Source of the DNA: Vicinamibacterales bacterium
GTDB taxonomy: Bacteria; Acidobacteriota; Vicinamibacteria; Vicinamibacterales; 2-12-FULL-66-21
Direction: 5' to 3'
Assembly (NCBI GenBank): GCA_035699745.1
Contig: DASSPH010000060.1
Span: forward strand, 1-64,000
DNA length: 64,000 bases
The notes under the pieces were generated by a model that saw only the letters and a program-made list of their open reading frames with translations, searched no databases and was not told the DNA's origin. The position numbers and the translations under genes were made by a program. This document shows positions 1 through 64,000 of the stretch, in pieces. The first letter of the stretch is position 1. Every line of letters starts with the position of its first letter.

Positions 1-7
1 TTGAGGC

Positions 8-1369
8 GTGCGTCACCGACAGTCGCGCCGCCTGAGCGGCCGTCCGCTCCGCATCGGCTGCGGGGCCGGCTACTCGAACGACCGCGTCGAGCCCGCCGTC
101 GAACTGGTCGAACGCGGCGACCTCGACTACCTCGTCTTCGAGTGCCTCGCCGAGCGCACGATCGCCCTGGCGCAGCAGGCGAAGGCGCGCGATCCGCAGG
201 CCGGCTTCGATCCCCTTCTGCGCCAGCGCATGGAGGCCGTGCTCGCGGGGTGCCACGGGCGCGGCGTGACGCTCGTCACCAACATGGGAGCGGCGAATCC
301 GCAGGCCGCCGCCGGCTGCGTGCGTGACGTGGCCAGACGAGCCGGTCTGACGGATCTGACCATCGCCGTCGTGACCGGCGACGACGTCACGGCGATGGTG
401 GCCAACGGGCCATATCGCTCCATCGAGTTGGACGAACCATTCGATCCCGGTTCCGTGGTGTCGGCGAATGCGTATCTTGGAGCCGATCCCATCGTCGAAG
501 CACTCCATCGAGGCGCCGACGTCGTCATCACCGGGCGGGTGGCCGATCCGTCGTTGTTCGTGGCACCGATTCTCACGGCGTTGGGGTGGGCCGGCGACGA
601 TTGGCCGCGCGTCGGGCTCGCAACGCTTGCCGGCCACCTGCTCGAATGCGCAGGGCAGGTGACCGGCGGCTACTTCGCCGACCCCGGAGTGAAGGACGTC
701 CCGCACCTCGAACGCCTCGGGTTCCCGCTGGCCGAGATCACCGCGGAGGGCGGCATCGTCGTGACCAAGGTGTCCGGATCCGGCGGGCTGGTGAACACCG
801 CCACGTGCACCGAGCAGCTGCTCTACGAGGTCCACGACCCGGCCGCGTATGTGACGCCTGACGTCGTGGCCGACTTCAGTGGCGTGACCGTGGAGGCGGA
901 CGGCGTGGACCGGGTTCGCGTGTCCGGCGCGGATGGACGCCCGAGGCCCGAGATGCTGAAGGTCTCCGTCGGGCAGCACGACGGGTGGATCGGCGAGGGG
1001 CAGATATCGTACGGCGGGCCGGGTGCCGTCGCACGCGCACGCCTGGCAGCGGAGATCGTCGCCGGACGCCTCGCCCTGGTGGGCCCGGTACCGATCGACG
1101 TTCGCTACGATCTGATTGGAGTCGACGCGCTTCACGGTGGCGTGAGCCGGCCGGTGGGCGAGCCGTACGAGGTCAGGCTTCGCGTCGCGGCCCGTGTTTC
1201 GACCGAGGCGGAGGCGTGGCGCGTGGCGCGTGAAGTCGAGTCGCTCTATACCAACGGACCCTTCGGCGGTGGCGGCGCGTCGACAACCGTGAAGCCGGTG
1301 CTGGCGATGCGCTCCACGCTCCTGCCGAGATCCGCAGTGGCGTGGCGGGTCGACTACGAGACGGTTTGA
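8..1369 (+). CDS. AtuA-family (DUF1446) acyclic terpene utilisation-like protein
   Basis: A 453-residue protein matching the AtuA/DUF1446 family, whose founding member belongs to a Pseudomonas acyclic-terpene (citronellol/geraniol) degradation cluster; the biochemical reaction is not settled. The family opening is seen at about residues 14-20 (RIGCGAGYS), followed by LVTNMGAANP at about 91-100 and a Gly-rich C-terminal stretch (GPFGGGGA). An in-frame TGA at 2-4 lies directly before the GTG at 8, so the gene starts inside the window, at 8 or slightly later. Its stop overlaps the next ATG (TGATG), so the two are translationally coupled. The family is clear; the substrate is unknown. Confidence 0.88.
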   Translation: MRHRQSRRLSGRPLRIGCGAGYSNDRVEPAVELVERGDLDYLVFECLAERTIALAQQAKARDPQAGFDPLLRQRMEAVLAGCHGRGVTLVTNMGAANPQAAAGCVRDVARRAGLTDLTIAVVTGDDVTAMVANGPYRSIELDEPFDPGSVVSANAYLGADPIVEALHRGADVVITGRVADPSLFVAPILTALGWAGDDWPRVGLATLAGHLLECAGQVTGGYFADPGVKDVPHLERLGFPLAEITAEGGIVVTKVSGSGGLVNTATCTEQLLYEVHDPAAYVTPDVVADFSGVTVEADGVDRVRVSGADGRPRPEMLKVSVGQHDGWIGEGQISYGGPGAVARARLAAEIVAGRLALVGPVPIDVRYDLIGVDALHGGVSRPVGEPYEVRLRVAARVSTEAEAWRVAREVESLYTNGPFGGGGASTTVKPVLAMRSTLLPRSAVAWRVDYETV

Positions 1370-1695
1370 TGAAGCTGAGAGACATCGCACACGGACGCGC
1401 CGGCGACAAGGGGGACACCTGCAACATTTCGGTGATCGCGTACGACCGGCGCGACTACCCCCGCCTGCAGCGCGAGGTCACCGCGGCGCGGGTTCGAGAG
1501 TGCTTCGACGGCATCGTCCTTGGAGAGATCGTGCGCTACGAACTGCCGCAGCTCGGCGCCCTGAACTTCGTCATGACGCGGGCGCTCGGTGGCGGGGTCA
1601 CCCGGTCACTGGCGCTGGACGCGCATGGCAAGTCGCTGAGTTCCGCGCTGATGAACCTGGAGATCCCGGATCCTCCTGCTGATCCGGCGCCGTGA
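1369..1695 (+). CDS. AtuA-associated small protein (C-terminal AtuA domain as a separate gene)
   Basis: A 108-residue protein of the kind that follows AtuA or forms its C-terminal ferredoxin-fold domain. Typical features are the opening LRDIAHGRAGDKGDT (about residues 3-17) and a central FVMTRALGGGVTRSL stretch. The ATG overlaps the stop of the preceding gene by one base, so the two products are probably made in equal amounts and act together. In many bacteria the same two parts are one polypeptide of roughly 600 residues; here they are split. The role follows from its partner and is otherwise unknown. Confidence 0.85.
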   Translation: MKLRDIAHGRAGDKGDTCNISVIAYDRRDYPRLQREVTAARVRECFDGIVLGEIVRYELPQLGALNFVMTRALGGGVTRSLALDAHGKSLSSALMNLEIPDPPADPAP

Positions 1696-1753
1696 ACCAG
1701 CATCCGATTGTGATTGGGTGCCCTGTCCGCTTCTTCTCGTCATGGCCGCGGTT

Positions 1754-2524
1754 TCATGGACGTGATTGTCCATCGAGTGCGGCGCGCACGGGCTCGAACT
1801 CGAGCAGGGGCTCCTGCACGACTTGACGCCAGCGCGCGCGATGATCGGTTCGCCTCAAGCGGAAATACAGGACCTCCCGCCGTACCTCACTGATGTTGCC
1901 GCCGATGTTGTGTCCGAGAAGGTAATGCGCGAACAGCACGTCGCCGGGCCGTGCTGTCACCTGCCTCGGTTGCCCGAGCTCGACTGGCGGATATGGCACG
2001 CACGACAGGAGCGCATCCGGCCCCTGATGCCGCAGGTAATCTGCAGCCGCCAGATGCGATCCAGGCCAGACCCACAGATTTCCTGCGTTCTCGCGGCTCT
2101 GGTCCGTCAGGAAGATACCAGCCAACATGGTGAATGTTCCCGGACGTCCATCCGGCTCTGGTGGCGTGAGACCGTCGATGTGGGGGCCGCCCGGCTCATG
2201 CGGCCACGGAGGAATATTCAGTGAGACCTGGACGTGATCGGGCCTCTCGAACGACGCCGGTGCGATCAATGACTCGGCGAGTGCCAGTGTGGCGCAGTCG
2301 AACAGCGGCCCCGCCAGATCGCGGGGCAGCTCGCCGACGACAAAGTCGAACAGAGGTCCACGATGGCCTGCGCGCGGCGGATCGTGCGCGGCACGATCGG
2401 CGATGGCCCGCCGGGCCGCGTCAATCAGGCCGGATGATACGACCTGAGATACGACGATGTAACCGTCTCGTGCGAACGCGCGGAGCTGTTGGGGGCTGAT
2501 GTCGGGGATGACAGGCTCGGGCAT
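1754..2524 (-). CDS. Phytanoyl-CoA dioxygenase (PhyH) family protein
   Basis: A 256-residue non-haem Fe(II)/2-oxoglutarate-dependent oxygenase-like protein. The iron-binding facial triad is visible: His and Asp in GPHIDG (about residues 114-119), and a distal His in FAHYLLGHNIGGN (about 198-210). An Arg in the following VRREVLYF segment is placed to bind 2-oxoglutarate. These are the residues that define the family and are all present, so it is probably active. The start is the ATG at 2524, with AGGAG 8 nt upstream; a GTG at 2533 overlaps that ribosome-binding site and is unlikely. The substrate cannot be told from sequence. Confidence 0.85.
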   Translation of the reverse strand: MPEPVIPDISPQQLRAFARDGYIVVSQVVSSGLIDAARRAIADRAAHDPPRAGHRGPLFDFVVGELPRDLAGPLFDCATLALAESLIAPASFERPDHVQVSLNIPPWPHEPGGPHIDGLTPPEPDGRPGTFTMLAGIFLTDQSRENAGNLWVWPGSHLAAADYLRHQGPDALLSCVPYPPVELGQPRQVTARPGDVLFAHYLLGHNIGGNISEVRREVLYFRLRRTDHRARWRQVVQEPLLEFEPVRAALDGQSRP

Positions 2525-2560
2525 GACAGACACTCCTGCTGAGCGCGTTGGAATCGTTCT

Positions 2561-3490
2561 TCACCGATCCACAAACTCCGAGCGCTTGACATTGCCCACG
2601 TCGGAACAATGCGATTCGGATCTTCGCGCCACGACGGCGCGATAGAACGAATATCCCTTCATCGCGCGCGCGGCATCGCCGAAATAGCGCGCTCGATACT
2701 CGTCGGCCGACAAGTCCTCGACCAAGGTGAAGCCACGTGCCAGGAGATATGCCGGCATCTCGGAGGGGTCGAACCCGCACGTCCACGGCTCACCGGCTTG
2801 CCGCACGCGCTCCAGAATTTCGGCCGCGCCGTCGCACTGCAAAGACCCATCAAGGATCCCGTGATGAACGTAGGTGAAAAACAGTTCGCTCTCTGCTGGC
2901 ACCAACGCGGCAATCGCGCGCAGCGTGGCATTGACAGCGGCTTCCGTCAGGTAGTTTGTGACACCCTCCCATAGTACGAACGACCGAACGTTGATATCGA
3001 AGTCCGATCCTCGAAGCACATCGTCGACCGTCTGGCTGGTGAAATCGATTGGCGCGTGAGTAACCGCTCCCGACTGAACGTTCGCGCGGCTGATCAGGCG
3101 AATCTTGAGCGCCTGAGTCAGTGGATGATCAACCTCGAAGACATGAGCCGTGGCGATTCCAGGTATACGGTAGGCGCGGGCATCAAATCCGGCGCCGAGG
3201 ATGAGTACTTGATGCACCCCGTTATTCAGCGCGTCGCGCAGCAGATCGTCGACCAATCGGGTGCGCGCAACGGCTGACGTCCGTGCTCCGGGCCATTTGC
3301 GATCGATGACGCGAACGATGTGACGATGGATCGGCTTCAGTCGGGCCAGTAGCAGCAGGAGACGTCCGGCCGGCCGAAGAAAGCGTTCGGCGTACGGATC
3401 AGCGAACAGCGGATCGCGCGACGACTCGAGCGTTTCGAGCGCCCGAAACAACGCCATGACTTCAGCCGTCTGGCTGCCGCGTCCCGTCAT
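2561..3490 (-). CDS. Class I SAM-dependent methyltransferase, LCM/PPM1-like family
   Basis: A 309-residue protein of the leucine carboxyl methyltransferase-like group, common in soil bacteria. The SAM-binding glycine motif LILGAGFDARAYR is at about residues 96-108 and the acidic end of strand 2 (VFEVDHP) at about 117-123; the N-terminal FADPYAERFL is also typical. It lies 36 bp upstream of the PhyH gene on the same strand, so the two may be co-transcribed. A TACCAT box (3498-3503) ends 7 nt before the ATG with no Shine-Dalgarno between, suggesting a leaderless transcript. The acceptor substrate is unknown; members act on protein C-termini or small metabolites. Confidence 0.85.
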   Translation of the reverse strand: MTGRGSQTAEVMALFRALETLESSRDPLFADPYAERFLRPAGRLLLLLARLKPIHRHIVRVIDRKWPGARTSAVARTRLVDDLLRDALNNGVHQVLILGAGFDARAYRIPGIATAHVFEVDHPLTQALKIRLISRANVQSGAVTHAPIDFTSQTVDDVLRGSDFDINVRSFVLWEGVTNYLTEAAVNATLRAIAALVPAESELFFTYVHHGILDGSLQCDGAAEILERVRQAGEPWTCGFDPSEMPAYLLARGFTLVEDLSADEYRARYFGDAARAMKGYSFYRAVVARRSESHCSDVGNVKRSEFVDR

Positions 3491-3686
3491 CTCGTGGATG
3501 GTAGACGACGCCGTTGTCGTGGCGCCGGACCTTCAGCACGACGTGCAGGCAGCAGAGCGACATCCGAGGAGTGCCGGGCCATGCTGAGGATTGTCCTCTC
3601 CATCCGCGTCACCGGCCGCCCTCGTCGAGCGGCCGGTGCCGCAGCGCCTGCGCGGCAGGAATATTGCGCCTGTCGCTGTTCTCGTC

Positions 3687-4184
3687 CTAACGAACCGTGC
3701 AGATCGTGCCGTGAACAGCGGTCAGGATGTGGCCGCTGCGGTTGAAACCACTCACGAACAGGAACCCCGTCGCTCCTTCGAATTCGCCGGTGCCGCTCAC
3801 GATCCGCTGATACGCGTTGACGGGGCCGCCGTCGGGAGTCGAGACCGCCGATGGTTCCGAGAGGCCCATCTCGCGCATCGTGAGTGTGCCGGTCGCGGTG
3901 GTGTACTCGAAGTTGCCCACGTAGCTCCTGAAGGTGGGCGCGCCGCTCGGGAACAGGGCGCTCGCCTCTCCTTTGAAATACGTCGTGCCGCGCAAACCGT
4001 GATTGCCGTCCACCTCGCCGAGGAAGCAGGGCGCAGTGTCGCCTGGCTTGCAGATCTCCGATCGATTCTCGACGAGATCTGCGTGGACTGTCTTGCACTT
4101 TTGATCCGTGGGTTCCTGCGCCCTGGCGGTGACCGCCAGTCCGACGGCCGCCGCCAGCGCCAGGCAAAAATTCGTGCGTCGCAT
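3687..4184 (-). CDS. Secreted protein of unknown function (allene-oxide-cyclase-barrel-like)
   Basis: A 165-residue exported protein. Residues 1-22 form a signal peptide (two Arg, a hydrophobic Ala/Leu/Val run, then ARAQ), and four Cys in the mature part could form disulfides. The C-terminal pattern, with a Thr-Gly-rich strand series and GTGEFEGATGFLF near residue 135, resembles small beta-barrel proteins in which an 'IVSGTGxFxGA' strand recurs; the lipoprotein at 42029 shares this style. The start at 4184 is supported by GGGGAGGA 5-6 nt upstream. No enzymatic motif is visible. Two longer frames overlapping this region are antisense or out-of-frame shadows. Confidence 0.7.
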   Translation of the reverse strand: MRRTNFCLALAAAVGLAVTARAQEPTDQKCKTVHADLVENRSEICKPGDTAPCFLGEVDGNHGLRGTTYFKGEASALFPSGAPTFRSYVGNFEYTTATGTLTMREMGLSEPSAVSTPDGGPVNAYQRIVSGTGEFEGATGFLFVSGFNRSGHILTAVHGTICTVR

Positions 4185-4342
4185 GTGTATCCTCCCCAAC
4201 AAAGCCGCGGACGGGCCGCGGCGGAAACAGGCAGGAAACAAGCAGAACACGACCGCGGGATGCGGGCGATGATCGCTGCCTGACTTCTTCCTGACTTTTC
4301 GTGCGTGATGTCTTTGCACGAGAGGAAATGCCCCGCGGTCAG

Positions 4343-4348
4343 TACAAT
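4343..4348 (+). promoter_or_regulatory. -10-like box directly before the winged-helix/propeller gene
   Basis: TACAAT (5 of 6 matches to TATAAT) ends 7 nt before the ATG at 4356. There is no Shine-Dalgarno between them, so a start of transcription at or next to the ATG (leaderless mRNA) is the simplest reading. No good -35 hexamer is seen. Confidence 0.45.
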
Positions 4349-4355
4349 CGGCCCG

Positions 4356-6545
4356 ATGCAGGAGCCCGATCCGCCGCGGACGCTGGCGTTTCATCCCAAC
4401 ACACGATCGGTCGTCTATTTCGGGCCGTTCCGGCTCGACCTTTCTGACGGTCTGTTGACGCAGGAGGGCGCCGACGTTCGGCTGCCGCCGCGCGCGTTGG
4501 CGATCCTGCAGCATCTCGTCGAGCGGTCCGGCCGCATCGTCTCCAAACAGTCGCTGATGGACGTCGCGTGGAAGGACGCGCACGTCAGCGAGACGTCGCT
4601 CACCGAGGCGATCGGCCTCATCCGCCAGGCGCTCGGCGACGATCCGCAGAAGCCCACCTTCATCCAGACGGTTCACCGGCGCGGATACCGCTTCGTCGCC
4701 ACCATCGCCACCGAGCCGCCGCCGCCATCATCACTGCAACCGGAAGTTCTGCGCCCGCGCACCCCGATCGACGCCGCACAGGAATCGGTCCCGGCGACGA
4801 TGGCGAGCGGCGCACGATCGCGCTGGATGATCGTCTCGAGTATTGGGACAGTAGCCGTACTGGTGGCGTTCACAGGTGTGTGGTCCTGGACCGCACGCCG
4901 GCCCTCTCAGCCCGGCCAGGCGATCCGCGTCAATGTCGCATTCCCTCTCGACCAAGCTCCCATTCCCAGCCTCAACGCGCATCCCATCGTCGCGCTCTCG
5001 CCTGACGGGCAGCGCCTGGTCTATGTGGGCGGCGGGTCGGCGAAGACTCGATTGTTCCTGCGAGAGATGAACCGGTTCGACGCCGTCCCGCTCCCCGGCA
5101 CCGAGGGCGCGCATGGTCCGTTCTTCTCACCGGATGGCGCGTGGGTCGCGTTTTTCGCCGATGGCCAGCTCAAGAAAGTGAGGACCAGCGCCAGCGAGCG
5201 TGCCGCTCCACAGGTCTTGTGCGCGACGGAGCCAGGCGTCGGAGGGGCGTGGGTGTCGGCCGACGAGATCGTGTTCGTGCCGAATTGGCGAGGGCCGCTG
5301 ATGCGCGTTCCCGCATCGGGCGGGCAACCGCTTGCCGTGACGCGCCCGGGCGTCACGTATCGCTGGCCCGATCGACTCGACAACGAAACGATCCTCGCCA
5401 CCCGGTGGCGGTCGTCGACCGACGATGCGGCGGTCGTGGCGGTCTCGCTGGCCTCCGGCGCCGAACGCGTCGTCGCCGAGCCGGCGACGTTCGGGCGCTA
5501 CGCACCGGATGGACACGTTCTCTTCGTACGTGACGGCGACCTGTATGCCGTGAGCATCGATGCTTCCGCAGCGCGGGCGATGGCAACGCCCACGCGTCTG
5601 ATCCCAGCGGTGATGACGGGTACGACCGGCGCCGCGCAATTCACGATGTCGCCCAGCGGATCGCTGCTGTACATCGACGACATCCCAGAGCGCGGGCAAC
5701 GGACGCTCGCGCGTCTCGACAGCCGTGGCGTCGCGACAGATCTTCCCGTTCCAGCGCATGATTTCCGCTATGTCTCCGCGTGCGGCAATCGACTGGCCGC
5801 CACGCTCTTTGCTCGAGGCCAGACCGAATTGTGGTGGGGCTCTCTCGATCGCGCGGCGATGACCCAGATCACCCGCGAGGGGGCCGCGTCCGAACCCGTG
5901 TGGTCCCCCGACTGCCGCACGATTGCGTTCTCGTGGAACCGCACCGGCGTGGCAACTATCTACATGGTGGCGGTCGAGTCGGGCGACGCGGCACGCGTCC
6001 TTTTCGAGAGTCCGCTGTCGAGCGCGCCTGGCTCGTGGTCGGCCGACGGACGCTGGCTCGCGTACACCGAACAGCATCCGGCAACGTCTGCCGATATCTG
6101 GCTGTGGGATCGATCGACCGGGCACCGCCGCCCCATCATCGCGACAGCCGGGCCGGATCTGCTTCCGGCCTTGTCACCGGACGGCAACTACGTCGCGTAT
6201 GAATCCCGCGCGACCGGAGCGTTCGAGATCGAGGTCGCCAACGTCCAGACAGGGGCACGCACGCAGGTGTCGGTCGCGGGCGGGACCTGGCCGTCCTGGT
6301 CTGCGGACGGCCGCGAGTTGTTCTTCCTGGGCGGCACCACAATCAAGCGGGTCGCGGTTCAGCGGCAGAACGCTCACCTGGTCGTTAGTGATGCCGCGTC
6401 GTTCTTCACGAATCCCGACATCGTCTCGTTCAGGGGGAACGCCGACCAGTTCGTGTGGCTGAGGCGCACGGCCGGGATCGTCCCCGTCACGCGCTCGAAC
6501 CTCGTGCTCAACTGGACGTCAGAGCTCAGTCGGAGCGTCCGCTGA
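4356..6545 (+). CDS. Winged-helix DNA-binding protein with membrane segment and TolB/WD40-like propeller
   Basis: A 729-residue, one-component regulator-like protein. The N-terminal OmpR/PhoB-type winged helix spans about residues 22-115 and ends in the typical FIQTVHRRGYRF. A single membrane helix follows at about 156-178, then a long C-terminal beta-propeller with repeated LSPDG/WSPDC/WSADGR motifs (TolB/PD40-like), which would lie outside the cytoplasm. The layout is that of CadC-like membrane-tethered regulators and is frequent in acidobacteria. An in-frame ATG at 4305 exists, but the -10 box lies inside that extension, so 4356 is preferred. Targets and signal are unknown. Confidence 0.85.
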   Translation: MQEPDPPRTLAFHPNTRSVVYFGPFRLDLSDGLLTQEGADVRLPPRALAILQHLVERSGRIVSKQSLMDVAWKDAHVSETSLTEAIGLIRQALGDDPQKPTFIQTVHRRGYRFVATIATEPPPPSSLQPEVLRPRTPIDAAQESVPATMASGARSRWMIVSSIGTVAVLVAFTGVWSWTARRPSQPGQAIRVNVAFPLDQAPIPSLNAHPIVALSPDGQRLVYVGGGSAKTRLFLREMNRFDAVPLPGTEGAHGPFFSPDGAWVAFFADGQLKKVRTSASERAAPQVLCATEPGVGGAWVSADEIVFVPNWRGPLMRVPASGGQPLAVTRPGVTYRWPDRLDNETILATRWRSSTDDAAVVAVSLASGAERVVAEPATFGRYAPDGHVLFVRDGDLYAVSIDASAARAMATPTRLIPAVMTGTTGAAQFTMSPSGSLLYIDDIPERGQRTLARLDSRGVATDLPVPAHDFRYVSACGNRLAATLFARGQTELWWGSLDRAAMTQITREGAASEPVWSPDCRTIAFSWNRTGVATIYMVAVESGDAARVLFESPLSSAPGSWSADGRWLAYTEQHPATSADIWLWDRSTGHRRPIIATAGPDLLPALSPDGNYVAYESRATGAFEIEVANVQTGARTQVSVAGGTWPSWSADGRELFFLGGTTIKRVAVQRQNAHLVVSDAASFFTNPDIVSFRGNADQFVWLRRTAGIVPVTRSNLVLNWTSELSRSVR

Positions 6546-6551
6546 GAATTT

Positions 6552-6573
6552 GCGGAAACCTGAGGGTTTCCGC
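6552..6573. terminator. Perfect hairpin after the propeller gene
   Basis: Nine-base arms GCGGAAACC / GGTTTCCGC flank a TGAG loop, 7 bp after the stop at 6545. A second, weaker hairpin (CTGGA..GTC / GAC..TCCAG with one bulged A) follows at about 6573-6594. There is no U-tract, as often in GC-rich genomes, so termination is plausible but unproven. Confidence 0.55.
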
Positions 6574-6660
6574 TGGAAGTCTTGAGGACTCCAGACCCGC
6601 CTTGAGGGCATCCTGAGCGCACGCCGTGGAATCGGCCGCTGGCGTGGGAGACGTAATGGG

Positions 6661-7002
6661 ATGGCGCTCTATCGGTTCGGATATCGATCCGACTTGTTGG
6701 AGTTCGACGCTTCGACTGGCGAAGTGGTCAGGGATGGGTTTTGCGTGCGACTGCGTCCGCAGCCCGCCCGGGCACTCGAACACCTGATGCTGCGACGCGG
6801 CTGTCTGGTCAGCCGCGCGGAGCTTCAGCAGGCTATCTGGACCGAGGACACGTTCGTCCACTTCGAATACGGCCTGAACTCCTGCATGAAGCAGATCAGG
6901 GCCGCCATCGGCGATCAGCGAGCGGCGCCGCGCTATATCGAGACTCTTGTGAAGCGCGGGTTCCGCTTCATCGCGCCGGTGACGACGGTGTCGCCGGACT
7001 GA
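6661..7002 (+). CDS. Stand-alone winged-helix DNA-binding protein (OmpR/PhoB effector domain only)
   Basis: A 113-residue protein made of a single OmpR-type winged helix: an N-terminal strand region (YRFGYRSDLLEFDAS), a recognition region around TFVHFEYGLNSCMKQIR, and the C-terminal hairpin YIETLVKRGFRF. It has no receiver, membrane or sensory part; related domains in this window are fused to propellers or TPR arrays. It follows the propeller gene by about 115 bp in the same orientation and may have arisen by truncation of a larger regulator, but the frame is intact and the domain complete. How its activity is controlled is not visible. Confidence 0.7.
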   Translation: MALYRFGYRSDLLEFDASTGEVVRDGFCVRLRPQPARALEHLMLRRGCLVSRAELQQAIWTEDTFVHFEYGLNSCMKQIRAAIGDQRAAPRYIETLVKRGFRFIAPVTTVSPD

Positions 7003-7119
7003 AGTGACTGACGCCGCGGGCCACTGAACGAGTTGTCGGGAGCCGGGAGGTCGCCGCTGACCGGAGTACGATTCCCCGCGGCGAGTGAGCATGGCTGTGC
7101 GCGAAGAGCAGGAGGATCA

Positions 7120-7602
7120 GTGGGACCGACGAAAAGCAACAACATGACGACCGTGATCGCGGCCTACCAACGTCTTCTCGACGCGTGGAACAGGCGGCGC
7201 GCCGACGAATTCGCGGCACTCTTCGCGGCGGATGGCAACGCCGTCGGCTTCGATGGCTCGCCCATGAATGGACGGGCGGAGATTTCCTCCACGCTCGCGT
7301 CGATCTTCGCGCACCATCAAACGGCCTCGTATGTGGCGAAGGTGCGCGAGGTTCGGCTGCTTCGGCCGGACGTCGCGCTGCTCCGGTCCGTTGTCGGGAT
7401 GGTGCCGTCCGGGCAGTCAGCGCTCAATCCGGCGGTGAACGCGATCCAGAGCGTCCTCTTCGTCGACAAGGACGGCACATGGCAGGTCGTTCTGCTGCAC
7501 AACACGCCAGCGGCGTATCACGGCCGTCCAGAGATGGTCGAACAGCTCACCGCAGAGTTGACGGAGGTGGTCCGAAGCGGTCGGGTGGTGTGGAATGACT
7601 GA
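7120..7602 (+). CDS. SnoaL-like / SgcJ-EcaC family protein
   Basis: A 160-residue protein with the NTF2-like alpha+beta cone fold typical of SgcJ/EcaC proteins: an N-terminal helix with LLDAWNRRRADEFAALF (about residues 18-34), followed by FAADGNAVGFDGSPMNGR, then strands ending in QVVLLHNTPAAYHGRP. Family members include polyketide-tailoring enzymes and many of unknown role. GTG at 7120 is chosen because AGGAGG lies 4 nt upstream; the first ATG, at 7144, is too far from it. A conserved ligand pocket is likely, but no catalytic residue can be assigned. Confidence 0.78.
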   Translation: MGPTKSNNMTTVIAAYQRLLDAWNRRRADEFAALFAADGNAVGFDGSPMNGRAEISSTLASIFAHHQTASYVAKVREVRLLRPDVALLRSVVGMVPSGQSALNPAVNAIQSVLFVDKDGTWQVVLLHNTPAAYHGRPEMVEQLTAELTEVVRSGRVVWND

Positions 7603-7625
7603 CGTCTCTGATCTTGGGTTTCAGG

Positions 7626-7657
7626 ACCAGCTCGGTGTCACTTCGGGATGAGCTGGT
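7626..7657. terminator. Hairpin between convergent genes
   Basis: Arms ACCAGCTC and GAGCTGGT (8 bp, perfect) enclose a 16-nt loop in the 103-bp gap between the convergent SnoaL-like and Crp/Fnr genes, where a bidirectional terminator is expected. No T-run is seen on either side. Confidence 0.4.
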
Positions 7658-7705
7658 GTGTGGTGACGTTGCGCGATCGTTGAAATGGACGGCGCTGACC
7701 TGTCG

Positions 7706-8506
7706 TCAGCGTTCACTGCGACGCCGCGCGCCGCGGGAGCCGTTCGGGCCGGTCCGCGTGCTCGACGGAGGCCCGTTCGCGGAGCGCGATATCGTCTCGA
7801 AACATTCGCACGAGAACCTCCGAAGCTTCTTGGAATTGCGAATCGTCAGCACGCCGCGTCGATAGTCGATCGTGCCGTTCTTCCGAAGGGTTGCCGCGGA
7901 CTCACTCACGACCGGTCTCGGTGCCCCCACCATCTGTGCGACGAACTCGTGCGTCAGCTCGAATCGATTCGTGTCCGCTCGTTCAGCCGTCAAGAGAAGC
8001 CAGCGCGCCAAACGCTGGACGGACGTATGGAACCGATTGCACAGTGCGGACTGCGCCAGCTGGTGCATCATGCGTTGGGAGTAGTCCATCAGCAGGTCGT
8101 GCAGCGCACTGCACGAGAAGATGTGCTCGCGAATCAGGTCGTTCGAAGCGCGGTAGGCCAACCCCGGCAGCTGGACGACGAGACCGTACGGCAGCGGCTG
8201 GTTGCCAAGCGCATCGGCGATACCCGCGACACCCTCCTTGCCGATGAGTGCGACCTCGACGGAGTTCCCGTTGCGAGCGGCCGCGACCAGCGACACGATC
8301 CCGGATTCGACGAAGTACACCGACTCGGACGCGACGCGTGGACCGCCCAGCACCGCGCCACGCTGCAGCGCGAACGGTTCCATCTGCTCGAGAAGCTGGC
8401 CAAGAACGATACGGTCGGCCCTCGCCAGTTCCATCAGTACCCGGTTTGTCGCACGCGTGGTCGTCAACGCGCCTCCGTCTGGTGGCCTCTGCAAGATCGG
8501 TCGCAT
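7706..8506 (-). CDS. Crp/Fnr family transcriptional regulator
   Basis: A 266-residue regulator. The N-terminal cyclic-nucleotide-binding-like barrel spans about residues 30-145 (VYFVESGIVSLVA and VALIGKEGVAGIADALG are typical beta-roll turns), the dimerisation helix about 145-180, and the winged-helix domain about 180-235 with ELTHEFVAQMVGAPRPVV as the helix-turn-helix. The Arg-Ser-Thr phosphate cassette needed for cAMP is not evident, and there is no N-terminal Cys cluster for an FeS centre, so the signal is unknown. The C-terminal 25 residues are basic and probably unstructured. Confidence 0.85.
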   Translation of the reverse strand: MRPILQRPPDGGALTTTRATNRVLMELARADRIVLGQLLEQMEPFALQRGAVLGGPRVASESVYFVESGIVSLVAAARNGNSVEVALIGKEGVAGIADALGNQPLPYGLVVQLPGLAYRASNDLIREHIFSCSALHDLLMDYSQRMMHQLAQSALCNRFHTSVQRLARWLLLTAERADTNRFELTHEFVAQMVGAPRPVVSESAATLRKNGTIDYRRGVLTIRNSKKLRRFSCECFETISRSANGPPSSTRTGPNGSRGARRRSER

Positions 8507-8911
8507 CGAGGCACAGCCGTAACGACCCAGTCTGTCCAGCTTCCACAGAACGTGTAGTTTTCATACAGATCGTCCGTATCTAACTGCCCCGCTGGGATTT
8601 GCGAGCCGCGTGCTACTCTCCGGTCGTCGTAGTGGCGCGAGGTCGCGCGCGGGTTTCGGAGGTTCTCGTGCTGGTGCGTCTCACACGGAAACTCGCAGAA
8701 TGGATCAGCAGAATGGATCAACGGAATTGATCTGCGGAATCGCGCGGTCGGCGACGTCGTGGATCTCCCCGATCGCGACGCGCTCGGCCTCATCGCCGAA
8801 GGGTGGGCAGGGTCGGTCGAACATGCGACCGCAGCTGGCGATGTGGTGCCGGCAGACGTAGTCCCACCGTCCGACGGTCGTCGCCGCATTCCATCCCCCA
8901 GGGATACCCCT
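8507..8911. other. 405-bp gap with tandem repeats and no certain gene
   Basis: Lies between the Crp/Fnr gene and the response regulator, which are divergent, so it must hold their promoters. It contains a short tandem repeat (8695-8733). Two overlapping frames look weakly coding: an upstream in-frame extension of the response regulator from a GTG at 8759, and a minus-strand 71-codon frame (8705-8920) encoding a Cys-rich stretch (YVCRHHIASCGRMF..RPC). Both have GC-rich third positions because they are codon-aligned on opposite strands, so codon bias cannot separate them, and neither has a clear ribosome-binding site. Confidence 0.4.
8695..8733. repeat. Tandem 13-bp repeat, two exact and one degenerate copy
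   Basis: GCAGAATGGATCA occurs at 8695-8707 and 8708-8720, followed by a degenerate copy with 9 of 13 matches at 8721-8733. The last two units form an inverted repeat GATCAA-CGGAA-TTGATC. It lies in the regulatory gap upstream of two divergent genes, so it could be a regulator binding array. Confidence 0.6.
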
Positions 8912-9631
8912 ATGCCTCACGCGTTTGACATGTCAGGGTTGGCAGATCTGATCGCCGGGCTGGGAAAGCTTGCGGAGCACGCGCGGGAGCACGAGCAGCG
9001 ATTGACGGAGTTGATCAGCGCCGCCGAAGCCGCGGTCCTGAGTCAGATTGCTGTTGCATCCCCGGATCCTGTTGCCGATGGAACAACTGCAGCGAATGCC
9101 GCGGCGGCGGCGGGGATCGCGCCCGCCGGCCCGGTCCTCACGGTCCATGCCCTGTGCGCGGCGGCGCGGGAGCATCGACGGATGCTGCACCAGTTGATCG
9201 CGAAATTCGACGGCAGTACCGAGGGTAACGGAACGCCAGATGCCACGCACCGCGTGCTTGTGGTCGACGACTCCGACGACAGTCGCGAACTCGCGGCGGC
9301 AATTCTCGATGCCTATGGCCTCCGCGTGAGGACAGCCAACAACGGACTCGAGGCCATCATCGCGGCACACTGCACCTCGCCTTCGGCGATTGTGATGGAC
9401 ATCAACATGCCGGTCCTGAACGGCATTGAGGCCGCCCGATTGCTCAAGGCGAGTCCGGTGACACGGACGATCGAAGTGTTCGCGTACACGGCGAATGCCG
9501 GGTTCTACGATGGGCCACTCAGCGAGCTCTTCACCGATGTGCTGACCAAGCCTGTGAGGCCCGACGAGATCGCACACCTGGTCCTTCAAGCGGTCAGCCG
9601 CCGGTCCGGCGATCCGCAGGGCCCAGCCTGA
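8912..9631 (+). CDS. Response regulator with N-terminal helical region
   Basis: A 239-residue protein whose C-terminal half (about 112-232) is a CheY-like receiver: VLVVDDSDDSRELAAAIL for the acidic pocket, the phospho-acceptor Asp in IVMDINMPVLNG, a Thr in FAYTANAG and the Lys in VLTKPVRPDE. The first 110 residues are predicted helices rich in Ala/Glu/His and unlike known output domains. It has no DNA-binding domain, so it probably acts by protein contact. It sits directly upstream of the large CheB/CheR hybrid kinase, its most likely phosphodonor. The ATG at 8912 is preferred, but an in-frame GTG at 8759 cannot be excluded. Confidence 0.78.
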   Translation: MPHAFDMSGLADLIAGLGKLAEHAREHEQRLTELISAAEAAVLSQIAVASPDPVADGTTAANAAAAAGIAPAGPVLTVHALCAAAREHRRMLHQLIAKFDGSTEGNGTPDATHRVLVVDDSDDSRELAAAILDAYGLRVRTANNGLEAIIAAHCTSPSAIVMDINMPVLNGIEAARLLKASPVTRTIEVFAYTANAGFYDGPLSELFTDVLTKPVRPDEIAHLVLQAVSRRSGDPQGPA

Positions 9632-9872
9632 CGCCCCCGGTCCCCGAAGACGACCTTTTCGTCACGGTCTGACCCTGGGCGGCGCTGCCCCGTCGCCGTC
9701 ATCGTGCGTCGCGCCATTCCGTCAGATTTTCACTAACTGTGTGGCCGTCCTACAGATATAGCGGTTGACCGCGTTCGCGCATTTGATGGCCCTCCGTGTC
9801 GGCGAACCTCATGCGGGCATACGGTTTGCTCGCCGGCACTCAGAGACCACACTTTCCCGGGGGGCGTCCGCG

Positions 9873-12800
9873 ATGTCAGATGAGGCGATGCACGGTAGCG
9901 AAGAGATGGTGGGACCGGCGTCCGTAGTGACCGAGACGTCGGGCGGCGCCCCCCGATTCGTCGTCGGGATCGGCGCGTCCGCTGGCGGCCTCGATCCGCT
10001 CGTCCGCTTCTTCGACAACCTGCCGAAAGCGACAGGGATGGCGTTCGTCATCGTTCAGCACCTGTCCCCTGACTTCAAAAGTCTGATGGACGAACTGCTG
10101 GCCCGGCACACGTTGCTGCCGATCCACCTCGTGGAGGACGGCATGCGTGTGGAGGCTGACCACGTCTATCTGATCCCCGCGAAGAAGGAGATGATCATCT
10201 CCGGTGGTCGCCTGCTCCTGAGCGAGCGGGATCGGCAGCAGGAGCTGACGCTGCCGATCGACATGTTCTTCCGATCGCTCGCGCAGGACCGCGGGTCGGA
10301 GGCCGTCGCGATCGTGTTCTCCGGTGGCGGCAGCGACGGCTCGCGCGGTGTGCGCCACGTCCGCGAAGCGGGCGGACTGGTCATCGCGCAGGATCTCGAG
10401 AGCGCGCAATTCGACGGCATGCCCCGATCGACCATTGACACGGGGGTGGTCCACCATACGCTGCCGCCGGAGGACATGCCGCGGGTGCTGCTCGATCATG
10501 CGCGGCAGCATTCCGCGGCCGTGCCGGAGGTTCCCGAGCAGGAGCCGCCGCCGCCGCGCGGCGTCGACGGATTGTATCGGGTCCTCGAAACCGAGTTCGG
10601 CATCGACTTCAATCACTACAAGCCGAGCACGGTCACCAGACGGATCGAGCGGCGGCTGGCGCTCGCGCACTCGCAGAACATCGACGAATACCTGGCGCGT
10701 CTGCGTTCGGAGCGCGACGAACTCGACGCGCTGTACCGGGATCTACTGATCGGTGTGACCCGGTTCTTTCGCGATCCGGACGCGTTCGATCTCCTGGAAC
10801 AGCGGATCCTTCCGGATCTCTTGACGCGAGAGCCCCGCACGACGCCCGTGCGTCTGTGGGTCGCCGGGTGTGCCACCGGCGAAGAAGCCTATTCGCTCGC
10901 CATCGTGCTGCAGGACCTGATGGCCATCCACGGCGAACGGCCGGTCAAGATCTTCGCCACCGACGTGCACCGGGGCTCGCTCGAGCGGGCGGCGATCGCC
11001 GCGTACGAGGAGGACGCCGTCTCGAACGTCTCGCCGGAGCGGCTGTCCCGCTATTTCATTCAGAGCGGCAATACCTACCAGGTGGTGCCCGAGCTGCGCC
11101 AGATGATCGTCTTCGCGCAGCACAACGTCATCAGCGACGCGCCGTTTACGAGGCTCGATCTCGTCACCTGCCGGAACCTGCTCATCTACCTGCAGCCGTC
11201 CGTGCAGCAGCGCATCCTCTCGCTGTTCCACTTCGCACTGACTCAGGGCGGCGTGCTCGTGCTCGGTCCGTCGGAAACCCTCGGACCGGTGGCCGACGGG
11301 TTCGACATCGTCGACAAACACTGGCAGGTGTACCGGAAGGCCGGGGAAGTGCGAACGCCGGTCGATATACGGAAGCGACCGACCATGTCGATGGACAGTC
11401 GCTCGGTTGTGCCCGTTCTGCCGGCCGCCAGGCACTCGCTCGGACAGTTGCTCTCGGTGTACGACGCGCTGCTGGAAGAAACGATGCCGCCGAGCCTGAT
11501 CGTCAGCGATCGCGGCGAGCTGGTGCACGTCCTGGGCGGCGCGGCACGGTTTCTTCGGGTGCGCGACGGGCGGCAGAGTCTCGACGTCCAGGATCTGGTC
11601 GAGGCCGACCTGAAGATGATCCTGGCCGGCGGGATCAAACGCGCCTTGGCAGAGCGCGCCCCCGTCATCTTCAACGGCGTCCGCGCCCATGCCGACGACG
11701 AGATCTATCGCGTCACCATCCGGCCGATTGCGGCGCGTTCGACGAGCATGCGCCACCTCGTCGTCTCGTTCGAATCGTACGAGCCGATGGCTCGGCCCGC
11801 CCCTGCGGCTCCGATTCAAATCGACGTCGAGCACGTCTCACAGCAGCAGCTCGCGGCACTCGAAGCCGAACTCGGGACGACGAAGGAAAGCCTGCAGGCG
11901 GCGATCGAACAGCACGAGGCGGCCAACGAGGAGCTGCAGGCGTCGAACGAAGAGCTGCAGTCCGCGAACGAAGAGCTTCAGAGCACGAACGAGGAGCTCC
12001 AAAGCGTGAACGAGGAGCTCTACACGGTCAACGCCGAGTACCAGAAGAAGATCGCCGAGCTGACCGAGGTGACCAACGACCTCGACAACCTCCTGGCCAG
12101 CACTGAGATCGGAACCATCTTTCTCGACGGCCAGCTGCGCATTCGGAAGTTCACGCCCCAGGTCGCGGAAACGTTCGGCCTGCTCCCGCATGACATCGGC
12201 CGTTCCATCGAGACGTTCGCGCACAAGATGCACTACCCCGACCTGGTGACGGATCTCAGGCGCGTGGTCACGACCGCACGGCCGATCGAGCGCGATCTCT
12301 TCGATCCCCACGGCAAGTCCTTCTTCCTGCGCCTGCTGCCGTACCGGGCGAAGGGCGTCGCCGACGGGGTGGTGCTCACGCTGATCGATGTGAGCGGGCT
12401 CAAGGCCGCCGAGGACGCGCTGTTCCACGAGCGCTACCTGCTGAACAGCCTGCTGCGCAGCGTCCCCGACGCGATCTACTTCAAGGACGTCCGCGGGCGC
12501 TTCATCCGGTTCAACCACGCCATGGCGACCCGTCTCGGCGTCGCCAATCCGGCAGATGCCATCGGCAAGACGGCCTTCGACCTCACCGATCAGCAGACGG
12601 CGATGGCACTGCACCGCGAGGACGAGGCCGTGCTCCGGTCCGGCGACCCCCTGCACTACCGGCTCGAAGCGCGGACGACCGCCGACGGCAGCGAAGCCTG
12701 GGACATGGTCTCACGGCTTCCGCTGGTCGATCGCGACAACGCAATTGTCGGCGTGATTGCCATCTTCCGTGACGTCACGGAACAAGTGCGGGCACGAGTC

Positions 12801-14000
12801 AAGATCGACGAGGAAGTGCGCCGCCGCGACCAGTTCCTGGCGATGCTGTCGCACGAGCTCCGCAACCCGCTCGGGGCAGTCGTCACCGCCACCTCGATGC
12901 TCAAGAGTGCCGCGCCCGAGAGCGGCGTCCAGCAGAAGACGGTCAGCGTGCTGGAGCGGCAGTCGCGTCAGATGGCACGTCTGCTCGACGATCTGCTGGA
13001 GGTGAGCCGCGTCACACAGAACAAGATCGAGCTGCGCCGGCGCGTCGTCGATCTGCGCCTGATCGCGGCGGAAGCGGCCGACGCCGTTCGGCCGCACATG
13101 GAGGACAAAGGCGTGCACTTCACCGTGGATCTCGATCCCGAGCCGGTGTGGGTCCATGGCGACGCCGCCCGTCTGCAACAGATTCAGATGAACTTGCTCA
13201 ACAACTCCGCAAAATACACACCCCGCGGCGGCGACGTCTCGCTGAAGGTGCGACGTGAGATGAGCGGCGCCGTGATCCGGGTGAAGGACAACGGCGTCGG
13301 GATCTCGCGTCAGATGCTCGACTCCATATTCGACCTCTTTGTCCAGGCGCGACACACGCTGGATCGTTCGAACGGCGGACTGGGCGTGGGCCTCACGCTC
13401 GTGCGGGCGCTCGTCGAGATGCACGGTGGGACCGTCGCGGCTCACAGCGATGGCGACGGCACCGGCAGTGAGTTTACCGTGCGGCTGCCGTTGAGCACTC
13501 TGTCCGAGCCCGCACGGCCCCAGGACCCCGTGTCCTCATCGGCCGTCCCGGCAGGGATCACCGTGCTCGTCGTTGAGGACAGTGCCGACAGCCGCGAGAT
13601 GCTCTGCGCCATGTTGACGCAGGAAGGCTTCGCCTGCCATGGTGCGGCGGATGGCTTGGGGGCTCTGCGGCTGATCGACCAGGTGTCCCCGGATGTCGTG
13701 CTCCTCGACGTGGGCCTTCCGGGCATCGACGGGCTCGAAGTCGCCCGGCGCATTCGAGCGAATTCGCGGCATGCCGGTGTCCCTCTCGTCGCGCTCACCG
13801 GATACGGCCAAACCGGCGATCGCGCCGCCACCAGCGAAGCGGGATTCGATCACCACCTGGTCAAACCCGTGCAACCCGAGGAGCTCGTCACGCTGCTGAC
13901 GAGCCTCGTCGCGACAGGCGCCCGCAATCGGACACCCGGCGCGAGCGTCGAAGCAGTGGCGCCGGAGACTGCGGCGTCTCCTGATGCAGGCATCGCGTAG
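9873..14000 (+). CDS. CheB-CheR-PAS-histidine kinase-receiver fusion protein
   Basis: A 1375-residue multidomain signalling protein. In order: CheB methylesterase (about 28-215, with GIGASAGG holding the catalytic Ser), CheR methyltransferase (about 235-490, SAM motif VAGCATGEEAYSLA near 330), a heptad coiled coil of repeated NEELQS units (about 665-730), two PAS domains (about 735-845 and 850-970), HisKA with the phospho-His in SHELRNP (about 993), an HATPase (about 1100-1206, DNGVGIS), and a receiver (about 1229-1345, Asp in LLDVGLPG). No chemotaxis receptors or CheA are nearby, so it probably serves a non-chemotactic sensory role. A TTG at 9765 is in frame but lacks support; ATG 9873 is preferred. 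Confidence 0.93.
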   Translation: MSDEAMHGSEEMVGPASVVTETSGGAPRFVVGIGASAGGLDPLVRFFDNLPKATGMAFVIVQHLSPDFKSLMDELLARHTLLPIHLVEDGMRVEADHVYLIPAKKEMIISGGRLLLSERDRQQELTLPIDMFFRSLAQDRGSEAVAIVFSGGGSDGSRGVRHVREAGGLVIAQDLESAQFDGMPRSTIDTGVVHHTLPPEDMPRVLLDHARQHSAAVPEVPEQEPPPPRGVDGLYRVLETEFGIDFNHYKPSTVTRRIERRLALAHSQNIDEYLARLRSERDELDALYRDLLIGVTRFFRDPDAFDLLEQRILPDLLTREPRTTPVRLWVAGCATGEEAYSLAIVLQDLMAIHGERPVKIFATDVHRGSLERAAIAAYEEDAVSNVSPERLSRYFIQSGNTYQVVPELRQMIVFAQHNVISDAPFTRLDLVTCRNLLIYLQPSVQQRILSLFHFALTQGGVLVLGPSETLGPVADGFDIVDKHWQVYRKAGEVRTPVDIRKRPTMSMDSRSVVPVLPAARHSLGQLLSVYDALLEETMPPSLIVSDRGELVHVLGGAARFLRVRDGRQSLDVQDLVEADLKMILAGGIKRALAERAPVIFNGVRAHADDEIYRVTIRPIAARSTSMRHLVVSFESYEPMARPAPAAPIQIDVEHVSQQQLAALEAELGTTKESLQAAIEQHEAANEELQASNEELQSANEELQSTNEELQSVNEELYTVNAEYQKKIAELTEVTNDLDNLLASTEIGTIFLDGQLRIRKFTPQVAETFGLLPHDIGRSIETFAHKMHYPDLVTDLRRVVTTARPIERDLFDPHGKSFFLRLLPYRAKGVADGVVLTLIDVSGLKAAEDALFHERYLLNSLLRSVPDAIYFKDVRGRFIRFNHAMATRLGVANPADAIGKTAFDLTDQQTAMALHREDEAVLRSGDPLHYRLEARTTADGSEAWDMVSRLPLVDRDNAIVGVIAIFRDVTEQVRARVKIDEEVRRRDQFLAMLSHELRNPLGAVVTATSMLKSAAPESGVQQKTVSVLERQSRQMARLLDDLLEVSRVTQNKIELRRRVVDLRLIAAEAADAVRPHMEDKGVHFTVDLDPEPVWVHGDAARLQQIQMNLLNNSAKYTPRGGDVSLKVRREMSGAVIRVKDNGVGISRQMLDSIFDLFVQARHTLDRSNGGLGVGLTLVRALVEMHGGTVAAHSDGDGTGSEFTVRLPLSTLSEPARPQDPVSSSAVPAGITVLVVEDSADSREMLCAMLTQEGFACHGAADGLGALRLIDQVSPDVVLLDVGLPGIDGLEVARRIRANSRHAGVPLVALTGYGQTGDRAATSEAGFDHHLVKPVQPEELVTLLTSLVATGARNRTPGASVEAVAPETAASPDAGIA

Positions 14001-14072
14001 CACGTCGTCCTCGCGGATGCCCCATGCGCAGGATCGCGCAACCTGCGGCCCGCGGAGGCGTGCCGGACCTGG

Positions 14073-15053
14073 TTACTCTTGTCGTCCTGACGAAGCAGCC
14101 TTCAACGCGCGAGCGATGGCCGCGCCGATACGGGCCGTCTTGTAGTCGACGATCTGCTTGCCGACGTCAGCCGACGCCTTGTCGAATGGAAACCCGCCGC
14201 TACCGCTCGGGTTCCTGGCTCGGTCGCCGGAGGACAAGACCTCGAGAAAGCGCGACGACGGGGATTGGGGGAATCGCTCGTAGCCGGGTCGGACGACGTG
14301 GGGATAGAAGTACAAGGTCCAACTCGTCTCCGCGCCGTCGGCGTGCGTGGTTCGCGGCAGCTCGCTTCCCTGGCCGAGCAGCCGCGCCAGCATCTCGAAG
14401 TTGCGGCCCTTCTCAACCGACAGGATGTGTGCGCTCGGCGCCAGCTTCATGCGCTCCAGCATCTCGCTGTCGATCGTCGCGTACACGATCATCCCGTCGA
14501 TCCGGCGGTTCCCCTCTTCGACAATCTGCACGACAGCTTCGACGTGTCGAGTGCCGAGGTGGCCGACATACAGAAAGGCGCGGCGCAGGCCATTGTCGCG
14601 GAGCGAACGCAGCACGTCCACGTACAGAGCGACGAACGTGCTCTTGCCGATGGTCAGGCTTCCGGGATAGGCGTACGTGCCGTCGCGCGCCCAGTCGCCG
14701 GCCTCGTTCGTGATCCCGATGTTCAACGGCGGGCCAATGATCGTTTCCACTCCGGCGGTACGTAAGTACTGCTGTACGTGGAAGACCTGCGCGGTGGCGT
14801 TCATCGCATCGGTGCCAAGAGGCAGGTGTGAGCTGTGTTCTTCGATGGCACCGATCGGCACGAGCACGATATCGGTGGTCTTGGCCGCCGCTTCGAACTC
14901 CGGAAAGGTCATGTCGAGCATCGTCCGATACCTGACGGTGCCGGGCGGCACGACGTCCTGGGTCAACTGGGCGCGCATCAGAGCTTGCGCGGCTGAATAG
15001 CCAACGAGCAAGGTCGTCGCCAGCACACTCACGGTGACGAGGGCAGGTTTCAT
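14073..15053 (-). CDS. Creatininase-family amidohydrolase-like protein, exported
   Basis: A 326-residue protein with an N-terminal hydrophobic segment (about 5-25) that is either a signal peptide or a membrane anchor. The creatininase core is clear: VPIGAIEEHSSHLPLGTDA (about 66-84) provides the Glu, His and Asp metal ligands, and NIGITNEAGD and YVGHLGTRHVEAV follow. Family members hydrolyse creatinine or cyclic amides and also include mycofactocin and riboflavin-like enzymes, so the substrate is open. Export is unusual for a family that is mostly cytoplasmic. A GATAAT box lies in the leader, about 35 nt upstream. Confidence 0.82.
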   Translation of the reverse strand: MKPALVTVSVLATTLLVGYSAAQALMRAQLTQDVVPPGTVRYRTMLDMTFPEFEAAAKTTDIVLVPIGAIEEHSSHLPLGTDAMNATAQVFHVQQYLRTAGVETIIGPPLNIGITNEAGDWARDGTYAYPGSLTIGKSTFVALYVDVLRSLRDNGLRRAFLYVGHLGTRHVEAVVQIVEEGNRRIDGMIVYATIDSEMLERMKLAPSAHILSVEKGRNFEMLARLLGQGSELPRTTHADGAETSWTLYFYPHVVRPGYERFPQSPSSRFLEVLSSGDRARNPSGSGGFPFDKASADVGKQIVDYKTARIGAAIARALKAASSGRQE

Positions 15054-15157
15054 ATCAAGAGCCGCCTCTCAGGTGACGCAACATTATCATCGTCGAACCG
15101 GGGCCACGCTCCGTGTCAGTGTTCCCATCGAGGCGGCGCGGCGCGCCAGCGGGAGCA

Positions 15158-16930
15158 TCAGCCGTCGAGACGCATGCTGCGCAACAGCGCCGCAAAACGA
15201 GGATCGGACCGAATCGGATCGAAGAACGAATACCCCTTGATCGGCATCATGAACTGATCGCGGCCCTCGACCGCGCGATCGAGCCATTCGAAGGCGCTGT
15301 CGATCTCACCCAGACCGAGATGGATCCACGCCAGGCTCGTCGGCGGCACGTACGACTGTGCCGCCCGTTCGGCCAGCTGGTCGAGCATCGTGCGCGCCTC
15401 GCTGGTGTGCCCCGCAAGGGCAAGACACAGGCCGAGCCATCCCATCATGGATGACGCGCCGCCGGACAGCTCGAGTGCCGTCCGGTAGGCGGCGATTGCT
15501 TCGTCGAACAGCCCCTGATCCCGCAGACAGCCTCCGAGCAAGGCATGCCCCCAATACGCCTGGGGCTCGATATCGAGGATGCCTCGCGCCTCGTCCACGG
15601 CGCGCTGATAGTGGCGTCCCAGCGCCAGCACCACCGTGAGCTGACTGCGGATCGCGACGGACTGCGGGTCCCAGGCGAGCGCCAGCTCGAGCTCCGCCGC
15701 CGCTTCTTCGTGGCGCGCGTGCGGCATGAGGAAGTTGAACGCGTAGCGCTCCCTGACCACCGGCGACGTGGGACTCAACTCCAGGGCGCGAGCCATTTCC
15801 CTCTCGACCTCGGGCCAGTCGTAGGACAGCTTGTGATACAGACCGAGCAGCGCGTGTGTTTCGCCGAGCGAGTTGTCGATTTCCAGGGTCCGGATCGCGT
15901 AGAGGACGCCTGTCGAGAAGGCCTCACGCGGTGGCATGAAACCGAAGTACGCGAGATACCAGTAGAGTTCCGCGAGTCCGTCGTAGGCGAGCGCAAAGCC
16001 GGGATCCAGGGAAACCGCTGCCTCGAGGTGCCGCCGCCCGCGAGCGAATGCGTCAGGAGTGACACGCGCCATCTGGGATCTGCCCCGCAGGTATTCATCG
16101 TACGCGGCCGGGTTGTGCGTGCGTGGCCGTCGGCCCATCGCCCCGGCGTTGTCAGTCGCCCGCATCGTTCCTGCGATGTGCTCGCTGCCGATATTCGCGG
16201 CGATGTCGCGGGCCGCGCAGCTCTGCATCCTGAAGATGTCCGTCAATGCCGCCGCCTGGTACCGCTTGGCGAACACGTGCATCCGGTCGCTCGCGCGCAC
16301 GAGCTGAACGTTCAGCGCAATCCGATCTTCGGCCCGCCGCACGCCGCCTTCGACGACGTACTCGACGCCGAGTTCGCGGGCGATTCGAGTCACGTCCTTG
16401 CGGCTGCCCTTGTAGCGCATCGCGGTCGTCCGCGCGATCACGTTCAACGCGTCCGGCGCCAGGCCCGCGAGCTCGGTGATGATCTCGTCGGTCATCGCAT
16501 CGCTGAAATACTCCTGCGCGGGATCGCCGCTCAGATTGAGGAACGGAAGCACGACGATCCTGGGCGCCGCCGCCGGGGCGCCGCTTGCGGGCAAGCGCTC
16601 GGTAACTGCGGCGATGAAGCGGTAGCCGTGCCTGGGCAGCGTCTCGACGAACCGCGGATGCTCCGCCTGGTCGCCGAGCGCTTCGCGCAGGCGCGCCACC
16701 GACGTATTCAGGTTGTTGTCGAAGTCCACGAAGACGTCTGACGGCCACAGACGGCGCCGCAGTTCCTCGCGCGTGACGACTTCACCGGGCCGCTCCAGAA
16801 GCAGCGCCAGGACTTGAAAGGACTTCTCGCGCAGCCCGATCCGCACTCCCCGCTTGTGAAGCTGCCCGCCGGCGAGGTCCACCTCGAAGTTGCCGAATCG
16901 AACGATCCTGGACACCGTCGATGGCTCCAA
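15158..16930 (-). CDS. Winged-helix protein with TolB-like domain and TPR repeats
   Basis: A 590-residue one-component regulator-like protein. Residues about 10-105 form an OmpR-type winged helix ending in FVETLPRHGYRF. Residues about 124-240 resemble the TolB/FlgO N-terminal domain found in adenylate cyclase-like proteins (VLPFLNLSGDPAQEYFSDAM, VEGGVRRAEDRI). The rest is a run of TPR helices (such as YWGHALLGGCLRDQGLFDEA). There is no membrane helix, so it is probably cytoplasmic. The start is a TTG at 16930; a GTG at 16915 is equally possible. It lies divergent from the lipase-like gene and might control it. Confidence 0.85.
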   Translation of the reverse strand: MEPSTVSRIVRFGNFEVDLAGGQLHKRGVRIGLREKSFQVLALLLERPGEVVTREELRRRLWPSDVFVDFDNNLNTSVARLREALGDQAEHPRFVETLPRHGYRFIAAVTERLPASGAPAAAPRIVVLPFLNLSGDPAQEYFSDAMTDEIITELAGLAPDALNVIARTTAMRYKGSRKDVTRIARELGVEYVVEGGVRRAEDRIALNVQLVRASDRMHVFAKRYQAAALTDIFRMQSCAARDIAANIGSEHIAGTMRATDNAGAMGRRPRTHNPAAYDEYLRGRSQMARVTPDAFARGRRHLEAAVSLDPGFALAYDGLAELYWYLAYFGFMPPREAFSTGVLYAIRTLEIDNSLGETHALLGLYHKLSYDWPEVEREMARALELSPTSPVVRERYAFNFLMPHARHEEAAAELELALAWDPQSVAIRSQLTVVLALGRHYQRAVDEARGILDIEPQAYWGHALLGGCLRDQGLFDEAIAAYRTALELSGGASSMMGWLGLCLALAGHTSEARTMLDQLAERAAQSYVPPTSLAWIHLGLGEIDSAFEWLDRAVEGRDQFMMPIKGYSFFDPIRSDPRFAALLRSMRLDG

Positions 16931-17139
16931 CTGCTCGTCCGGAGGCTAAACGATTGCCATGAAACGATCAATCGCCCGGCAAACTCCATGTACTCAATGG
17001 GATGTGCGGTAGGCAGAATTCAAGGACGAGTCAAGGCGCCGTTCATTTCCTTTTGCGTGTCACACGAGCATCCTGGAGATGGCGCAGCGAGCCGCCCGGT
17101 CCCCGGCGTCGCCCGCCAGCGCTCCCAGTGAGGACTGCC

Positions 17140-19371
17140 ATGACCCGTCATACATCCGTTGCCTTCGCGATGACCGTCGCCGTCCTGCTCGGTCCCTCGA
17201 TCGCCGGTCGGGAGCCGGAAGTCGTCGCGCGATTCGGCCTGCATTCGCCGGCCGACGGTCCATTCCCCAGCGATCGGTTCACGGTAGCCGACCAGGCCCA
17301 GAATACGGGCCGACGCGTCTCGCTCCCGCCGCCGGATGACTGCGCGGACTCCATCTCCGAGTGTGAGGATCTCGACGTGATCAACCAGCTGGACGGCTTC
17401 AACCTCCAGCCGCGGCTGTCCATTCCGTTCAGCGGCCCGATCGATCCGAACACGGTCAACAGCGAAACCATGTTCCTGCTCAGCCTGGGCAGTACGTTGC
17501 CGGATGCCGAGGGCTCGGCGTGGGGGACTCGCGTCGGCATCAATCAGGTCGTGTGGGACGAGCTGACGGAGACGCTGCACGTCGAGTCCGACGAACTGCT
17601 CGATCAACACACGCGGTACGGGCTGGTGGTCACTAAAGGAGTGCGCGCCCCGGACGGCCGGACGATCAAAGCGGCCAGGGAGTTCCTCACCTTCGTGGAC
17701 GACGAGATCACCGCATCGACCGGTGATCCGGATCTGGATGCCTACCGCGCGCTTCTTCGCAGCGTCCTGACCGGCCTCGACACCCGCCGGATCGTCCCGA
17801 AAGGACAGGTCGTGGCCGCCAGCGTGTTCACGACCCGGAGCGCGACGGCAGTCCTGGAGAAGATCCGGGACCAGATCCGCAGCTCGACGCCCAATCCGGC
17901 CGACTTCCTGCTGGGACCGAATGGTGAGCGGAGCGTGTTCAGCGCAAGTGGAATCGCGAGCGTCACATGGAACCGCCAGATGCGCACCACTGGCCCCCTC
18001 TCACCCCTGCCGATTGACCTCTCTCCCATCAAGACCGGCGCGGTCGGGACCATCGCCTTCGGCAAATACCTGTCACCCGATTATCGGGTCCCTGATGAGT
18101 ACTACATCCCGCCAGTGGCGACGCGCGACGGCGAGCCACTCGTCAGGGCAACCAATGAGGTTTACTTCAACCTGTTTCTGCCGTCCGGCGCGATGCCGAC
18201 AGACGGCTGGCCGGTCGCCATCGTCGGTCACGGTATCCGCGGCAGCAAGAACCTGCTGGCACCAAACGCGCCATGGTCGATGGCCCTCCTGAGCGCGCTG
18301 GCGGCGCAGGGCATCGCCAGCGTCACGACGAACGCCGTCGGCGCCGGTTTTGGCAGTCAGGGCACGCTGAGAGTCATCACGACAGCGGGCGCATCAGTCA
18401 CGTTCAACGCCGGCGGTCGTGGCGTCGATCAGTCTGGCGACGGCATCATCGCGGTGAACGAGGGTGCCGTCCCCGGCCGGCCTCGCAGCATCGTGCTGTA
18501 CTCCGATGCGTTTCGACAGACGGCTGTCGACCTGATGCAGCTGGTTCGCGTCATCGAGACGGGGCTGGACGTCGATGGCGACGGACACCCTGAACTGAAC
18601 CCCTCGCGCATCTACTATGACGGAGGCTCGTGGAGCGGCGGCTACGGAACGGTGTTCCTGGGAATCGAGCCGAATATACGCGCGGCGGTGCTCAAGTCGC
18701 CAGCCGACCCGGTGTGGTTTCCGCAGCGAGGAAGTCAACGGGCGGCCGCCGGCGCGATCCTGGAGGCGCGGCTGCCGTCGCTGGTCAACTCGCCGGGTGT
18801 CACATCGATCGACGGCGTCGCGGTCCAGCCCCCGTTCTTCCACGAGAACTTCCCGCTCCGCAATCAGATCGAGATGAGCGTTGAGCTCGACGAGGCGATG
18901 CCCGCAGTACGCGTGGTTCAATCGCCGGTACGCAACAGCGTCACCGGAGCCATGGCGATTCAGGAGAGTCTCGAGCGCTACGAGTGGGTGTCGCAGGCGG
19001 GAAGCCCGGTCGCCTATGCGCCGCACCTTCGGAAAGCCCCGCTGGGGGACGCGGCTGCCAAGAACGTCCTCTACATAATATTCAAGGGCGACCAGACCGC
19101 CCCGAACCCGACGACCACGGCCATTGTCCGAGCCGCCGATCTGGCGGAGCGGACGATGTACTATCGCCATGACCTCGCGCGTCTCGGCGATGCGTCCGTG
19201 CCTCCAGACCCGCATGGCTTCAACATCGCGTCAATCGCGCCGCAGTATCTGCTTGTCGACGCGACATTTTTTGCCACGGACGGCGCGGTGGTGATCCGGC
19301 CGGCGCCTGCGCCCTACTTCGAGTTCCCGATCGCCGGTCCGTTGCCTGAAGGGCTCAATTTCATCCGCTGA
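17140..19371 (+). CDS. Secreted lipase-like alpha/beta hydrolase
   Basis: A 743-residue exported protein with a signal peptide at about 1-23. The N-terminal part (about 28-200) resembles the N-terminal domain of bacterial virulence-factor lipases: DGPFPSDRFTVAD, then LDGFNLQPRLSIPFSGPID, an Ig-like strand series. The C-terminal part holds an alpha/beta hydrolase: the oxyanion region VAIVGHGIRGSKN (about 358-370) and the likely nucleophile region YYDGGSWSGGYGT (about 489-501), which departs from a strict GxSxG. A late DPHGFN could carry the His. ATG 17140 is preceded by GAGGA; longer frames upstream have no support. Confidence 0.78.
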   Translation: MTRHTSVAFAMTVAVLLGPSIAGREPEVVARFGLHSPADGPFPSDRFTVADQAQNTGRRVSLPPPDDCADSISECEDLDVINQLDGFNLQPRLSIPFSGPIDPNTVNSETMFLLSLGSTLPDAEGSAWGTRVGINQVVWDELTETLHVESDELLDQHTRYGLVVTKGVRAPDGRTIKAAREFLTFVDDEITASTGDPDLDAYRALLRSVLTGLDTRRIVPKGQVVAASVFTTRSATAVLEKIRDQIRSSTPNPADFLLGPNGERSVFSASGIASVTWNRQMRTTGPLSPLPIDLSPIKTGAVGTIAFGKYLSPDYRVPDEYYIPPVATRDGEPLVRATNEVYFNLFLPSGAMPTDGWPVAIVGHGIRGSKNLLAPNAPWSMALLSALAAQGIASVTTNAVGAGFGSQGTLRVITTAGASVTFNAGGRGVDQSGDGIIAVNEGAVPGRPRSIVLYSDAFRQTAVDLMQLVRVIETGLDVDGDGHPELNPSRIYYDGGSWSGGYGTVFLGIEPNIRAAVLKSPADPVWFPQRGSQRAAAGAILEARLPSLVNSPGVTSIDGVAVQPPFFHENFPLRNQIEMSVELDEAMPAVRVVQSPVRNSVTGAMAIQESLERYEWVSQAGSPVAYAPHLRKAPLGDAAAKNVLYIIFKGDQTAPNPTTTAIVRAADLAERTMYYRHDLARLGDASVPPDPHGFNIASIAPQYLLVDATFFATDGAVVIRPAPAPYFEFPIAGPLPEGLNFIR

Positions 19372-19391
19372 GGCCAGGAAGAGGAGGCCTC
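19370..19391. terminator. Hairpin overlapping the stop of the lipase-like gene
   Basis: GAGGCC and GGCCTC pair around a 10-nt AG-rich loop, starting within the stop codon at 19369-19371. The position suits a terminator; there is no U-run. Confidence 0.4.
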
Positions 19392-19416
19392 GACGAACAT
19401 CGAGATTGACGACGAC

Positions 19417-19578
19417 TCAGCCGAGATCGGCATCCACGGCCGCGTGCAGCTCGTTCCACAGAGGCACGTTCGCCGGCCCCGGCATGCGCTGCGTCATGAA
19501 CACCATCGTGCCGCGACGCACAGGATCCACCATCCACCGGCAGCCCGCCGCACCGCCGAAGCTCGGTCGGCGATGAAC
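19417..19578 (-). pseudogene. 3' remnant of a beta-lactamase-family serine hydrolase
   Basis: The minus strand encodes the last 50 or so residues typical of class C beta-lactamase/esterase-like serine hydrolases: FGGAAGCRWMVDP, then GTMVFMTQRMPGPANVPLW, before a TGA. This C-terminal tail is characteristic, but the catalytic SxxK and YxN regions are absent. Upstream in this frame the sequence turns into unrelated codons, and the AraC/mini-membrane genes follow at once. The body of the gene was therefore deleted or replaced. Confidence 0.7.
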
Positions 19579-19595
19579 GCTCCCGCGGCCGTATC

Positions 19596-19757
19596 TTAGC
19601 CGTTGGCGGTCGCACGCCGCGCATGGAGTCGGCCGCCCAGCCACACAGACGGGAGCGCGGTCGCCACGAGGAGGACGGGGTACCAGTGCGGCCCGAACGC
19701 CGGGCCGGCGTTCCATGTCGCGATGGCCCCGGCCACCGCGGCGACGAATCCGGCCAC
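19596..19757 (-). CDS. Tiny membrane protein coupled to the AraC gene
   Basis: A 53-codon frame starting with a GTG 2 nt after the AraC stop codon. The product would have two hydrophobic helices (VAGFVAAVAGAIATW and WYPVLLVATALPSVWLGG) and a basic C-terminus, a plausible two-pass membrane peptide with the positive end inside. Third codon positions are almost all G or C. The frame stays open further upstream into the AraC gene (TTG at 19838), but that would overlap it by 79 bp. No relative is recognised. It may be a real miniprotein or a chance frame. Confidence 0.45.
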   Translation of the reverse strand: MAGFVAAVAGAIATWNAGPAFGPHWYPVLLVATALPSVWLGGRLHARRATANG

Positions 19758-19759
19758 CT

Positions 19760-20674
19760 TTACGGTCGCCCCCGCGATCGTCCCGGACGTGGTTCCCGGC
19801 GGCGACGACCAGACTGCCGGTACGCCGACGGCGTGCAACCGAACGCAGCCCGGAAAGCCGCCGTGAAGTGGCTGTGGCTGGAGAATCCAAGTGCCAGCGC
19901 GAGCGCTGCGAGATCCTGCGTGTGCGGAAGCTCCCCGAGAGCGCGGACCAGTCGCAGCTGTGTCAGGTACTTGTGAAGCGGCACCCCCTCGACGGCTCGG
20001 AAGGCCGAGGTGAGATACGGTGCCGACACGCCGACGGCCACCGCCACGTCCCTGAGTCGCAGCGGCGCAGACATGTGGGCCGCAAGGAACCCCTTTGCCC
20101 TGTCGATCACTCGGCGGGTCGACGGGGCCGCGATGGCTGGCGGCGCGTCCGTGCCGAGCGCCGCCGCGAGGAGCGAGACGACGAGGTCGTCCGCGGTCAG
20201 CGGATCGATGCCTTCAGCCAGGCGCCGGCGAAGGTCCTGGCACTGGCGCTGGAGCGCAGCGTCGGCTCGACGGCGACGGGCCCGGAACTGCGGCGCCGAG
20301 CCCACTGCAGACGGCGATCGCCCGGTGAGCGCCTCCAGTACGCCCGGCTTCGGCGTGAGGATCAGTTCGCGGTACACTCCGGGCCGAGGCTGGCTGAGGG
20401 CGAAGGGCTCTCCGCCGGTCACGTACAGCACCTGATTCGCATCGGCCACGACGGCGTCGCCGCCGACGTGCCACACGAACAGCCCCGTGTAGGGGAAGCA
20501 GACCTGGAACTCGGGAGAGTAACTCCCGGGGCCGGGACGCTGCGACGCGGGAGCGCCGCGCAGGTCCTCCACGCGGGCGATCGAGGCGTCCAGCAGGGTA
20601 CGCCGCAAGGGCCCGACGTTCGCCTCCGGAGCGCGAATCCCAACCCCGATGGATGCGTGAGCGGGCTCGTGCAC
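19760..20674 (-). CDS. AraC family transcriptional regulator
   Basis: A 304-residue regulator. The N-terminal half is a cupin-like ligand-binding region (GLFVWHVGGDAVVADANQVLYVTGG, about 64-88, shown by its strand pattern). The C-terminal AraC/XylS domain lies at about 190-290: the first helix-turn-helix RLRDVAVAVGVSAPYLTSAF and the second DLAALALALGFSSHSHFTAAFR, followed by the signature FGCTPSAYR. TAGAAT ends 6 nt before the GTG start with no ribosome-binding site, so the mRNA is probably leaderless. Targets are unknown; the tiny membrane gene downstream is one candidate. Confidence 0.87.
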   Translation of the reverse strand: MHEPAHASIGVGIRAPEANVGPLRRTLLDASIARVEDLRGAPASQRPGPGSYSPEFQVCFPYTGLFVWHVGGDAVVADANQVLYVTGGEPFALSQPRPGVYRELILTPKPGVLEALTGRSPSAVGSAPQFRARRRRADAALQRQCQDLRRRLAEGIDPLTADDLVVSLLAAALGTDAPPAIAAPSTRRVIDRAKGFLAAHMSAPLRLRDVAVAVGVSAPYLTSAFRAVEGVPLHKYLTQLRLVRALGELPHTQDLAALALALGFSSHSHFTAAFRAAFGCTPSAYRQSGRRRREPRPGRSRGRP

Positions 20675-20805
20675 CAGCCGATTCTAGCGCCCCGACCACG
20701 CCGTGCGCGGGCACGCGCGGGCTGGCGAAAGATTCTGATAACGCCTCGACGCGGCACTCTTGCTAGTCTGTCGTGGATTCCAACAACCGGGAGTGACACG
20801 CCACG

Positions 20806-21249
20806 ATGGCCGTTGCGAAGAAGAAATCGACGTCCTCACGCCGCCCCGTCGCGGACGCATCCGCGGACGACGCCGTCGCGCGATATCTCGATGCGCTTCA
20901 CCATCCATTGAAGCCAGCCGTAGTCGCCCTCAGGCGTGTGATCCTCGATGCGAGTCCGGACATCGAAGAGGGCATCAAGTGGAATGCACCGAGCTTCAGA
21001 GTCCGTGATGATTTCGCCACGATGAACCTGCGATCGAAGGGCGGTGCGACGCGCCTCTGGGTCGTATTGCACGCGGGCGCGAAGGCACGCGGCGTCAAGC
21101 TGCGGGGACACGTGAGGGACCCGGAAGGGCTCGTCGAGTGGCTCGCCGACGACCGCGGCGTCGTGACCTTCGAGAACGAGGCCGAGGTCGCATCCCGTGC
21201 AGCGCCCTTCGCGGCGCTGATCCGGGATTGGATCCGCCGGCTGGCCTGA
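20806..21249 (+). CDS. DUF1801 domain protein
   Basis: A 147-residue protein of the DUF1801/YdhG-like family. After a basic N-terminal tail, the conserved core has HPLKPAVVALRRVILDASPDIEEGIKWNAPSFR (read in two parts, about 33-65), then MNLRSKGGATRLWVVLH. The IKWNAPSF motif is diagnostic. Family members are small cytoplasmic proteins of unknown role with a fold related to iron-sulfur scaffold-like proteins. GGGAG lies upstream of the ATG. No partner is suggested by the neighbours. Confidence 0.85.
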   Translation: MAVAKKKSTSSRRPVADASADDAVARYLDALHHPLKPAVVALRRVILDASPDIEEGIKWNAPSFRVRDDFATMNLRSKGGATRLWVVLHAGAKARGVKLRGHVRDPEGLVEWLADDRGVVTFENEAEVASRAAPFAALIRDWIRRLA

Positions 21250-21268
21250 CCGCCGGCAGCAAAGGCGC

Positions 21269-21613
21269 TCAGCCGTGGCGCTCGCGGCTGTCCTGCGGGG
21301 CTTCATCGCGCCGCGTGAGGCCGTAGTCCCGCACGACGGTGGCGACGCGAAGGCGATAGTCGCTGAACACGTGCTCTCGCCCTCGGCGCTGCGCCGCGCG
21401 ATGGGACTCGAGCCCACGCCAGCGGCGGACCGCGTCCTCGTCCTGCCAGAACGACAGGGACAACAGCTTGCCGGGCCGAGTGATGCTCTCGAATCGCTCG
21501 ATGGAAATGAAGCCCTCGACGCGCGCGAGGTCTGACGCCAGGTCCGCCGCGAGGGACAGATACTCAGGACGATGCCCGTCCGGCATTTCGACTTCGAAGA
21601 TCACAGCGATCAT
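21269..21613 (-). CDS. Antibiotic biosynthesis monooxygenase (ABM) domain protein
   Basis: A 114-residue ferredoxin-like-fold protein of the ABM family: an opening strand IAVIFEVEMPDG, then VEGFISIERFES (about 34-45), LLSLSFWQDEDAVRRWR (about 51-67) with the aromatic residues that line the pocket, and HRAAQRRGREHVFSDYRLR. Members include small cofactor-free monooxygenases and haem-degrading enzymes, and many have no known substrate. It lies 27 bp downstream of the P450 gene on the same strand, so the two oxygenases are probably one transcript. Confidence 0.83.
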   Translation of the reverse strand: MIAVIFEVEMPDGHRPEYLSLAADLASDLARVEGFISIERFESITRPGKLLSLSFWQDEDAVRRWRGLESHRAAQRRGREHVFSDYRLRVATVVRDYGLTRRDEAPQDSRERHG

Positions 21614-21640
21614 GATTGCGCTCCCTGGTGGAGGCGCCGC

Positions 21641-22780
21641 TCAGCAGTCACCGAACGGGGCGAACAGAGGAATACGAGTATTGATGGATGCCTGGTACGC
21701 GAACGCCTGTGCGAGTCGATGGACGTCGACACCGGCGGACAGCAGCATTCCGACGGCGGACGCAGCGATCGTGACCGCCAGCAGCCGGCCTGGGCAGGCG
21801 TGCGCGCCGACGCCGAAGGTAAAGAGAGCAGACACTTGCCGCGTCCAGTCGAAGGTACTCGGCATGGGGTTGGCGGCCGGATCGCGGTTGGCTGCCGCGA
21901 GCAGCACGAGGATCACCGCGCCGCGTTCCATCCTGACGCCCCCGATGGACGCGGGCTCGGCCAGGTAGCGCCGGGTATTCTGCACCGGCGGATCGAAGCG
22001 CGCCACCTCGTTCACGATGTGCAGCAGCGATTGGGGTTCGCTGACGACGGCGCGTTGGGCGCTCGGATGGCGGCTCAGACAGAGAAGCGTGTTGCCGATC
22101 AGGCCAGCGGTCGCGTCGCACGTCTGCACCAGAATGCCGACGGCGGCGCCCTCGGCCGCCGCGTCGAGCTCTGTGGCCGACGTCGTCGTCAACGCGCTGC
22201 GCAGCCGCCGCACGGCCTCGTGCCCGGCGCTCCGCTGCGCGTCTGATGCGGACGGTCGCAGCGCACGCACGACGGCGTGCGTGGCGTCGGTGGCCGCGCG
22301 AAGCATGCCGACCGGGATGTCGAGCAGCGCCGCCATCGTGCGCACTGGAATCTCGAAGGCGGCCTGCGTGGCGCCGGCGCCGTCGGGGCGCCAGGTCGGT
22401 GCGCTCATCACCGCGTGCGCACAATCGGCGGCGACGATCTCGACCGTGGCAATCTCGAGCGGCTCGAGGACAGCGGCGACGGGGTTGCGATGCGCTGCAT
22501 GTGCCGGCCCGTCGTTCATTCGGGCAAAACGTCCGTACACCTCACCCAGCGGACCGCCAATGAGGGCACGCGGCACGGGCTCCTCAGCGGGCCGCACGCG
22601 GCACAGGGGATGCGACAACACCTCGACGACAGTCGCGGCGCCGGCGACGATCCACAATCGATGGACCGGATCGAACGTGACCGGCGTCTCCCGGACGAGA
22701 CGTGCGTAGTACGGGTACGGATCGGGATGAGTGACAGCGGCGAGGGCGTCCGCCGGCTCGCCGGTGGTTTGTGAAACCAT
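21641..22780 (-). CDS. Cytochrome P450
   Basis: A 379-residue P450. The haem-binding loop FTFGVGAHACPGR (about 320-332) holds the Cys ligand near residue 329; the K-helix ExxR is seen in NEVARF, and the partner Arg in NTRRYL. The I-helix segment is CDATAGLIGNTL, where the usual acid-alcohol pair is not obvious. It is a little shorter than typical 400-residue bacterial P450s. TAGAGT (22787-22792) ends 6 nt before the ATG at 22780, suggesting a leaderless start; a GTG at 22786 is in frame. It diverges from an ArsR-type regulator that probably controls it, and needs separate ferredoxin partners not seen here. Confidence 0.88.
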   Translation of the reverse strand: MVSQTTGEPADALAAVTHPDPYPYYARLVRETPVTFDPVHRLWIVAGAATVVEVLSHPLCRVRPAEEPVPRALIGGPLGEVYGRFARMNDGPAHAAHRNPVAAVLEPLEIATVEIVAADCAHAVMSAPTWRPDGAGATQAAFEIPVRTMAALLDIPVGMLRAATDATHAVVRALRPSASDAQRSAGHEAVRRLRSALTTTSATELDAAAEGAAVGILVQTCDATAGLIGNTLLCLSRHPSAQRAVVSEPQSLLHIVNEVARFDPPVQNTRRYLAEPASIGGVRMERGAVILVLLAAANRDPAANPMPSTFDWTRQVSALFTFGVGAHACPGRLLAVTIAASAVGMLLSAGVDVHRLAQAFAYQASINTRIPLFAPFGDC

Positions 22781-22833
22781 TGGCACACTCTACCGACAGC
22801 CGTCAGTCGACACTTCGCTCATCGTCGAAACGT

Positions 22834-23517
22834 ATGCACACACCCCAGACTTTCGCCGGCATCGCGTCAGCCGTAGCGGACCCTACCCGCGCCAGGATGC
22901 TCGTGGCCTTGATGGACGGCCGCGCATGGACCGCAACCGAACTCTCCGTCGAAGCGGGTGTCGCGCCTTCGACCGCGAGCGCACATCTCCGCACGTTGCG
23001 CGACGCCGGGCTGATTCGCTGCGCGGCACACGGCCGGCACCGGTATTTCGAGCTGTCGGACGGCGAGGTGGCTGATGTCCTTGAAGGGCTGACCGACCTG
23101 GCGGCCCGACGAGAGCGCTGTGTGATCCATGGCACGGCGGATCAGGCGCTGCGCGCGGCGCGGGTCTGCTACGACCACCTGGCGGGGGAAGCTGGGGTTC
23201 GGCTGCTGGCGAGTCTTCGGCGAGGCGGGGTAGTTGTCGGCGAACACGTGCTCCAGCTCTCGGAGCGCGGAGGGCGGTGCCTTCTGGGATACGGCATCGA
23301 TCTGCAGAAAGTGGCGGCCACGCGACGTCCGGTCTGCCGTGCCTGCCTCGACTGGACCGAACGCCGTCCGCACCTCGGCGGCGCGCTGGGGGCGGCGCTC
23401 CTCCGCGTCGTGTTTCAGCGGCAGTGGGCTGAACGCGACACGGATGGCCGGGCAGTGCGCTTCTCGACGCGCGGGTCCGCGGCGTTCGACGCGTTCATCG
23501 ACGCGCTGAGCGGGTAA
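22834..23517 (+). CDS. ArsR-type winged-helix regulator
   Basis: A 227-residue regulator. The ArsR/SmtB winged helix is N-terminal (about 8-90): ADPTRARMLVALMDG, then the recognition helix in VAPSTASAHLRTLRDAGLI and the wing GRHRYFEL. The long C-terminal part carries VCRACLDWTERRPHLGGALGAALL, found in a distinct group of large ArsR relatives in soil bacteria; its Cys residues (CVIHG, VCRAC) might bind metal or sense redox, but that is a guess. ATG 22834 is chosen; an upstream ATG at 22771 would overlap the P450 start. Confidence 0.83.
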   Translation: MHTPQTFAGIASAVADPTRARMLVALMDGRAWTATELSVEAGVAPSTASAHLRTLRDAGLIRCAAHGRHRYFELSDGEVADVLEGLTDLAARRERCVIHGTADQALRAARVCYDHLAGEAGVRLLASLRRGGVVVGEHVLQLSERGGRCLLGYGIDLQKVAATRRPVCRACLDWTERRPHLGGALGAALLRVVFQRQWAERDTDGRAVRFSTRGSAAFDAFIDALSG

Positions 23518-23529
23518 CTCATGTGGCTG

Positions 23530-23553
23530 GCGGCCCGCAAGGGTGTGGGCCGC
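23530..23553. terminator. GC-rich hairpin between convergent genes
   Basis: Arms GCGGCCC and GGGCCGC with a 10-nt loop, just after the ArsR-type gene and before the 3' end of the orphan permease. There is no T-run, and GC-rich inverted repeats are common by chance in this DNA. Confidence 0.35.
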
Positions 23554-23638
23554 GGCGAGGGCTCCGGCGGCCTTGCGTTCGATCGGATCGTCGACAAGCC
23601 TCCCGAGGCTTCACAGCCGTGACGCCGTCAGCCGTACT

Positions 23639-26116
23639 TCAACCCTGCCGCAATGCCTCGGTCGGCTGAATGCGCAACGCCCGGCGCGCCGGTGCGGCGC
23701 ACGCCAGCACGCCCACGACCGCCATGATGACGGACGTGATCACCGACGAGACGAGGAGATTCGCGGTCAGGCTGTCGGCGCGCCAGGCGAGGAGCAGGAT
23801 GAGGCTATTGCCGGCGACGATGCCGCCGCCGAGCTGACGACCGGCACGAGCGAACACGCTGCCGAGCACGTGCCGGGGGTTGGCGCCGAGTGCGATACGG
23901 ATCCCAATCTCGCGGGTGCGACGCGCCACGGCGACGGCCATGAGCGCGTACAGACCGGCCGCGGAGAAGACCAGCGCCACGAGCAGAACGCCTCCAAAGA
24001 CGATGCTGGTGCCCCACATCCGTGTTTGCTCCTGTGCGACGATGTCGTCGAGGGTGACGATATCCGCGAGGTGCAGACCCGCATCGACCTGCCGCGCAAG
24101 GGCGGCGACGCGGGGCGCAAGCGGCGCTGCGTTCCCCGCGACGCGCACAGCGACCACGACAGGATCGACCTCCGCCGCGGAGGCTGCCCGATAGATGTAC
24201 GCTGCCCCACCCCAATCGGCGGCGAACAACATCTCCAGATCGGTGACCACGCCGACGATCTCATGCCAGGGTCCCGGCTCGCGCTCGCTGCCTTGCTGGA
24301 GCGTGCGGACGCGTGCGCCCACGGGATTCCTGCCCACTACGCGCATGAACGCCTCGTTGACCACGACGGGCCCGTTCGGCGTCCCGGCGTCAGCGGGATG
24401 CAAGCCGCGGCCGGCCACGATCCTGGCGCCGAACGCGTCGTGATAGCCGGCACCGACAGCGGCCATCGCGAATCCCCCCTCGAAATTGCCGTGCAGGCGA
24501 GCCGGAGCTGCGCCGTCCTGCTCGATTTCAAGCGCCACCAGGTCCGGCGACGTCCACGGCAGGCAATCGCCGTGCGCCACGTGCGTCACACCAGGCTCCT
24601 CACGCAACCGGCCCGCTAGTTCTTCGTAGGCACGCGCGCGACGCGCGCCGATCTGGCCATCGTCAGGCACACCGCGCTCGCCGGCCAGCGCCTCGTTGTC
24701 CATCCTGAGGCGGAAGGTGAGGTACCGCTCCGCCGGAAAGACTGCCGACCTCGACTGGTTCTGAAGGGACGTGGTGAAGATTCCTACCGCGGCGGGGACG
24801 AACAAAAGCGTGCAGGCCACCTGCGCGCCGACGATGAACGACCAGATGCCGCCAAACTTCATCGTTGCGCCGGTGCTGGTGATCCCCTGCAGTCCCCGCT
24901 GGATGGACGCGCCCGTGGCCTTCAGTGCGGGCAGCAGGCCGATCATTGCCGCGGCGACGAGCGCGAGCAGCAGCGCATACGCAATGGTGGCAGGCTCGAG
25001 CGTCGGATCCACCCAGAACGGCAGGCCGTCCCCGATGATCTGACTCGCCCGGTCCCAGGCATGGCGCACCGCCATCTGGGCCGCGACGAGCCCGAGCACG
25101 GCTGCGGCGAGGGTCAGCACCAGCCCTTCGATGACGATCTGCGCGATCACGCGGGCGCGGCTCGCTCCCAGCGCGTGGCGGACGACCATTTCCGGCTCGC
25201 GCATCGCCGTGCGCGCGAAGATCAGCGTCGCAACGTTCGCCGAGACCGCTCCCAGCAACAGCAGGACGACGGCGTGGACCGCCAGATCCTCGAACCGCAG
25301 CGGATCGCCGGGCGTGCGGCCGGCGAAGGCGCGCACCCGCGTGCGCAGCTGCGCGTGGGTTGCGGGGTGATCGGCGGCCAGGCGTGCCGAGACGACGTCG
25401 AGCTCCGCCGCGGCGTCCGGCCAGCTCGCTCCGTCAGCGAGGCGGCCGAACACCTGGACGGCCGGGCCTTGCCTCGGCGCCGCATCCTGGACGGGCAGTG
25501 GCACCCAGAGCTGTTGGTTGCGCGGGAAGCCGAAATGCGGCGGCATCACGCCGACCACGCTGCGCGCGGTGCGGCCCACCGTGACGACGCGGCCGATGAT
25601 TGCCGGGTCGCGCAGGAACTGTCTCTGCCAGACGTCGTAACCCAGGACCACGACGGGCTGCGCCCCCGGCCGTTCGTCCGCCGGCTGCAGCGGCCGGCCG
25701 AGCAGCGGCGGCACGCGGGTGAGTGGAAACGCCGACGCGGTGATCTCCGCCACGCGCAGCGATTCGACGCGGCCTTCGCCGGTGAGGACGTTGCGCTCGC
25801 TGACGCGGGCCGCGCCGAGCTCCGCGACCGTCCTCAGCGACCGCCGCCAGATCGCGAAATCGTGCAGCAGTCTCGGCTCCACGCGCGACGCCACCGTGTC
25901 CCGCGTTTCGAGGCGCACGACCCGGCCGCCGTGATCGAAGGGCAGCCGCTTGTACAGCAGTTCGTCGGCAAGCTCGATCCCGACCGCGCCGATGGCGATG
26001 GCGCCCGCCAGCGAGACACCGCCGATGATGGTGAGGGCGGGATACTTCCGCAGCAGCCGCGCGCCCAGCTTCCAGTCGAGCCACGAAACGGCGGTCAGGC
26101 GTGCAGGGAGTGGCAC
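23639..26116 (-). CDS. Orphan ABC transporter permease (MacB/FtsX type, acidobacterial duplicated family)
   Basis: An 825-residue permease with two copies of the MacB periplasmic core plus FtsX-like membrane domain. The first membrane helix is at about 32-50, a three-helix block around 270-400, an internal linker helix around 425-445, and a terminal three-helix block from about 690. EPEMVVRHALGASRARV and EIGIRIALGANPRHVLG are the two copies of the conserved cytoplasmic loop. No ATPase gene is adjacent, as usual for this family, so the transport partner is unknown. It has a GTG start right at the predicted transcription start of a good promoter. Confidence 0.88.
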   Translation of the reverse strand: MPLPARLTAVSWLDWKLGARLLRKYPALTIIGGVSLAGAIAIGAVGIELADELLYKRLPFDHGGRVVRLETRDTVASRVEPRLLHDFAIWRRSLRTVAELGAARVSERNVLTGEGRVESLRVAEITASAFPLTRVPPLLGRPLQPADERPGAQPVVVLGYDVWQRQFLRDPAIIGRVVTVGRTARSVVGVMPPHFGFPRNQQLWVPLPVQDAAPRQGPAVQVFGRLADGASWPDAAAELDVVSARLAADHPATHAQLRTRVRAFAGRTPGDPLRFEDLAVHAVVLLLLGAVSANVATLIFARTAMREPEMVVRHALGASRARVIAQIVIEGLVLTLAAAVLGLVAAQMAVRHAWDRASQIIGDGLPFWVDPTLEPATIAYALLLALVAAAMIGLLPALKATGASIQRGLQGITSTGATMKFGGIWSFIVGAQVACTLLFVPAAVGIFTTSLQNQSRSAVFPAERYLTFRLRMDNEALAGERGVPDDGQIGARRARAYEELAGRLREEPGVTHVAHGDCLPWTSPDLVALEIEQDGAAPARLHGNFEGGFAMAAVGAGYHDAFGARIVAGRGLHPADAGTPNGPVVVNEAFMRVVGRNPVGARVRTLQQGSEREPGPWHEIVGVVTDLEMLFAADWGGAAYIYRAASAAEVDPVVVAVRVAGNAAPLAPRVAALARQVDAGLHLADIVTLDDIVAQEQTRMWGTSIVFGGVLLVALVFSAAGLYALMAVAVARRTREIGIRIALGANPRHVLGSVFARAGRQLGGGIVAGNSLILLLAWRADSLTANLLVSSVITSVIMAVVGVLACAAPARRALRIQPTEALRQG

Positions 26117-26122
26117 GGCCGA

Positions 26123-26151
26123 ACTTTACAACGCAAAGTTATTTGCGTCAA
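26123..26151 (-). promoter_or_regulatory. Promoter of the orphan permease with an internal palindrome
   Basis: On the minus strand, TTGACG (26151-26146), a 17-bp spacer and TAAAGT (26128-26123) form a good sigma-70-type promoter whose start point falls on the GTG at 26116. The spacer and part of the -35 contain the perfect dyad ACGCAAA-GTTA-TTTGCGT (26131-26148), well placed for a repressor. Confidence 0.6.
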
Positions 26152-26222
26152 TGCGGTCCTCGCGCATCGACCTTCCGCGGCCGCCGCGTGCGGAAGCGCC
26201 ACCGCCCGAGTGCGCGGTTCGG

Positions 26223-27221
26223 TCACGCGGTCGATGCTTTGGCGTGGGCGCCGCGTGGCGGCGAGGTCCGCTGTTCGCGCCGATATCGTGCGGGCGGCGT
26301 GCCGAACCGGCGTTTGAAGGCGCGGTTGAACGCCGCCTCCGACTCGTACCCCACGTCCGCGGCAATCTCGGCGACGCCGCGCGGCGTCGTCGTCAACGCC
26401 CGCGCGGCGAGCTGCAGGCGCCATCGCGTCAAGTACGCCATCGGCGGCTCCGACAGGTACCTCGCGAATCGATCGACGAGGGCTGTTCGCGAGACGCCGA
26501 CGGCCTCGGCCAGCTCGGCGATCGTCCACGGATGGCCGACGCGGCCGTGCAACAGCGCCAGGCTCTGGCTGACGATCGGATCGCGGGCGCCGGCGAGCCA
26601 GCCGGTCTCGTGCTCCGGCAGGCCAGCCACGTAGCGGCGCAGCATGTCGACGAACAGGGCCTCGGAGACCTTCGCCAGCATCGCATCGCTGCCGGCGCGA
26701 TTCGACGATGCCTCGTCCACGAGGTTCATCAGCGAACTCTCGAGCCAGTGTCCGGCGCGGTCGGTGCGAACGTTGACTTTCAGCATCGCGGGCAAGCCGC
26801 CGAGGATCGGCTCGCACAGCAGCGGGTCGCAGGCCATGTACCCGCAGACGAAGCGCGTGCTGTCGCCGCCGCCGCCGCTGCGCATCGGCGTCAGGTCCCG
26901 GCTCACGATCTTCTTCATCAGCGTGGCGGCGTCCACCTGGTGTGCGCCTGACGCGCTGCTCAGTTCATGGGGATCGCCGTGGGGAAACACGACGATATCG
27001 CCGGGCTCGAGCGTCAGCGTCTGTCCGTCGGGCAGCGCCGCGCGCGCCGCCCCGTCGACCACGAGGTGGTAGACCACGAGATGCGGAGCGCCCAGGGCCA
27101 GCGCCGAATCGAGCGCCGTCGAAGCCGGCGTGGCAAACGCCCACGGGGCCGACAACTCCGCGGTGAAGAAGAGCGCGCCCTTCAGCTTCACGCCGCTCAG
27201 GACTTCGGAAAACGCATCCAT
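26223..27221 (-). CDS. AraC family regulator with cupin ligand-binding domain
   Basis: A 332-residue AraC-type regulator of the cupin-6 group. The N-terminal cupin (about 5-180) has LTLEPGDIVVFPHGDPHEL, a typical metal-cupin motif. The C-terminal DNA-binding domain (about 215-315) has WTIAELAEAVGVSRTALVDR and GVAEIAADVGYESEAAFNRAF with FGTPPARYR. Such regulators usually control exporters or oxidoreductases next door. Here it diverges from the TolC-adaptor-RND operon, which it probably regulates, and it also lies upstream of the orphan permease. ATG 27221 is chosen because the cupin alignment begins there; the frame is open further upstream. Confidence 0.85.
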   Translation of the reverse strand: MDAFSEVLSGVKLKGALFFTAELSAPWAFATPASTALDSALALGAPHLVVYHLVVDGAARAALPDGQTLTLEPGDIVVFPHGDPHELSSASGAHQVDAATLMKKIVSRDLTPMRSGGGGDSTRFVCGYMACDPLLCEPILGGLPAMLKVNVRTDRAGHWLESSLMNLVDEASSNRAGSDAMLAKVSEALFVDMLRRYVAGLPEHETGWLAGARDPIVSQSLALLHGRVGHPWTIAELAEAVGVSRTALVDRFARYLSEPPMAYLTRWRLQLAARALTTTPRGVAEIAADVGYESEAAFNRAFKRRFGTPPARYRREQRTSPPRGAHAKASTA

Positions 27222-27407
27222 CTCAGACGATTCGCTACCCGGCCTCCCGGCAAAGTTTTCCGGCCGCGGCGCGATGCATTCTACCGCCCCCCCGACACGG
27301 GCAAGAAATCCGGCCGTTCGAGCATGGCTCGCGGCCACGGGCCCCGGCAGACTGGCTCATCGCTCGAGGGACCGCACCCAACAGGGTTCACGAGGGGCAA
27401 TCAGAGC

Positions 27408-28736
27408 ATGGGCAGAATCATCACTCGCCATATCCTCGCCGTCGCCGCGACGCTGGCCGCGGCCGTGCCGGTGTCCGCGCAGGCGCGGCTGCCGCTGTCG
27501 GACGCGATCTCGCGCGCCATGGCGCAGAACCCGGACGCCGGGTCGGCAGCGGCGATCGAGCGGGAAGCGGCCGCACGCGTCACGCAGGCTCGCGGTTCTT
27601 ACCTGCCGCGAGTGGACGTCGCTCAGTCGTGGCAGCGCGGCAACAATCCCGTCTTCGCGTTCAGCTCGCGCCTTGCGCAGCAGCACTTCACCCAGGCCGA
27701 CTTCGCCCTCGAGGCGCTGAATCGCCCCGCTGCCGCCAACAACATCCGGACGTCGATCTCCGTCGAGCAGTCCCTGTTCGATCGCACTGCCGCGGCACAC
27801 GTCCGCGCGGCGGCGATCGCGCGCCACATGGCGGCGACCGGCAGCCGCCTGGTTGCGCACGACCTGGCGTCCACGGTGACCGAGGCGTTTGGCCGTGTCC
27901 TCATCGCGGCCGCGACGGTCCGTTCGACGGCCGCCGCCGTCGAGACCGCTCGCGCCGATCGCGAGCTGGCCGGCAACCGGCGCGACGCCGGCTGCGTGAC
28001 GGACGCCGACGTGCTCCAGCTCGACGTCTACGTCGCGCTGACACGCGAGCGCGAGGTGCAGGCCATGGCGGACGAGCGCATCGCGCGCGCCCGGCTGAAT
28101 CAGCTGATGGGGGAGCCCCTGAGCATGGTCTTCGATCTCGATCCCGCGCCGGCGGCGGGCGCCATCGACATCGCCCGTCAGGGAGCCCTCGAAGACGAAG
28201 CCGTGACGAACCGTCCGGAAGTCGCCCTCGCCAGGCAGCAGGAGCAGTTGGCCCGCGCCGCGGCAGACACCGCCAGGGCGGCGTTTCTGCCGCACGTATC
28301 CGCGCAGGGCGGGCTCGAACTGAACGCCGGCGCCTGGCAGTCGCGGTCCTCGAGCTGGATGGCTGCCGCGGTCGTGCAGGTCAACGTGTTCCGGGGCTTC
28401 GCGGACAGAGCCAGGCTCACCGAGGCGCGCGAGCAGGTGAAGCGCCGGGCCATCGAAACAGGGAAGGCGGAGACGATGGCGAGGCTCGACGTGCAGGTCG
28501 CGATCGCCCGGCTCGAGGCCGCGCGGGCGAGCGAAGCGGTGGGCCGGGCGGCCGCTGATCGGGCGCGGGAGAGCCGCCGCATCGTCCGGGACCGCTACGA
28601 GAGCGGCCTCACGGATGCGGCGATGCTGCTGCGCGCCGCCGACGCCGTGCAGCAGGCAGAGGCGCAGCAGATCGCTGCGCGCGTGAACGTGCTCACCGCG
28701 ACAGCGGCCCTGCTGCGCGCGACAGGAAGGCAATGA
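27408..28736 (+). CDS. TolC-family outer membrane efflux protein
   Basis: A 442-residue outer membrane channel component. A signal peptide spans about 1-24 (ending VSAQA). The two tandem OEP repeats show the long heptad helices that build the periplasmic tunnel, with LSDAISRAMAQNPD at the start of repeat 1 and RYESGLTDAAMLLRAADA near the C-terminus, the standard TolC end motif. It is the first gene of a three-gene efflux operon and overlaps the adaptor gene by 4 bp (ATGA). GAGGGG lies upstream of the start. The transported compound is unknown. Confidence 0.87.
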   Translation: MGRIITRHILAVAATLAAAVPVSAQARLPLSDAISRAMAQNPDAGSAAAIEREAAARVTQARGSYLPRVDVAQSWQRGNNPVFAFSSRLAQQHFTQADFALEALNRPAAANNIRTSISVEQSLFDRTAAAHVRAAAIARHMAATGSRLVAHDLASTVTEAFGRVLIAAATVRSTAAAVETARADRELAGNRRDAGCVTDADVLQLDVYVALTREREVQAMADERIARARLNQLMGEPLSMVFDLDPAPAAGAIDIARQGALEDEAVTNRPEVALARQQEQLARAAADTARAAFLPHVSAQGGLELNAGAWQSRSSSWMAAAVVQVNVFRGFADRARLTEAREQVKRRAIETGKAETMARLDVQVAIARLEAARASEAVGRAAADRARESRRIVRDRYESGLTDAAMLLRAADAVQQAEAQQIAARVNVLTATAALLRATGRQ

Positions 28737-29896
28737 ACACCATGAACGCACCTCATCACGTCACCATTGCGGCGATCGCGGCAGCGCTCTCGATGAGCGC
28801 GGCCCTCGCCGGCTGCTCGACTCCTCAGGCCGCCGCTGCGGCCGATGCTTCGGAGCCCGTCGCGGTCACGACCGCCAGGGTTGCGGTTGCCGATTTGTCC
28901 ACATCCATCGATTCGGGTGGCGTGGTCCAGGCCGACATGACGGCAGCGATCGCGGCGCGCATCCTGGCGCCGATCCGCGAGGTCCGCGTGTCGCCTGGCG
29001 ATCGGGTGCGCGCAGGGCAGACCCTGATCGTCCTCGACGGCGACGATCTCGGCGCCGGTGCCCGTGCGGCGCGGTCGGCGGCGCTTGCCGCCGAGCAGGG
29101 CGCGAAGGCAGCCGCGGCGGAACTCCAGGGGGCGGAAGCCGAACTGGCCCTGGCTCGCGCCTCCTACGATCGCATCACCGGGCTCGAGGCCAGGCGCTCC
29201 GCAACCGCACAGGAACTCGATGACGCCACGGCGGCGCTGCGGAGCGCCGAGGCGCGCGTGGCCGGCGTGTCGGCGCGCGCGTTACAGGCCGCCGCGGCAG
29301 TCGACAGCGCTCGTGCCGCACGCGATCAGGCGGCCGCCATCGACTCGTTCCGAACGATTGCCGCGCCGTTCGACGGTGTGATCACGCAGAAGCTGGTGGA
29401 GCCCGGAAACATGGCGTCGCCGGGTACGCCGCTTCTTCGTCTCGAGGACACGCGCGGGTTCCGCCTCGACGTGCGGGTGGACGAGTCACGCATCGGCCAG
29501 ATTCGCAACGGCGACTGCATACCGGTCTTCCTCGGGAGCGGAGCCGCTTCCACCACAGGCACCGTGATCGAGGTGAGCCGCGCGCTGGATGCTGATGCGC
29601 GAGCGCTTCTCGTCAAGATCTCGCTGGCCGACCTGCCCGACGTCCGATCGGGCGAGTTCGGCAAGGCGCGCTTCAGCGGGCCGCCGCGCCGCGCGCTGAC
29701 GGTTCCAGCCTCGGCGATCGTCCGCCGCGGACAGGTGACCTCCGTCTTCGTCGTCGACAACGGCGTCGCCCGCACGCGTCTGGTCAGCCTCAGCGGCTCC
29801 GAGGTGCTGGCGGGGCTGGCGGAATCCGAGGAAGTCGTGCTGTCGCCGCCCGCCGCTGTCCGCGACGGTCGCCGCGTCAGCGTGGGGAGGCGGTAA
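28733..29896 (+). CDS. RND efflux periplasmic adaptor (membrane fusion) lipoprotein
   Basis: A 387-residue HlyD/AcrA-like adaptor. The N-terminus is a lipoprotein signal with lipobox ALAGC (Cys about 27), so it is probably inner-membrane anchored and periplasmic. Biotinyl-lipoyl-like halves flank a helical hairpin: VSPGDRVRAGQTLIVLDGDDL (first half, read as two segments) and IAAPFDGVITQKLVEPGN (second half). The C-terminal barrel follows. The stop (TAA) touches the ATG of the RND pump gene. Operon context makes it the link between the pump and the TolC-like channel. Confidence 0.87.
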   Translation: MNTMNAPHHVTIAAIAAALSMSAALAGCSTPQAAAAADASEPVAVTTARVAVADLSTSIDSGGVVQADMTAAIAARILAPIREVRVSPGDRVRAGQTLIVLDGDDLGAGARAARSAALAAEQGAKAAAAELQGAEAELALARASYDRITGLEARRSATAQELDDATAALRSAEARVAGVSARALQAAAAVDSARAARDQAAAIDSFRTIAAPFDGVITQKLVEPGNMASPGTPLLRLEDTRGFRLDVRVDESRIGQIRNGDCIPVFLGSGAASTTGTVIEVSRALDADARALLVKISLADLPDVRSGEFGKARFSGPPRRALTVPASAIVRRGQVTSVFVVDNGVARTRLVSLSGSEVLAGLAESEEVVLSPPAAVRDGRRVSVGRR

Positions 29897-32800
29897 ATGG
29901 CTGCCGCCTACGGCACCGCCGGACGGATCGCGGCCGCGTTCATCCACTCCAGGCTGACGCCGCTGTTCATTGCCGCGTCGATGGCGCTTGGCGTACTCGC
30001 CGTGGTGGCGCTGCCGCGGGAAGAGGAGCCTCAGATCATCGTGCCGATGGTCGACGTGTTCGCCGGGATGCCGGGAGCGACGCCCGCCGAAGTGGAACAG
30101 CGCGTGACGCGTCCGCTGGAGCAGCTCCTGTGGGAAGTGCCCGGCGTGGAATACGTCTACTCGACCTCGAGCTCCGGCCAGTCGATGGTCGTCGTCCGAT
30201 TCACGGTGGACGAGCCGCAGGAGCCCGCGCTCGTTCGCCTCAACCAGAAACTGGCGGCGAACGCCGATCGCATTCCCCCGGGCGTCATCGGACCGCTCGT
30301 CAAGCCGCGGTCGATAGACGATGTGCCGATCCTGGCCGTGACGGTGTGGTCGGCGCGGTACGCGGACGATCAGCTGCGATCGCTCGCCGCCCAGCTTCGG
30401 GACGTCATCGCTGAAGTCAACGACGTGTCGGAGGTGGCGATCATCGGCGGCCGTCCGCGGCAGGTCCGCGTCGACATCGATCCCGCCAGGCTGTCGGCCT
30501 ACGATGTCGACCCGCTGTCGGTTCAGCAGGCGATCGCTCGCACCAACGTGCGCGGCGCCGTGTCGGGTCCGGTCGCGGGCGGGCTGGTGACCGGTCTCGA
30601 AGTCGGAAGCCGCCTGCGTACGCCGGATGACCTGCGCAACACGGTCGTCGCGTCCCGAAGCGGCCGTCCGGTGCTGGTGCGCGACGTGGCGGAGGTGGTC
30701 GACGGCGACGCCGAGCCCGCCTCCTATGTGACCTTCCTGTCGAAGTCGTCCGGCGCGCACCCGGCCGTCACCATCTCGGTCGCCAAGCGGAAGGGCACCA
30801 ATGCCACCGACGTCGCGCGCCGGGTGGCCGACAAGCTCGAGACCCTCGAGGGTTCGCTCGTGCCCTCGGACGTGCAGCTCACCATCACCCGCGATTACGG
30901 TGAGACGGCAGCCGACAAGAGCAACGAACTGCTCTGGCACATGCTGCTCTCGGTCCTCTCGGTCTCGGCGTTGATCTGGGCGGCGCTCGGCCGGCGCGAG
31001 GCGGCGGTCGTGCTGATCGCCATTCCGGTCACGCTCGCGCTCACGCTCTTCATGTTCTACCTCTACGGCTACACGCTGAACCGGATCACGCTCTTCGCGC
31101 TGATCTTCTCCGTCGGCATCCTGGTGGACGATGCCATCGTCGTCGTGGAGAACATCGTGCGCCACGCACGGATGCGCGGGGGTGAACAGGGGTTGACCGC
31201 AATTGCGCTGCGCGCCGTCGACGAAGTGGGCAACCCCACGGTGCTCGCAACCCTGACCGTGGTGGCGGCGATTCTGCCGATGGCGTTCGTTCGCGGCCTG
31301 TCGGGCCCCTACATGCGGCCGATCCCGGTGGGCGCGTCGGCGGCGATGATCTTCTCACTGGCGGTTGCCTTCGTGGTGACTCCCTGGGCCGCGGTCCGTC
31401 TGCTCCAGCCCTCCGCGCCGGCGCATGCCGCCGAAGACCTGATCACGCGTCTGTACCGCCGGGTGATGGGACCGCTGATCGCGAGCCGCAGGAGACGCGC
31501 GATCTTCCTGACGGCGGTCGCGGCCCTGCTGCTGGCGGCAGTGGCGTTCGTGCCGCTCGGGCTCGTGACGATGAAGATGATGCCGTTCGACAACAAGAGC
31601 GAGTTCCAGGTCATGATCGACATGCCTGAAGGAACCGCGCTCGAGGCGACGGCGCGCGTCGCGTCGGCGTTGGCGTCGGCCACCCTGCAGGACGAGACGG
31701 TGGTCAACGTCCAGCAGTACGTGGGCACGTCGGCGCCTTACAACTTCAACGGGCTCGTTCGACACTACTTCCTCAGGCGCGCCCCGCACCTCGCCGACCT
31801 GCAGGTGAACCTGGTGCCGAAGGCGGAGCGTCGGGTGCAGAGCCACGACATCGCCGGTCGCGTGCGCGAGCGGCTGCTGCCGATCGCCAGGCAGTTCGGC
31901 GCGACCATCCAGGTGGCGGAAGTGCCGCCCGGGCCGCCCTCGCTGCAGACCCTCGTCGCGGAAGTCTACGGGCCCGATCCGGCACGGCGGCTGGCCCTGG
32001 CGGCGCAGATCAAGTCGATCTTCGAGCAGACTCCGGGGGTGGTCGATACCGACTGGTACGTCGAAGACCCGCACGCGAAGATCACGCTCGCGGTTGACAA
32101 CGAAAAGGCCGCCGCGGCAGGCCTCTCGCCGGCGGCGGTTGCGGCCGTCGTACGGATGGCCGGGTCGGGGGAGTCGGCGGGCCTGCTGCACGACGAGCGG
32201 GCGCGCGAGGACGTGCCGATCGTGCTTCGGCTGCCGCGCGGCGACCGCAGCCTCGAGGCCGTGCAGTCGATCCGTCTTCGCGGCACGAGGCCGGTCGCCG
32301 TCGGCGAACTCACCAGCGCCGTGACGTCGCAGGACGGGACGAGCCTCTACCACAAGAATCTGCAGCCGGTGACCTATGTGACCGGCGACCTGGCGGGAAA
32401 GAACGGCAGTCCCGCCTACGCGATCATGCGCATGAACGAGGCGATCGGACGGCTGACGCTGCCCGAGGGGTATGGCCTCGACGTGTTCAACGCCGTCCAG
32501 CCGTTCGACACGTCGCGATACGCGATGAAATGGGACGGCGAGTGGCACCTCACCATCGAAGTGTTCCGCGATCTCGGCCTCGCGTTCGCCGCCGTGCTGG
32601 TCCTGATCTATGTGCTGGTGGTCGGCTGGTTCCAGTCGTTCAAGACGCCGCTGCTGATCATGATCGCCATTCCGTTCTCGCTGGTCGGCGTCCTGCCGGC
32701 GCACGCCGCGGCGGGGGCGTTCTTCACCGCCACGTCGATGATCGGCTTCATCGCCGGCGCGGGAATCGTCGTGCGCAACTCGATCATCCTGGTCGACTTC

Positions 32801-33082
32801 ATCGAGCTGCGGCTGCGCGAAGGGCTTCCGCTCGAGCAGGCGGTGATCGACGCCGGCGCGGTGCGGTTCCGGCCGATGGCGCTGACCGCCGCCGCCATGA
32901 TCGTCGGCGCCGCCGTCATCCTGTTCGATCCGATCTTCCAGGGGCTGGCGATCTCGCTGATGGCCGGCGAAGTCGCGTCGCTCCTGTTGTCGCGGCTGGC
33001 CGTCCCGGTCCTCTATTACATGGCGAACCGCCACGCGCGCCGCGAACCGGCAGCCGGTGACGCGATGGAGGCGGTGGCGTGA
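29897..33082 (+). CDS. RND-family efflux pump permease
   Basis: A 1061-residue inner-membrane proton-driven pump with the RND layout: membrane helix 1 at about 20-40, a large periplasmic loop, helices 2-6 at about 350-490, a second loop, and helices 8-12 at about 890-1040. The proton-relay motif in helix 4 reads [14 protein letters not shown] with the two Asp of drug-type (HAE) pumps, and the N-terminal EEEPQIIVP and [15 protein letters not shown] are typical. It lacks the signature of metal pumps seen in the other RND protein of this window. It is likely to export organic compounds. Confidence 0.9.
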
Positions 33083-33086
33083 CTGG

Positions 33087-33875
33087 TCAGTCCGCCGATC
33101 GAACAGCCGTCAGATTGACGCCCACCACTCCATAGCGCCGGGCCGTGCGCTCCTTCGAGGTGCCGGCGAAACAGTCGAAGCGCCGGGTGATGGCGACCTC
33201 GCCGAAACCGCGGCCGGCGAACACGTCGATGAGCTCTGCTTCCAGCAGAGCGCCGGCGATTCAACCGGTCCACAGATCGACGTCTCGAAGCGCGCTCTCC
33301 GGCAGCGTCTCGCTGATGATGATGTCCGCGATCTGCACGCGACCGCCCGGCTTGAGCACGCGGGCAATTTCGGCGACGGCGCGTTCCTTGTCCGGCACGA
33401 GGTTCAGCACGCCGTTGGAGATCACCACGTCGGCGCTACGATCGTCGACCGGCAGGCTCATGGCGTCTCCCTCGCGCACCTCGACGTTCGCCAGTCCGGA
33501 CGCGGCGGCCCCCTCGGATGCCCGGCGGCGCATGGCCGCCGTCATGTCGACGCCGATCGCGCGGCCGGCCGGTCCGGTACGCTTCGCAGCCAGCAGAAGA
33601 TCCATGCCGGCGCCGCAGCCGATGTCGATGACCGTGGCGCCGTCAGGGATCCGGCCAATCGCATGCGGGTTGCCGACGCCCGCAAACGAGGACGTGACCT
33701 CCGCGGGAAGCTCCGCGATCTCGGCCGGCTCGTACCCCAGCACGCCCGCGGCGTATTGCGGGCCGCGGTGAAAATGGAAATCACCCCCCGGCGACGCCGC
33801 GACCCGACCGTAGATCGTCTGCACTTCCGAACGGAAGGTTGCCACGTCGAAACCGATTGGGCAGGTGAGAGCCAC
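33087..33875 (-). CDS. Probable selenoprotein: ArsM-like SAM methyltransferase with Sec205
   Basis: A 262-residue methyltransferase if the in-frame UGA at 33263-33261 is read as selenocysteine. Residues 1-204 hold a class I SAM fold: VIDIGCGAGMDLLL (about 80-93), the acidic loop VREGDAMSLP, and post-motif VLKPGGRVQIADI. After DVDLWTG comes UGA, then IAGALLEAELIDVF and RRFDCFAGTSKE in the same frame, which is recognisable family sequence, with Cys235 as the likely partner of residue 205. ArsM-like enzymes use conserved Cys residues to hold arsenite, one in a C(I/V)xGA context. GTG 33875 has AGGAGG 5 nt upstream. If not recoded, the gene is a nonsense mutant. Arsenic or a related metalloid is the inferred substrate. 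Confidence 0.75.
33233..33251 (-). promoter_or_regulatory. Candidate bacterial SECIS hairpin
   Basis: In the mRNA, GCUCUGCU and AGCAGAGC form a perfect 8-bp stem with a GGA loop. The loop begins 17 nt after the UGA, inside the 16-37 nt range used for bacterial SECIS prediction, and has a G in its first two loop positions as required for SelB binding. The spacing matches that of the E. coli fdhF element closely. Confidence 0.7.
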
Positions 33876-33904
33876 ACACACCTCCTGGAATGCCGGCCAT
33901 CGCC

Positions 33905-33940
33905 ACGATACGAACATCGCACACGATTCGTCCAATGAAA
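33905..33940 (-). promoter_or_regulatory. Methyltransferase promoter with LysR-type site
   Basis: The 17-bp sequence CGATTCGTCCAATGAAA (plus strand, 33924-33940) holds a T-N11-A LysR dyad, TTCNTNNNANGAA (33927-33939). On the minus strand it also contains TTGGAC (33935-33930) as a -35 hexamer; 19 bp further is TATCGT (33910-33905) as -10, giving a leader of about 23 nt. The same 17 bp recurs upstream of the MFS gene. Confidence 0.6.
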
Positions 33941-33969
33941 TGATCGAATCCGGCTGATAGACTGAATGA

Positions 33970-34893
33970 ATGGAACTGCGCCAGCTGCGCACCTTCGTGG
34001 CGGTCGCCGAACTGCGTCACTTCGCCCGCGCGGCCAGTCTCTGCAGTCTGTCACAGCCCGCCGTGTCGCATCAGATCGCGCTGCTCGAGGAGGAGCTGGG
34101 CGCGCGGCTGCTGAACCGCGCCGCGCGCCGCGTGTCCCTGACGGTCGCCGGCGAGGTCTTTCTCGAAGAGGCGCGGCGGATCCTCGCCGCGGTCGACCGC
34201 GCCCGCGAGCGCATGGAAGAAGTGGCACGCGGGGCGGTCGGCCGCATCCGCCTCGGCGCCACGGCGACGCCCGGTCTCTATCTGCTGCCGCCGGTGCTGG
34301 CCAGGTATCGCGGCGACCATCGTCCCTACGACCTGCGATTGGAAATCGGCCCGATCCACACGATTGTCGAGCGTGTCGCCCGCAACGATCTCGACATGGC
34401 CATCGTCGCCGGCACGCTGCCCTCGGCCGAGTTGCGATCCCGGAGCCTCTCTGAAGACGCGTTGGTGGTGGTCGCGCTCCCCAACGACCCGCTGGCGCGC
34501 GCGCGGACGCTGAAGCCCGCACAACTGGAGGGCGAAACGTGGCTGCTGCGCGAGGAGGGCTCGGATACGCGACGGCAGACGACGGCGTGGTGGCACCGGC
34601 ACCGCCTCGCGCCGGCGCGGACGATGACGTTCGACCACCCCGACGCGGTCAAGCGCGCCGTGATGGGCGGCCTCGGCATCGCCATGGTGTCCCGGCTCAC
34701 CGTCGCCGAAGAACTGGCCGGGCGCCGCCTGGCGGCGTTGCCGGTCAAGGCGGCGCTGCCGGCCCGCAACATCCTGGTCATCGACCATCCGCAGAAACAT
34801 CACGGCGCGGCATGCCGCGCGATGCTGCAGCTGCTCGAGCGAACGTTCCCCGTGCGCCCCGCCGCCGGCCGGACCGGCCGCACGCCTGCCTAG
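33970..34893 (+). CDS. LysR family transcriptional regulator
   Basis: A 307-residue LysR-type regulator: the N-terminal winged helix-turn-helix (about 1-60, FARAASLCSLSQPAVSHQI as helix-turn-helix), a linker helix, then a substrate-binding-like domain (about 90-290) starting with GRIRLGATATPGLYLLPPVL. It diverges from the UGA-containing methyltransferase and is followed by an MFS transporter in the same direction; both have an identical 17-bp site upstream, so it is the likely regulator of both. TAGACT (33958-33963) ends 6 nt before the ATG, suggesting a leaderless transcript. Its ligand is unknown. Confidence 0.9.
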   Translation: MELRQLRTFVAVAELRHFARAASLCSLSQPAVSHQIALLEEELGARLLNRAARRVSLTVAGEVFLEEARRILAAVDRARERMEEVARGAVGRIRLGATATPGLYLLPPVLARYRGDHRPYDLRLEIGPIHTIVERVARNDLDMAIVAGTLPSAELRSRSLSEDALVVVALPNDPLARARTLKPAQLEGETWLLREEGSDTRRQTTAWWHRHRLAPARTMTFDHPDAVKRAVMGGLGIAMVSRLTVAEELAGRRLAALPVKAALPARNILVIDHPQKHHGAACRAMLQLLERTFPVRPAAGRTGRTPA

Positions 34894-34926
34894 GGATTCA
34901 TCACGTCTATCGGAACAATCGCATCG

Positions 34927-34962
34927 TTTCATTGGACGAATCGAGGCCGCGAATCGTAGGCT
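34927..34962 (+). promoter_or_regulatory. MFS promoter with the second LysR-type site
   Basis: TTTCATTGGACGAATCG (34927-34943) is the exact inverse of the site before the methyltransferase. It contains TTGGAC as -35 (34932-34937); TAGGCT (34957-34962), 19 bp later, ends 6 nt before the GTG start of the MFS gene. Upstream, both promoters also share GTCTATC followed by similar sequence, so they look like copies of one regulatory block. Confidence 0.6.
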
Positions 34963-34968
34963 GGCGGT

Positions 34969-36192
34969 GTGGAACGCCGGCTCGGCATCCGGGAGAACCG
35001 GGCGCAATTCTCGCTGCTCGTCCTCGTCAACTTCTGCGTGGGCGGAATGGTCGGTCTGGAACGGACGGTGGTGCCGCTGGTGGCCACCGAGGAGTTCCAC
35101 CTCACGTCCGACACGCTGATCTTCTCGTTCATCGTGGCCTTCGGCCTGGTGAAGGCGCTGTCGAACGTCGCCTCGGGCTTCCTCGCGGATCGATTCACGC
35201 GGAAGGCGATGCTGATCGCCGGCTGGGCGATCGGCCTGCCCGTTCCCTTCATGCTCGCGTGGGGCCCCTCGTGGACGTGGATTGTGGCGGCGAATGTCCT
35301 GCTCGGCGCCAACCAGGGATTCACCTGGTCGATGACGGTGGCGATGAAGAACGACCTCGTCGGGGCGCGGCAGCGCGGGACGGCGATGGGTCTCAACGAG
35401 TTCGCCGGCTATGGCGGCCTCGGAGTCACGGCGCTGCTCACGGGCTACATCGCCGCCCGGACCGGGCTCCGGCCGGAACCGTTCTACCTTGGCATCGTCT
35501 ACGCGATCCTCGGACTGGGTCTGTCGGTGCTGGCGGTTCGCGACACCAGCGGATTCCTGCGGGACGCCGCACCGCCGGCAGCCCCGGAGGTCCGCCCGTC
35601 CGGAACGCTCGATGCGGCATCGGCGAGACGGACGATGTTCGGCGTGTGTCAGGCTGGATTGATCAACAACCTCAACGACGGGATGTCCTGGGGCGTGCTG
35701 CCGCTGCTGTTTGCCGCGCACGGCCTGGCGGTCGATGAGATCGGCATCATCAAAGCGATCTATCCGCTGACCTGGAGCGTCGGCCAGCTCGCGACCGGTG
35801 CGCTCGCCGACCGCGCCGGCCGGCGTCCGCTGATCCTGTGGGGCATGATCGTGCAGGCGTTCGCGCTCGGCGTGATTGGTGCGGGCATGCCGTCGACGTA
35901 CGCGAGCGGCGCGCTCGGAGCCGTTCTGCTCGGAGCGGGGACCGCCATGGTGTATCCGGCCCTGCTGGCTGCGGCCGCGGAGATCTCGCCCGCGAGCCGG
36001 CGCGCCACCACCCTCGGCTGGTATCGGTTCTGGCGCGATCTGGGCTATCCCGCCGGAGCGCTGCTCGCCGGCGTGGTGAGCGCGCGGTTCGGCCTGGTCT
36101 GGGCCGTCTACCTCGCCGGCGTCCTCACGTTCGCGTCAGGAGCGATCGCGGCGCGCACCATGAGTGCGAAGCACGACGTGATACACTGCTGA
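34969..36192 (+). CDS. MFS transporter
   Basis: A 407-residue major facilitator protein with twelve predicted membrane helices. The loop between helices 2 and 3 carries GFLADRFTRKAML, the family motif, and its half-repeat copy GALADRAGRRPLIL follows in the second half (about 280-293). It belongs to the drug/metabolite exporter type by appearance. It is preceded by the LysR gene in the same direction and by a LysR-type site, and shares that site with the divergent methyltransferase. An export role for the methyltransferase product is a reasonable inference. The start is GTG with no Shine-Dalgarno. Confidence 0.87.
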   Translation: MERRLGIRENRAQFSLLVLVNFCVGGMVGLERTVVPLVATEEFHLTSDTLIFSFIVAFGLVKALSNVASGFLADRFTRKAMLIAGWAIGLPVPFMLAWGPSWTWIVAANVLLGANQGFTWSMTVAMKNDLVGARQRGTAMGLNEFAGYGGLGVTALLTGYIAARTGLRPEPFYLGIVYAILGLGLSVLAVRDTSGFLRDAAPPAAPEVRPSGTLDAASARRTMFGVCQAGLINNLNDGMSWGVLPLLFAAHGLAVDEIGIIKAIYPLTWSVGQLATGALADRAGRRPLILWGMIVQAFALGVIGAGMPSTYASGALGAVLLGAGTAMVYPALLAAAAEISPASRRATTLGWYRFWRDLGYPAGALLAGVVSARFGLVWAVYLAGVLTFASGAIAARTMSAKHDVIHC

Positions 36193-36398
36193 GGATCGGA
36201 TCTTCCCACGCGCTCTGCCGTCTGTAAGCGTTGCCGGCCTCTGGCACGGTCCTCCTTATATCCAGCCTGGCTCCGAGTCGAATCCGCCCGAGACACATCG
36301 TTTCGGTGAGGCGCGCGTCCGCCATGCCGGCGGCGAGGCGTCCACACATGCCCGCATCGCGCCGCTGGGAAACCGCTCCCGGGCACTCGAGGATCTTC

Positions 36399-37544
36399 AT
36401 GTTTTCGCAACTCGGGCTCGGCCCCACGGCCTGCGCCTCTCTCGCACGACTGGGCTACGAGACCCCGACGCCGATTCAACGCCAGGCGATTCCGCTCGTG
36501 CTGAGCGGCGTCGATGTGCTCGCGCGCGCCCAGACCGGCACCGGCAAGACCGCCGCCTTCGGCCTGCCGACGATCGAGCGACTTCTCGCGCGCGAACGGG
36601 GCACCGCTCGCCGGCTTCCCGCGGCTCTCGTCCTCGTTCCCACCAGGGAACTCGCGGCGCAGGTGCACCAGGCGCTCTCGGGCTACGCGGCGTCGACGCC
36701 GCTTCGTGTGGTCGCGATCTTCGGCGGTGTCGCGATGCACGCTCAGGTGCAGGCGCTTCGGCGCGGCGTCGACATCGTCGTCGCGACGCCAGGGCGCCTC
36801 ATCGATCATCTGCAGCGGCGGACGATCGACCTGGCCGGCATCGACGTGCTCACGCTGGACGAAGCGGATCGGATGCTGGATATGGGGTTCCTGCCGGCGC
36901 TGACCCGCATCGTGGCGGCGCTCCCTCGCCGCCGGCAGACGCTGCTCTTTTCCGCGACGCTGTCCGATGCCGTCGCCGGCCTCGCCGCCGGGTTCACCCG
37001 TGACGCCGTACGCGTCGACGTGTCGCCGCGGCAGGTGGTCGCCGCCACCGTGACCCATCAGGTGCACGACGTCACAGTCGATCGCAAGCGCGACGTGCTC
37101 ACCCGCATCCTCCAGCAGCACGCCGGCGGTCAGGCGCTCGTCTTCTGCCGCACCAAGCGCGGCGCGAACCGCGTCGGCGAAGATCTGGACCGCCGCGGCG
37201 TCCGCGCCGGCGTGATCCATGGCAACAAGAGCCAGGGCGCGCGCAGCCGCGTGCTCGAGGATTTCAAGGCCGGCCGGGTGCGCGTGCTGGTGGCCACCGA
37301 TATCGCGGCGCGTGGCCTCGACATCGCGCACCTGCCGCTGGTCGTGAACTTCGATCTGCCGCTCGTCGCCGAGGACTACGTGCACCGCATCGGCCGCACC
37401 GGCCGCGCGGGGCAGCAGGGGCGAGCGGTGTCGTTGATGACGGCGTCTGAAGCGGGACTGCTGCGGCAGATCCAGCGCGTGGTCGCGGCGCCGCTCGAGC
37501 GCGTCGCGGCTCCGGCGTCGCCGAAACCGAGACACGTCGGGTAA
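36399..37544 (+). CDS. DEAD-box ATP-dependent RNA helicase (RhlE-like)
   Basis: A 381-residue helicase with all core motifs: the Q motif TPTPIQRQAIP (about 22-32), Walker A AQTGTGKT (about 43-50), PTRELA, TPGRL, DEAD, SAT, and in the second RecA-like domain VATDIAARGLDI and HRIGRTGRAG. It has almost no C-terminal extension, fitting the small RhlE-type enzymes that unwind short RNA duplexes in ribosome assembly or cold adaptation. GAGGA lies 7 nt upstream of ATG 36399; the longer open frame upstream to 36231 has no support. Confidence 0.93.
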   Translation: MFSQLGLGPTACASLARLGYETPTPIQRQAIPLVLSGVDVLARAQTGTGKTAAFGLPTIERLLARERGTARRLPAALVLVPTRELAAQVHQALSGYAASTPLRVVAIFGGVAMHAQVQALRRGVDIVVATPGRLIDHLQRRTIDLAGIDVLTLDEADRMLDMGFLPALTRIVAALPRRRQTLLFSATLSDAVAGLAAGFTRDAVRVDVSPRQVVAATVTHQVHDVTVDRKRDVLTRILQQHAGGQALVFCRTKRGANRVGEDLDRRGVRAGVIHGNKSQGARSRVLEDFKAGRVRVLVATDIAARGLDIAHLPLVVNFDLPLVAEDYVHRIGRTGRAGQQGRAVSLMTASEAGLLRQIQRVVAAPLERVAAPASPKPRHVG

Positions 37545-37566
37545 TCGAGGCCGCCCGCGCGCCGCT

Positions 37567-38259
37567 TCATGCGACCGCTGTGCCGAACAACCGTCCGACC
37601 AGTGCGGTCGCCAGCATGGCCAGCACACCCCACACGGTGACCCTCGCCGCGCCGGCGAGCACGGGAGCGCCGCCGACGTAGGCAGCGGTGGCGCCGAGCG
37701 CGACCAGGCACACCAGCGACACCGCTGCGACGGCCACGGCCGCCGCGCCCGCAGGCGCCAGGAGCACTGCGAGTATCGGTACCAGCGCTCCCACCGCGAA
37801 GGTCGCCGCCGACGCCAGTGCGGCCTGCAGCGGACGGGCGGCGAGTTCCTCCGTGAGGCCGAGCTCGTCGCGCGCGTGCGCCGCGAGGGCGCCGGTCTTC
37901 ATCAGCTGCCGGGCGACGGTCCGGGCGAGCTCCGGTTCCAATCCTCGAGCGACGTAGATAGCCGTGAGCTCGTCTTCCTCCGCTTGCGGCTGCGTGGCAA
38001 GCTCGTGCCGCTCGCGTTTGAGATCGGCCTGCTCGGTGTCGGATTGAGAGCTGACCGAGACGTATTCGCCGGCCGCCATCGACAGCGCGCCGGCCACCAG
38101 GCCGGCCACGCCGGCGACCAGAATCCCCTGCCGCGCGGAGTCCGCAGCGGCGACCCCGATCACCAGACTCGCGGTCGAGACGATGCCGTCGTTGGCGCCG
38201 AGCACCGACGCACGCAGCCATCCGATTCGCTCGCTTCGATGACGCTCACGATGTGCCAT
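37567..38259 (-). CDS. VIT1/CCC1-family transporter
   Basis: A 230-residue inner-membrane protein of the vacuolar-iron-transporter family. The first helix carries LRASVLGANDGIVSTASLVIG (read as LGANDGIVST, about 19-28), and the second SMAAGEYVSVSSQSDTE (about 57-73); a cytoplasmic helical region rich in Glu and His (about 75-140) matches the metal-binding domain of the family, followed by three further helices. Members move Fe(II) or Mn(II) across membranes in exchange for protons. It converges on the helicase gene. The exact metal cannot be told. Confidence 0.87.
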   Translation of the reverse strand: MAHRERHRSERIGWLRASVLGANDGIVSTASLVIGVAAADSARQGILVAGVAGLVAGALSMAAGEYVSVSSQSDTEQADLKRERHELATQPQAEEDELTAIYVARGLEPELARTVARQLMKTGALAAHARDELGLTEELAARPLQAALASAATFAVGALVPILAVLLAPAGAAAVAVAAVSLVCLVALGATAAYVGGAPVLAGAARVTVWGVLAMLATALVGRLFGTAVA

Positions 38260-38279
38260 AGTCGCCGCTGCCGGATCCG

Positions 38280-41200
38280 TCAGTCGCGCAGTCTGGCGTA
38301 TTCCGCCCGCGCCAGCCTGATGACCGGGATATCCGCGTCGGCATTCCTCCACAGCGTCAGGAGATCCTCGTACGCGCTCTTCGCCTTCGCCTTCTCGCCG
38401 GAGAGCGCCCGCGCTCTCGCCAATTGCAGCCGCGCCATCGCGTCCATCGGATCGACGAGGACGATGCTGCGATGGGCGAGGATGCGTTCGAATTCCGCCG
38501 CCGCTTCCGCGGGTCGACCGGCGGCGAGATACGACACTCCGCGAACGTAGACCGGGTACAGCCCGCCGAAGCGGCCGACGAAACCGATGGCACCGAGCGC
38601 CAGGTCGTGCTGCGCGGCGATCTGCAGCGCCTGGAGTGCGCCTGCCGCGTCCCGATCGTTCAAGGCGAACAGGGCGCGCAGCGTCGGCAGGTACATGAAC
38701 TGAACCGACGTGTCTTCGGGAAACCCGCGGGCGAGATCATCGGCCAGCGCTCGTGATTGTGCCAGGTCGCCGGCGAGAAGAAGGGCGAACGCCGCCGCAT
38801 ACGACACGTCGCGGCCCTTGCCGAGCGCGAGCGCTGCGCCGGCGCTCCGCCGGGCGGCGGCGGCGTTTCCGTACCAGGCCTCCGACACGGCTCTCCCCGC
38901 TTCGAACAGGCCGGCGCGTTCTCGGCGGCCGGCGCGCTGCGCGATCTCGACCGGAACGGCTGACATGCGCCGCGCTTCCTGCAGCCGCCCGGCGCGAGCC
39001 AGCGCCAGCGCTTCCAGGTGGCCGATCATGTCCGCGGTGCCGGGGTTGGCCCGCGCCATTCCTGCCGTCCGTCCAATCTCCCCTTCGTTCCCCTTCAGGA
39101 ACGCGACGAAATACTCCGTCAGCAGCGAGTCGGAAAACTCCAGTTTGCGCTCACGTGCGACGCGGAGCGTCAGCAGCGCCTCCTCCAGGCGATTCAGGCG
39201 GAGCTGATTGAACGCCTTGTTGTGGTACGCCGGCGTCAAATCAGGATCCAGCGCGATGGCCTTGTCCGCTTCGGCAATGGCCATCTCGTACTGCCCCGTG
39301 CTCGACAACGCGAGCCCCGAGATCAGTCCGTGGGGGCGCGCGTCGCGCGGGTAGGTCCCGGCCCACGATTCGAGCGTACGTTGTTCCCGCGCGAGATTGC
39401 CCGTGACATCGCGCTCGTACAGCGTCTCGATGAAGAAGCGCTCGACATTGCTGGCCCGGCCGCGCAGCTGGTAGGCCTTCATGATGCTCGGCCGCGCCAG
39501 CGCCGACTCGCCGATGACGCTGTACCCGAACCCGACCTGCGCGTGACCGATGGCGAAACCCGGATCGATCTCGACGGCGCGCTGATAGAGCGGGTGACCC
39601 TTCATCCACCCGCCCGAGATGACCGCCTTCCATCCGGCGCTGTAGGCCTGCAGCGCTTCCAGCGACGGGGTCGTCGCTTCCTCGAGCGGGGTCGAATGTT
39701 CTTCGATGGTGGCGAGCGATTCTCCAACCCGCGTCCGCACCACCGTCGCGATCCGGCTCAACGTGCTCAGGACGTCCTCTTTCCGCGCCGCCTGCGCCTG
39801 CTCGTCGGCGAGAATGTCGCCGGTCGTGCAGTTCGTCGCGCGCAGGCCGAGGACGTACTGACTGCCGAGCGTCGCGATCGATCCGGCAATCACGGCCGCG
39901 CTCGCCGTCCGCACGCACACCGCTTGCGCGAGCTCGGGAGTCAGGGGCGCGTCCTCGGGCAGGTTCATCAACGGCAGCGTCCGGCGGATGCGCTGATCCG
40001 ACACCAGGCCGAGAAACGGGGACTGCTCCAGCTGGACGGCCAGGCCCTGCCGCAACGTTCCGTCGAACACCGGATCTCCCGTGCGGTTGGTGAAGTCCGC
40101 GATGACGAGCGTGTCCTTGTCGGTGAGTTTTGCGGGACCTCCCCCGTACATGGCGGCCGTGACCACGGCGGCAACGAGGACGACGGCGCCGATCGACAGC
40201 CAGCGCGCGCGGCGCCGCCCGAGCATCGGCCGCTGTTCCGCTGGTGCGCCGGTCTCGAACCGCGCCCCACGATCGCGCTGCAGCCGCTGGAGGTCGGTTC
40301 GGATCTCGCTGGCGTGCTGATAGCGGCGCTCGCGATCCTTCTCCAGGCACTTGCCGATGATGCGCTCCAGTTCCTGCGGCAGCCCCGGATTCACCTGGCT
40401 CGGCGGCGCGGGGGCGCGATTCAGGATGGCGTCGAAGATCAGCCCTGGGCTGCCGCCCTGAAACGGCGGCACACCGGTCGCCATTTCGTACAACACCATG
40501 CCGAACGAGAACAGGTCGGTGCGGGCATCCAGCTCCTGCGCCCGCACCTGCTCCGGCGACATGTACGCGATCGTTCCCAGCGGACTTCCCGGACTGGTCA
40601 AGCCGGAGATCGCCGTCACGGTCGCTGCGGCCTCGGCGCCGCCGACTGCACGGACCTTGGCGAGGCCGAAGTCGAGGACCTTTGCATGGCCTCGACCGGT
40701 GACGAACAGATTCGCCGGCTTGATGTCGCGGTGGACGATCCCGGCCTCGTGCGCAGCCTCGAGCGCATCGGCGATCTCGATGCCCATCGTCAAGAGCAGG
40801 TCGAGGTCGATCGCGCGTCCGGCGATGCGATGCTTCAGCGTTGTCCCTTCGAGGCATTCCATCACCAGGAACGGACGGCCGTCCTGTTCGCCGATGTCGT
40901 GAACCGTGCAGATGTTGGGATGATTCAATGCCGATGCGGCTCGCGCCTCGCGGCGGAATCGAGCCAGCGCGTCGGCCTCCTCCGCGAACACCGGCGCGAG
41001 AAACTTCAGCGCGACGAACCGGTGCAGCCGCGTGTCTTCGGCTCTGTAGACGACGCCCATGCCGCCGCCGCCCAGTTTCTCGATGATGCGGTAATGGGAG
41101 ATCACCTGCCCGGGCTGTTCGCCGGCCACGACTCTCGCGGCAACCGCCAGCGCGGGCTCGGACAGGAAGCCGCCGGCCTCGCCCGCGGACTGCAGCAGCG

Positions 41201-41330
41201 CACGGACGTCCCGCTCGAGGGCAGCGTCGCCGGCGCACTGCCGCTTCAAATAGGCCTCGTGCTGATCAGGCGGCAGATCCAGTACGGCCTGGAACAGGCC
41301 TTCGACGCGTTTCCAGCGTTCGGCGTCCAT
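38280..41330 (-). CDS. Ser/Thr protein kinase with membrane helix and TPR repeats
   Basis: A 1016-residue membrane kinase. After about 75 residues of helices comes a Hanks-type kinase domain (about 85-345): [14 protein letters not shown], the ATP-binding Lys in VALKFL, catalytic [15 protein letters not shown], and SPEQ. A single membrane helix lies at about 380-400. The extracytoplasmic part has a TolB-like segment ([20 protein letters not shown]) and then a long TPR array. All catalytic residues are intact, so it should be active. The sigma factor ends 8 bp upstream on the same strand, so the two are one operon and probably one signalling unit. Confidence 0.92.
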
Positions 41331-41338
41331 GGGCCGGA

Positions 41339-41899
41339 TCAACGGGTCAATTCCTGATGCAGCCACGCCTTTGCCGCACGCCACTCGCGTTTGATCGTGC
41401 CGGTCGACAGCTTCAGGACCTTGCCGATCTCCTCCTCCGTCAGCCCTCCGAAGAAACGCATCTCGACGATGCCGGCTTTTCGCGGATCCATCTGCGCGAG
41501 GGCGAGCAGCGCGTCGTCCAGCGCCGCGAGATCCATTTCGGCCTCCCGGCCGGCCGCGACGACGACGACGTCGTCGAGCGATACGTGGTGGAGACCGCGG
41601 CCGCGCTTGACGTTGCGCCGCCGGGCGTGGTCCACGAGGATGCGCCGCATGACCTGCGCCGACACGGCAAAGAAGTGGGCGCGATCCTGCCATTGCATGC
41701 GCGTGCAGTCGGCCAGGCGCATGTAGGCCTCGTTTACCAGCGCGGTGGCCTGCAGGCTGTGCCCTGAACACTCGCGACGCATGTAGCGGCGGGCGAGACG
41801 GTGCAGCTCCTCGTAGACGACGGGCGTGAGCGCCTGAAGGGCGCCCCGATCGCCGTCGCTCCAGGCGCGGAGCAGTCCGCTGACATCGGGCTTGTGCAT
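41339..41899 (-). CDS. ECF-type sigma factor (acidobacterial/planctomycete class)
   Basis: A 186-residue ECF sigma factor of the group often paired with Ser/Thr kinases. Region 2 spans about 8-75 ([31 protein letters not shown] read in parts), and region 4 about 125-180, with [21 protein letters not shown] and STGTIKREW as the -35-recognising helix-turn-helix. There is no anti-sigma gene nearby; instead the kinase gene starts 8 bp after its stop, and phosphorylation by that kinase may replace anti-sigma control. Which promoters it reads is not evident. Confidence 0.9.
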
Positions 41900-42028
41900 C
41901 AGGTGAAAACCGGGGTGATCCCTTCGAGGCGGATCTTACGCCTTTATTCGAACGGGGACCGATTTCCCCGTTCCAATCCCGCCCGCGTCCCGTGTGCGGG
42001 TTCCACCAAGCACAAAAAGGAGGCTGCA

Positions 42029-42589
42029 ATGGGTTCCTCGTTCACTGCCGTCGTGTTCATCGGTGCTGCGTTGCTGCTCGGCGGGTGCAGTCAGGGCGCA
42101 GCACCAGCCGGGCCGACATCCGTCGCGTCCGCCGGCGCATCTCTCACGTCCTCACCGCCGGCCGTCGCGGCTGCCGCAACGCCGCGGGTGCCTCTCACCG
42201 GCACGATGCGAGGCACCGATGTCGACTCGGATCCCACCCCCACGACCATCGTCGTCACGACCGAAGGCGGCGGGACCGCCACGCATCTTGGCCAGTTCTC
42301 GTTCACCGAGCGCGTGACGCTCACCTTCGCGACCTTGACGGCCGTGGGAACTTCCCACTGGGTGGCCGCCAACGGAGACAGCTTCGATACGACGATCGAG
42401 GCGTCGGGTCAGCCAACCGGGACGCCCGGTGAGTTCAGCATCACGGACATCCACACCATTACCGGAGGGACGGGCCGATTCGCAGGCGCGCATGGCCGCT
42501 TCATCGTCGAACGCGTGGCAAGTGCCATCACGCTCACCACTTCCGGGTCGTTCGCGGGGACGATCTCATTGCCGGCGGCAGCCGACTGA
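42029..42589 (+). CDS. Predicted lipoprotein of unknown function
   Basis: A 186-residue lipoprotein. The lipobox LLLGGC puts the lipidated Cys at about residue 20; Ser/Ala/Pro-rich linker sequence follows to about 52, then a compact domain of about 130 residues with Thr-rich strands and [18 protein letters not shown] near 150-167. This 'GGTGxFxGAxG' strand pair also occurs in the secreted protein at 3687-4184 and suggests a small beta-barrel. AAGGAGG lies 5 nt before the ATG. It is divergent from the sigma-kinase pair. Function unknown. Confidence 0.78.
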
Positions 42590-42624
42590 CGGTGTTAAGG
42601 AAGCCATAAGGTTCCTCCCTCAGA

Positions 42625-42642
42625 CTGACGTCGATGCGTCAG
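42625..42642. promoter_or_regulatory. Hairpin just before the ApbE-operon start
   Basis: CTGACG and CGTCAG enclose a 6-nt loop, ending 2 bp before the AAGGAG of the next gene. It may end the lipoprotein transcript or modulate the new one. The arms are short. Confidence 0.35.
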
Positions 42643-42658
42643 CCCAAGGAGTGTGGCC

Positions 42659-43054
42659 ATGCAACTTCCACCGAGTCGATCCGTCGTCATCATCTCCGGT
42701 CTGCTCACGCTGCTCGTCCTGGGCGGCGTGACGCTGGCCGTGGGGTTCCGTAACGGTTGGCTGCGAACCGGAGCCGACGCGGCAAGCCGCGAGATGGCTG
42801 CCGCGAGCGCGCCGCTCCAACCCGCTCAACCATCGCCTGCCGCTCCGGTTCCGGACGAGACCGCGGTCTATCGGCAGCGACTCGAGGACGCGTACCGGGC
42901 GCTCGACGAGGCGTATGCACAGATCCGCACGCTGCAATCGCCGCCGCGCCAGCTCGCCTCCGTACGCGGCGGCGACGGCGGGTACACCGGCCACGACGAG
43001 GACGACGATCGCCGCGAACGCCGGCCTCGCCGCCGCGAGTCACACGACGAGTGA
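42659..43054 (+). CDS. Small single-pass membrane protein with coiled coil
   Basis: A 131-residue protein of unknown family. An N-terminal membrane helix (about 8-30, VVIISGLLTLLVLGGVTLAV) is followed by a Pro/Ala-rich linker, a helical stretch with heptad spacing (YRQRLEDAYRALDEAYAQI, about 71-89) and a highly charged C-terminus rich in Asp, Arg, Glu and His. AAGGAG lies 8 nt before the ATG. It is first in a tight run ending in a two-component system, so it could be a structural or sensing partner of the ferric-reductase-like protein. No flavin-attachment motif is seen. Confidence 0.65.
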   Translation: MQLPPSRSVVIISGLLTLLVLGGVTLAVGFRNGWLRTGADAASREMAAASAPLQPAQPSPAAPVPDETAVYRQRLEDAYRALDEAYAQIRTLQSPPRQLASVRGGDGGYTGHDEDDDRRERRPRRRESHDE

Positions 43055-43066
43055 AGGAAGGGGATC

Positions 43067-43363
43067 GTGACTCCGGTTCAGAAACCCACCGGCGCCCAGA
43101 CTGCGAGCGGCGAGTGGTGGAAAGCGTGCGTGCTCCTGATCGGCCTGGCGGCGACGGCGCTCGGATGGATGGCATCCGCGCGCGGCGAACCGCCCGCCGG
43201 CAGCGCGTTCGTCGTGCCCGAGACGGCGATGCCGGTTCGCGGCGCGCCGGTCGTGCGCGCCGACGGCTCCGAACGGCGCCGCGTTCCGAGCGCCCGCCCG
43301 GTGCCGGCCATGCCGCAGAAGCCGATGTTTCAGCGGCCCGTGACGCGCACGCGCCGCTCGTGA
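43067..43363 (+). CDS. Small membrane protein of unknown function
   Basis: A 98-residue protein with one membrane helix (about 17-36, WKACVLLIGLAATALGWMAS) and a Pro/Arg/Val-rich tail. GAAGGAAGGGG precedes the GTG start at 43067. Its stop overlaps the GTG of the ApbE gene (GTGA), so the two are translationally coupled. The Arg-rich C-terminus has no known motif. I do not recognise the family; conservation beside ApbE and a haem membrane protein would mark it as a component of that electron-transfer unit. Confidence 0.6.
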   Translation: MTPVQKPTGAQTASGEWWKACVLLIGLAATALGWMASARGEPPAGSAFVVPETAMPVRGAPVVRADGSERRRVPSARPVPAMPQKPMFQRPVTRTRRS

Positions 43364-44322
43364 CCGTCATGCTGCACGAACATCTTTTCCGTGCGATGAA
43401 CACCGGCGTCGGCGTCTGGCTCTGCTGCGCGGATGCGAAGCATGGGGCCGCCGTGGCCCCGGCAATGCGCCGGGCGGAGGAGTTCTTTCACGCCGTGGAC
43501 GCGGAGTTGAGCCGGTTCCGCCCCGCATCGGCGCTCAGCGAACTGAACCGCGCGTCAGGGCAAGGACCGCGAACCGTGTCACCCATCCTCTGGACCGTGC
43601 TCGTGTCTGCACTCCACGCGGCGCACGAGAGCGGCGGCATCTACGACCCCACCATCCTCCGCAGCCTGGAGCGGATTGGCTACGACCGCAGCTTCGAGGC
43701 GATCCGTGCGGCTGGCCCTGTGGAGGGGGATCCGGCGGCGGCGTTCGGCTCGTGGCGCCGTGTCCGGCTGGACAGTGCGGCGCGGTCGGTCTCGCTGCCC
43801 GGCGATCTCGCCCTGGACCTGGGGGGCATTGCGAAAGGCTGGACCGTCGACCAGGTGGCGCTCGCGCTCGCGCCGCTCGGTCCAACTCTCGTCGATGCCG
43901 GCGGAGACTTGCGTGTCGCCGGCAGGCCCGACCGCGACCCATGGCCGATCGGCGTGCAGGATGCGTTCAATCCGGAACGAGATCGCGCCGTCGTCCGGCT
44001 GCGTGACGGGGCGCTTGCCACCAGCAGTGTCGGCGGACGCCGCTGGCAGCGCGGCACGAGGATGCTGCATCACGTGATCGACCCGCGGACGGGAACGTCC
44101 GCCGGAAGCGACCTGCATTCCGTGACCGTGCGCGCACGGACCGCGATGATCGCGGATGTCGCCGCCAAGGTGACGCTCGTCCTCGGCAGCGTCCCTGGCG
44201 CGTCCTACCTTCGGCAGCGCAGCCTGGGCGCGTGGCTGACCACCATGGACGGCCGCGACATCATCGTCGGCGAATTCCCCTGGGAAGAGGTGGAGAGCCA
44301 TGCCTCGCTCCATCGTGTCTGA
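43360..44322 (+). CDS. apbE: ApbE-type FAD:protein FMN transferase
   Basis: A 320-residue flavin transferase. Family motifs in order: FFHAVDAELSRFRPASALSELNR (read as SRFRPASALSELNR, about 47-60), the catalytic region LDLGGIAKGWTVDQV (about 152-166), LVDAGGDLRVAG, and HHVIDPRTG (about 233-241), which binds Mg and pyrophosphate. ApbE attaches FMN to a Thr or Ser of extracytoplasmic redox proteins using FAD. There is no export signal in this copy. The next gene encodes a ferric-reductase-like membrane protein, but none of the neighbours shows the Dx(S/T)(G/A)T attachment motif, so its target is unidentified. Confidence 0.88.
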   Translation: MTVMLHEHLFRAMNTGVGVWLCCADAKHGAAVAPAMRRAEEFFHAVDAELSRFRPASALSELNRASGQGPRTVSPILWTVLVSALHAAHESGGIYDPTILRSLERIGYDRSFEAIRAAGPVEGDPAAAFGSWRRVRLDSAARSVSLPGDLALDLGGIAKGWTVDQVALALAPLGPTLVDAGGDLRVAGRPDRDPWPIGVQDAFNPERDRAVVRLRDGALATSSVGGRRWQRGTRMLHHVIDPRTGTSAGSDLHSVTVRARTAMIADVAAKVTLVLGSVPGASYLRQRSLGAWLTTMDGRDIIVGEFPWEEVESHASLHRV

Positions 44323-44971
44323 CGTGAATGAGATTTCGCCGGGAGCCCTGCTCGCGAGTGCCGCCGCCGGTGTGACCCTGGCGGCCGGCGGCTTCGCTGT
44401 CGGCGCCGGTGCGACCGGGCTTGGCGAAGGGACGACGTCCTTCTGGTATCTGAGCCGCGCTTCCGGGTTTGTCGCTTATCTGCTGCTGTGGGGATCGGTG
44501 GCATGGGGCCTGCTGCTGAGCACCGGAATGGGGCGCAGGTGGATGCGTCCGCCCCAGTTGCTCGACGCCCACCAGTTCCTCGGTGTCGTCGGCCTCGGCT
44601 TCGGCTGTTTTCACGGCTTCGTGCTGATGGGCGATCGATACATGAGTTTTCCGCTCCAGGCGATCATCCTGCCCCTCGCCGGCAACTACGAACCCGTGCT
44701 GGTGGCGTTCGGACAGATCGCGGCGTGGCTCTCTCTCCTGCTCATCGCCAGTTTCCACGTCCGGCGTCATATCGGAGGGCGCGCGTGGCGCCGGCTGCAC
44801 TATGCGAGCTTCGCCGCGTTCTGGCTGGCGTTCGCGCACGGCCTCCTCCTCGGCACGGAACGGACGACGGCCTGGGCCAACGTCCTTTACATGACGACCG
44901 CATCCGTCGTGATATTTCTGACGTTCTACAGGGTCCTTGCCACGGAGCGCCTCCGGGCGATGCTCGCCTGA
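44300..44971 (+). CDS. Ferric-reductase-like transmembrane haem protein
   Basis: A 223-residue integral membrane protein with six or so hydrophobic helices and the ferric-reductase-like pattern: SRASGFVAYLLLWGSVAWG, then His residues in LDAHQFLGVVGLG, FGCFHGFVLMG, LHYASFAAFWLAFAHGLLLG. The His pairs in separate helices are placed to bind two haems b. It lacks the cytoplasmic FAD/NADPH domain of NOX proteins, so a flavin protein must feed it. The ATG lies inside the end of the ApbE gene, so the two are translated together. Confidence 0.85.
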   Translation: MPRSIVSDVNEISPGALLASAAAGVTLAAGGFAVGAGATGLGEGTTSFWYLSRASGFVAYLLLWGSVAWGLLLSTGMGRRWMRPPQLLDAHQFLGVVGLGFGCFHGFVLMGDRYMSFPLQAIILPLAGNYEPVLVAFGQIAAWLSLLLIASFHVRRHIGGRAWRRLHYASFAAFWLAFAHGLLLGTERTTAWANVLYMTTASVVIFLTFYRVLATERLRAMLA

Positions 44972-44983
44972 CCAGGAGACGAC

Positions 44984-45652
44984 ATGCGTGTGCTGATCGT
45001 CGAGGACGACCCGCTGCTCGGTGACGCTCTCGCGGCCGGATTGAAGCAGCGCGGCTTCGAGCCGGACTGGGTGCAGGATGGGCGTGACGCGCAGACCGCT
45101 CTTCGCACGCAGGCGTTCGCGGCCATCGTCCTCGACCTCGGACTTCCCGGGCTGAGCGGACCCGAGCTCCTGCAGGCCGAGCGCGCCCGCGGCAATCGTG
45201 TTCCCGTGCTGATCCTGACGGCGCGTGATGCCGTTCAGGATCGGATCAAGGGCCTGGACAGCGGCGCCGACGATTACGTGGTCAAACCGACGGACCTGGA
45301 CGAGCTCGCGGCCAGGCTGCGCGCGCTGGTCAGACGCTCGAAAGGGGAGTCCGCGCCGCGCCTGCAGATCGGGGACGTGGTGCTCGACCCGGCCGCGAGG
45401 ACTGTCACGCGCGGCGGGCATGTCATCGATCTGCAGCCCAGGGAATTCGCGCTCCTCCAGGAGCTGATGCTCAACGCCGGCCGCGTGCTGTCGCGCGAAC
45501 AGCTCGAGGAGCGGATGTACCGCTGGGGCGAGGAGATCGAGAGCAACGCCGTCGAGGTCCACGTGCACCACCTCCGGCGCAAGCTCGGCGCGGACGTCGT
45601 GAAGACGATCCGCGGGGTGGGTTATGTGGTGCCGCGAGGCGGCCATGCGTAG
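44984..45652 (+). CDS. OmpR-family response regulator (QseB/PmrA-like)
   Basis: A 222-residue two-domain response regulator. The receiver (about 1-115) has VEDDPLLGDAL, the phospho-Asp in VLDLGLPGLSG (about 51), a Thr in ILTARD and the Lys in VVKPTD. The winged-helix domain (about 125-218) ends in VHHLRRKLGADVVKTIRGVGYVV. It follows the ferric-reductase-like gene by 12 bp and overlaps the sensor kinase, so the pair probably senses the function of this operon (redox or metal) and controls it. Family assignment is firm. Confidence 0.92.
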   Translation: MRVLIVEDDPLLGDALAAGLKQRGFEPDWVQDGRDAQTALRTQAFAAIVLDLGLPGLSGPELLQAERARGNRVPVLILTARDAVQDRIKGLDSGADDYVVKPTDLDELAARLRALVRRSKGESAPRLQIGDVVLDPAARTVTRGGHVIDLQPREFALLQELMLNAGRVLSREQLEERMYRWGEEIESNAVEVHVHHLRRKLGADVVKTIRGVGYVVPRGGHA

Positions 45653-47066
45653 ACCGCGTCGACGCTCGGTTCGGCGTCAGCTCCTGGTCCTGCTCCTGGC
45701 CGCCGTGTCGCTGGCGTGGATTGCCGCCGCGGCGGTCAGTTTCCGGGACGCCCGGCATGAAGTGGCGGAGGTGCTCGACGCGCATCTCGCGCAGACCGCA
45801 TCGCTCATCAGCGTGCAGCGGGACGGGCACGAGGAGGACGACGAAGTCGACACCGAACACGCGCCGGTGCTGCACCGCTACGGACGCCGTGTCATGTTCC
45901 AGGTCTGGAAGGACGGCACGAGCCTCGGCCTGCACTCGCAGCACGCGCCGGACCGGCCGCTCTCCTCTGTGACTGACGGATTCAGCGACGCGACAATCGG
46001 CGGCTCGAGCTGGCGCGTCTTCAGTACATGGGACGCACGCCGCCGCGTGCTCGTGCAGGTGGCCGAGCAGGACCGCGAGCGCGGCGAGCTGGCGACGGCA
46101 GTCGCGCGCAACTTCATCGTGCCGCTCGCCGTCACTCTGCCCGTTCTGGGCGTCGTGATCTGGGCGGCGATCGGCCGGGCCACACAGTCGCTGACCCACG
46201 TCAACCGGCAAGTCGCCGCGAGAGAGGCCGATAACCTGACGCCGCTCGACGTGGCCGACGCGCCGTCGGAGATCGGTGCGCTGGTGACGAACCTCAATCA
46301 CCTGTTCGCGCGCGTTCAAGGAATGATCGAGCAGGAGCGCCGCTTCACGGCTGACGCGGCGCACGAGCTCCGGACGCCGCTCGCCGGCATTCGGGCGCAG
46401 GCGCAGGTTGCTCGCGGCGCCACCAGCGATGTCGAACGGACGCACGCACTGGACGGGGTGATGGCCGGGTGCGATCGCGCGGCGCACGTTGTCGAGCAGA
46501 TGCTGACGCTCGCCCGGTTGGCCCCGGACGCGGTCTCGTTTCAGCCGGCCGCAGTTCAACTGACAGGCGTGCTGACAGCGGCCGTCGCCGACCTGGCGCC
46601 GGCCGCCCTCCTCAAACGGATCGACGTCGCGTTCCGCGCGCCGCGTCCCGCGGTCGTGCTCGGCGATGACGGCCTTCTGGGAGTCCTGTTCCGAAATCTC
46701 GTCGACAACGCGATTCGCTACAGCGCGCCGGGCACGAAGGTCGACATCGACCTCGACGTCCCGCCCGGCGGCACGGAGGCGCGCGTCCGGGTGAGGGATG
46801 GCGGGCCGGGGATGTCGGCAGAGGAGCGCGAGCGCGCCGGTCGTCGTTTCCATCGGCCTGCCGGGACCAAGCCGCCCGGCAGCGGGCTGGGGCTGTCGAT
46901 CGTGCAGCGGATCGTCGATCTGCATCGGGGGACGCTCCGGCTCGCACCGCCGGCGGCGGGCGCCGGGCTCGAAGTGACCGTGTCGCTGCCGCGTGTCCTG
47001 GATGAGCCACCAGTGATGACGGAACGAACGGAACCGGCGCCGGCCCGCCGGAAGATCCCGCGGTGA
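45645..47066 (+). CDS. Two-component sensor histidine kinase
   Basis: A 473-residue membrane kinase. Helix 1 lies at about 12-32, a periplasmic sensor domain at about 33-155, helix 2 at about 156-176, a HAMP-like segment to about 225, then HisKA with the phospho-His in DAAHELRTPL (about 243) and an HATPase with NLVDNAIRYS, DGGPGM and GSGLGLSI. The sensor region is acidic near its start (DGHEEDDEVDTEH), which could bind metal cations. ATG 45645 lies inside the end of the response-regulator gene (8-bp overlap), the usual arrangement for a cognate pair. Confidence 0.92.
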   Translation: MRRPRRRSVRRQLLVLLLAAVSLAWIAAAAVSFRDARHEVAEVLDAHLAQTASLISVQRDGHEEDDEVDTEHAPVLHRYGRRVMFQVWKDGTSLGLHSQHAPDRPLSSVTDGFSDATIGGSSWRVFSTWDARRRVLVQVAEQDRERGELATAVARNFIVPLAVTLPVLGVVIWAAIGRATQSLTHVNRQVAAREADNLTPLDVADAPSEIGALVTNLNHLFARVQGMIEQERRFTADAAHELRTPLAGIRAQAQVARGATSDVERTHALDGVMAGCDRAAHVVEQMLTLARLAPDAVSFQPAAVQLTGVLTAAVADLAPAALLKRIDVAFRAPRPAVVLGDDGLLGVLFRNLVDNAIRYSAPGTKVDIDLDVPPGGTEARVRVRDGGPGMSAEERERAGRRFHRPAGTKPPGSGLGLSIVQRIVDLHRGTLRLAPPAAGAGLEVTVSLPRVLDEPPVMTERTEPAPARRKIPR

Positions 47067-47194
47067 CCGTGGAATTCTCCCCATGCGCAGCCGCGTGCGT
47101 CCCCTGAATCGCGCCTGACCGGCGCCTGCGTGACCTCGGCCGGCGGCCGTCACGGGGCCAGCGTCTTGCAGCCCCGGTGACAGGTGTCGCGGTG

Positions 47195-48085
47195 ATGTCG
47201 ACGTCGCACGTGGTGCGGCCCTTCGGCCGATTCCTGGTGGCGCTGATCTCGGTTGCAGGCGTGCAGATCGCAAGCGCCGTCGACGTCACCCTGCCGAACA
47301 GGACGGGCTCGGTGAGATTCGCCGTACTTGGCGATTTCGGCTCCGGCGACGAGCTCGAGTACCAGGTCGCCTCTCAGATGGCGGCGTTCCGGGCGCGCTT
47401 TCCCTTCGAGTTCGTGATCACGACCGGCGACAACATCATCGGCAGCCAGGATGACCCCGCCGACTTTGCCGAGAAGTTCGAGCGCCCGTTCGAGGCCCTG
47501 CTCGCCGCCGGCGTGCGGTTCTTCGCGACGCTCGGCAACCACGACAAGCCGGCGAACCGGTCCTATCCCCGCTGGAACATGAATGGCCGGCGGTACTACA
47601 CGTTCGCGTTCAAGAACGTCCGGTTCTTCGCGCTCGACTCGAACCGTCCCGATCGGGCGGAGCTCGCCTGGCTCGATGAGGCGCTGCGCAACTCGAGCGA
47701 GGACTGGAAGATCTGCTACTTCCACCATCCTCTGTACTCCAACGGCGTGAAGCACGGTCCGGCGCTCGAACTCCGAGTGCTGTTCGAACCGCTGCTGGTT
47801 CGCCATGGCGTGGACGTGGTGTTCTCGGGCCACGACCATGTCTACGAGCGCCTCACGCCGCAAGCGGGGATCGCGTACTTCGTGACCGGCTCTGGCGGAC
47901 AGGATGTCCACTCGCTGCGGCTGAGCCCGACCACGGCGGCGTCGTTCGATCGCGAGCACACGTTCACTGCCGTCGAAGTGAACGGCGCCGACCTGTTCTT
48001 CCAGACCGTATCGCGCTCCGGCATCACGGTTGACGCCGGCGTCATCCGGAAGCGCGCGCGCGAGGCCACCGGGGGCGGGCGATGA
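47195..48085 (+). CDS. Exported metallophosphoesterase (purple acid phosphatase-like)
   Basis: A protein of about 296 residues (302 if GTG 47177 is used) with an N-terminal signal or anchor segment. Calcineurin-like motifs are complete: GDFGSGD, TGDN, GNHDK, HHPLYS and GHDHVYE, giving the two-metal site. The layout resembles purple acid phosphatases, which hydrolyse phosphate monoesters outside the cytoplasm. The next gene, an NhaA-like antiporter, starts inside its stop (ATGA), so they are co-expressed. The link between the two functions is unknown. Confidence 0.88.
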   Translation: MSTSHVVRPFGRFLVALISVAGVQIASAVDVTLPNRTGSVRFAVLGDFGSGDELEYQVASQMAAFRARFPFEFVITTGDNIIGSQDDPADFAEKFERPFEALLAAGVRFFATLGNHDKPANRSYPRWNMNGRRYYTFAFKNVRFFALDSNRPDRAELAWLDEALRNSSEDWKICYFHHPLYSNGVKHGPALELRVLFEPLLVRHGVDVVFSGHDHVYERLTPQAGIAYFVTGSGGQDVHSLRLSPTTAASFDREHTFTAVEVNGADLFFQTVSRSGITVDAGVIRKRAREATGGGR

Positions 48086-49215
48086 AGGCCCGTGGGCTGT
48101 TCACCATCCTGATCGACAGCTTCCTGCTGCTGCCGATCGGCCTGCTCGTGGCGCTGGTGTGGGCCAACGCCGCCGGGGTGAGCTACTTCCGCTTCGCTCA
48201 TGCGCTGCGATTCATCGTCAACGACATCGGCATGGTGTTCTTCGTCGGCCTCGTGACCGAGGAAGCGCTGGAAGCGGTGATGCCGGGAGGCGCGCTGCAT
48301 CGCTGGCGACGGACGCTCCTGCCGATCGTCGCCGCGGTCGGGAGCGTGCTCGGAGCCACGGCCGTGTACGTGCTCTATCTGCGCGAGCGTTCGGAGTTCA
48401 TGCTCCTGGAAGGGTGGCCGGTCGCAGCGGCGCAGGATGTCGCGCTCGCGTATTTCGTCGCGAAGGCGATCTTCGGCCAGCGGCGCGGGCCGGTCGGCTT
48501 CCTCGTCATCATGGCGATCGTCAGCGACGCCATCGCCATCGTCAGCATCGCCGTCTGGTATCCGTCCAATCCCGAGCGGCTGCCGCTTGCCGTCCTGCTG
48601 ATGGTCGCCGCGATCGGCGTCGCGGCAGCACTCCGCGCGGCACGCGTCGAGAGGCTGTGGGTGTATCTGGCGACGAGCGGGACGATGTCGTGGATCGCGT
48701 GCTACGCGGGCGGGATTCAACCGGCGCTGGCACTGGTGCCCGTCGTGCCGTTCCTGCCGCACCGCTCACGGTACGTCGGACTGTCCGCGGAGGCCCAGCG
48801 CGCCGCGCCGCGGCGCTTCGAGCACATCTTCAAGTACACCGTCCAGGTCGTCCTGGTGATGTACGGCCTGGTGAATGGCGGCGTGGTCATCGCCGGGCAG
48901 ATGCCGGGCGCCTGGGCGGTCCTGCTGGCGGCGCTGATCGGCCGGCCGACCGGCATCCTGATCGCCGTCGCATCGGGGATGGCCGCCGGCCTGCGCCTGC
49001 CCGTCCGCCTGCATTGGCGGGAACTGATCGTCGTCTCGCTCGCCGCTTCGGGCGGCTTCACGTTCGCGCTGTTCTTTGCCGCGTCCGTGATTCCTGCCGG
49101 TCCCCTGCTGAACGAGCTGAAGCTGGGCGCGTTGTCCACCGTCGTGAGCGCGATGCTGGCCTTCGCGGCCGCCCGCATGCTGCATGTCGGCCGCTTCTCA
49201 CCCGCTGTTCATTGA
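48082..49215 (+). CDS. NhaA-family Na+/H+ antiporter-like protein
   Basis: A 377-residue membrane protein aligning along its length to NhaA: GWPVAAAQDVALAY corresponds to the helix-4 region with Asp133 of E. coli NhaA kept; MAIVSDAIAIV corresponds to the helix-5 IIDD motif, so the first Asp (163) is Ser and the second (164) stays; LIGRPTGI corresponds to IGKPLGI, with Lys300 replaced by Arg. About eleven to twelve hydrophobic helices are present. The changes affect the ion-binding site, so stoichiometry or substrate may differ from NhaA. It is coupled to a phosphoesterase gene. Its stop overlaps the convergent adaptor gene by 7 bp. Confidence 0.82.
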   Translation: MKARGLFTILIDSFLLLPIGLLVALVWANAAGVSYFRFAHALRFIVNDIGMVFFVGLVTEEALEAVMPGGALHRWRRTLLPIVAAVGSVLGATAVYVLYLRERSEFMLLEGWPVAAAQDVALAYFVAKAIFGQRRGPVGFLVIMAIVSDAIAIVSIAVWYPSNPERLPLAVLLMVAAIGVAAALRAARVERLWVYLATSGTMSWIACYAGGIQPALALVPVVPFLPHRSRYVGLSAEAQRAAPRRFEHIFKYTVQVVLVMYGLVNGGVVIAGQMPGAWAVLLAALIGRPTGILIAVASGMAAGLRLPVRLHWRELIVVSLAASGGFTFALFFAASVIPAGPLLNELKLGALSTVVSAMLAFAAARMLHVGRFSPAVH

Positions 49216-50774
49216 ACGACCACCGTCCCTTTCAGCATGTTCATGCCGCACACGAATGCGACCTCTCCGGATGTCGACGGTGTGAAATCGATGACGACCG
49301 GCTCGTTCAGCGGGAGCCCGCGCCTGATGCCAAGTGAGGGGAACGCGACTTCGGTCGCGCAGGTCTTGTCGGTCGTCCGCACGAAGGTGAGTCGAGCGGG
49401 AGCGCCGGCGCGCAGCGTCACCCTGGCGGGTTCGAACCCTTTCTCCGTCACCGCTACCTTCGCGACCTGCACTGCCGGAGATGCCGCTTGCGGGGTCCGC
49501 GCCGCGGGAGACGACGGCCGGGCCGCGCGGATGCCGAGGCGCTCCGCCTCCGCACGCAGGAAGAAGCTGCCCTTCGACGCGACCGCGTCGCCGGCCGTCA
49601 GCCCGCCGAGGATCTCGACCCGATCCCCGAGCACCCGTCCGAGCCGGACTTCGCGCTCGACAAACCTCGGAGGATCGGTTCCCAGGGACACATAGACCAC
49701 CTGTCGATCGCCGACGGTTTGAACCGCTTCCTTTGGCACGGTGAGCACGGAGGCGGCGCTCGCCGACTCGATCGCCACGTCGGCATACATCCCGAGCCGG
49801 AGATCGCCTCGCGGATTCGCCGCCTCGACGCGAAGCCTTGCAGTCCGTGTTGCCGGGTTCAGCTGGGGATCGATGAAGCTGACGCGCCCCTCCAGCGGGC
49901 GCTCGGGGAAGGCGGTTGAGGTAACCGTCGCCCGCGCCCCTTCGCGGATCCGCTGCAGATCGCGCTCGTACACGTCGGCCACGATCCAGACCTGCGACAG
50001 ATCGACGATCGTGAACAGCTTCGTCGCCGGATCGACGTTGAGGCCGGCGTTCGCCGCGCGTTCCGTGACCACGCCGTCGATGGGCGCGGGAACGCTGGCG
50101 GTCGCGGCATCCTGCGCGTTCGGCGCAGGCGCTCTCTCGGCGTCTGCGCCGAGCAGGCGGAGCCGCGACCGTGCGCTCTCCACCTCTGCGAGCTGGGCGG
50201 CGTGCTCGGCATGGAGCCGTTCCAGTTCCTGGCGGCTGGCGGCGCCGATCTCCACCAGCTTCCCGGTCCGCTGCAGCTCGCGATCGTGCGCTTCGAGCAT
50301 CGATCTGGCTGCGACGTACTTCGAACGCGCCTCGGCCAGCTCCGGACTGTAGACCCTCGCGAGCGGCTGCCCCTTTCGCACGCGTTCGCCCAGCTGCGCC
50401 GCGACGCTCACGACCCGTCCGCCGACCAGCGGCGTGACCGTCACCTGGCGATACGCATTGGGCTCGACCACGCCCGGCAGCCGGAGGCTGTCTGCCGCCG
50501 GTCCTGCGGATACCTGCGTAACCACGATACCTGCTCGATCGGCGGCGTCCCTGGTCAGCGTGACGACGGCATCCGCGGCCGGCGGACGCGCCGCCGGGGA
50601 CGCCGCTGCAGCGCTGGGACGCGGGTCCGCGGCCGGCGCGTTTGCGCCAGCGCCCGCGGGAGCCTCGCGGGATCGCGTCCACAGGTACATCCCGCCCGCG
50701 CCGGCGAGCAGAGTCGACAGCAGCGCGGCCGCTGCCATGCCGCGGGTGACGTGGAGCCGCCGCTCTTCAGTCAT
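49209..50774 (-). CDS. cusB: CusB-type metal efflux adaptor with C-terminal cupredoxin-like domain
   Basis: A 521-residue periplasmic adaptor with an N-terminal membrane anchor (about 10-32). The adaptor core has lipoyl-like and barrel segments: TVTPLVGGRVVSVAAQLGERV (read as TPLVGGRVVSV), a helical hairpin around 130-200, and APIDGVVTERAANAGLNV. From about residue 430 an extra cupredoxin-like domain of the EfeO/plastocyanin type follows, with TCATEVAFPSLG and AFVCGMNMLKG, whose Cys and Met residues could bind copper or silver. This fused domain is unusual for CusB and may hand metal to the pump. Overlaps the channel gene (ATGA). Confidence 0.87.
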   Translation of the reverse strand: MTEERRLHVTRGMAAAALLSTLLAGAGGMYLWTRSREAPAGAGANAPAADPRPSAAAASPAARPPAADAVVTLTRDAADRAGIVVTQVSAGPAADSLRLPGVVEPNAYRQVTVTPLVGGRVVSVAAQLGERVRKGQPLARVYSPELAEARSKYVAARSMLEAHDRELQRTGKLVEIGAASRQELERLHAEHAAQLAEVESARSRLRLLGADAERAPAPNAQDAATASVPAPIDGVVTERAANAGLNVDPATKLFTIVDLSQVWIVADVYERDLQRIREGARATVTSTAFPERPLEGRVSFIDPQLNPATRTARLRVEAANPRGDLRLGMYADVAIESASAASVLTVPKEAVQTVGDRQVVYVSLGTDPPRFVEREVRLGRVLGDRVEILGGLTAGDAVASKGSFFLRAEAERLGIRAARPSSPAARTPQAASPAVQVAKVAVTEKGFEPARVTLRAGAPARLTFVRTTDKTCATEVAFPSLGIRRGLPLNEPVVIDFTPSTSGEVAFVCGMNMLKGTVVVQ

Positions 50775-52072
50775 TGCATCGCTCCAAGGGCCCGGTTGAG
50801 AGCCGTCCGGGCTTCGAACGCCTCGCGCAGCGTCCCGGTGTAGGCGCGCTCGAGATCGAGATAGCGTTTCTGCTCGCTCAGCACTTCGAAGATCGTCGCG
50901 CGGCCGAGCCCGTAACTCTGTTGAACGACCGAGAGGTTCTGGCGCGCCAGCGTCCGCGCCTCTGCTCCGTACATCCGCACCGCGTCCCGCGCGCGCTCGT
51001 CCAGCGCGCGCGCCGCCGCAATTTCGCTGCCGGCGGTCAGCGCTGCCGCCGCGTGGAGTGCGGCCGCGCCGGCGCGTTCGGCCCGTGCGGCGGCGACCTC
51101 TCCCTGGTTGCGGTTGAAGAGGGGCAGGGTGACCATCACGCCGCCGGTGACGTACTGAAACTGGCCGCGGATTCGCTCGACGCCGCCGGCCGGTGAGAGA
51201 CCGATCTGCGAGAAGCCGCTGTCCATGCGCGTGTATCCGGCGAACACGCTGACGTCCACGCGACCCTCTCGCCGCGCGCGGTCGATTCGCGCATCCGCCA
51301 CTGCGACGCGGGCCTGTGCTTCACGCACGTCAGCGCGACCCTCTGCCGCGCCGGTCCCGGCGGTTGCCGCAGGCGCCTGCCGGTTCACCACGTCATCCAG
51401 CACATCGCGCAGCCGAATCTGTTCGTCCGGCGGCGCGCCGATTGCCCGCTTGAGCTCGAACATGGCGCGCTCGGCGCGGCCGAGCTGCAGCAGCCGATCG
51501 GCCTCAAGCCGGCGGAGCTCGACCTCCATCAGGTCGCGCTCCAGCGCAGGGGACGCACCCTGATCGACACGTGCGCGCAGCAGATCCGCCTGACGGCGCG
51601 TGGCCGCGACCAGATCGTCGAGAACCGCGGCCTCCCGGACTGCGACCAGCGCATCGCCGTAGCGGGCCCGCACGTCGGCGGCCAGCAGCCGCTCGCGATC
51701 CGAGACCAACAGCTCGGCGGCCGCGACCTCCCGGTCGGCGACGTTCACGCGCCCCGTCCGGCGGAACAGGTCGAGCGGCCACTCGACGCTCACCATCGTT
51801 TGATGGTCGGTCCCTGCCGGCTCGTCACGCAGCTCGGTCGATATCGACAGGTTCTTGCGCAGCCCGGCCTGAAGCCGCATCCCACGCGCGGCGTCGACGG
51901 ACGTCCGGGCGGCGCGGATGGACGGCTCCTGCGTCAGCGCGCGCTGGATTGCCTGATCGAGGGAGAGGCCGCTGGCCGGATCGACGAACGCGGCCGGCGC
52001 CGTTTGTGCGGCGCTCGCAGACGCCGCGAGCCAGCACGTCGCCGCGAATGCGGCGGTCGCTCGACGTTTCAT
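50771..52072 (-). CDS. cusC: CusC/TolC-type outer membrane efflux channel
   Basis: A 433-residue outer membrane factor with a signal peptide (about 1-22). Paired OEP repeats of long heptad helices: repeat 1 begins [16 protein letters not shown], and the C-terminal motif [25 protein letters not shown] is the typical end of repeat 2. It lies between the pump and adaptor genes of the metal efflux operon and overlaps both by 4 bp, so all three are made together. GGGAG lies upstream of ATG 52072; the frame is open further upstream into the pump gene. Confidence 0.87.
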
Positions 52073-55000
52073 TGCACGCTCCCTTGAAAAGACGCGGAAC
52101 CCTGACCGGCCGGGCCGTTCCACTCGAGGGCCATGTTCCACGTGCCGGCCATTCCGAATTCAGCCGTCGCGATATAGCGGCCCGGCACGCCGCTCGGGGT
52201 GACGCGCAGCCCGCTCGACATCACCATCCCCGGCATCGACATGTTGCCGCTCGCGCGGACCGTTCCGACGTCGACGAGCGCGCCGTCGCCGGGCCGGCGG
52301 AACTCGATGGTGAACCGGTTCCTGCCCTGGCGAAGTGCCGCTCCTGCCGACCGGACGACGATCTCGAGATCGCCGGCGCGGACGGTCTGAACGACACCGG
52401 CGAGGTCGGACGTGGTGGCGGCTCGATCTCCGGTGCGGTCGGCCGCCTTCCACACGACGAACGATCCGGCCGCCACCATGACGGCAATGAGTGCGGCGAC
52501 CAGCGTCCGGCGCCGTACCCGCGGCCGAGCAGGCTCGGGCAGCGCCTGCTGCCGCAGCCCGAGCCGCCGCTCGTGCAGCCAGAAGAAGATCACCGGCGTC
52601 ACGATCAGCACGTGAACGAGGGACGACACCATTCCCCCGAGCACCGGCGCAGCCAGCGGCTTCATGACCTCGGCGCCGGCGCGCGTGCTCCACATGATCG
52701 GCAGCAGGCCGGCGATCACCGTGGACACGGTCATCACCTTCGGACGCAGCCGCAGCAACGCACCTTCCACCACCGCGTCCCGAAGCGCGGCGCGGGTCAA
52801 CGCGCCCTCCAGCTCCTGTCGCTTCCGTTCGACCGCCTCCTCCAGGTAGATCACCATCACCACGCCGGTCTGCACGGCGGTGCCGAACAGCGCGATGAAG
52901 CCGACCCAGACCGCGACGGAGAAGTTGTAGCCGAGCAGCCAGAGTAAATAGACGCCGCCGCTCAACGCGAACGGCACTGCGAGGAGGACGTGCGCGGCTT
53001 CGGCGAGAGAACGATAGGTGAAGTACAGCAGCGTGAAGATGATCAGCAGCACGATCGGCAGAACGATCTGCAGCCGCTGGCGGGCGCGTTCCTGGTTCTC
53101 CCACCGGCCGCTCCAGCCGACGTAATAGCCCGACGGCAGGGGAACGTCACGCGCCACCGCGGCGCGGGCCGCCCGGACGAATCCGCCGACGTCCCGGCCT
53201 TGCACGTTCAGGAGAACCGTTGCCAGGAGCAGCCCGTTCTCGGACGAGATCATGGCGGGGCCGCGGGCGTGCCGGATCCGTGCGACCTGGCCGAGCGGCA
53301 CCGGCGGCCCGCCGGCGCTGGCGACCAGCACGCTCCCGAGCGCCTGCGGATCCGCGCGGTACTGCGGCGCGTACCTCACCCGCACGGGAAAACGCTCGCG
53401 CCCCTGGATGGTCATCGTCAGCGTCGTCTCGCCGACGGCATTCTCGATGACCTGCTGAATGTCGCCGACACCGATGCCATACCGCGCGGCGGCGCTGCGA
53501 TCGACCTCGATGTTGAGATACTGGCCGCTGGTGAGCTGCTCCGGGTAGACGTTGGCCGCGCCCGGCACCTGCCGGACTGACTCCGCCACCTTGCGCGCCA
53601 GATCCTCGAGCACGCGCAGATCGGTGCCGAAGATCTTGACGCCGACCTCGGAGCGGATGCCGGTCGTCAGCATGTCGATGCGATTGATGATCGGCATCGT
53701 CCAGATGTTCGAGACGCCCGGGAGCTGCACCGCCTGGCTCATCTCGCCGCGCAGCCGATCCAGCGTCATGCCATCCCGCCACCGGGCGCGCGGCTTCAGA
53801 TGGACGATGGTCTCCGTCATGTTGAGCGGCGCCGGGTCGGTGGAGGTGTCGGCGCGCGCCACTTTGGCGACGACGTAGTCCACTTCCGGGAACTTCATGA
53901 GCGCGGCGTTCTGCCGCGCGGCGATCTCGGTGTTCTGCGCCAGCGAGATGCTCGGGTCGGCAATCGGCATGAACATCAGGTCCCCTTCGTTCAGCGCCGG
54001 CATGAACTCGCTGCCGATCCGTGTGGACAGCGCGAGAGCCCCCGCGAAGAGCAGCCCCGCGACGCCGATCGTCGCCGCACGGTTCCTCAGCGCGGCGTCG
54101 AGCGCCGGCCGGTACGCCCGCCGCAAGCCTCGCATGACCGGGTTGGCCTCTTCCGGGTGGAACCTGCCGCCGAGCAGGAGGCTGCAGAGGACCGGCACGA
54201 GCGTGACCGCGATCACCGTCGCGGCGAGCACCGCAAACGTCTTGGTGAAGGCGAGCGGATGAAACAGCTTCCCTTCCTGGCCGGTGAGCGCGAAGACCGG
54301 CACGAAGGCGAGCAGGATGATCGCCATGGAGAAGAAGACCGGCCGCCCCACGAGCCGCGTCGATTCGCGAACGACTGCACGGACTTTCAGCCGGTCGCGA
54401 GGATCGACGCCGCGCTGTTCGACGAACCGGAAGGCGTTCTCCGTCACCACGATCCCGGCGTCGACCAGGACGCCGATCGCGATGGCGATTCCCGCCAGGC
54501 TCATGATGTTGGACGAGATGCCGGCGTAGTACATGCCGAGAAACGACATCAACACCGCGAGCGGCAGCGGCAGCGTGACGATGAGAATCGACCGGAAGTG
54601 CAGAAGAAACACCACGTGGGCGAGCGTCACGAGCAGGATCTCTTCGATCAGCGCCGTCCGGAGCGTGTCGACGGATCGTTCGATGAGATCCGAGCGGTCG
54701 TAGAACGGGACCACCCGCACGCCAGGCGGAAGGCCGGGTGCGATCTGCGCGAGCCGTGCCTTCACCGCATCGATCACCGCTTTCGTGTTGACGCCGGTTC
54801 GCGCCACGACGACTCCGCCGACCGCTTCGTCGGTGCCCTTCACCAGCGAGGCGATTCGGAACGCGTTTCCCACCTGCACATCGGCGACCTGCTCGACGTA
54901 GACCGGCACTCCCTTCGAGGCCCCGACGACAATCCGCTTCACGTCGTCGACGCTCTGAATGAGCCCGACGCCGCGGACGATCAGCCAGGCGCCGTTCGAC

Positions 55001-55662
55001 TCGAGCACGTTGCCGCCGACGTTGACGTTGCTCCCGCGAACGGCGCTGACCACCGCGCTCAGCGGAATGTCGTAGGCGCGCAGCCGGTTGGGATCGACGT
55101 CGATCTGGTACTGCTGCACCTGGCCGCCCACCGAGGCGACTTCCGCGACGCCGGGCACCGAGTTGAGCTGATAGCGGATGAACCAGTCCTGGATGGTGCG
55201 AAGTTCTCGGAGCGAGTGCGCGGGACTCTCCACCGTGTACCAGAACACATGGCCGACACCCGTCGCGTCGGGCCCGAGTGTCGGCACGACTCCGGGCGGC
55301 AGCGCCTTGGCGACCAGGCTCATGCGCTCCAGCACCCGGCTCCGCGCAAAATAGAGATCGACGTCGTCCTCGAAGATCGCGTAGACCATCGAGAAGCCGA
55401 ACGCGGACTGCGAGCGGACGACGCGAATCCCTGCAAGTCCCTGAAGGTTGGTCGTGAGCGGGTAGGTGACCTGATCCTCGACCTCTTGCGGGCTGTGCCC
55501 GGGCCAGTCGGTGAACACGATCACCTGGTTGTCCGAGAGGTCCGGGATCGCGTCGATGGGCGTCGCGCGGAGAGCCCACCAGCCCCATCCGGCCAGGGCC
55601 AGGTACAGCGCGACGACGATGAAGCGGTTCTTCAGGGCAAGGTCTATCAGTCGGTTGATCAT
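52069..55662 (-). CDS. cusA: CusA/CzcA-type heavy-metal RND pump with fused YtkA-like domain
   Basis: A 1197-residue heavy-metal RND pump. The N-terminus [21 protein letters not shown] is read as [14 protein letters not shown], a hallmark of HME pumps; helix 4 carries [14 protein letters not shown] with a single Asp. Helix 12 ends near residue 1040, where CusA usually stops. Here an extra membrane helix (about 1060-1080) and a YtkA-like beta domain follow, with NMSMPGMVM and the closing [12 protein letters not shown]. YtkA domains are found separate or on adaptors in other genomes. Exports Cu(I)/Ag(I) or divalent metals; the Met-rich tail favours copper or silver. ATG 55662 is preferred over GTG 55668. 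Confidence 0.9.
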
Positions 55663-55752
55663 GGCCACTCACTCGTCAGCCGCGCGTTCACACGCGCGCG
55701 CCCGCGCGCCCGGACTCCGAGCCCGGGCAGAGACACGACGGCAGTGAAGTGG

Positions 55753-56160
55753 CTAAACCAGGAAGACCGAGAGGAGCAGGTGCCTGGGTACCGGTGTGGC
55801 CGGGAGGGGGGACGTCGTTCGCCACCCGTCGCTGAGCACGAGCGCCGGAACGCTCGGCGGGAGCGGCGTGCCGTCTCCCAGAACGGCCGGCGCAGCCGGA
55901 CGGACGAGCGACGGTGTCGATGAGCTGGACGGCTGGCCTTCCGAGGCGGCGCAGCAGGCGTCCGCTTCAGCCTGGGTCAACGAGTGATGCGAACCCGAGG
56001 CCTGGGAGCGTCCCTCGTGCATCGGACAGCCGGCGCCTTCCGTGCAGCACGCCATGCGCGCTTCCGGCGTCGGCAGCCATCCGCCGCAGACAGCCGGATT
56101 TCCAACGCCGAGCGCCAGCGTGACTGCCACCGACGCCAGCACCCTGCAGATCCTCGGCAC
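55753..56160 (-). CDS. Small exported Cys/Met/His-rich protein at the head of the cus operon
   Basis: A 135-residue protein with a signal peptide (about 1-25). The mature part has ACCTEGAGCPMHEG (about 37-50), SHHSLTQAEADACCAAS (about 57-73) and a Ser/Pro-rich tail, so Cys, Met and His are spaced to bind a soft metal such as Cu(I) or Ag(I). It sits 90 bp upstream of the pump gene on the same strand and is probably the first gene of the operon. A hydrophobic stretch ends the protein. GTG start; no characterised relative is known to me. A periplasmic metal chaperone or sensor is the best guess. Confidence 0.7.
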   Translation of the reverse strand: MPRICRVLASVAVTLALGVGNPAVCGGWLPTPEARMACCTEGAGCPMHEGRSQASGSHHSLTQAEADACCAASEGQPSSSSTPSLVRPAAPAVLGDGTPLPPSVPALVLSDGWRTTSPLPATPVPRHLLLSVFLV

Positions 56161-56303
56161 CTGTCTAGGATGCTGAACCCGGTCGATGGTGTCAAACCGG
56201 GACGGAGGAGCGGAGGGGGAGAGCGGTGGAGCGTCATATGCATCGATCCGGGCGAGGTTCCTGCGCTATCGAGTGAGCAGGCCTCTGTTTCGGAGGTCTT
56301 TCA

Positions 56304-56864
56304 ATGGCCAGCAGAGATTTGTTGATCGGCTTCGGTCTTGGAGCTGCCGTGGCGTTCATTGCCGACCCGCGCGCCGGACGGCGCCGGCGAAAGCTCGTCA
56401 GGGATCAGGTAATCCGCGCCGGACGGAAGACGCGGGACGCCGTCGACGCGACCGCGCGCGATCTCGCCAACCGAACGGCGGGCGTGGTCGCCGCAACTCG
56501 CGGGCGCCTGACGGACGAGGAGGACGTGGACGACATCCGCCTGGTGGAGCGGGTCCGCGCCCGGCTGGGACACGTCTGTTCGCATCCGCGCGCCATCGAC
56601 GTCGAGGTCGCGCAGGGGAACGTCACGCTTCGCGGACCGATCCTGGCGCGCGAGATGGACGACCTGCTGACGGCGGTCAGCGGGGTGCGGGGTGTGCGGA
56701 GCGTGACGAGCGCACTCGAGCCACACGATTCGGCCGAAGGGATTCCCGCGCTGCAGGGGGACGACATCGCGCAGCGGAACCGGGCGCCGGCCACGCAAGT
56801 GCTGGTCGCTGCCGCCGGTGTGGCCGCGACGGGGATCTGCATCGCCGCGTACGCGCGGCGCTAG
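56304..56864 (+). CDS. BON-domain membrane-associated protein
   Basis: A 186-residue protein. The N-terminus is like YtxH proteins (LLIGFGLGAAVAFIADPRAGRRRRK), a hydrophobic segment followed by Arg-rich sequence. A BON domain spans about 75-140 with VRARLGHVCSHPRAIDVEVAQGNVTLRG and LLTAVSGVRGVRSV as the phospholipid-binding-type repeat. A C-terminal hydrophobic segment (VLVAAAGVAATGICIAAY, about 165-182) could insert in the membrane. BON proteins are often induced by osmotic or envelope stress. It stands alone between the cus and arsenic groups. Confidence 0.8.
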   Translation: MASRDLLIGFGLGAAVAFIADPRAGRRRRKLVRDQVIRAGRKTRDAVDATARDLANRTAGVVAATRGRLTDEEDVDDIRLVERVRARLGHVCSHPRAIDVEVAQGNVTLRGPILAREMDDLLTAVSGVRGVRSVTSALEPHDSAEGIPALQGDDIAQRNRAPATQVLVAAAGVAATGICIAAYARR

Positions 56865-56981
56865 GCGTCCGGGTTCCCGCCACCTGAGTGGCTCCCTTCG
56901 TGCGATCGGTTGGACGCCGCGCGATCGACGAGGCGGCGTTCACCGCCGGCGGCACATGGCAGGCGCAGCGACGCGTGGCGC

Positions 56982-57395
56982 TCAGGGAACCGCGGCGTCC
57001 CGCCACCCTTCACGATCCAGCAGCGTCTCGACGCGGCGCCGGATCTCGTCGCGGATCTCACGCACGCGCGCGAGCGGCTGCCCCTTGGGGTCGTCGAGCG
57101 GCCAGTCATCGCGTCTGGCGCCCGGGACCACGGGGCACCGATCGCCGCAGCCCATCGTGATCAGCATCTGCGCCTGCCGCGCCAGATCGGCGGTCAGCAT
57201 CGAGGTGGCCGCGCCGGAGAGATCGACGCCGACTTCGCGCATCGCGGCCACCACTTCCGGGTGCACCCGAGGGCCGGGCTCGGTGCCCGCCGAGATCGCC
57301 CGCGCCTTGCCCGGGTCGGCCAGCCGGTTGAACCAGGCGGCGGCCATCTGCGACCGGCCGGCATTGTGGACGCACGCGAAGAGTACGGTGGTCAC
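56982..57395 (-). CDS. arsC: Arsenate reductase, thioredoxin-coupled LMW-PTP type
   Basis: A 137-residue protein reducing arsenate to arsenite. The P-loop CVHNAGRS (about 8-15) has the catalytic Cys and Arg; a second pair of Cys is seen in MGCGDRCP (about 82-89), placing it with thioredoxin-linked enzymes, where a three-Cys relay works. The DP segment (WPLDDPKGQP) supplies the general acid. GTG 57395 is chosen because the fold begins there. It diverges from a MarR gene that probably controls both sides, and is followed by other arsenic genes on the plus strand. No arsenite pump is present in the window. Confidence 0.88.
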   Translation of the reverse strand: MTTVLFACVHNAGRSQMAAAWFNRLADPGKARAISAGTEPGPRVHPEVVAAMREVGVDLSGAATSMLTADLARQAQMLITMGCGDRCPVVPGARRDDWPLDDPKGQPLARVREIRDEIRRRVETLLDREGWRDAAVP

Positions 57396-57427
57396 GCGGC
57401 GATTATCGCGCGGTTCCGCCGCCACGG

Positions 57428-57469
57428 TTGACACGGGGGAGCCCAGTCCGTACAGTTGTCACTGACAAC
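57428..57469 (+). promoter_or_regulatory. MarR promoter with overlapping perfect palindromic operator
   Basis: TTGACA (57428-57433), a 17-bp spacer and TACAGT (57451-57456) form a strong promoter. The 15-bp dyad GTTGTCA-C-TGACAAC (57455-57469) overlaps the -10 and the start point and ends 1 bp before the ATG at 57471. Its position is ideal for autorepression by MarR. Confidence 0.75.
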
Positions 57470-57470
57470 C

Positions 57471-58004
57471 ATGCCTGCAGCCACCGAACGTTCCGCCCCC
57501 CGGTCCCCGGACCTGCGCCGCGATGCCGCCGCCCTGCAGGCGGCGGTGGCGGAGCTGGTCCGCGTCTATCAGTTTCGCGACCGCGATCGCATCTGCTGCC
57601 ACGACATCTCGGTCACGCAGTGCTACGCGCTCGAGATGCTGATCGAGCACGCGCCGCTGCGCCTGAACGCGCTCGCCGAGAAGCTGTTCCTGGACAAGAG
57701 CACGACCAGCCGGGTGGTCGGCTCGCTGGTCAAGAAGGGGTATGTCGAGCAGCGCGCCGATCCGGCCGACGCGCGCGCCACCGCGCTTCATGTCACCCCG
57801 CGCGGCCGCCGGTTGTACAAACGGATCACCGACGATCTGGTGGAGCAGCAGAAGGCGCTCCTCGAGGAGCTGGCGCCTGACGTGCGCGCCGCCGTCGTGC
57901 ACGTCATCCGCGGCCTGGCGAGCGCGGCACACGCGCGATTCCGTTCCGGCGTCTCGGTCGGCGGCTGCTGCGCTCCGGCTGCCGGCGGATCCGCTGACGA
58001 CTGA
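57471..58004 (+). CDS. MarR family regulator with Cys motifs, arsenic-cluster type
   Basis: A 177-residue MarR-type repressor. The winged helix (about 45-110) has LRLNALAEKLFLDKSTTSRVVGSLVKKGYV (read as LDKSTTSRVVGSLVKKGYV). Cys residues occur as RICCHDISVTQC (about 36-47) before the DNA-binding domain and GGCC near the C-terminus; they might bind As(III) or sense thiols, as inference. The gene overlaps the acetyltransferase ArsN (TGATG). A perfect dyad covers its own promoter, so it is autoregulated and likely derepressed by an arsenical. ATG 57471 fits the promoter; an upstream TTG at 57456 falls inside the operator. Confidence 0.88.
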   Translation: MPAATERSAPRSPDLRRDAAALQAAVAELVRVYQFRDRDRICCHDISVTQCYALEMLIEHAPLRLNALAEKLFLDKSTTSRVVGSLVKKGYVEQRADPADARATALHVTPRGRRLYKRITDDLVEQQKALLEELAPDVRAAVVHVIRGLASAAHARFRSGVSVGGCCAPAAGGSADD

Positions 58005-58513
58005 TGATGGCCGCCCCTGCGATTCGCCCCGCACGGGAGAGCGACGCCGCCGCGATCGCCGCGATCTACAACCAGGGCATCGAGGATCGCGGCGCCACGT
58101 TCGAAACCGGGCTGCGCACCGCCGGCGACATCCGCGCGAAGCTCTCCGGCGGCGACCGCTTTCCGACGCTGGTCGCGGTGGACGGCGAGGCGGTGCTCGG
58201 CTGGGCCGGCCTGAGCGCGTACCGTGCGCGCGACTGTTATGCCGGCATCGCGGAGTTCTCGATCTACCTCGATCGCTCGGCACGCGGCCGCGGCGTCGGA
58301 CGGCTCCTTCTCACGGCGTTGATCGACGCCGCTCGCGAACGGGGCTTCTGGAAGCTGGTCTCGCGGATCTTCCCCTTCAACGCTGCAAGCCGCGCCGTCT
58401 GTCGAGCGTGCGGCTTCCGCGAGGTGGGGGTCTACGAGAAGCACGCGCGCCTCGACGGCCGGTGGCTCGACGTCGTGATCGTCGAACGTCTCATTCCGGA
58501 GAACCAGTCATGA
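58004..58513 (+). CDS. arsN: GNAT acetyltransferase, ArsN-like
   Basis: A 169-residue GNAT protein. The acetyl-CoA motif is in the RGRGVGRLLLTALIDAARE region (about 94-112), and N-terminal AIAAIYNQGIEDRGATFET (about 19-37) and C-terminal NAASRAVCRACGFREVGVYEKH are typical of the phosphinothricin/arsinothricin acetyltransferase group. Placement directly behind an arsenic-type MarR gene and near arsC favours ArsN (arsinothricin resistance) over bar-type herbicide resistance. Its stop overlaps the ATG of a truncated flavoprotein gene. Symbol is by context; activity is not proven. Confidence 0.8.
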   Translation: MMAAPAIRPARESDAAAIAAIYNQGIEDRGATFETGLRTAGDIRAKLSGGDRFPTLVAVDGEAVLGWAGLSAYRARDCYAGIAEFSIYLDRSARGRGVGRLLLTALIDAARERGFWKLVSRIFPFNAASRAVCRACGFREVGVYEKHARLDGRWLDVVIVERLIPENQS

Positions 58514-59412
58514 CCGTCGCAATCGTCGGCGCTGGACCCGTCGGCCTTGCCAAAGCCCCGGCCCCGCCTCGCCGCCGCCCAATGGCGGGCGAACGCGGGC
58601 AGCAGCCGCAGCACGAAGCGCAGCATGGCGGTCCACCGCGCGAATGCCCGCCGGTCGCGGGCGCGCCACGCGAATCCATACGCGTCGCGGACCGAGGGAG
58701 GGAGCGTTCCGATCGTCAGCACCTGGGTCGCGCGGAACGCCGGCCAGAAGAAGCGCCAGCGCGGCGGGTACAGCACGGCGCGTGCAAGCGCGCGGCTGAT
58801 GTCGCCGACGGCCAGGGCGTCGCCTGCCAGCATCTGGTGCATCTGTCGCTCGAGCTCTGCGCCGTCCCGCGGGAGCCATCCGTCCGGCATGCCGAGCAGC
58901 GGCTCCATGATCGCCGCCTCCGCGCAGTAGCGATCGCGTTCCCCGCGCGTCAGCGGCCCGACCAGGAGCTCATACGCGATCAGAATCGAATCGAGCAGCG
59001 TGACGTGCACCCAGCGCTGCAGGACGGGATCGTGCGCGCTGTAGCGCTGCCGCTCGCTGGCGCCGGAGCCGTCGTGCACGCGATCGTGAATGGTGTTGAT
59101 GCGCGCCGCGGCGGCGATCATCTCGTCGCGATCGCCGAAGGTCAGCGACAGCATCGCGCCGACGGTCGAGTGCAGGCGGCGGACGCTCGCGCGCAGGCTG
59201 CCCCGGAACGAACTGTGGTGATGGACGCCGGCCGCAACCGCCGGGTGCGCGAGCTGCAGGAGGATCGCTCGTCCCCAGGCCGCCACCAGGATCCTCTCGC
59301 GGTTGACCTTCCAGGTGATGCTGCCGGGGCCGGTCCGGACGTGGCCGGACCCGCGGAGGCGTGCGCCGACCGCCGCACGGTGCCGCTCGAATGAATCTGC
59401 CGTCGAAGTCAC
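58432..59412 (-). CDS. MpaB-like (DUF2236) oxygenase-family protein
   Basis: A 326-residue DUF2236 protein, a family with latex-clearing/MpaB-like haem oxygenases. Family features: WGRAILLQLAHPAVAAGVHHHS (read as LLQLAHPAVAAGVHHHS, with candidate haem-ligand His), RINTIHDRVHDG and the long helix set with WVHVTLLDSIL. The last 35 or so residues (after RRGRGFGKA) read antisense to the ArsN gene and flavoprotein remnant, so the natural C-terminus was replaced when the two regions joined at about 58552. GTG start with GGAGG 3 nt upstream (59415-59419). The substrate is unknown. Confidence 0.82.
   Translation of the reverse strand: MTSTADSFERHRAAVGARLRGSGHVRTGPGSITWKVNRERILVAAWGRAILLQLAHPAVAAGVHHHSSFRGSLRASVRRLHSTVGAMLSLTFGDRDEMIAAAARINTIHDRVHDGSGASERQRYSAHDPVLQRWVHVTLLDSILIAYELLVGPLTRGERDRYCAEAAIMEPLLGMPDGWLPRDGAELERQMHQMLAGDALAVGDISRALARAVLYPPRWRFFWPAFRATQVLTIGTLPPSVRDAYGFAWRARDRRAFARWTAMLRFVLRLLPAFARHWAAARRGRGFGKADGSSADDCDGHDWFSGMRRSTITTSSHRPSRRACFS
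58510..58552 (+). pseudogene. 5' remnant of an FAD-dependent oxidoreductase gene
   Basis: The ATG overlaps the ArsN stop (ATGA), and the first 14 codons spell MTVAIVGAGPVGLA, the dinucleotide-binding start of a flavoprotein of the kind found in ars operons. After about 14-16 codons the sequence becomes the reversed 3' end of the convergent MpaB-like gene. The rest of the flavoprotein gene is gone, so this is a deletion scar. Confidence 0.7.
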
Positions 59413-59422
59413 GCGCCTCCAG

Positions 59423-59458
59423 CTTTACATTCTAAAGACATAACTTTACAATGTAAAG
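59423..59458. promoter_or_regulatory. Overlapping divergent promoters with two palindromic operators
   Basis: Two 15-bp dyads, CTTTACA-T-TCTAAAG (59423-59437, one mismatch) and CTTTACA-A-TGTAAAG (59444-59458, perfect), lie with centres 21 bp apart. On the plus strand TTTACA (59424-59429), 17 bp and TACAAT (59447-59452) form the ispH promoter. On the minus strand TTTACA (59457-59452), 17 bp and TAGAAT (59434-59429) form the MpaB promoter. Each operator covers a -35 of one and a -10 of the other promoter. Confidence 0.72.
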
Positions 59459-59459
59459 C

Positions 59460-60308
59460 ATGCGTATCGTCCGTGCCGCCCATCTCGGCATGTGCTTCGG
59501 CGTGCGTGACGCCATCGCGCTGGCGCTCGAGCACGCCGACGCCGGCCCGCTCACGATTCTCGGCGATCTCGTCCACAATCCCGACGTGCTCGCCGCCCTC
59601 CACTCCAAGGGTATCGCGGTTGCCCAGGACCCCGCACAGGTCAGGACCCCGACGCTCATGGTGACGGCGCACGGCACGTCGGAGCGCGCCCTCGCCCGCA
59701 CCCGCGCTCTCGGGTTGACCGTGGTGGAAGCGACGTGCCCTCTCGTCCACGTCGCCCACCGCGCCGTCGCCGCCCTCGTCCGCGACGGCTGCCACGTCGT
59801 CATCGTCGGCCAGCGCGACCACGTCGAGGTGCGCGGGCTGACCGGCGATCTCGACCGGTTCGACGTCGTGCTCGAGGACGACGACGTGCTCGCCCTCGAG
59901 GAGCACCCGCGGATCGGCGTCGCCGCACAGACCACGCAGCCGCTCGGAAAGGTGCGGCACGTCGTCGATCTGATCAGGCGGCGCTTCCCCCGCTCGGAAG
60001 TGCGGTTCTTCGACACCGTGTGCAAGCCGACCAAGGACCGGCAGTCGGCGGCCATCGATCTGGCGCGCCAGTCCGACGTCGTCATCGTCGTCGGCGGCCG
60101 TTCGAGCAACAACACGCGCGAGCTGGTGAAGACCTGCGCGCGCCATTGCGCGCGCGTGCATCACGTCCAGACCGATGCCGACGTCCGCGCGGAGTGGTTC
60201 GACGGCGCCGGGGTGGTGGGGCTGACCGCGGGCACGTCCACGCCGGACGCTGTCATCGACCGCGTCGAGGCGCGCGTCCGACAGGTCGCGGCTCTGGCGA
60301 TCCGCTAA
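59460..60308 (+). CDS. ispH: 4-hydroxy-3-methylbut-2-enyl diphosphate reductase
   Basis: A 282-residue IspH, the [4Fe-4S] enzyme that makes IPP and DMAPP in the last step of the MEP pathway. The three cluster Cys are in GMCFGV (12), EATCPLV (about 93) and DTVCKPT (about 184). Substrate residues are kept: His in VHNP, His in AHGTS, the HVEV segment with the catalytic Glu, QTT, and SSNNTREL. The form DTVCKPTKDRQ differs from the Ala-Thr-Gln-Asn of E. coli and marks a separate subgroup. It is slightly short. It is leaderless by appearance and under a shared regulated promoter, so it may be a second copy or an inducible one. Confidence 0.9.
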   Translation: MRIVRAAHLGMCFGVRDAIALALEHADAGPLTILGDLVHNPDVLAALHSKGIAVAQDPAQVRTPTLMVTAHGTSERALARTRALGLTVVEATCPLVHVAHRAVAALVRDGCHVVIVGQRDHVEVRGLTGDLDRFDVVLEDDDVLALEEHPRIGVAAQTTQPLGKVRHVVDLIRRRFPRSEVRFFDTVCKPTKDRQSAAIDLARQSDVVIVVGGRSSNNTRELVKTCARHCARVHHVQTDADVRAEWFDGAGVVGLTAGTSTPDAVIDRVEARVRQVAALAIR

Positions 60309-60316
60309 ACTGAGGC

Positions 60317-62293
60317 GTGATTTCGCGCCGACGCGACCTCCACCTCCTCACCGCATCTCTGGTCCTCGTCCTTGCCCGTGCCGCGGTGTCTTCGCAGCGC
60401 CCCGCGAACCCGGCCGCGGCCGCGTTGAAGAACCCGGTCGCCCCGACCGCAGCCTCGCTCTCGGCGGGAAAGGCGGCGTACGACATCAACTGCGCGGCCT
60501 GTCACGGCGCGCTCGGCCAGGGGGCGGTGAAGGCCGGCGTCACCATCTCGATCATCGCCGAGCAGGGAGGCAAGCAGCCGCCGGATCTCACGGACGACCA
60601 GTGGGACTTCGGGTCGAGCGACGGCGAGATCTATACCGTGATCAGGAAGGGCATCCCGCCGACGATGATGATGGGCTGGGAGGGGCACCTCCCGGACGCC
60701 GACATCTGGAACGTCGTCAACTACCTGCGCGCCCTGGCGGCGAAGAAGGACGTACCGTCCGCGCCCGCCGCGCCGCGGCCGGCGGCCGACCTGGCGCCGC
60801 GCCGGAAGCTCGAGCTGACCGACTACCTTCAGATGCCGGTCACCGCCGACAAGAACGGCACGGCGACGATGGCGCAGCTGGCGCGGATCAATTTCATGCG
60901 CGACGAGCCGGGCGGCCGACGCTTCTTCATCAACGATCAGAACGGGCCGCTCTACATCCTCGACAAGCAGACGAAGAAGCTCACGACGTATCTCGATTTC
61001 AACGGACTCGCCGGCCGTCCCGGCCTGTTTGCGAAGCTGACGTTCGAGCGCAACTTCGCGACCGGGCTCACCAACTTCATTTTCGATCCCGACTACGCGC
61101 GCAACGGCGTCTTCTACACGATTCACATGGAAGACCCGACCACCGCCGCGCCGTCCGAGCCGCGGCCCGGCGTGGTTCGCGGCCTCGAGCTGACCGGCTA
61201 CCGGACCACGCCGGCGGTGCCCACGCCGATGCCGCCTGGCGCCGTCGTGACGCGCGAATCGGTGCTGATCGAGTGGACCGACCGCGACATCGCCAACGCG
61301 ACGTTCGAGGGGACCGCGCGCGAGCTGCTGCGCGTGCAGGTGTCATCGGCGATTCATCCGCTCGGCGAGATGACGTTCAACCCGTCGGCGCGTCGCGGGG
61401 ACGCGGAGTGGCGCGTGATGTACCTCGGTTCGGGCGACGGGGGGAGCGGCGAGCAGAAGGACGTCCGCCGGCTGACGCCGCAGCGGCTCGATACGCTCAA
61501 CGGCAAGATCCTGCGCATCATCCCCGACCTGCGCGAGCACGCGAGCACGAGCACCATCAGCGAGAACGGGCGCTACCGGATCCCGAACGACAATCCGTTC
61601 GTTTCCCTGGCCGGAGCGCGCAAGGAGATCTGGTCGGCCGGCCTGCGCAATCCGCACCGGCTGATCTGGGATGTCGAACCTGCGCCGCCGCGAACGCCGC
61701 GTCTCATCGCGTTCAACATCGGCCTGACGGCGTGGGAAACGGTGATGATCGTCAAGAAGGGGGCGAACTACGGCTATCCGCTGCGCGAAGGGCCGCAGGC
61801 GATGACCCTCGAAGGCATGCGGCCGGTTCCGGCGGAGGACACGATTCCGCTGCAGATCACCGGCACCGTCGCGCGCGGAACGATCACGCCGACGTACCCG
61901 GTGATTGCCTACCCGCACACGGCGATCGGCGGCGACGCGATCGCCAACGGCTTCGTCTATCGCGGCCGCCGCATCCCGGCGCTCGAGGGCAAGCTGCTCT
62001 TCGGCGATATCGCGAGCGGCCGCCTGTGGTACGTCGAGATGGCGGACCTGCGCCGCGCCGACGACGACGATCCGGCGACGCTGGCGCCGCTCCACGAGGT
62101 GGACGGCGGCATTCGGCAGCTCACCGAAGCGACGTTCCGTGCCCGCGGCGGCCGGGGCGACACCCTGCCGGGTGCAGCCGCCGTCGCGGGCCGCGGCCGC
62201 GTCGACATGCGGTTCGCGGAGGACCACGACGGCGAGCTGTACCTGCTCACGAAGAGCGACGGCATGATTCGGCAGGTCGTCGGCTTCCGCTAG
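60317..62293 (+). CDS. Exported cytochrome c and PQQ-dependent sugar dehydrogenase-like fusion
   Basis: A 658-residue periplasmic protein with a signal peptide (about 1-26). A cytochrome c domain (about 50-140) carries CAACH as haem attachment and a Met ligand in PTMMMGWEG. From about 175 to the end is a beta-propeller of the soluble glucose/aldose sugar dehydrogenase type, with SAGLRNPHRLIWD, VKKGANYGYPLREGP and GNGFVYRGR-like strands. PQQ is the expected cofactor, with electrons passing to its own haem. TAAACT (including the ispH stop) lies 5 nt before the GTG start, so it may have a leaderless transcript of its own, besides read-through from ispH. Confidence 0.85.
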   Translation: MISRRRDLHLLTASLVLVLARAAVSSQRPANPAAAALKNPVAPTAASLSAGKAAYDINCAACHGALGQGAVKAGVTISIIAEQGGKQPPDLTDDQWDFGSSDGEIYTVIRKGIPPTMMMGWEGHLPDADIWNVVNYLRALAAKKDVPSAPAAPRPAADLAPRRKLELTDYLQMPVTADKNGTATMAQLARINFMRDEPGGRRFFINDQNGPLYILDKQTKKLTTYLDFNGLAGRPGLFAKLTFERNFATGLTNFIFDPDYARNGVFYTIHMEDPTTAAPSEPRPGVVRGLELTGYRTTPAVPTPMPPGAVVTRESVLIEWTDRDIANATFEGTARELLRVQVSSAIHPLGEMTFNPSARRGDAEWRVMYLGSGDGGSGEQKDVRRLTPQRLDTLNGKILRIIPDLREHASTSTISENGRYRIPNDNPFVSLAGARKEIWSAGLRNPHRLIWDVEPAPPRTPRLIAFNIGLTAWETVMIVKKGANYGYPLREGPQAMTLEGMRPVPAEDTIPLQITGTVARGTITPTYPVIAYPHTAIGGDAIANGFVYRGRRIPALEGKLLFGDIASGRLWYVEMADLRRADDDDPATLAPLHEVDGGIRQLTEATFRARGGRGDTLPGAAAVAGRGRVDMRFAEDHDGELYLLTKSDGMIRQVVGFR

Positions 62294-62308
62294 ATCCTGC
62301 CGGCCGCC

Positions 62309-63550
62309 TCACTCCTCTCTCAGCGCGTGATTCACGACGAAACGGGCGACCTGTCGGCCGATCCGCGCGCCGGTCTCGTCCGACGTGCGGAAGTGGAAGC
62401 CGATGTAGATGCGGGCGTCGATGACCTCGTCGATCCCCTCGCTGAAGGTCGCCCAGGTGCGCGGGAACCCGGGGTTGCGCGGGCTGGCGGCTTCGATGGC
62501 CACGCCCGGCGCGTCGCCGAACAACAGCGCGAGCGCGCTCGCCATCGCTCCGCTGTTGGTCGAGTGCCCCGAGGGATACTCGGGGTGCGGATGCGTGGTG
62601 ATGAGGGGACTCCAGAGCGGGTCCGCCGTGGTCGCGTCGTTGCCGTCTTCCGCGGCGCGGCGGATGGCCGCGATCGGGCGCCAGAAATTGTAGGTGTACT
62701 TCGCGTCGAAGCACGCGATGCTCGCGTCCGCGCCTGAAAGGTACATCAGCGCGAAGGTGCGCGCGGTGCTCGAGAGGTCGAGCCCCTTCTTGTCGATGAC
62801 CCCGCGAGCGACGCTGTTCCAGATCGCCGACGGCGACCCGTCCCAGAAGATGGCGATGTTGGTCTGATCGGCCGAGCGCGCGGAGCCGGTCTGGACGCCG
62901 AACTGCTGCACCTCGTTCAGGTCCCTGGCGTAGCGGCCGCTGTCGAGCGCCGGCGGCGGATCGGGGCGGAACTGATCGCCGCTCCCGATCACCCACGTCT
63001 TCATCTGTCCCCATTTGGGCGAGGCCGGAACCGCCGTCTCGGTCCACACGCCCGGCGCGCCGGCATTCGGCGCAACGTAGCCCGGATCGCCGGCGGCGGC
63101 CACTTCGTTGGGAACGCGCGATGCGATCACCGCCTGGGCCGCCGCACGGCCGAACGCGACGCCCGGATCCGCCAGCGTGAGTCCGCAGGCGGCGAGCGAG
63201 GGTTCGAGCTTGTCCGCCCAGCCTTGAGCCGGAAAGAGCTGCGTCAGCGCGTAATTCGCCGCGGCGATCGCCGCGGCCTGCGGTGAGGCACCGGGCCCGG
63301 CCGGCGCCGCGGGGCGATACGTCGCATACCGCCCGGTGATGCCGTTGACCGCGTCGTGCATCGACACGTGCACGATCGCCATGCTGCGGATCTGCACCAG
63401 CGCCCCCTGCGGGGGCGTCGTGAGCGTCGTCGCCTGCAGCGCGTTCCGGTTCCACTCCATCACCGGAGAGCACGGATCCGCCGCCGCCGGAACACTGACG
63501 GCGAGCGAGAAGAGCATCGCCGCCGAGGAACGCCAGGTCGCTTTGAACAT
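62309..63550 (-). CDS. Vanadium-dependent haloperoxidase / PAP2-like exported protein
   Basis: A 413-residue protein with a signal peptide (about 1-25). The C-terminal PAP2/haloperoxidase domain has the vanadate-phosphate site: Lys and Arg in KYTYNFWRPIAAIR (about 282-295), His in EYPSGHSTNSG (about 325-335), and Arg/His in DARIYIGFHFRTSDE (about 380-395). All are present, so it should bind vanadate or phosphate. Many soil-bacterial members are annotated as vanadium haloperoxidases, but some are phosphatases, and sequence alone does not decide. GGAGGG lies 5 nt upstream of ATG 63550. Confidence 0.82.
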   Translation of the reverse strand: MFKATWRSSAAMLFSLAVSVPAAADPCSPVMEWNRNALQATTLTTPPQGALVQIRSMAIVHVSMHDAVNGITGRYATYRPAAPAGPGASPQAAAIAAANYALTQLFPAQGWADKLEPSLAACGLTLADPGVAFGRAAAQAVIASRVPNEVAAAGDPGYVAPNAGAPGVWTETAVPASPKWGQMKTWVIGSGDQFRPDPPPALDSGRYARDLNEVQQFGVQTGSARSADQTNIAIFWDGSPSAIWNSVARGVIDKKGLDLSSTARTFALMYLSGADASIACFDAKYTYNFWRPIAAIRRAAEDGNDATTADPLWSPLITTHPHPEYPSGHSTNSGAMASALALLFGDAPGVAIEAASPRNPGFPRTWATFSEGIDEVIDARIYIGFHFRTSDETGARIGRQVARFVVNHALREE

Positions 63551-63678
63551 ATTCCCTCCTGCGGCAGCCACGCAGAGGTGCCGCCGACCGCCGGAGAGTA
63601 GCGAGCGGGATGGCCGCGGGTCTTGGGGAAGCTGTGGAGCTGTGATGTGAATTCCGTGGGGACCCGTAAAATGGCCCG

Positions 63679-64000
63679 GTGACCTACCGCTTCGGCGAGT
63701 TCGTGCTCGACGGCCGCACGCGGCGCCTGCTTCGTGCCGGCGAGGAGCGCCATGTCTCGCCCAAGGCGTTCGATCTCCTCCTGACGCTGGTCGAGAACCG
63801 CGCGCAGGCGATGTCGAAGGCGGACCTGCTGCAGAAGCTGTGGCCGTCCACCTACGTGCAGGAGACCAACCTCGCCGGCCTCGTCGCGGAGCTGCGCCAG
63901 GCGCTCGACGATTCGGCGGAGGATCCGATCTTCATCCGGACGCTGCACCGGTTCGGATACTGGTTCATCGGCGCGATCGACGAAGACGCGGCGCGCCGCG
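63679..64000 (+). CDS. Winged-helix (OmpR-type) protein, truncated by the window end
   Basis: The first 107 codons encode a complete OmpR-type winged helix: YRFGEFVLDGRTRRLLR at the N-terminus, HVSPKAFDLLLTLVENR, the recognition helix in TYVQETNLAGLVAELRQ, and FIRTLHRFGYWF. The output domain is outside the window; by analogy with the other winged-helix genes here it will be a propeller or TPR array. TAAAAT (63667-63672) ends 6 nt before the GTG, with no ribosome-binding site, pointing to a leaderless mRNA. Confidence 0.82.
   Translation, partial: MTYRFGEFVLDGRTRRLLRAGEERHVSPKAFDLLLTLVENRAQAMSKADLLQKLWPSTYVQETNLAGLVAELRQALDDSAEDPIFIRTLHRFGYWFIGAIDEDAARR

Follow-up and report, generated by a model that had tools for sequence, protein, structure and literature searches.

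A putative selenocysteine-containing methyltransferase of the ArsM fold and its FHFHxG lineage in a Vicinamibacterales bacterium

The window analyzed in this study is a 64,000-nucleotide stretch of a Vicinamibacterales bacterium genome (assembly GCA_035699745.1, contig DASSPH010000060.1, positions 1 to 64,000 of the forward strand). On its minus strand, the reading frame of an ArsM-like methyltransferase is interrupted by a UGA codon. This raises the question of whether the UGA is read as selenocysteine (Sec) and, if so, which substrate the enzyme would methylate.

The in-frame UGA codon and its homologues

The methyltransferase gene (33087..33875, minus strand; 262 aa) runs from a GTG start codon at 33875 to a UGA stop codon at 33089-33087. 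A Shine-Dalgarno sequence, AGGAGG (33881..33886, minus strand), was found 5 nt 5' of the start codon. The standard table 11 gene call stopped the open reading frame at the in-frame UGA (33263-33261, minus strand) directly after the residues DVDLWTG. Past this codon the frame continues for 57 further codons to the final stop, confirming what the initial annotation had described. Beyond the final UGA, no family-like sequence was found in the frame, which enters the gene for a convergent RND efflux pump (29897-33082); the stop codons of the two genes are 5 bp apart. Weaker homologues of the pump were present near three Sec loci only.

Searching the organism's own genome and 59 relatives yielded ten homologues in the relatives, with identities of 45-76% and a single in-frame TGA in each. 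In wider searches, the aligned codon was TGA in 92 distinct homologues and TGC or TGT in 26, as expected if position 205 is either Sec or Cys in relatives; these counts, and those for the hairpin stem below, refer to sequences related by descent and not to independent cases. The UGA homologues were distributed over about a dozen phyla, namely Acidobacteriota, Chloroflexota, Thermomicrobiota, Gemmatimonadota, Myxococcota, Pseudomonadota, Planctomycetota, Actinomycetota, Thermodesulfobacteriota, KSB1, Latescibacterota, Poribacteria and Nitrospirota, with labels taken mostly from metagenome-assembled records, among which single names may be wrong. In a phylogenetic tree, canonical ArsM and the Sec clade were placed on opposite sides (SH-aLRT 99) and few changes between Sec and Cys were observed. 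Cys forms within the clade were rare; those at loci L127/L132 and L152 lacked the hairpin stem and were located at separate points among the Sec forms. Separate joint losses of the Sec codon and the stem are a classic signature of Sec/Cys exchange.

Termination at the UGA, giving a functional product of 204 aa, would agree with the in-frame stop and with the presence of the SAM-binding domain upstream of it. However, the 57 codons after the UGA are conserved as protein in relatives, including the Cys forms, in which they are undoubtedly translated, making simple termination highly improbable and, for practical purposes, ruled out. Even less credible is a nonsense mutation, pseudogene or sequencing error in an ordinary Cys-ArsM gene, which would fit a table 11 gene call ending at the UGA but is ruled out for practical purposes by the conservation of the same UGA, the downstream coding sequence and the hairpin in the 92 homologues.

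The SECIS-like hairpin and the selenocysteine machinery

Bacterial SECIS elements are hairpins with a G early in the loop, located approximately 16-37 nt after the UGA. Single-sequence folding and homologue comparison revealed a hairpin of this type at 33233..33251 (minus strand). Its stem, GCUCUGCU/AGCAGAGC, consists of 8 perfect base pairs (33251-33244 paired with 33240-33233), and its GGA loop (33243-33241) starts 17 nt past the UGA, exactly as had been claimed from the window alone. Taken by itself, the window hairpin was found to be only mildly unusual, with a fold z-score of -1.0 in single-sequence folding; 1.9% of synonymous recodings of the window sequence paired equally well, and an Rfam search of the window gave no match. 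In contrast, the hairpin is far beyond chance across homologues. All 8 stem pairs were in place in 74 of the 92 UGA homologues, and at least 7 were present in 85 of the 92 compared to 1 of the 26 Cys homologues. The mean number of stem pairs was 7.6 compared to 5.5 after synonymous recoding of the same proteins. Compensatory changes were observed in the pair adjoining the loop (UA, CG or AU), in the third pair (GC, CG or AU) and in the sixth pair (UA or GC). The window hairpin thus agrees with the bacterial SECIS pattern in stem, loop and distance, and it is both conserved and covarying.

The host genome (6.3 Mb, estimated to be 100% complete) was found to encode SelA (527 bits), SelB (L001; 352 bits) and SelD, all over the curated cut-offs, and one tRNA-Sec with the anticodon UCA, so that each component of the machinery searched for is present. 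The SelD gene (L019, G000:C71:25763-26695) itself contains one in-frame TGA, so the host probably encodes one or more further selenoproteins. SelA was found in 150 of the 193 genomes of this class, and its co-occurrence is therefore weak evidence for Sec. In one genome with a UGA form (G107, 81% complete), no SelA was found.

In the proposed mechanism, SelB and tRNA-Sec would read the UGA at codon 205 (33261..33263, minus strand) as selenocysteine, with the hairpin 17 nt downstream directing the readthrough. Judged from the sequences compared, the window gene is almost certainly a true selenoprotein gene with Sec insertion at codon 205. The initial annotation had made the same claim, and none of its own refutation tests (missing Sec machinery, a non-conserved position 205, a misread TGC or TGT at this codon) came out against it.

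Active site and relation to known ArsM-like families

ArsM ranked first for the window protein in a profile search against solved structures. An AlphaFold2 model with 48 family members as input had a pLDDT of 91.5 and a pTM of 0.90, and its best PDB matches were CmArsM structures, among them 6cx6, the complex with As(III). The product, in which the SAM motifs are present, is predicted to be a SAM-dependent methyltransferase of the ArsM fold. In the alignment to CmArsM, Sec205 corresponds to Cys224, Gly155 to Cys174 and Val67 to Cys72, with CmArsM residues numbered on the printed chain and the numbering confirmed by the C72A mutant (5eg5) for Cys72 only. The suggestion that Sec stands in place of the conserved Cys of the C(I/V)xGA site was borne out.

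According to PMC5552862, ArsM proteins conserve the Cys72/Cys174/Cys224 triad; in CmArsM, all three Cys are needed for As(III), and Cys174 and Cys224 for MMA(III) (PMC3877260). In every Sec clade member covering these positions, Val, Thr or Ile replaced Cys72 and Gly replaced Cys174. Both equivalents were likewise lost in the Cys forms of haloarchaea and Chelatococcus. In the active site of the clade, no chalcogen other than that of residue 205 is conserved. His34, Phe35, His36, Asn69 and Trp202 were invariant among 48 diverse members, and the two His could act as substrate ligands rescuing metalloid binding. Two parts of the initial annotation did not hold. Cys235 was rejected as a partner of Sec205, because Cys at this position is largely confined to near relatives, and most of the family has V, P, T, A or S instead. 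The view of Sec as a stronger As(III) ligand is unsupported, because the whole clade has lost the Cys72 and Cys174 equivalents, while a canonical ArsM with its full set of Cys (L159:4373-5209) is present in the host.

The window protein is like canonical ArsM (CmArsM 4fr0 and 6cx6, and the host paralogue) in its fold, SAM motifs and C(I/V)xGA site, but in place of the three As(III)-binding Cys it has V67, G155 and Sec205. Published lists (PMC13188914; PMC9312934; PMC2398784, GOS 2008) include ArsM-like selenoproteins with the motif UxxG, either verified or predicted, among them a verified arsenite methyltransferase (PMC13188914 Table 1; domain NF008823; representative WP_011987699.1). The window protein shares with this entry one Sec, the motif (UIAG = UxxG) and an ArsM-like methyltransferase. 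In contrast, its score against NF008823 was 213 bits, under the cut-off of 263, and its clade is without the other arsenic ligands.

Scores against NF041537 (ArsM/AhpD), NF041536 (ArsM/DUF2284) and NF047649 (MTase/UXPK-star selenoproteins) were 213, 203 and 192 compared to cut-offs of 510, 575 and 460, respectively, and the window protein passed no NCBIfam cut-off. The families matched were the same for all 48 clade members, and in 30 further genomes containing clade members no match to NF041537 exceeded the cut-off. The members and near-members of these three families that were examined have Sec at the equivalent position and have lost the Cys72 and Cys174 equivalents, as in the window clade. 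They differ in having FxYPTG, another hairpin sequence, and C-terminal fusions or a UxPK tail, whereas the window clade has FHFHxG. The C-terminus of the window protein is stand-alone, with no fused AhpD or DUF2284 domain, and no UxPK tail (a second, C-terminal Sec) was found in it or in its FHFHxG homologues. Authentic NF041537 members (L181, L182) and UxPK-tailed relatives formed a group of their own in the tree (SH-aLRT 95). On this comparison, the window protein is assigned to a distinct, mostly stand-alone FHFHxG lineage, sister to the catalogued ArsM-like selenoproteins, with neither lineage carrying the arsenic triad. To call the window protein an 'arsenite methyltransferase' is probably incorrect.

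Several genomes contained more than one Sec methyltransferase. Two copies lie approximately 10 kb or less apart in one Anaerolineales genome (L101 and L114) and in a KSB1 genome (L103). At L107 and L142, two paralogues are near each other; the second clusters with the FxYPTG-type sister lineage, and its separate hairpin is placed differently, at 21-23 nt after the UGA. Two or three paralogues per genome were found in Thermodesulfobacteriota (L183, L184 and L190-L192; G469 and G511), some with a UxPK tail and some continuing into a further domain. At L095, L114, L119, L127 and L132, the methyltransferase frame runs on into a TusA-like domain with the motif GC(G/A)xGPL.

Gene neighborhood and candidate substrate

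Divergent from the methyltransferase gene is a LysR-type regulator (33970..34893, plus strand), whose best NCBIfam match was NF040786, the selenium-metabolism-associated LysR, under the cut-off (192 compared to 250). A homologue was found near 5 of 79 Sec loci. In the window, the regulator gene is followed by an MFS transporter gene (34969..36192, plus strand), a recurrent neighbor of the Sec methyltransferase. Of the 79 Sec loci, 13 have a homologue of this transporter nearby (12 at E<1e-25), compared to none of 20 canonical ArsM loci; this association alone gave a Fisher p of 0.06. Other recurrent neighbors were an ArsR-rhodanese fusion, a rhodanese-metallo-beta-lactamase protein, DsrE, OsmC and a TusA-like protein, which in some loci also forms a fusion protein with the methyltransferase, together with a type III SQR-like flavoprotein and a truncated globin. 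The bacterial truncated globin was found beside the Sec methyltransferase at L124:7757-8323 and in five other loci.

A sulfur-type neighbor was present at 29 of 79 Sec loci compared to 0 of 20 canonical ArsM loci (Fisher p 0.0006) at E<1e-15, a threshold set after inspection and applied to loci that are related and not independent. When all weak matches were included the association vanished (32 of 79 compared to 11 of 20), and only the strict set discriminates. The loose ArsR-rhodanese signal is unspecific, as it was also seen at 10 of 20 canonical loci (E of approximately 1e-6 to 1e-13), where a plain ArsR domain is the probable cause. The sulfur-type neighborhood occurs in a minority of Sec loci, the window itself having only the MFS and LysR genes, and it is support, not proof, for a link to sulfur. 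OsmC adjoins the methyltransferase gene in Chloroflexota and in haloarchaea, where the methyltransferase is a Cys form, which suggests an old association.

Very probably, the locus encodes a Sec enzyme of the ArsM fold and FHFHxG lineage that would act on a soft substrate held by one selenolate. Sec205 would most likely hold, or transiently accept, this substrate through a single selenolate bond next to SAM, and the MFS protein may move a related compound across the membrane. We tentatively consider a persulfide, sulfide or related chalcogen compound a likelier substrate than arsenite, because the two- or three-thiolate As(III) site is missing and the neighbors handle sulfane sulfur, although doubt about this assignment outweighs confidence.

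The strongest competitor is an arsenic methyltransferase improved by Sec, in which Sec205 would bind a trivalent methylated arsenical with one ligand, such as dimethylarsenite, for methylation by SAM, or would bind As(III) with the help of small thiols or His34/His36. The nearest solved structures are ArsM, the closest NCBIfam models are named arsenite methyltransferase, DMA(III) is bound by one cysteine (PMC3877260), and the UxxG arsenite methyltransferase is listed as a verified selenoprotein (PMC13188914). Against it stand the clade-wide loss of the Cys72 and Cys174 equivalents that CmArsM needs, Cys174 with Cys224 for MMA and all three Cys for As(III) (PMC3877260), the NF008823 score below cut-off, and the canonical ArsM with all Cys in the same genome. 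In addition, no recurrent arsenic-specific neighbor of the Sec methyltransferase was identified. Taken together, the two arsenic variants are fairly unlikely.

Within the preferred single-selenolate reading, the single Sec might capture sulfane sulfur, or selenide or persulfide, from rhodanese-, TusA- and OsmC-like partners, with SAM then methylating the captured sulfur or selenium. This specific scheme is possible but, as it stands, unlikely, and a selenium-dependent route of this kind to S- or Se-methylation has not, to our knowledge, been described. The probability left over from the sulfane-sulfur and arsenic readings belongs to a substrate of another kind.

ArsM-like selenoproteins were known before (PMC13188914, PMC2398784), and the definition of the FHFHxG clade adds to them: its members, from Acidobacteriota, Chloroflexota and several further phyla, share one near-invariant Sec and two invariant His (HFH) and lack the arsenic triad. 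With this kind of selenoprotein already catalogued, the interest for specialists lies in the delimitation of the clade, its lack of the arsenic triad and its sulfur-type neighbors. Gene finders cut the protein off at the UGA, and homology alone would file it as an arsenite methyltransferase; FHFHxG Sec genes should not be counted as arsM in surveys of arsenic cycling. The clade raises the testable question of why a methyltransferase needs selenium and what substrate it methylates. If the sulfane-sulfur reading is true, a widespread lineage mislabelled as arsenite methyltransferase would represent a selenium-dependent route of S- or Se-methylation.
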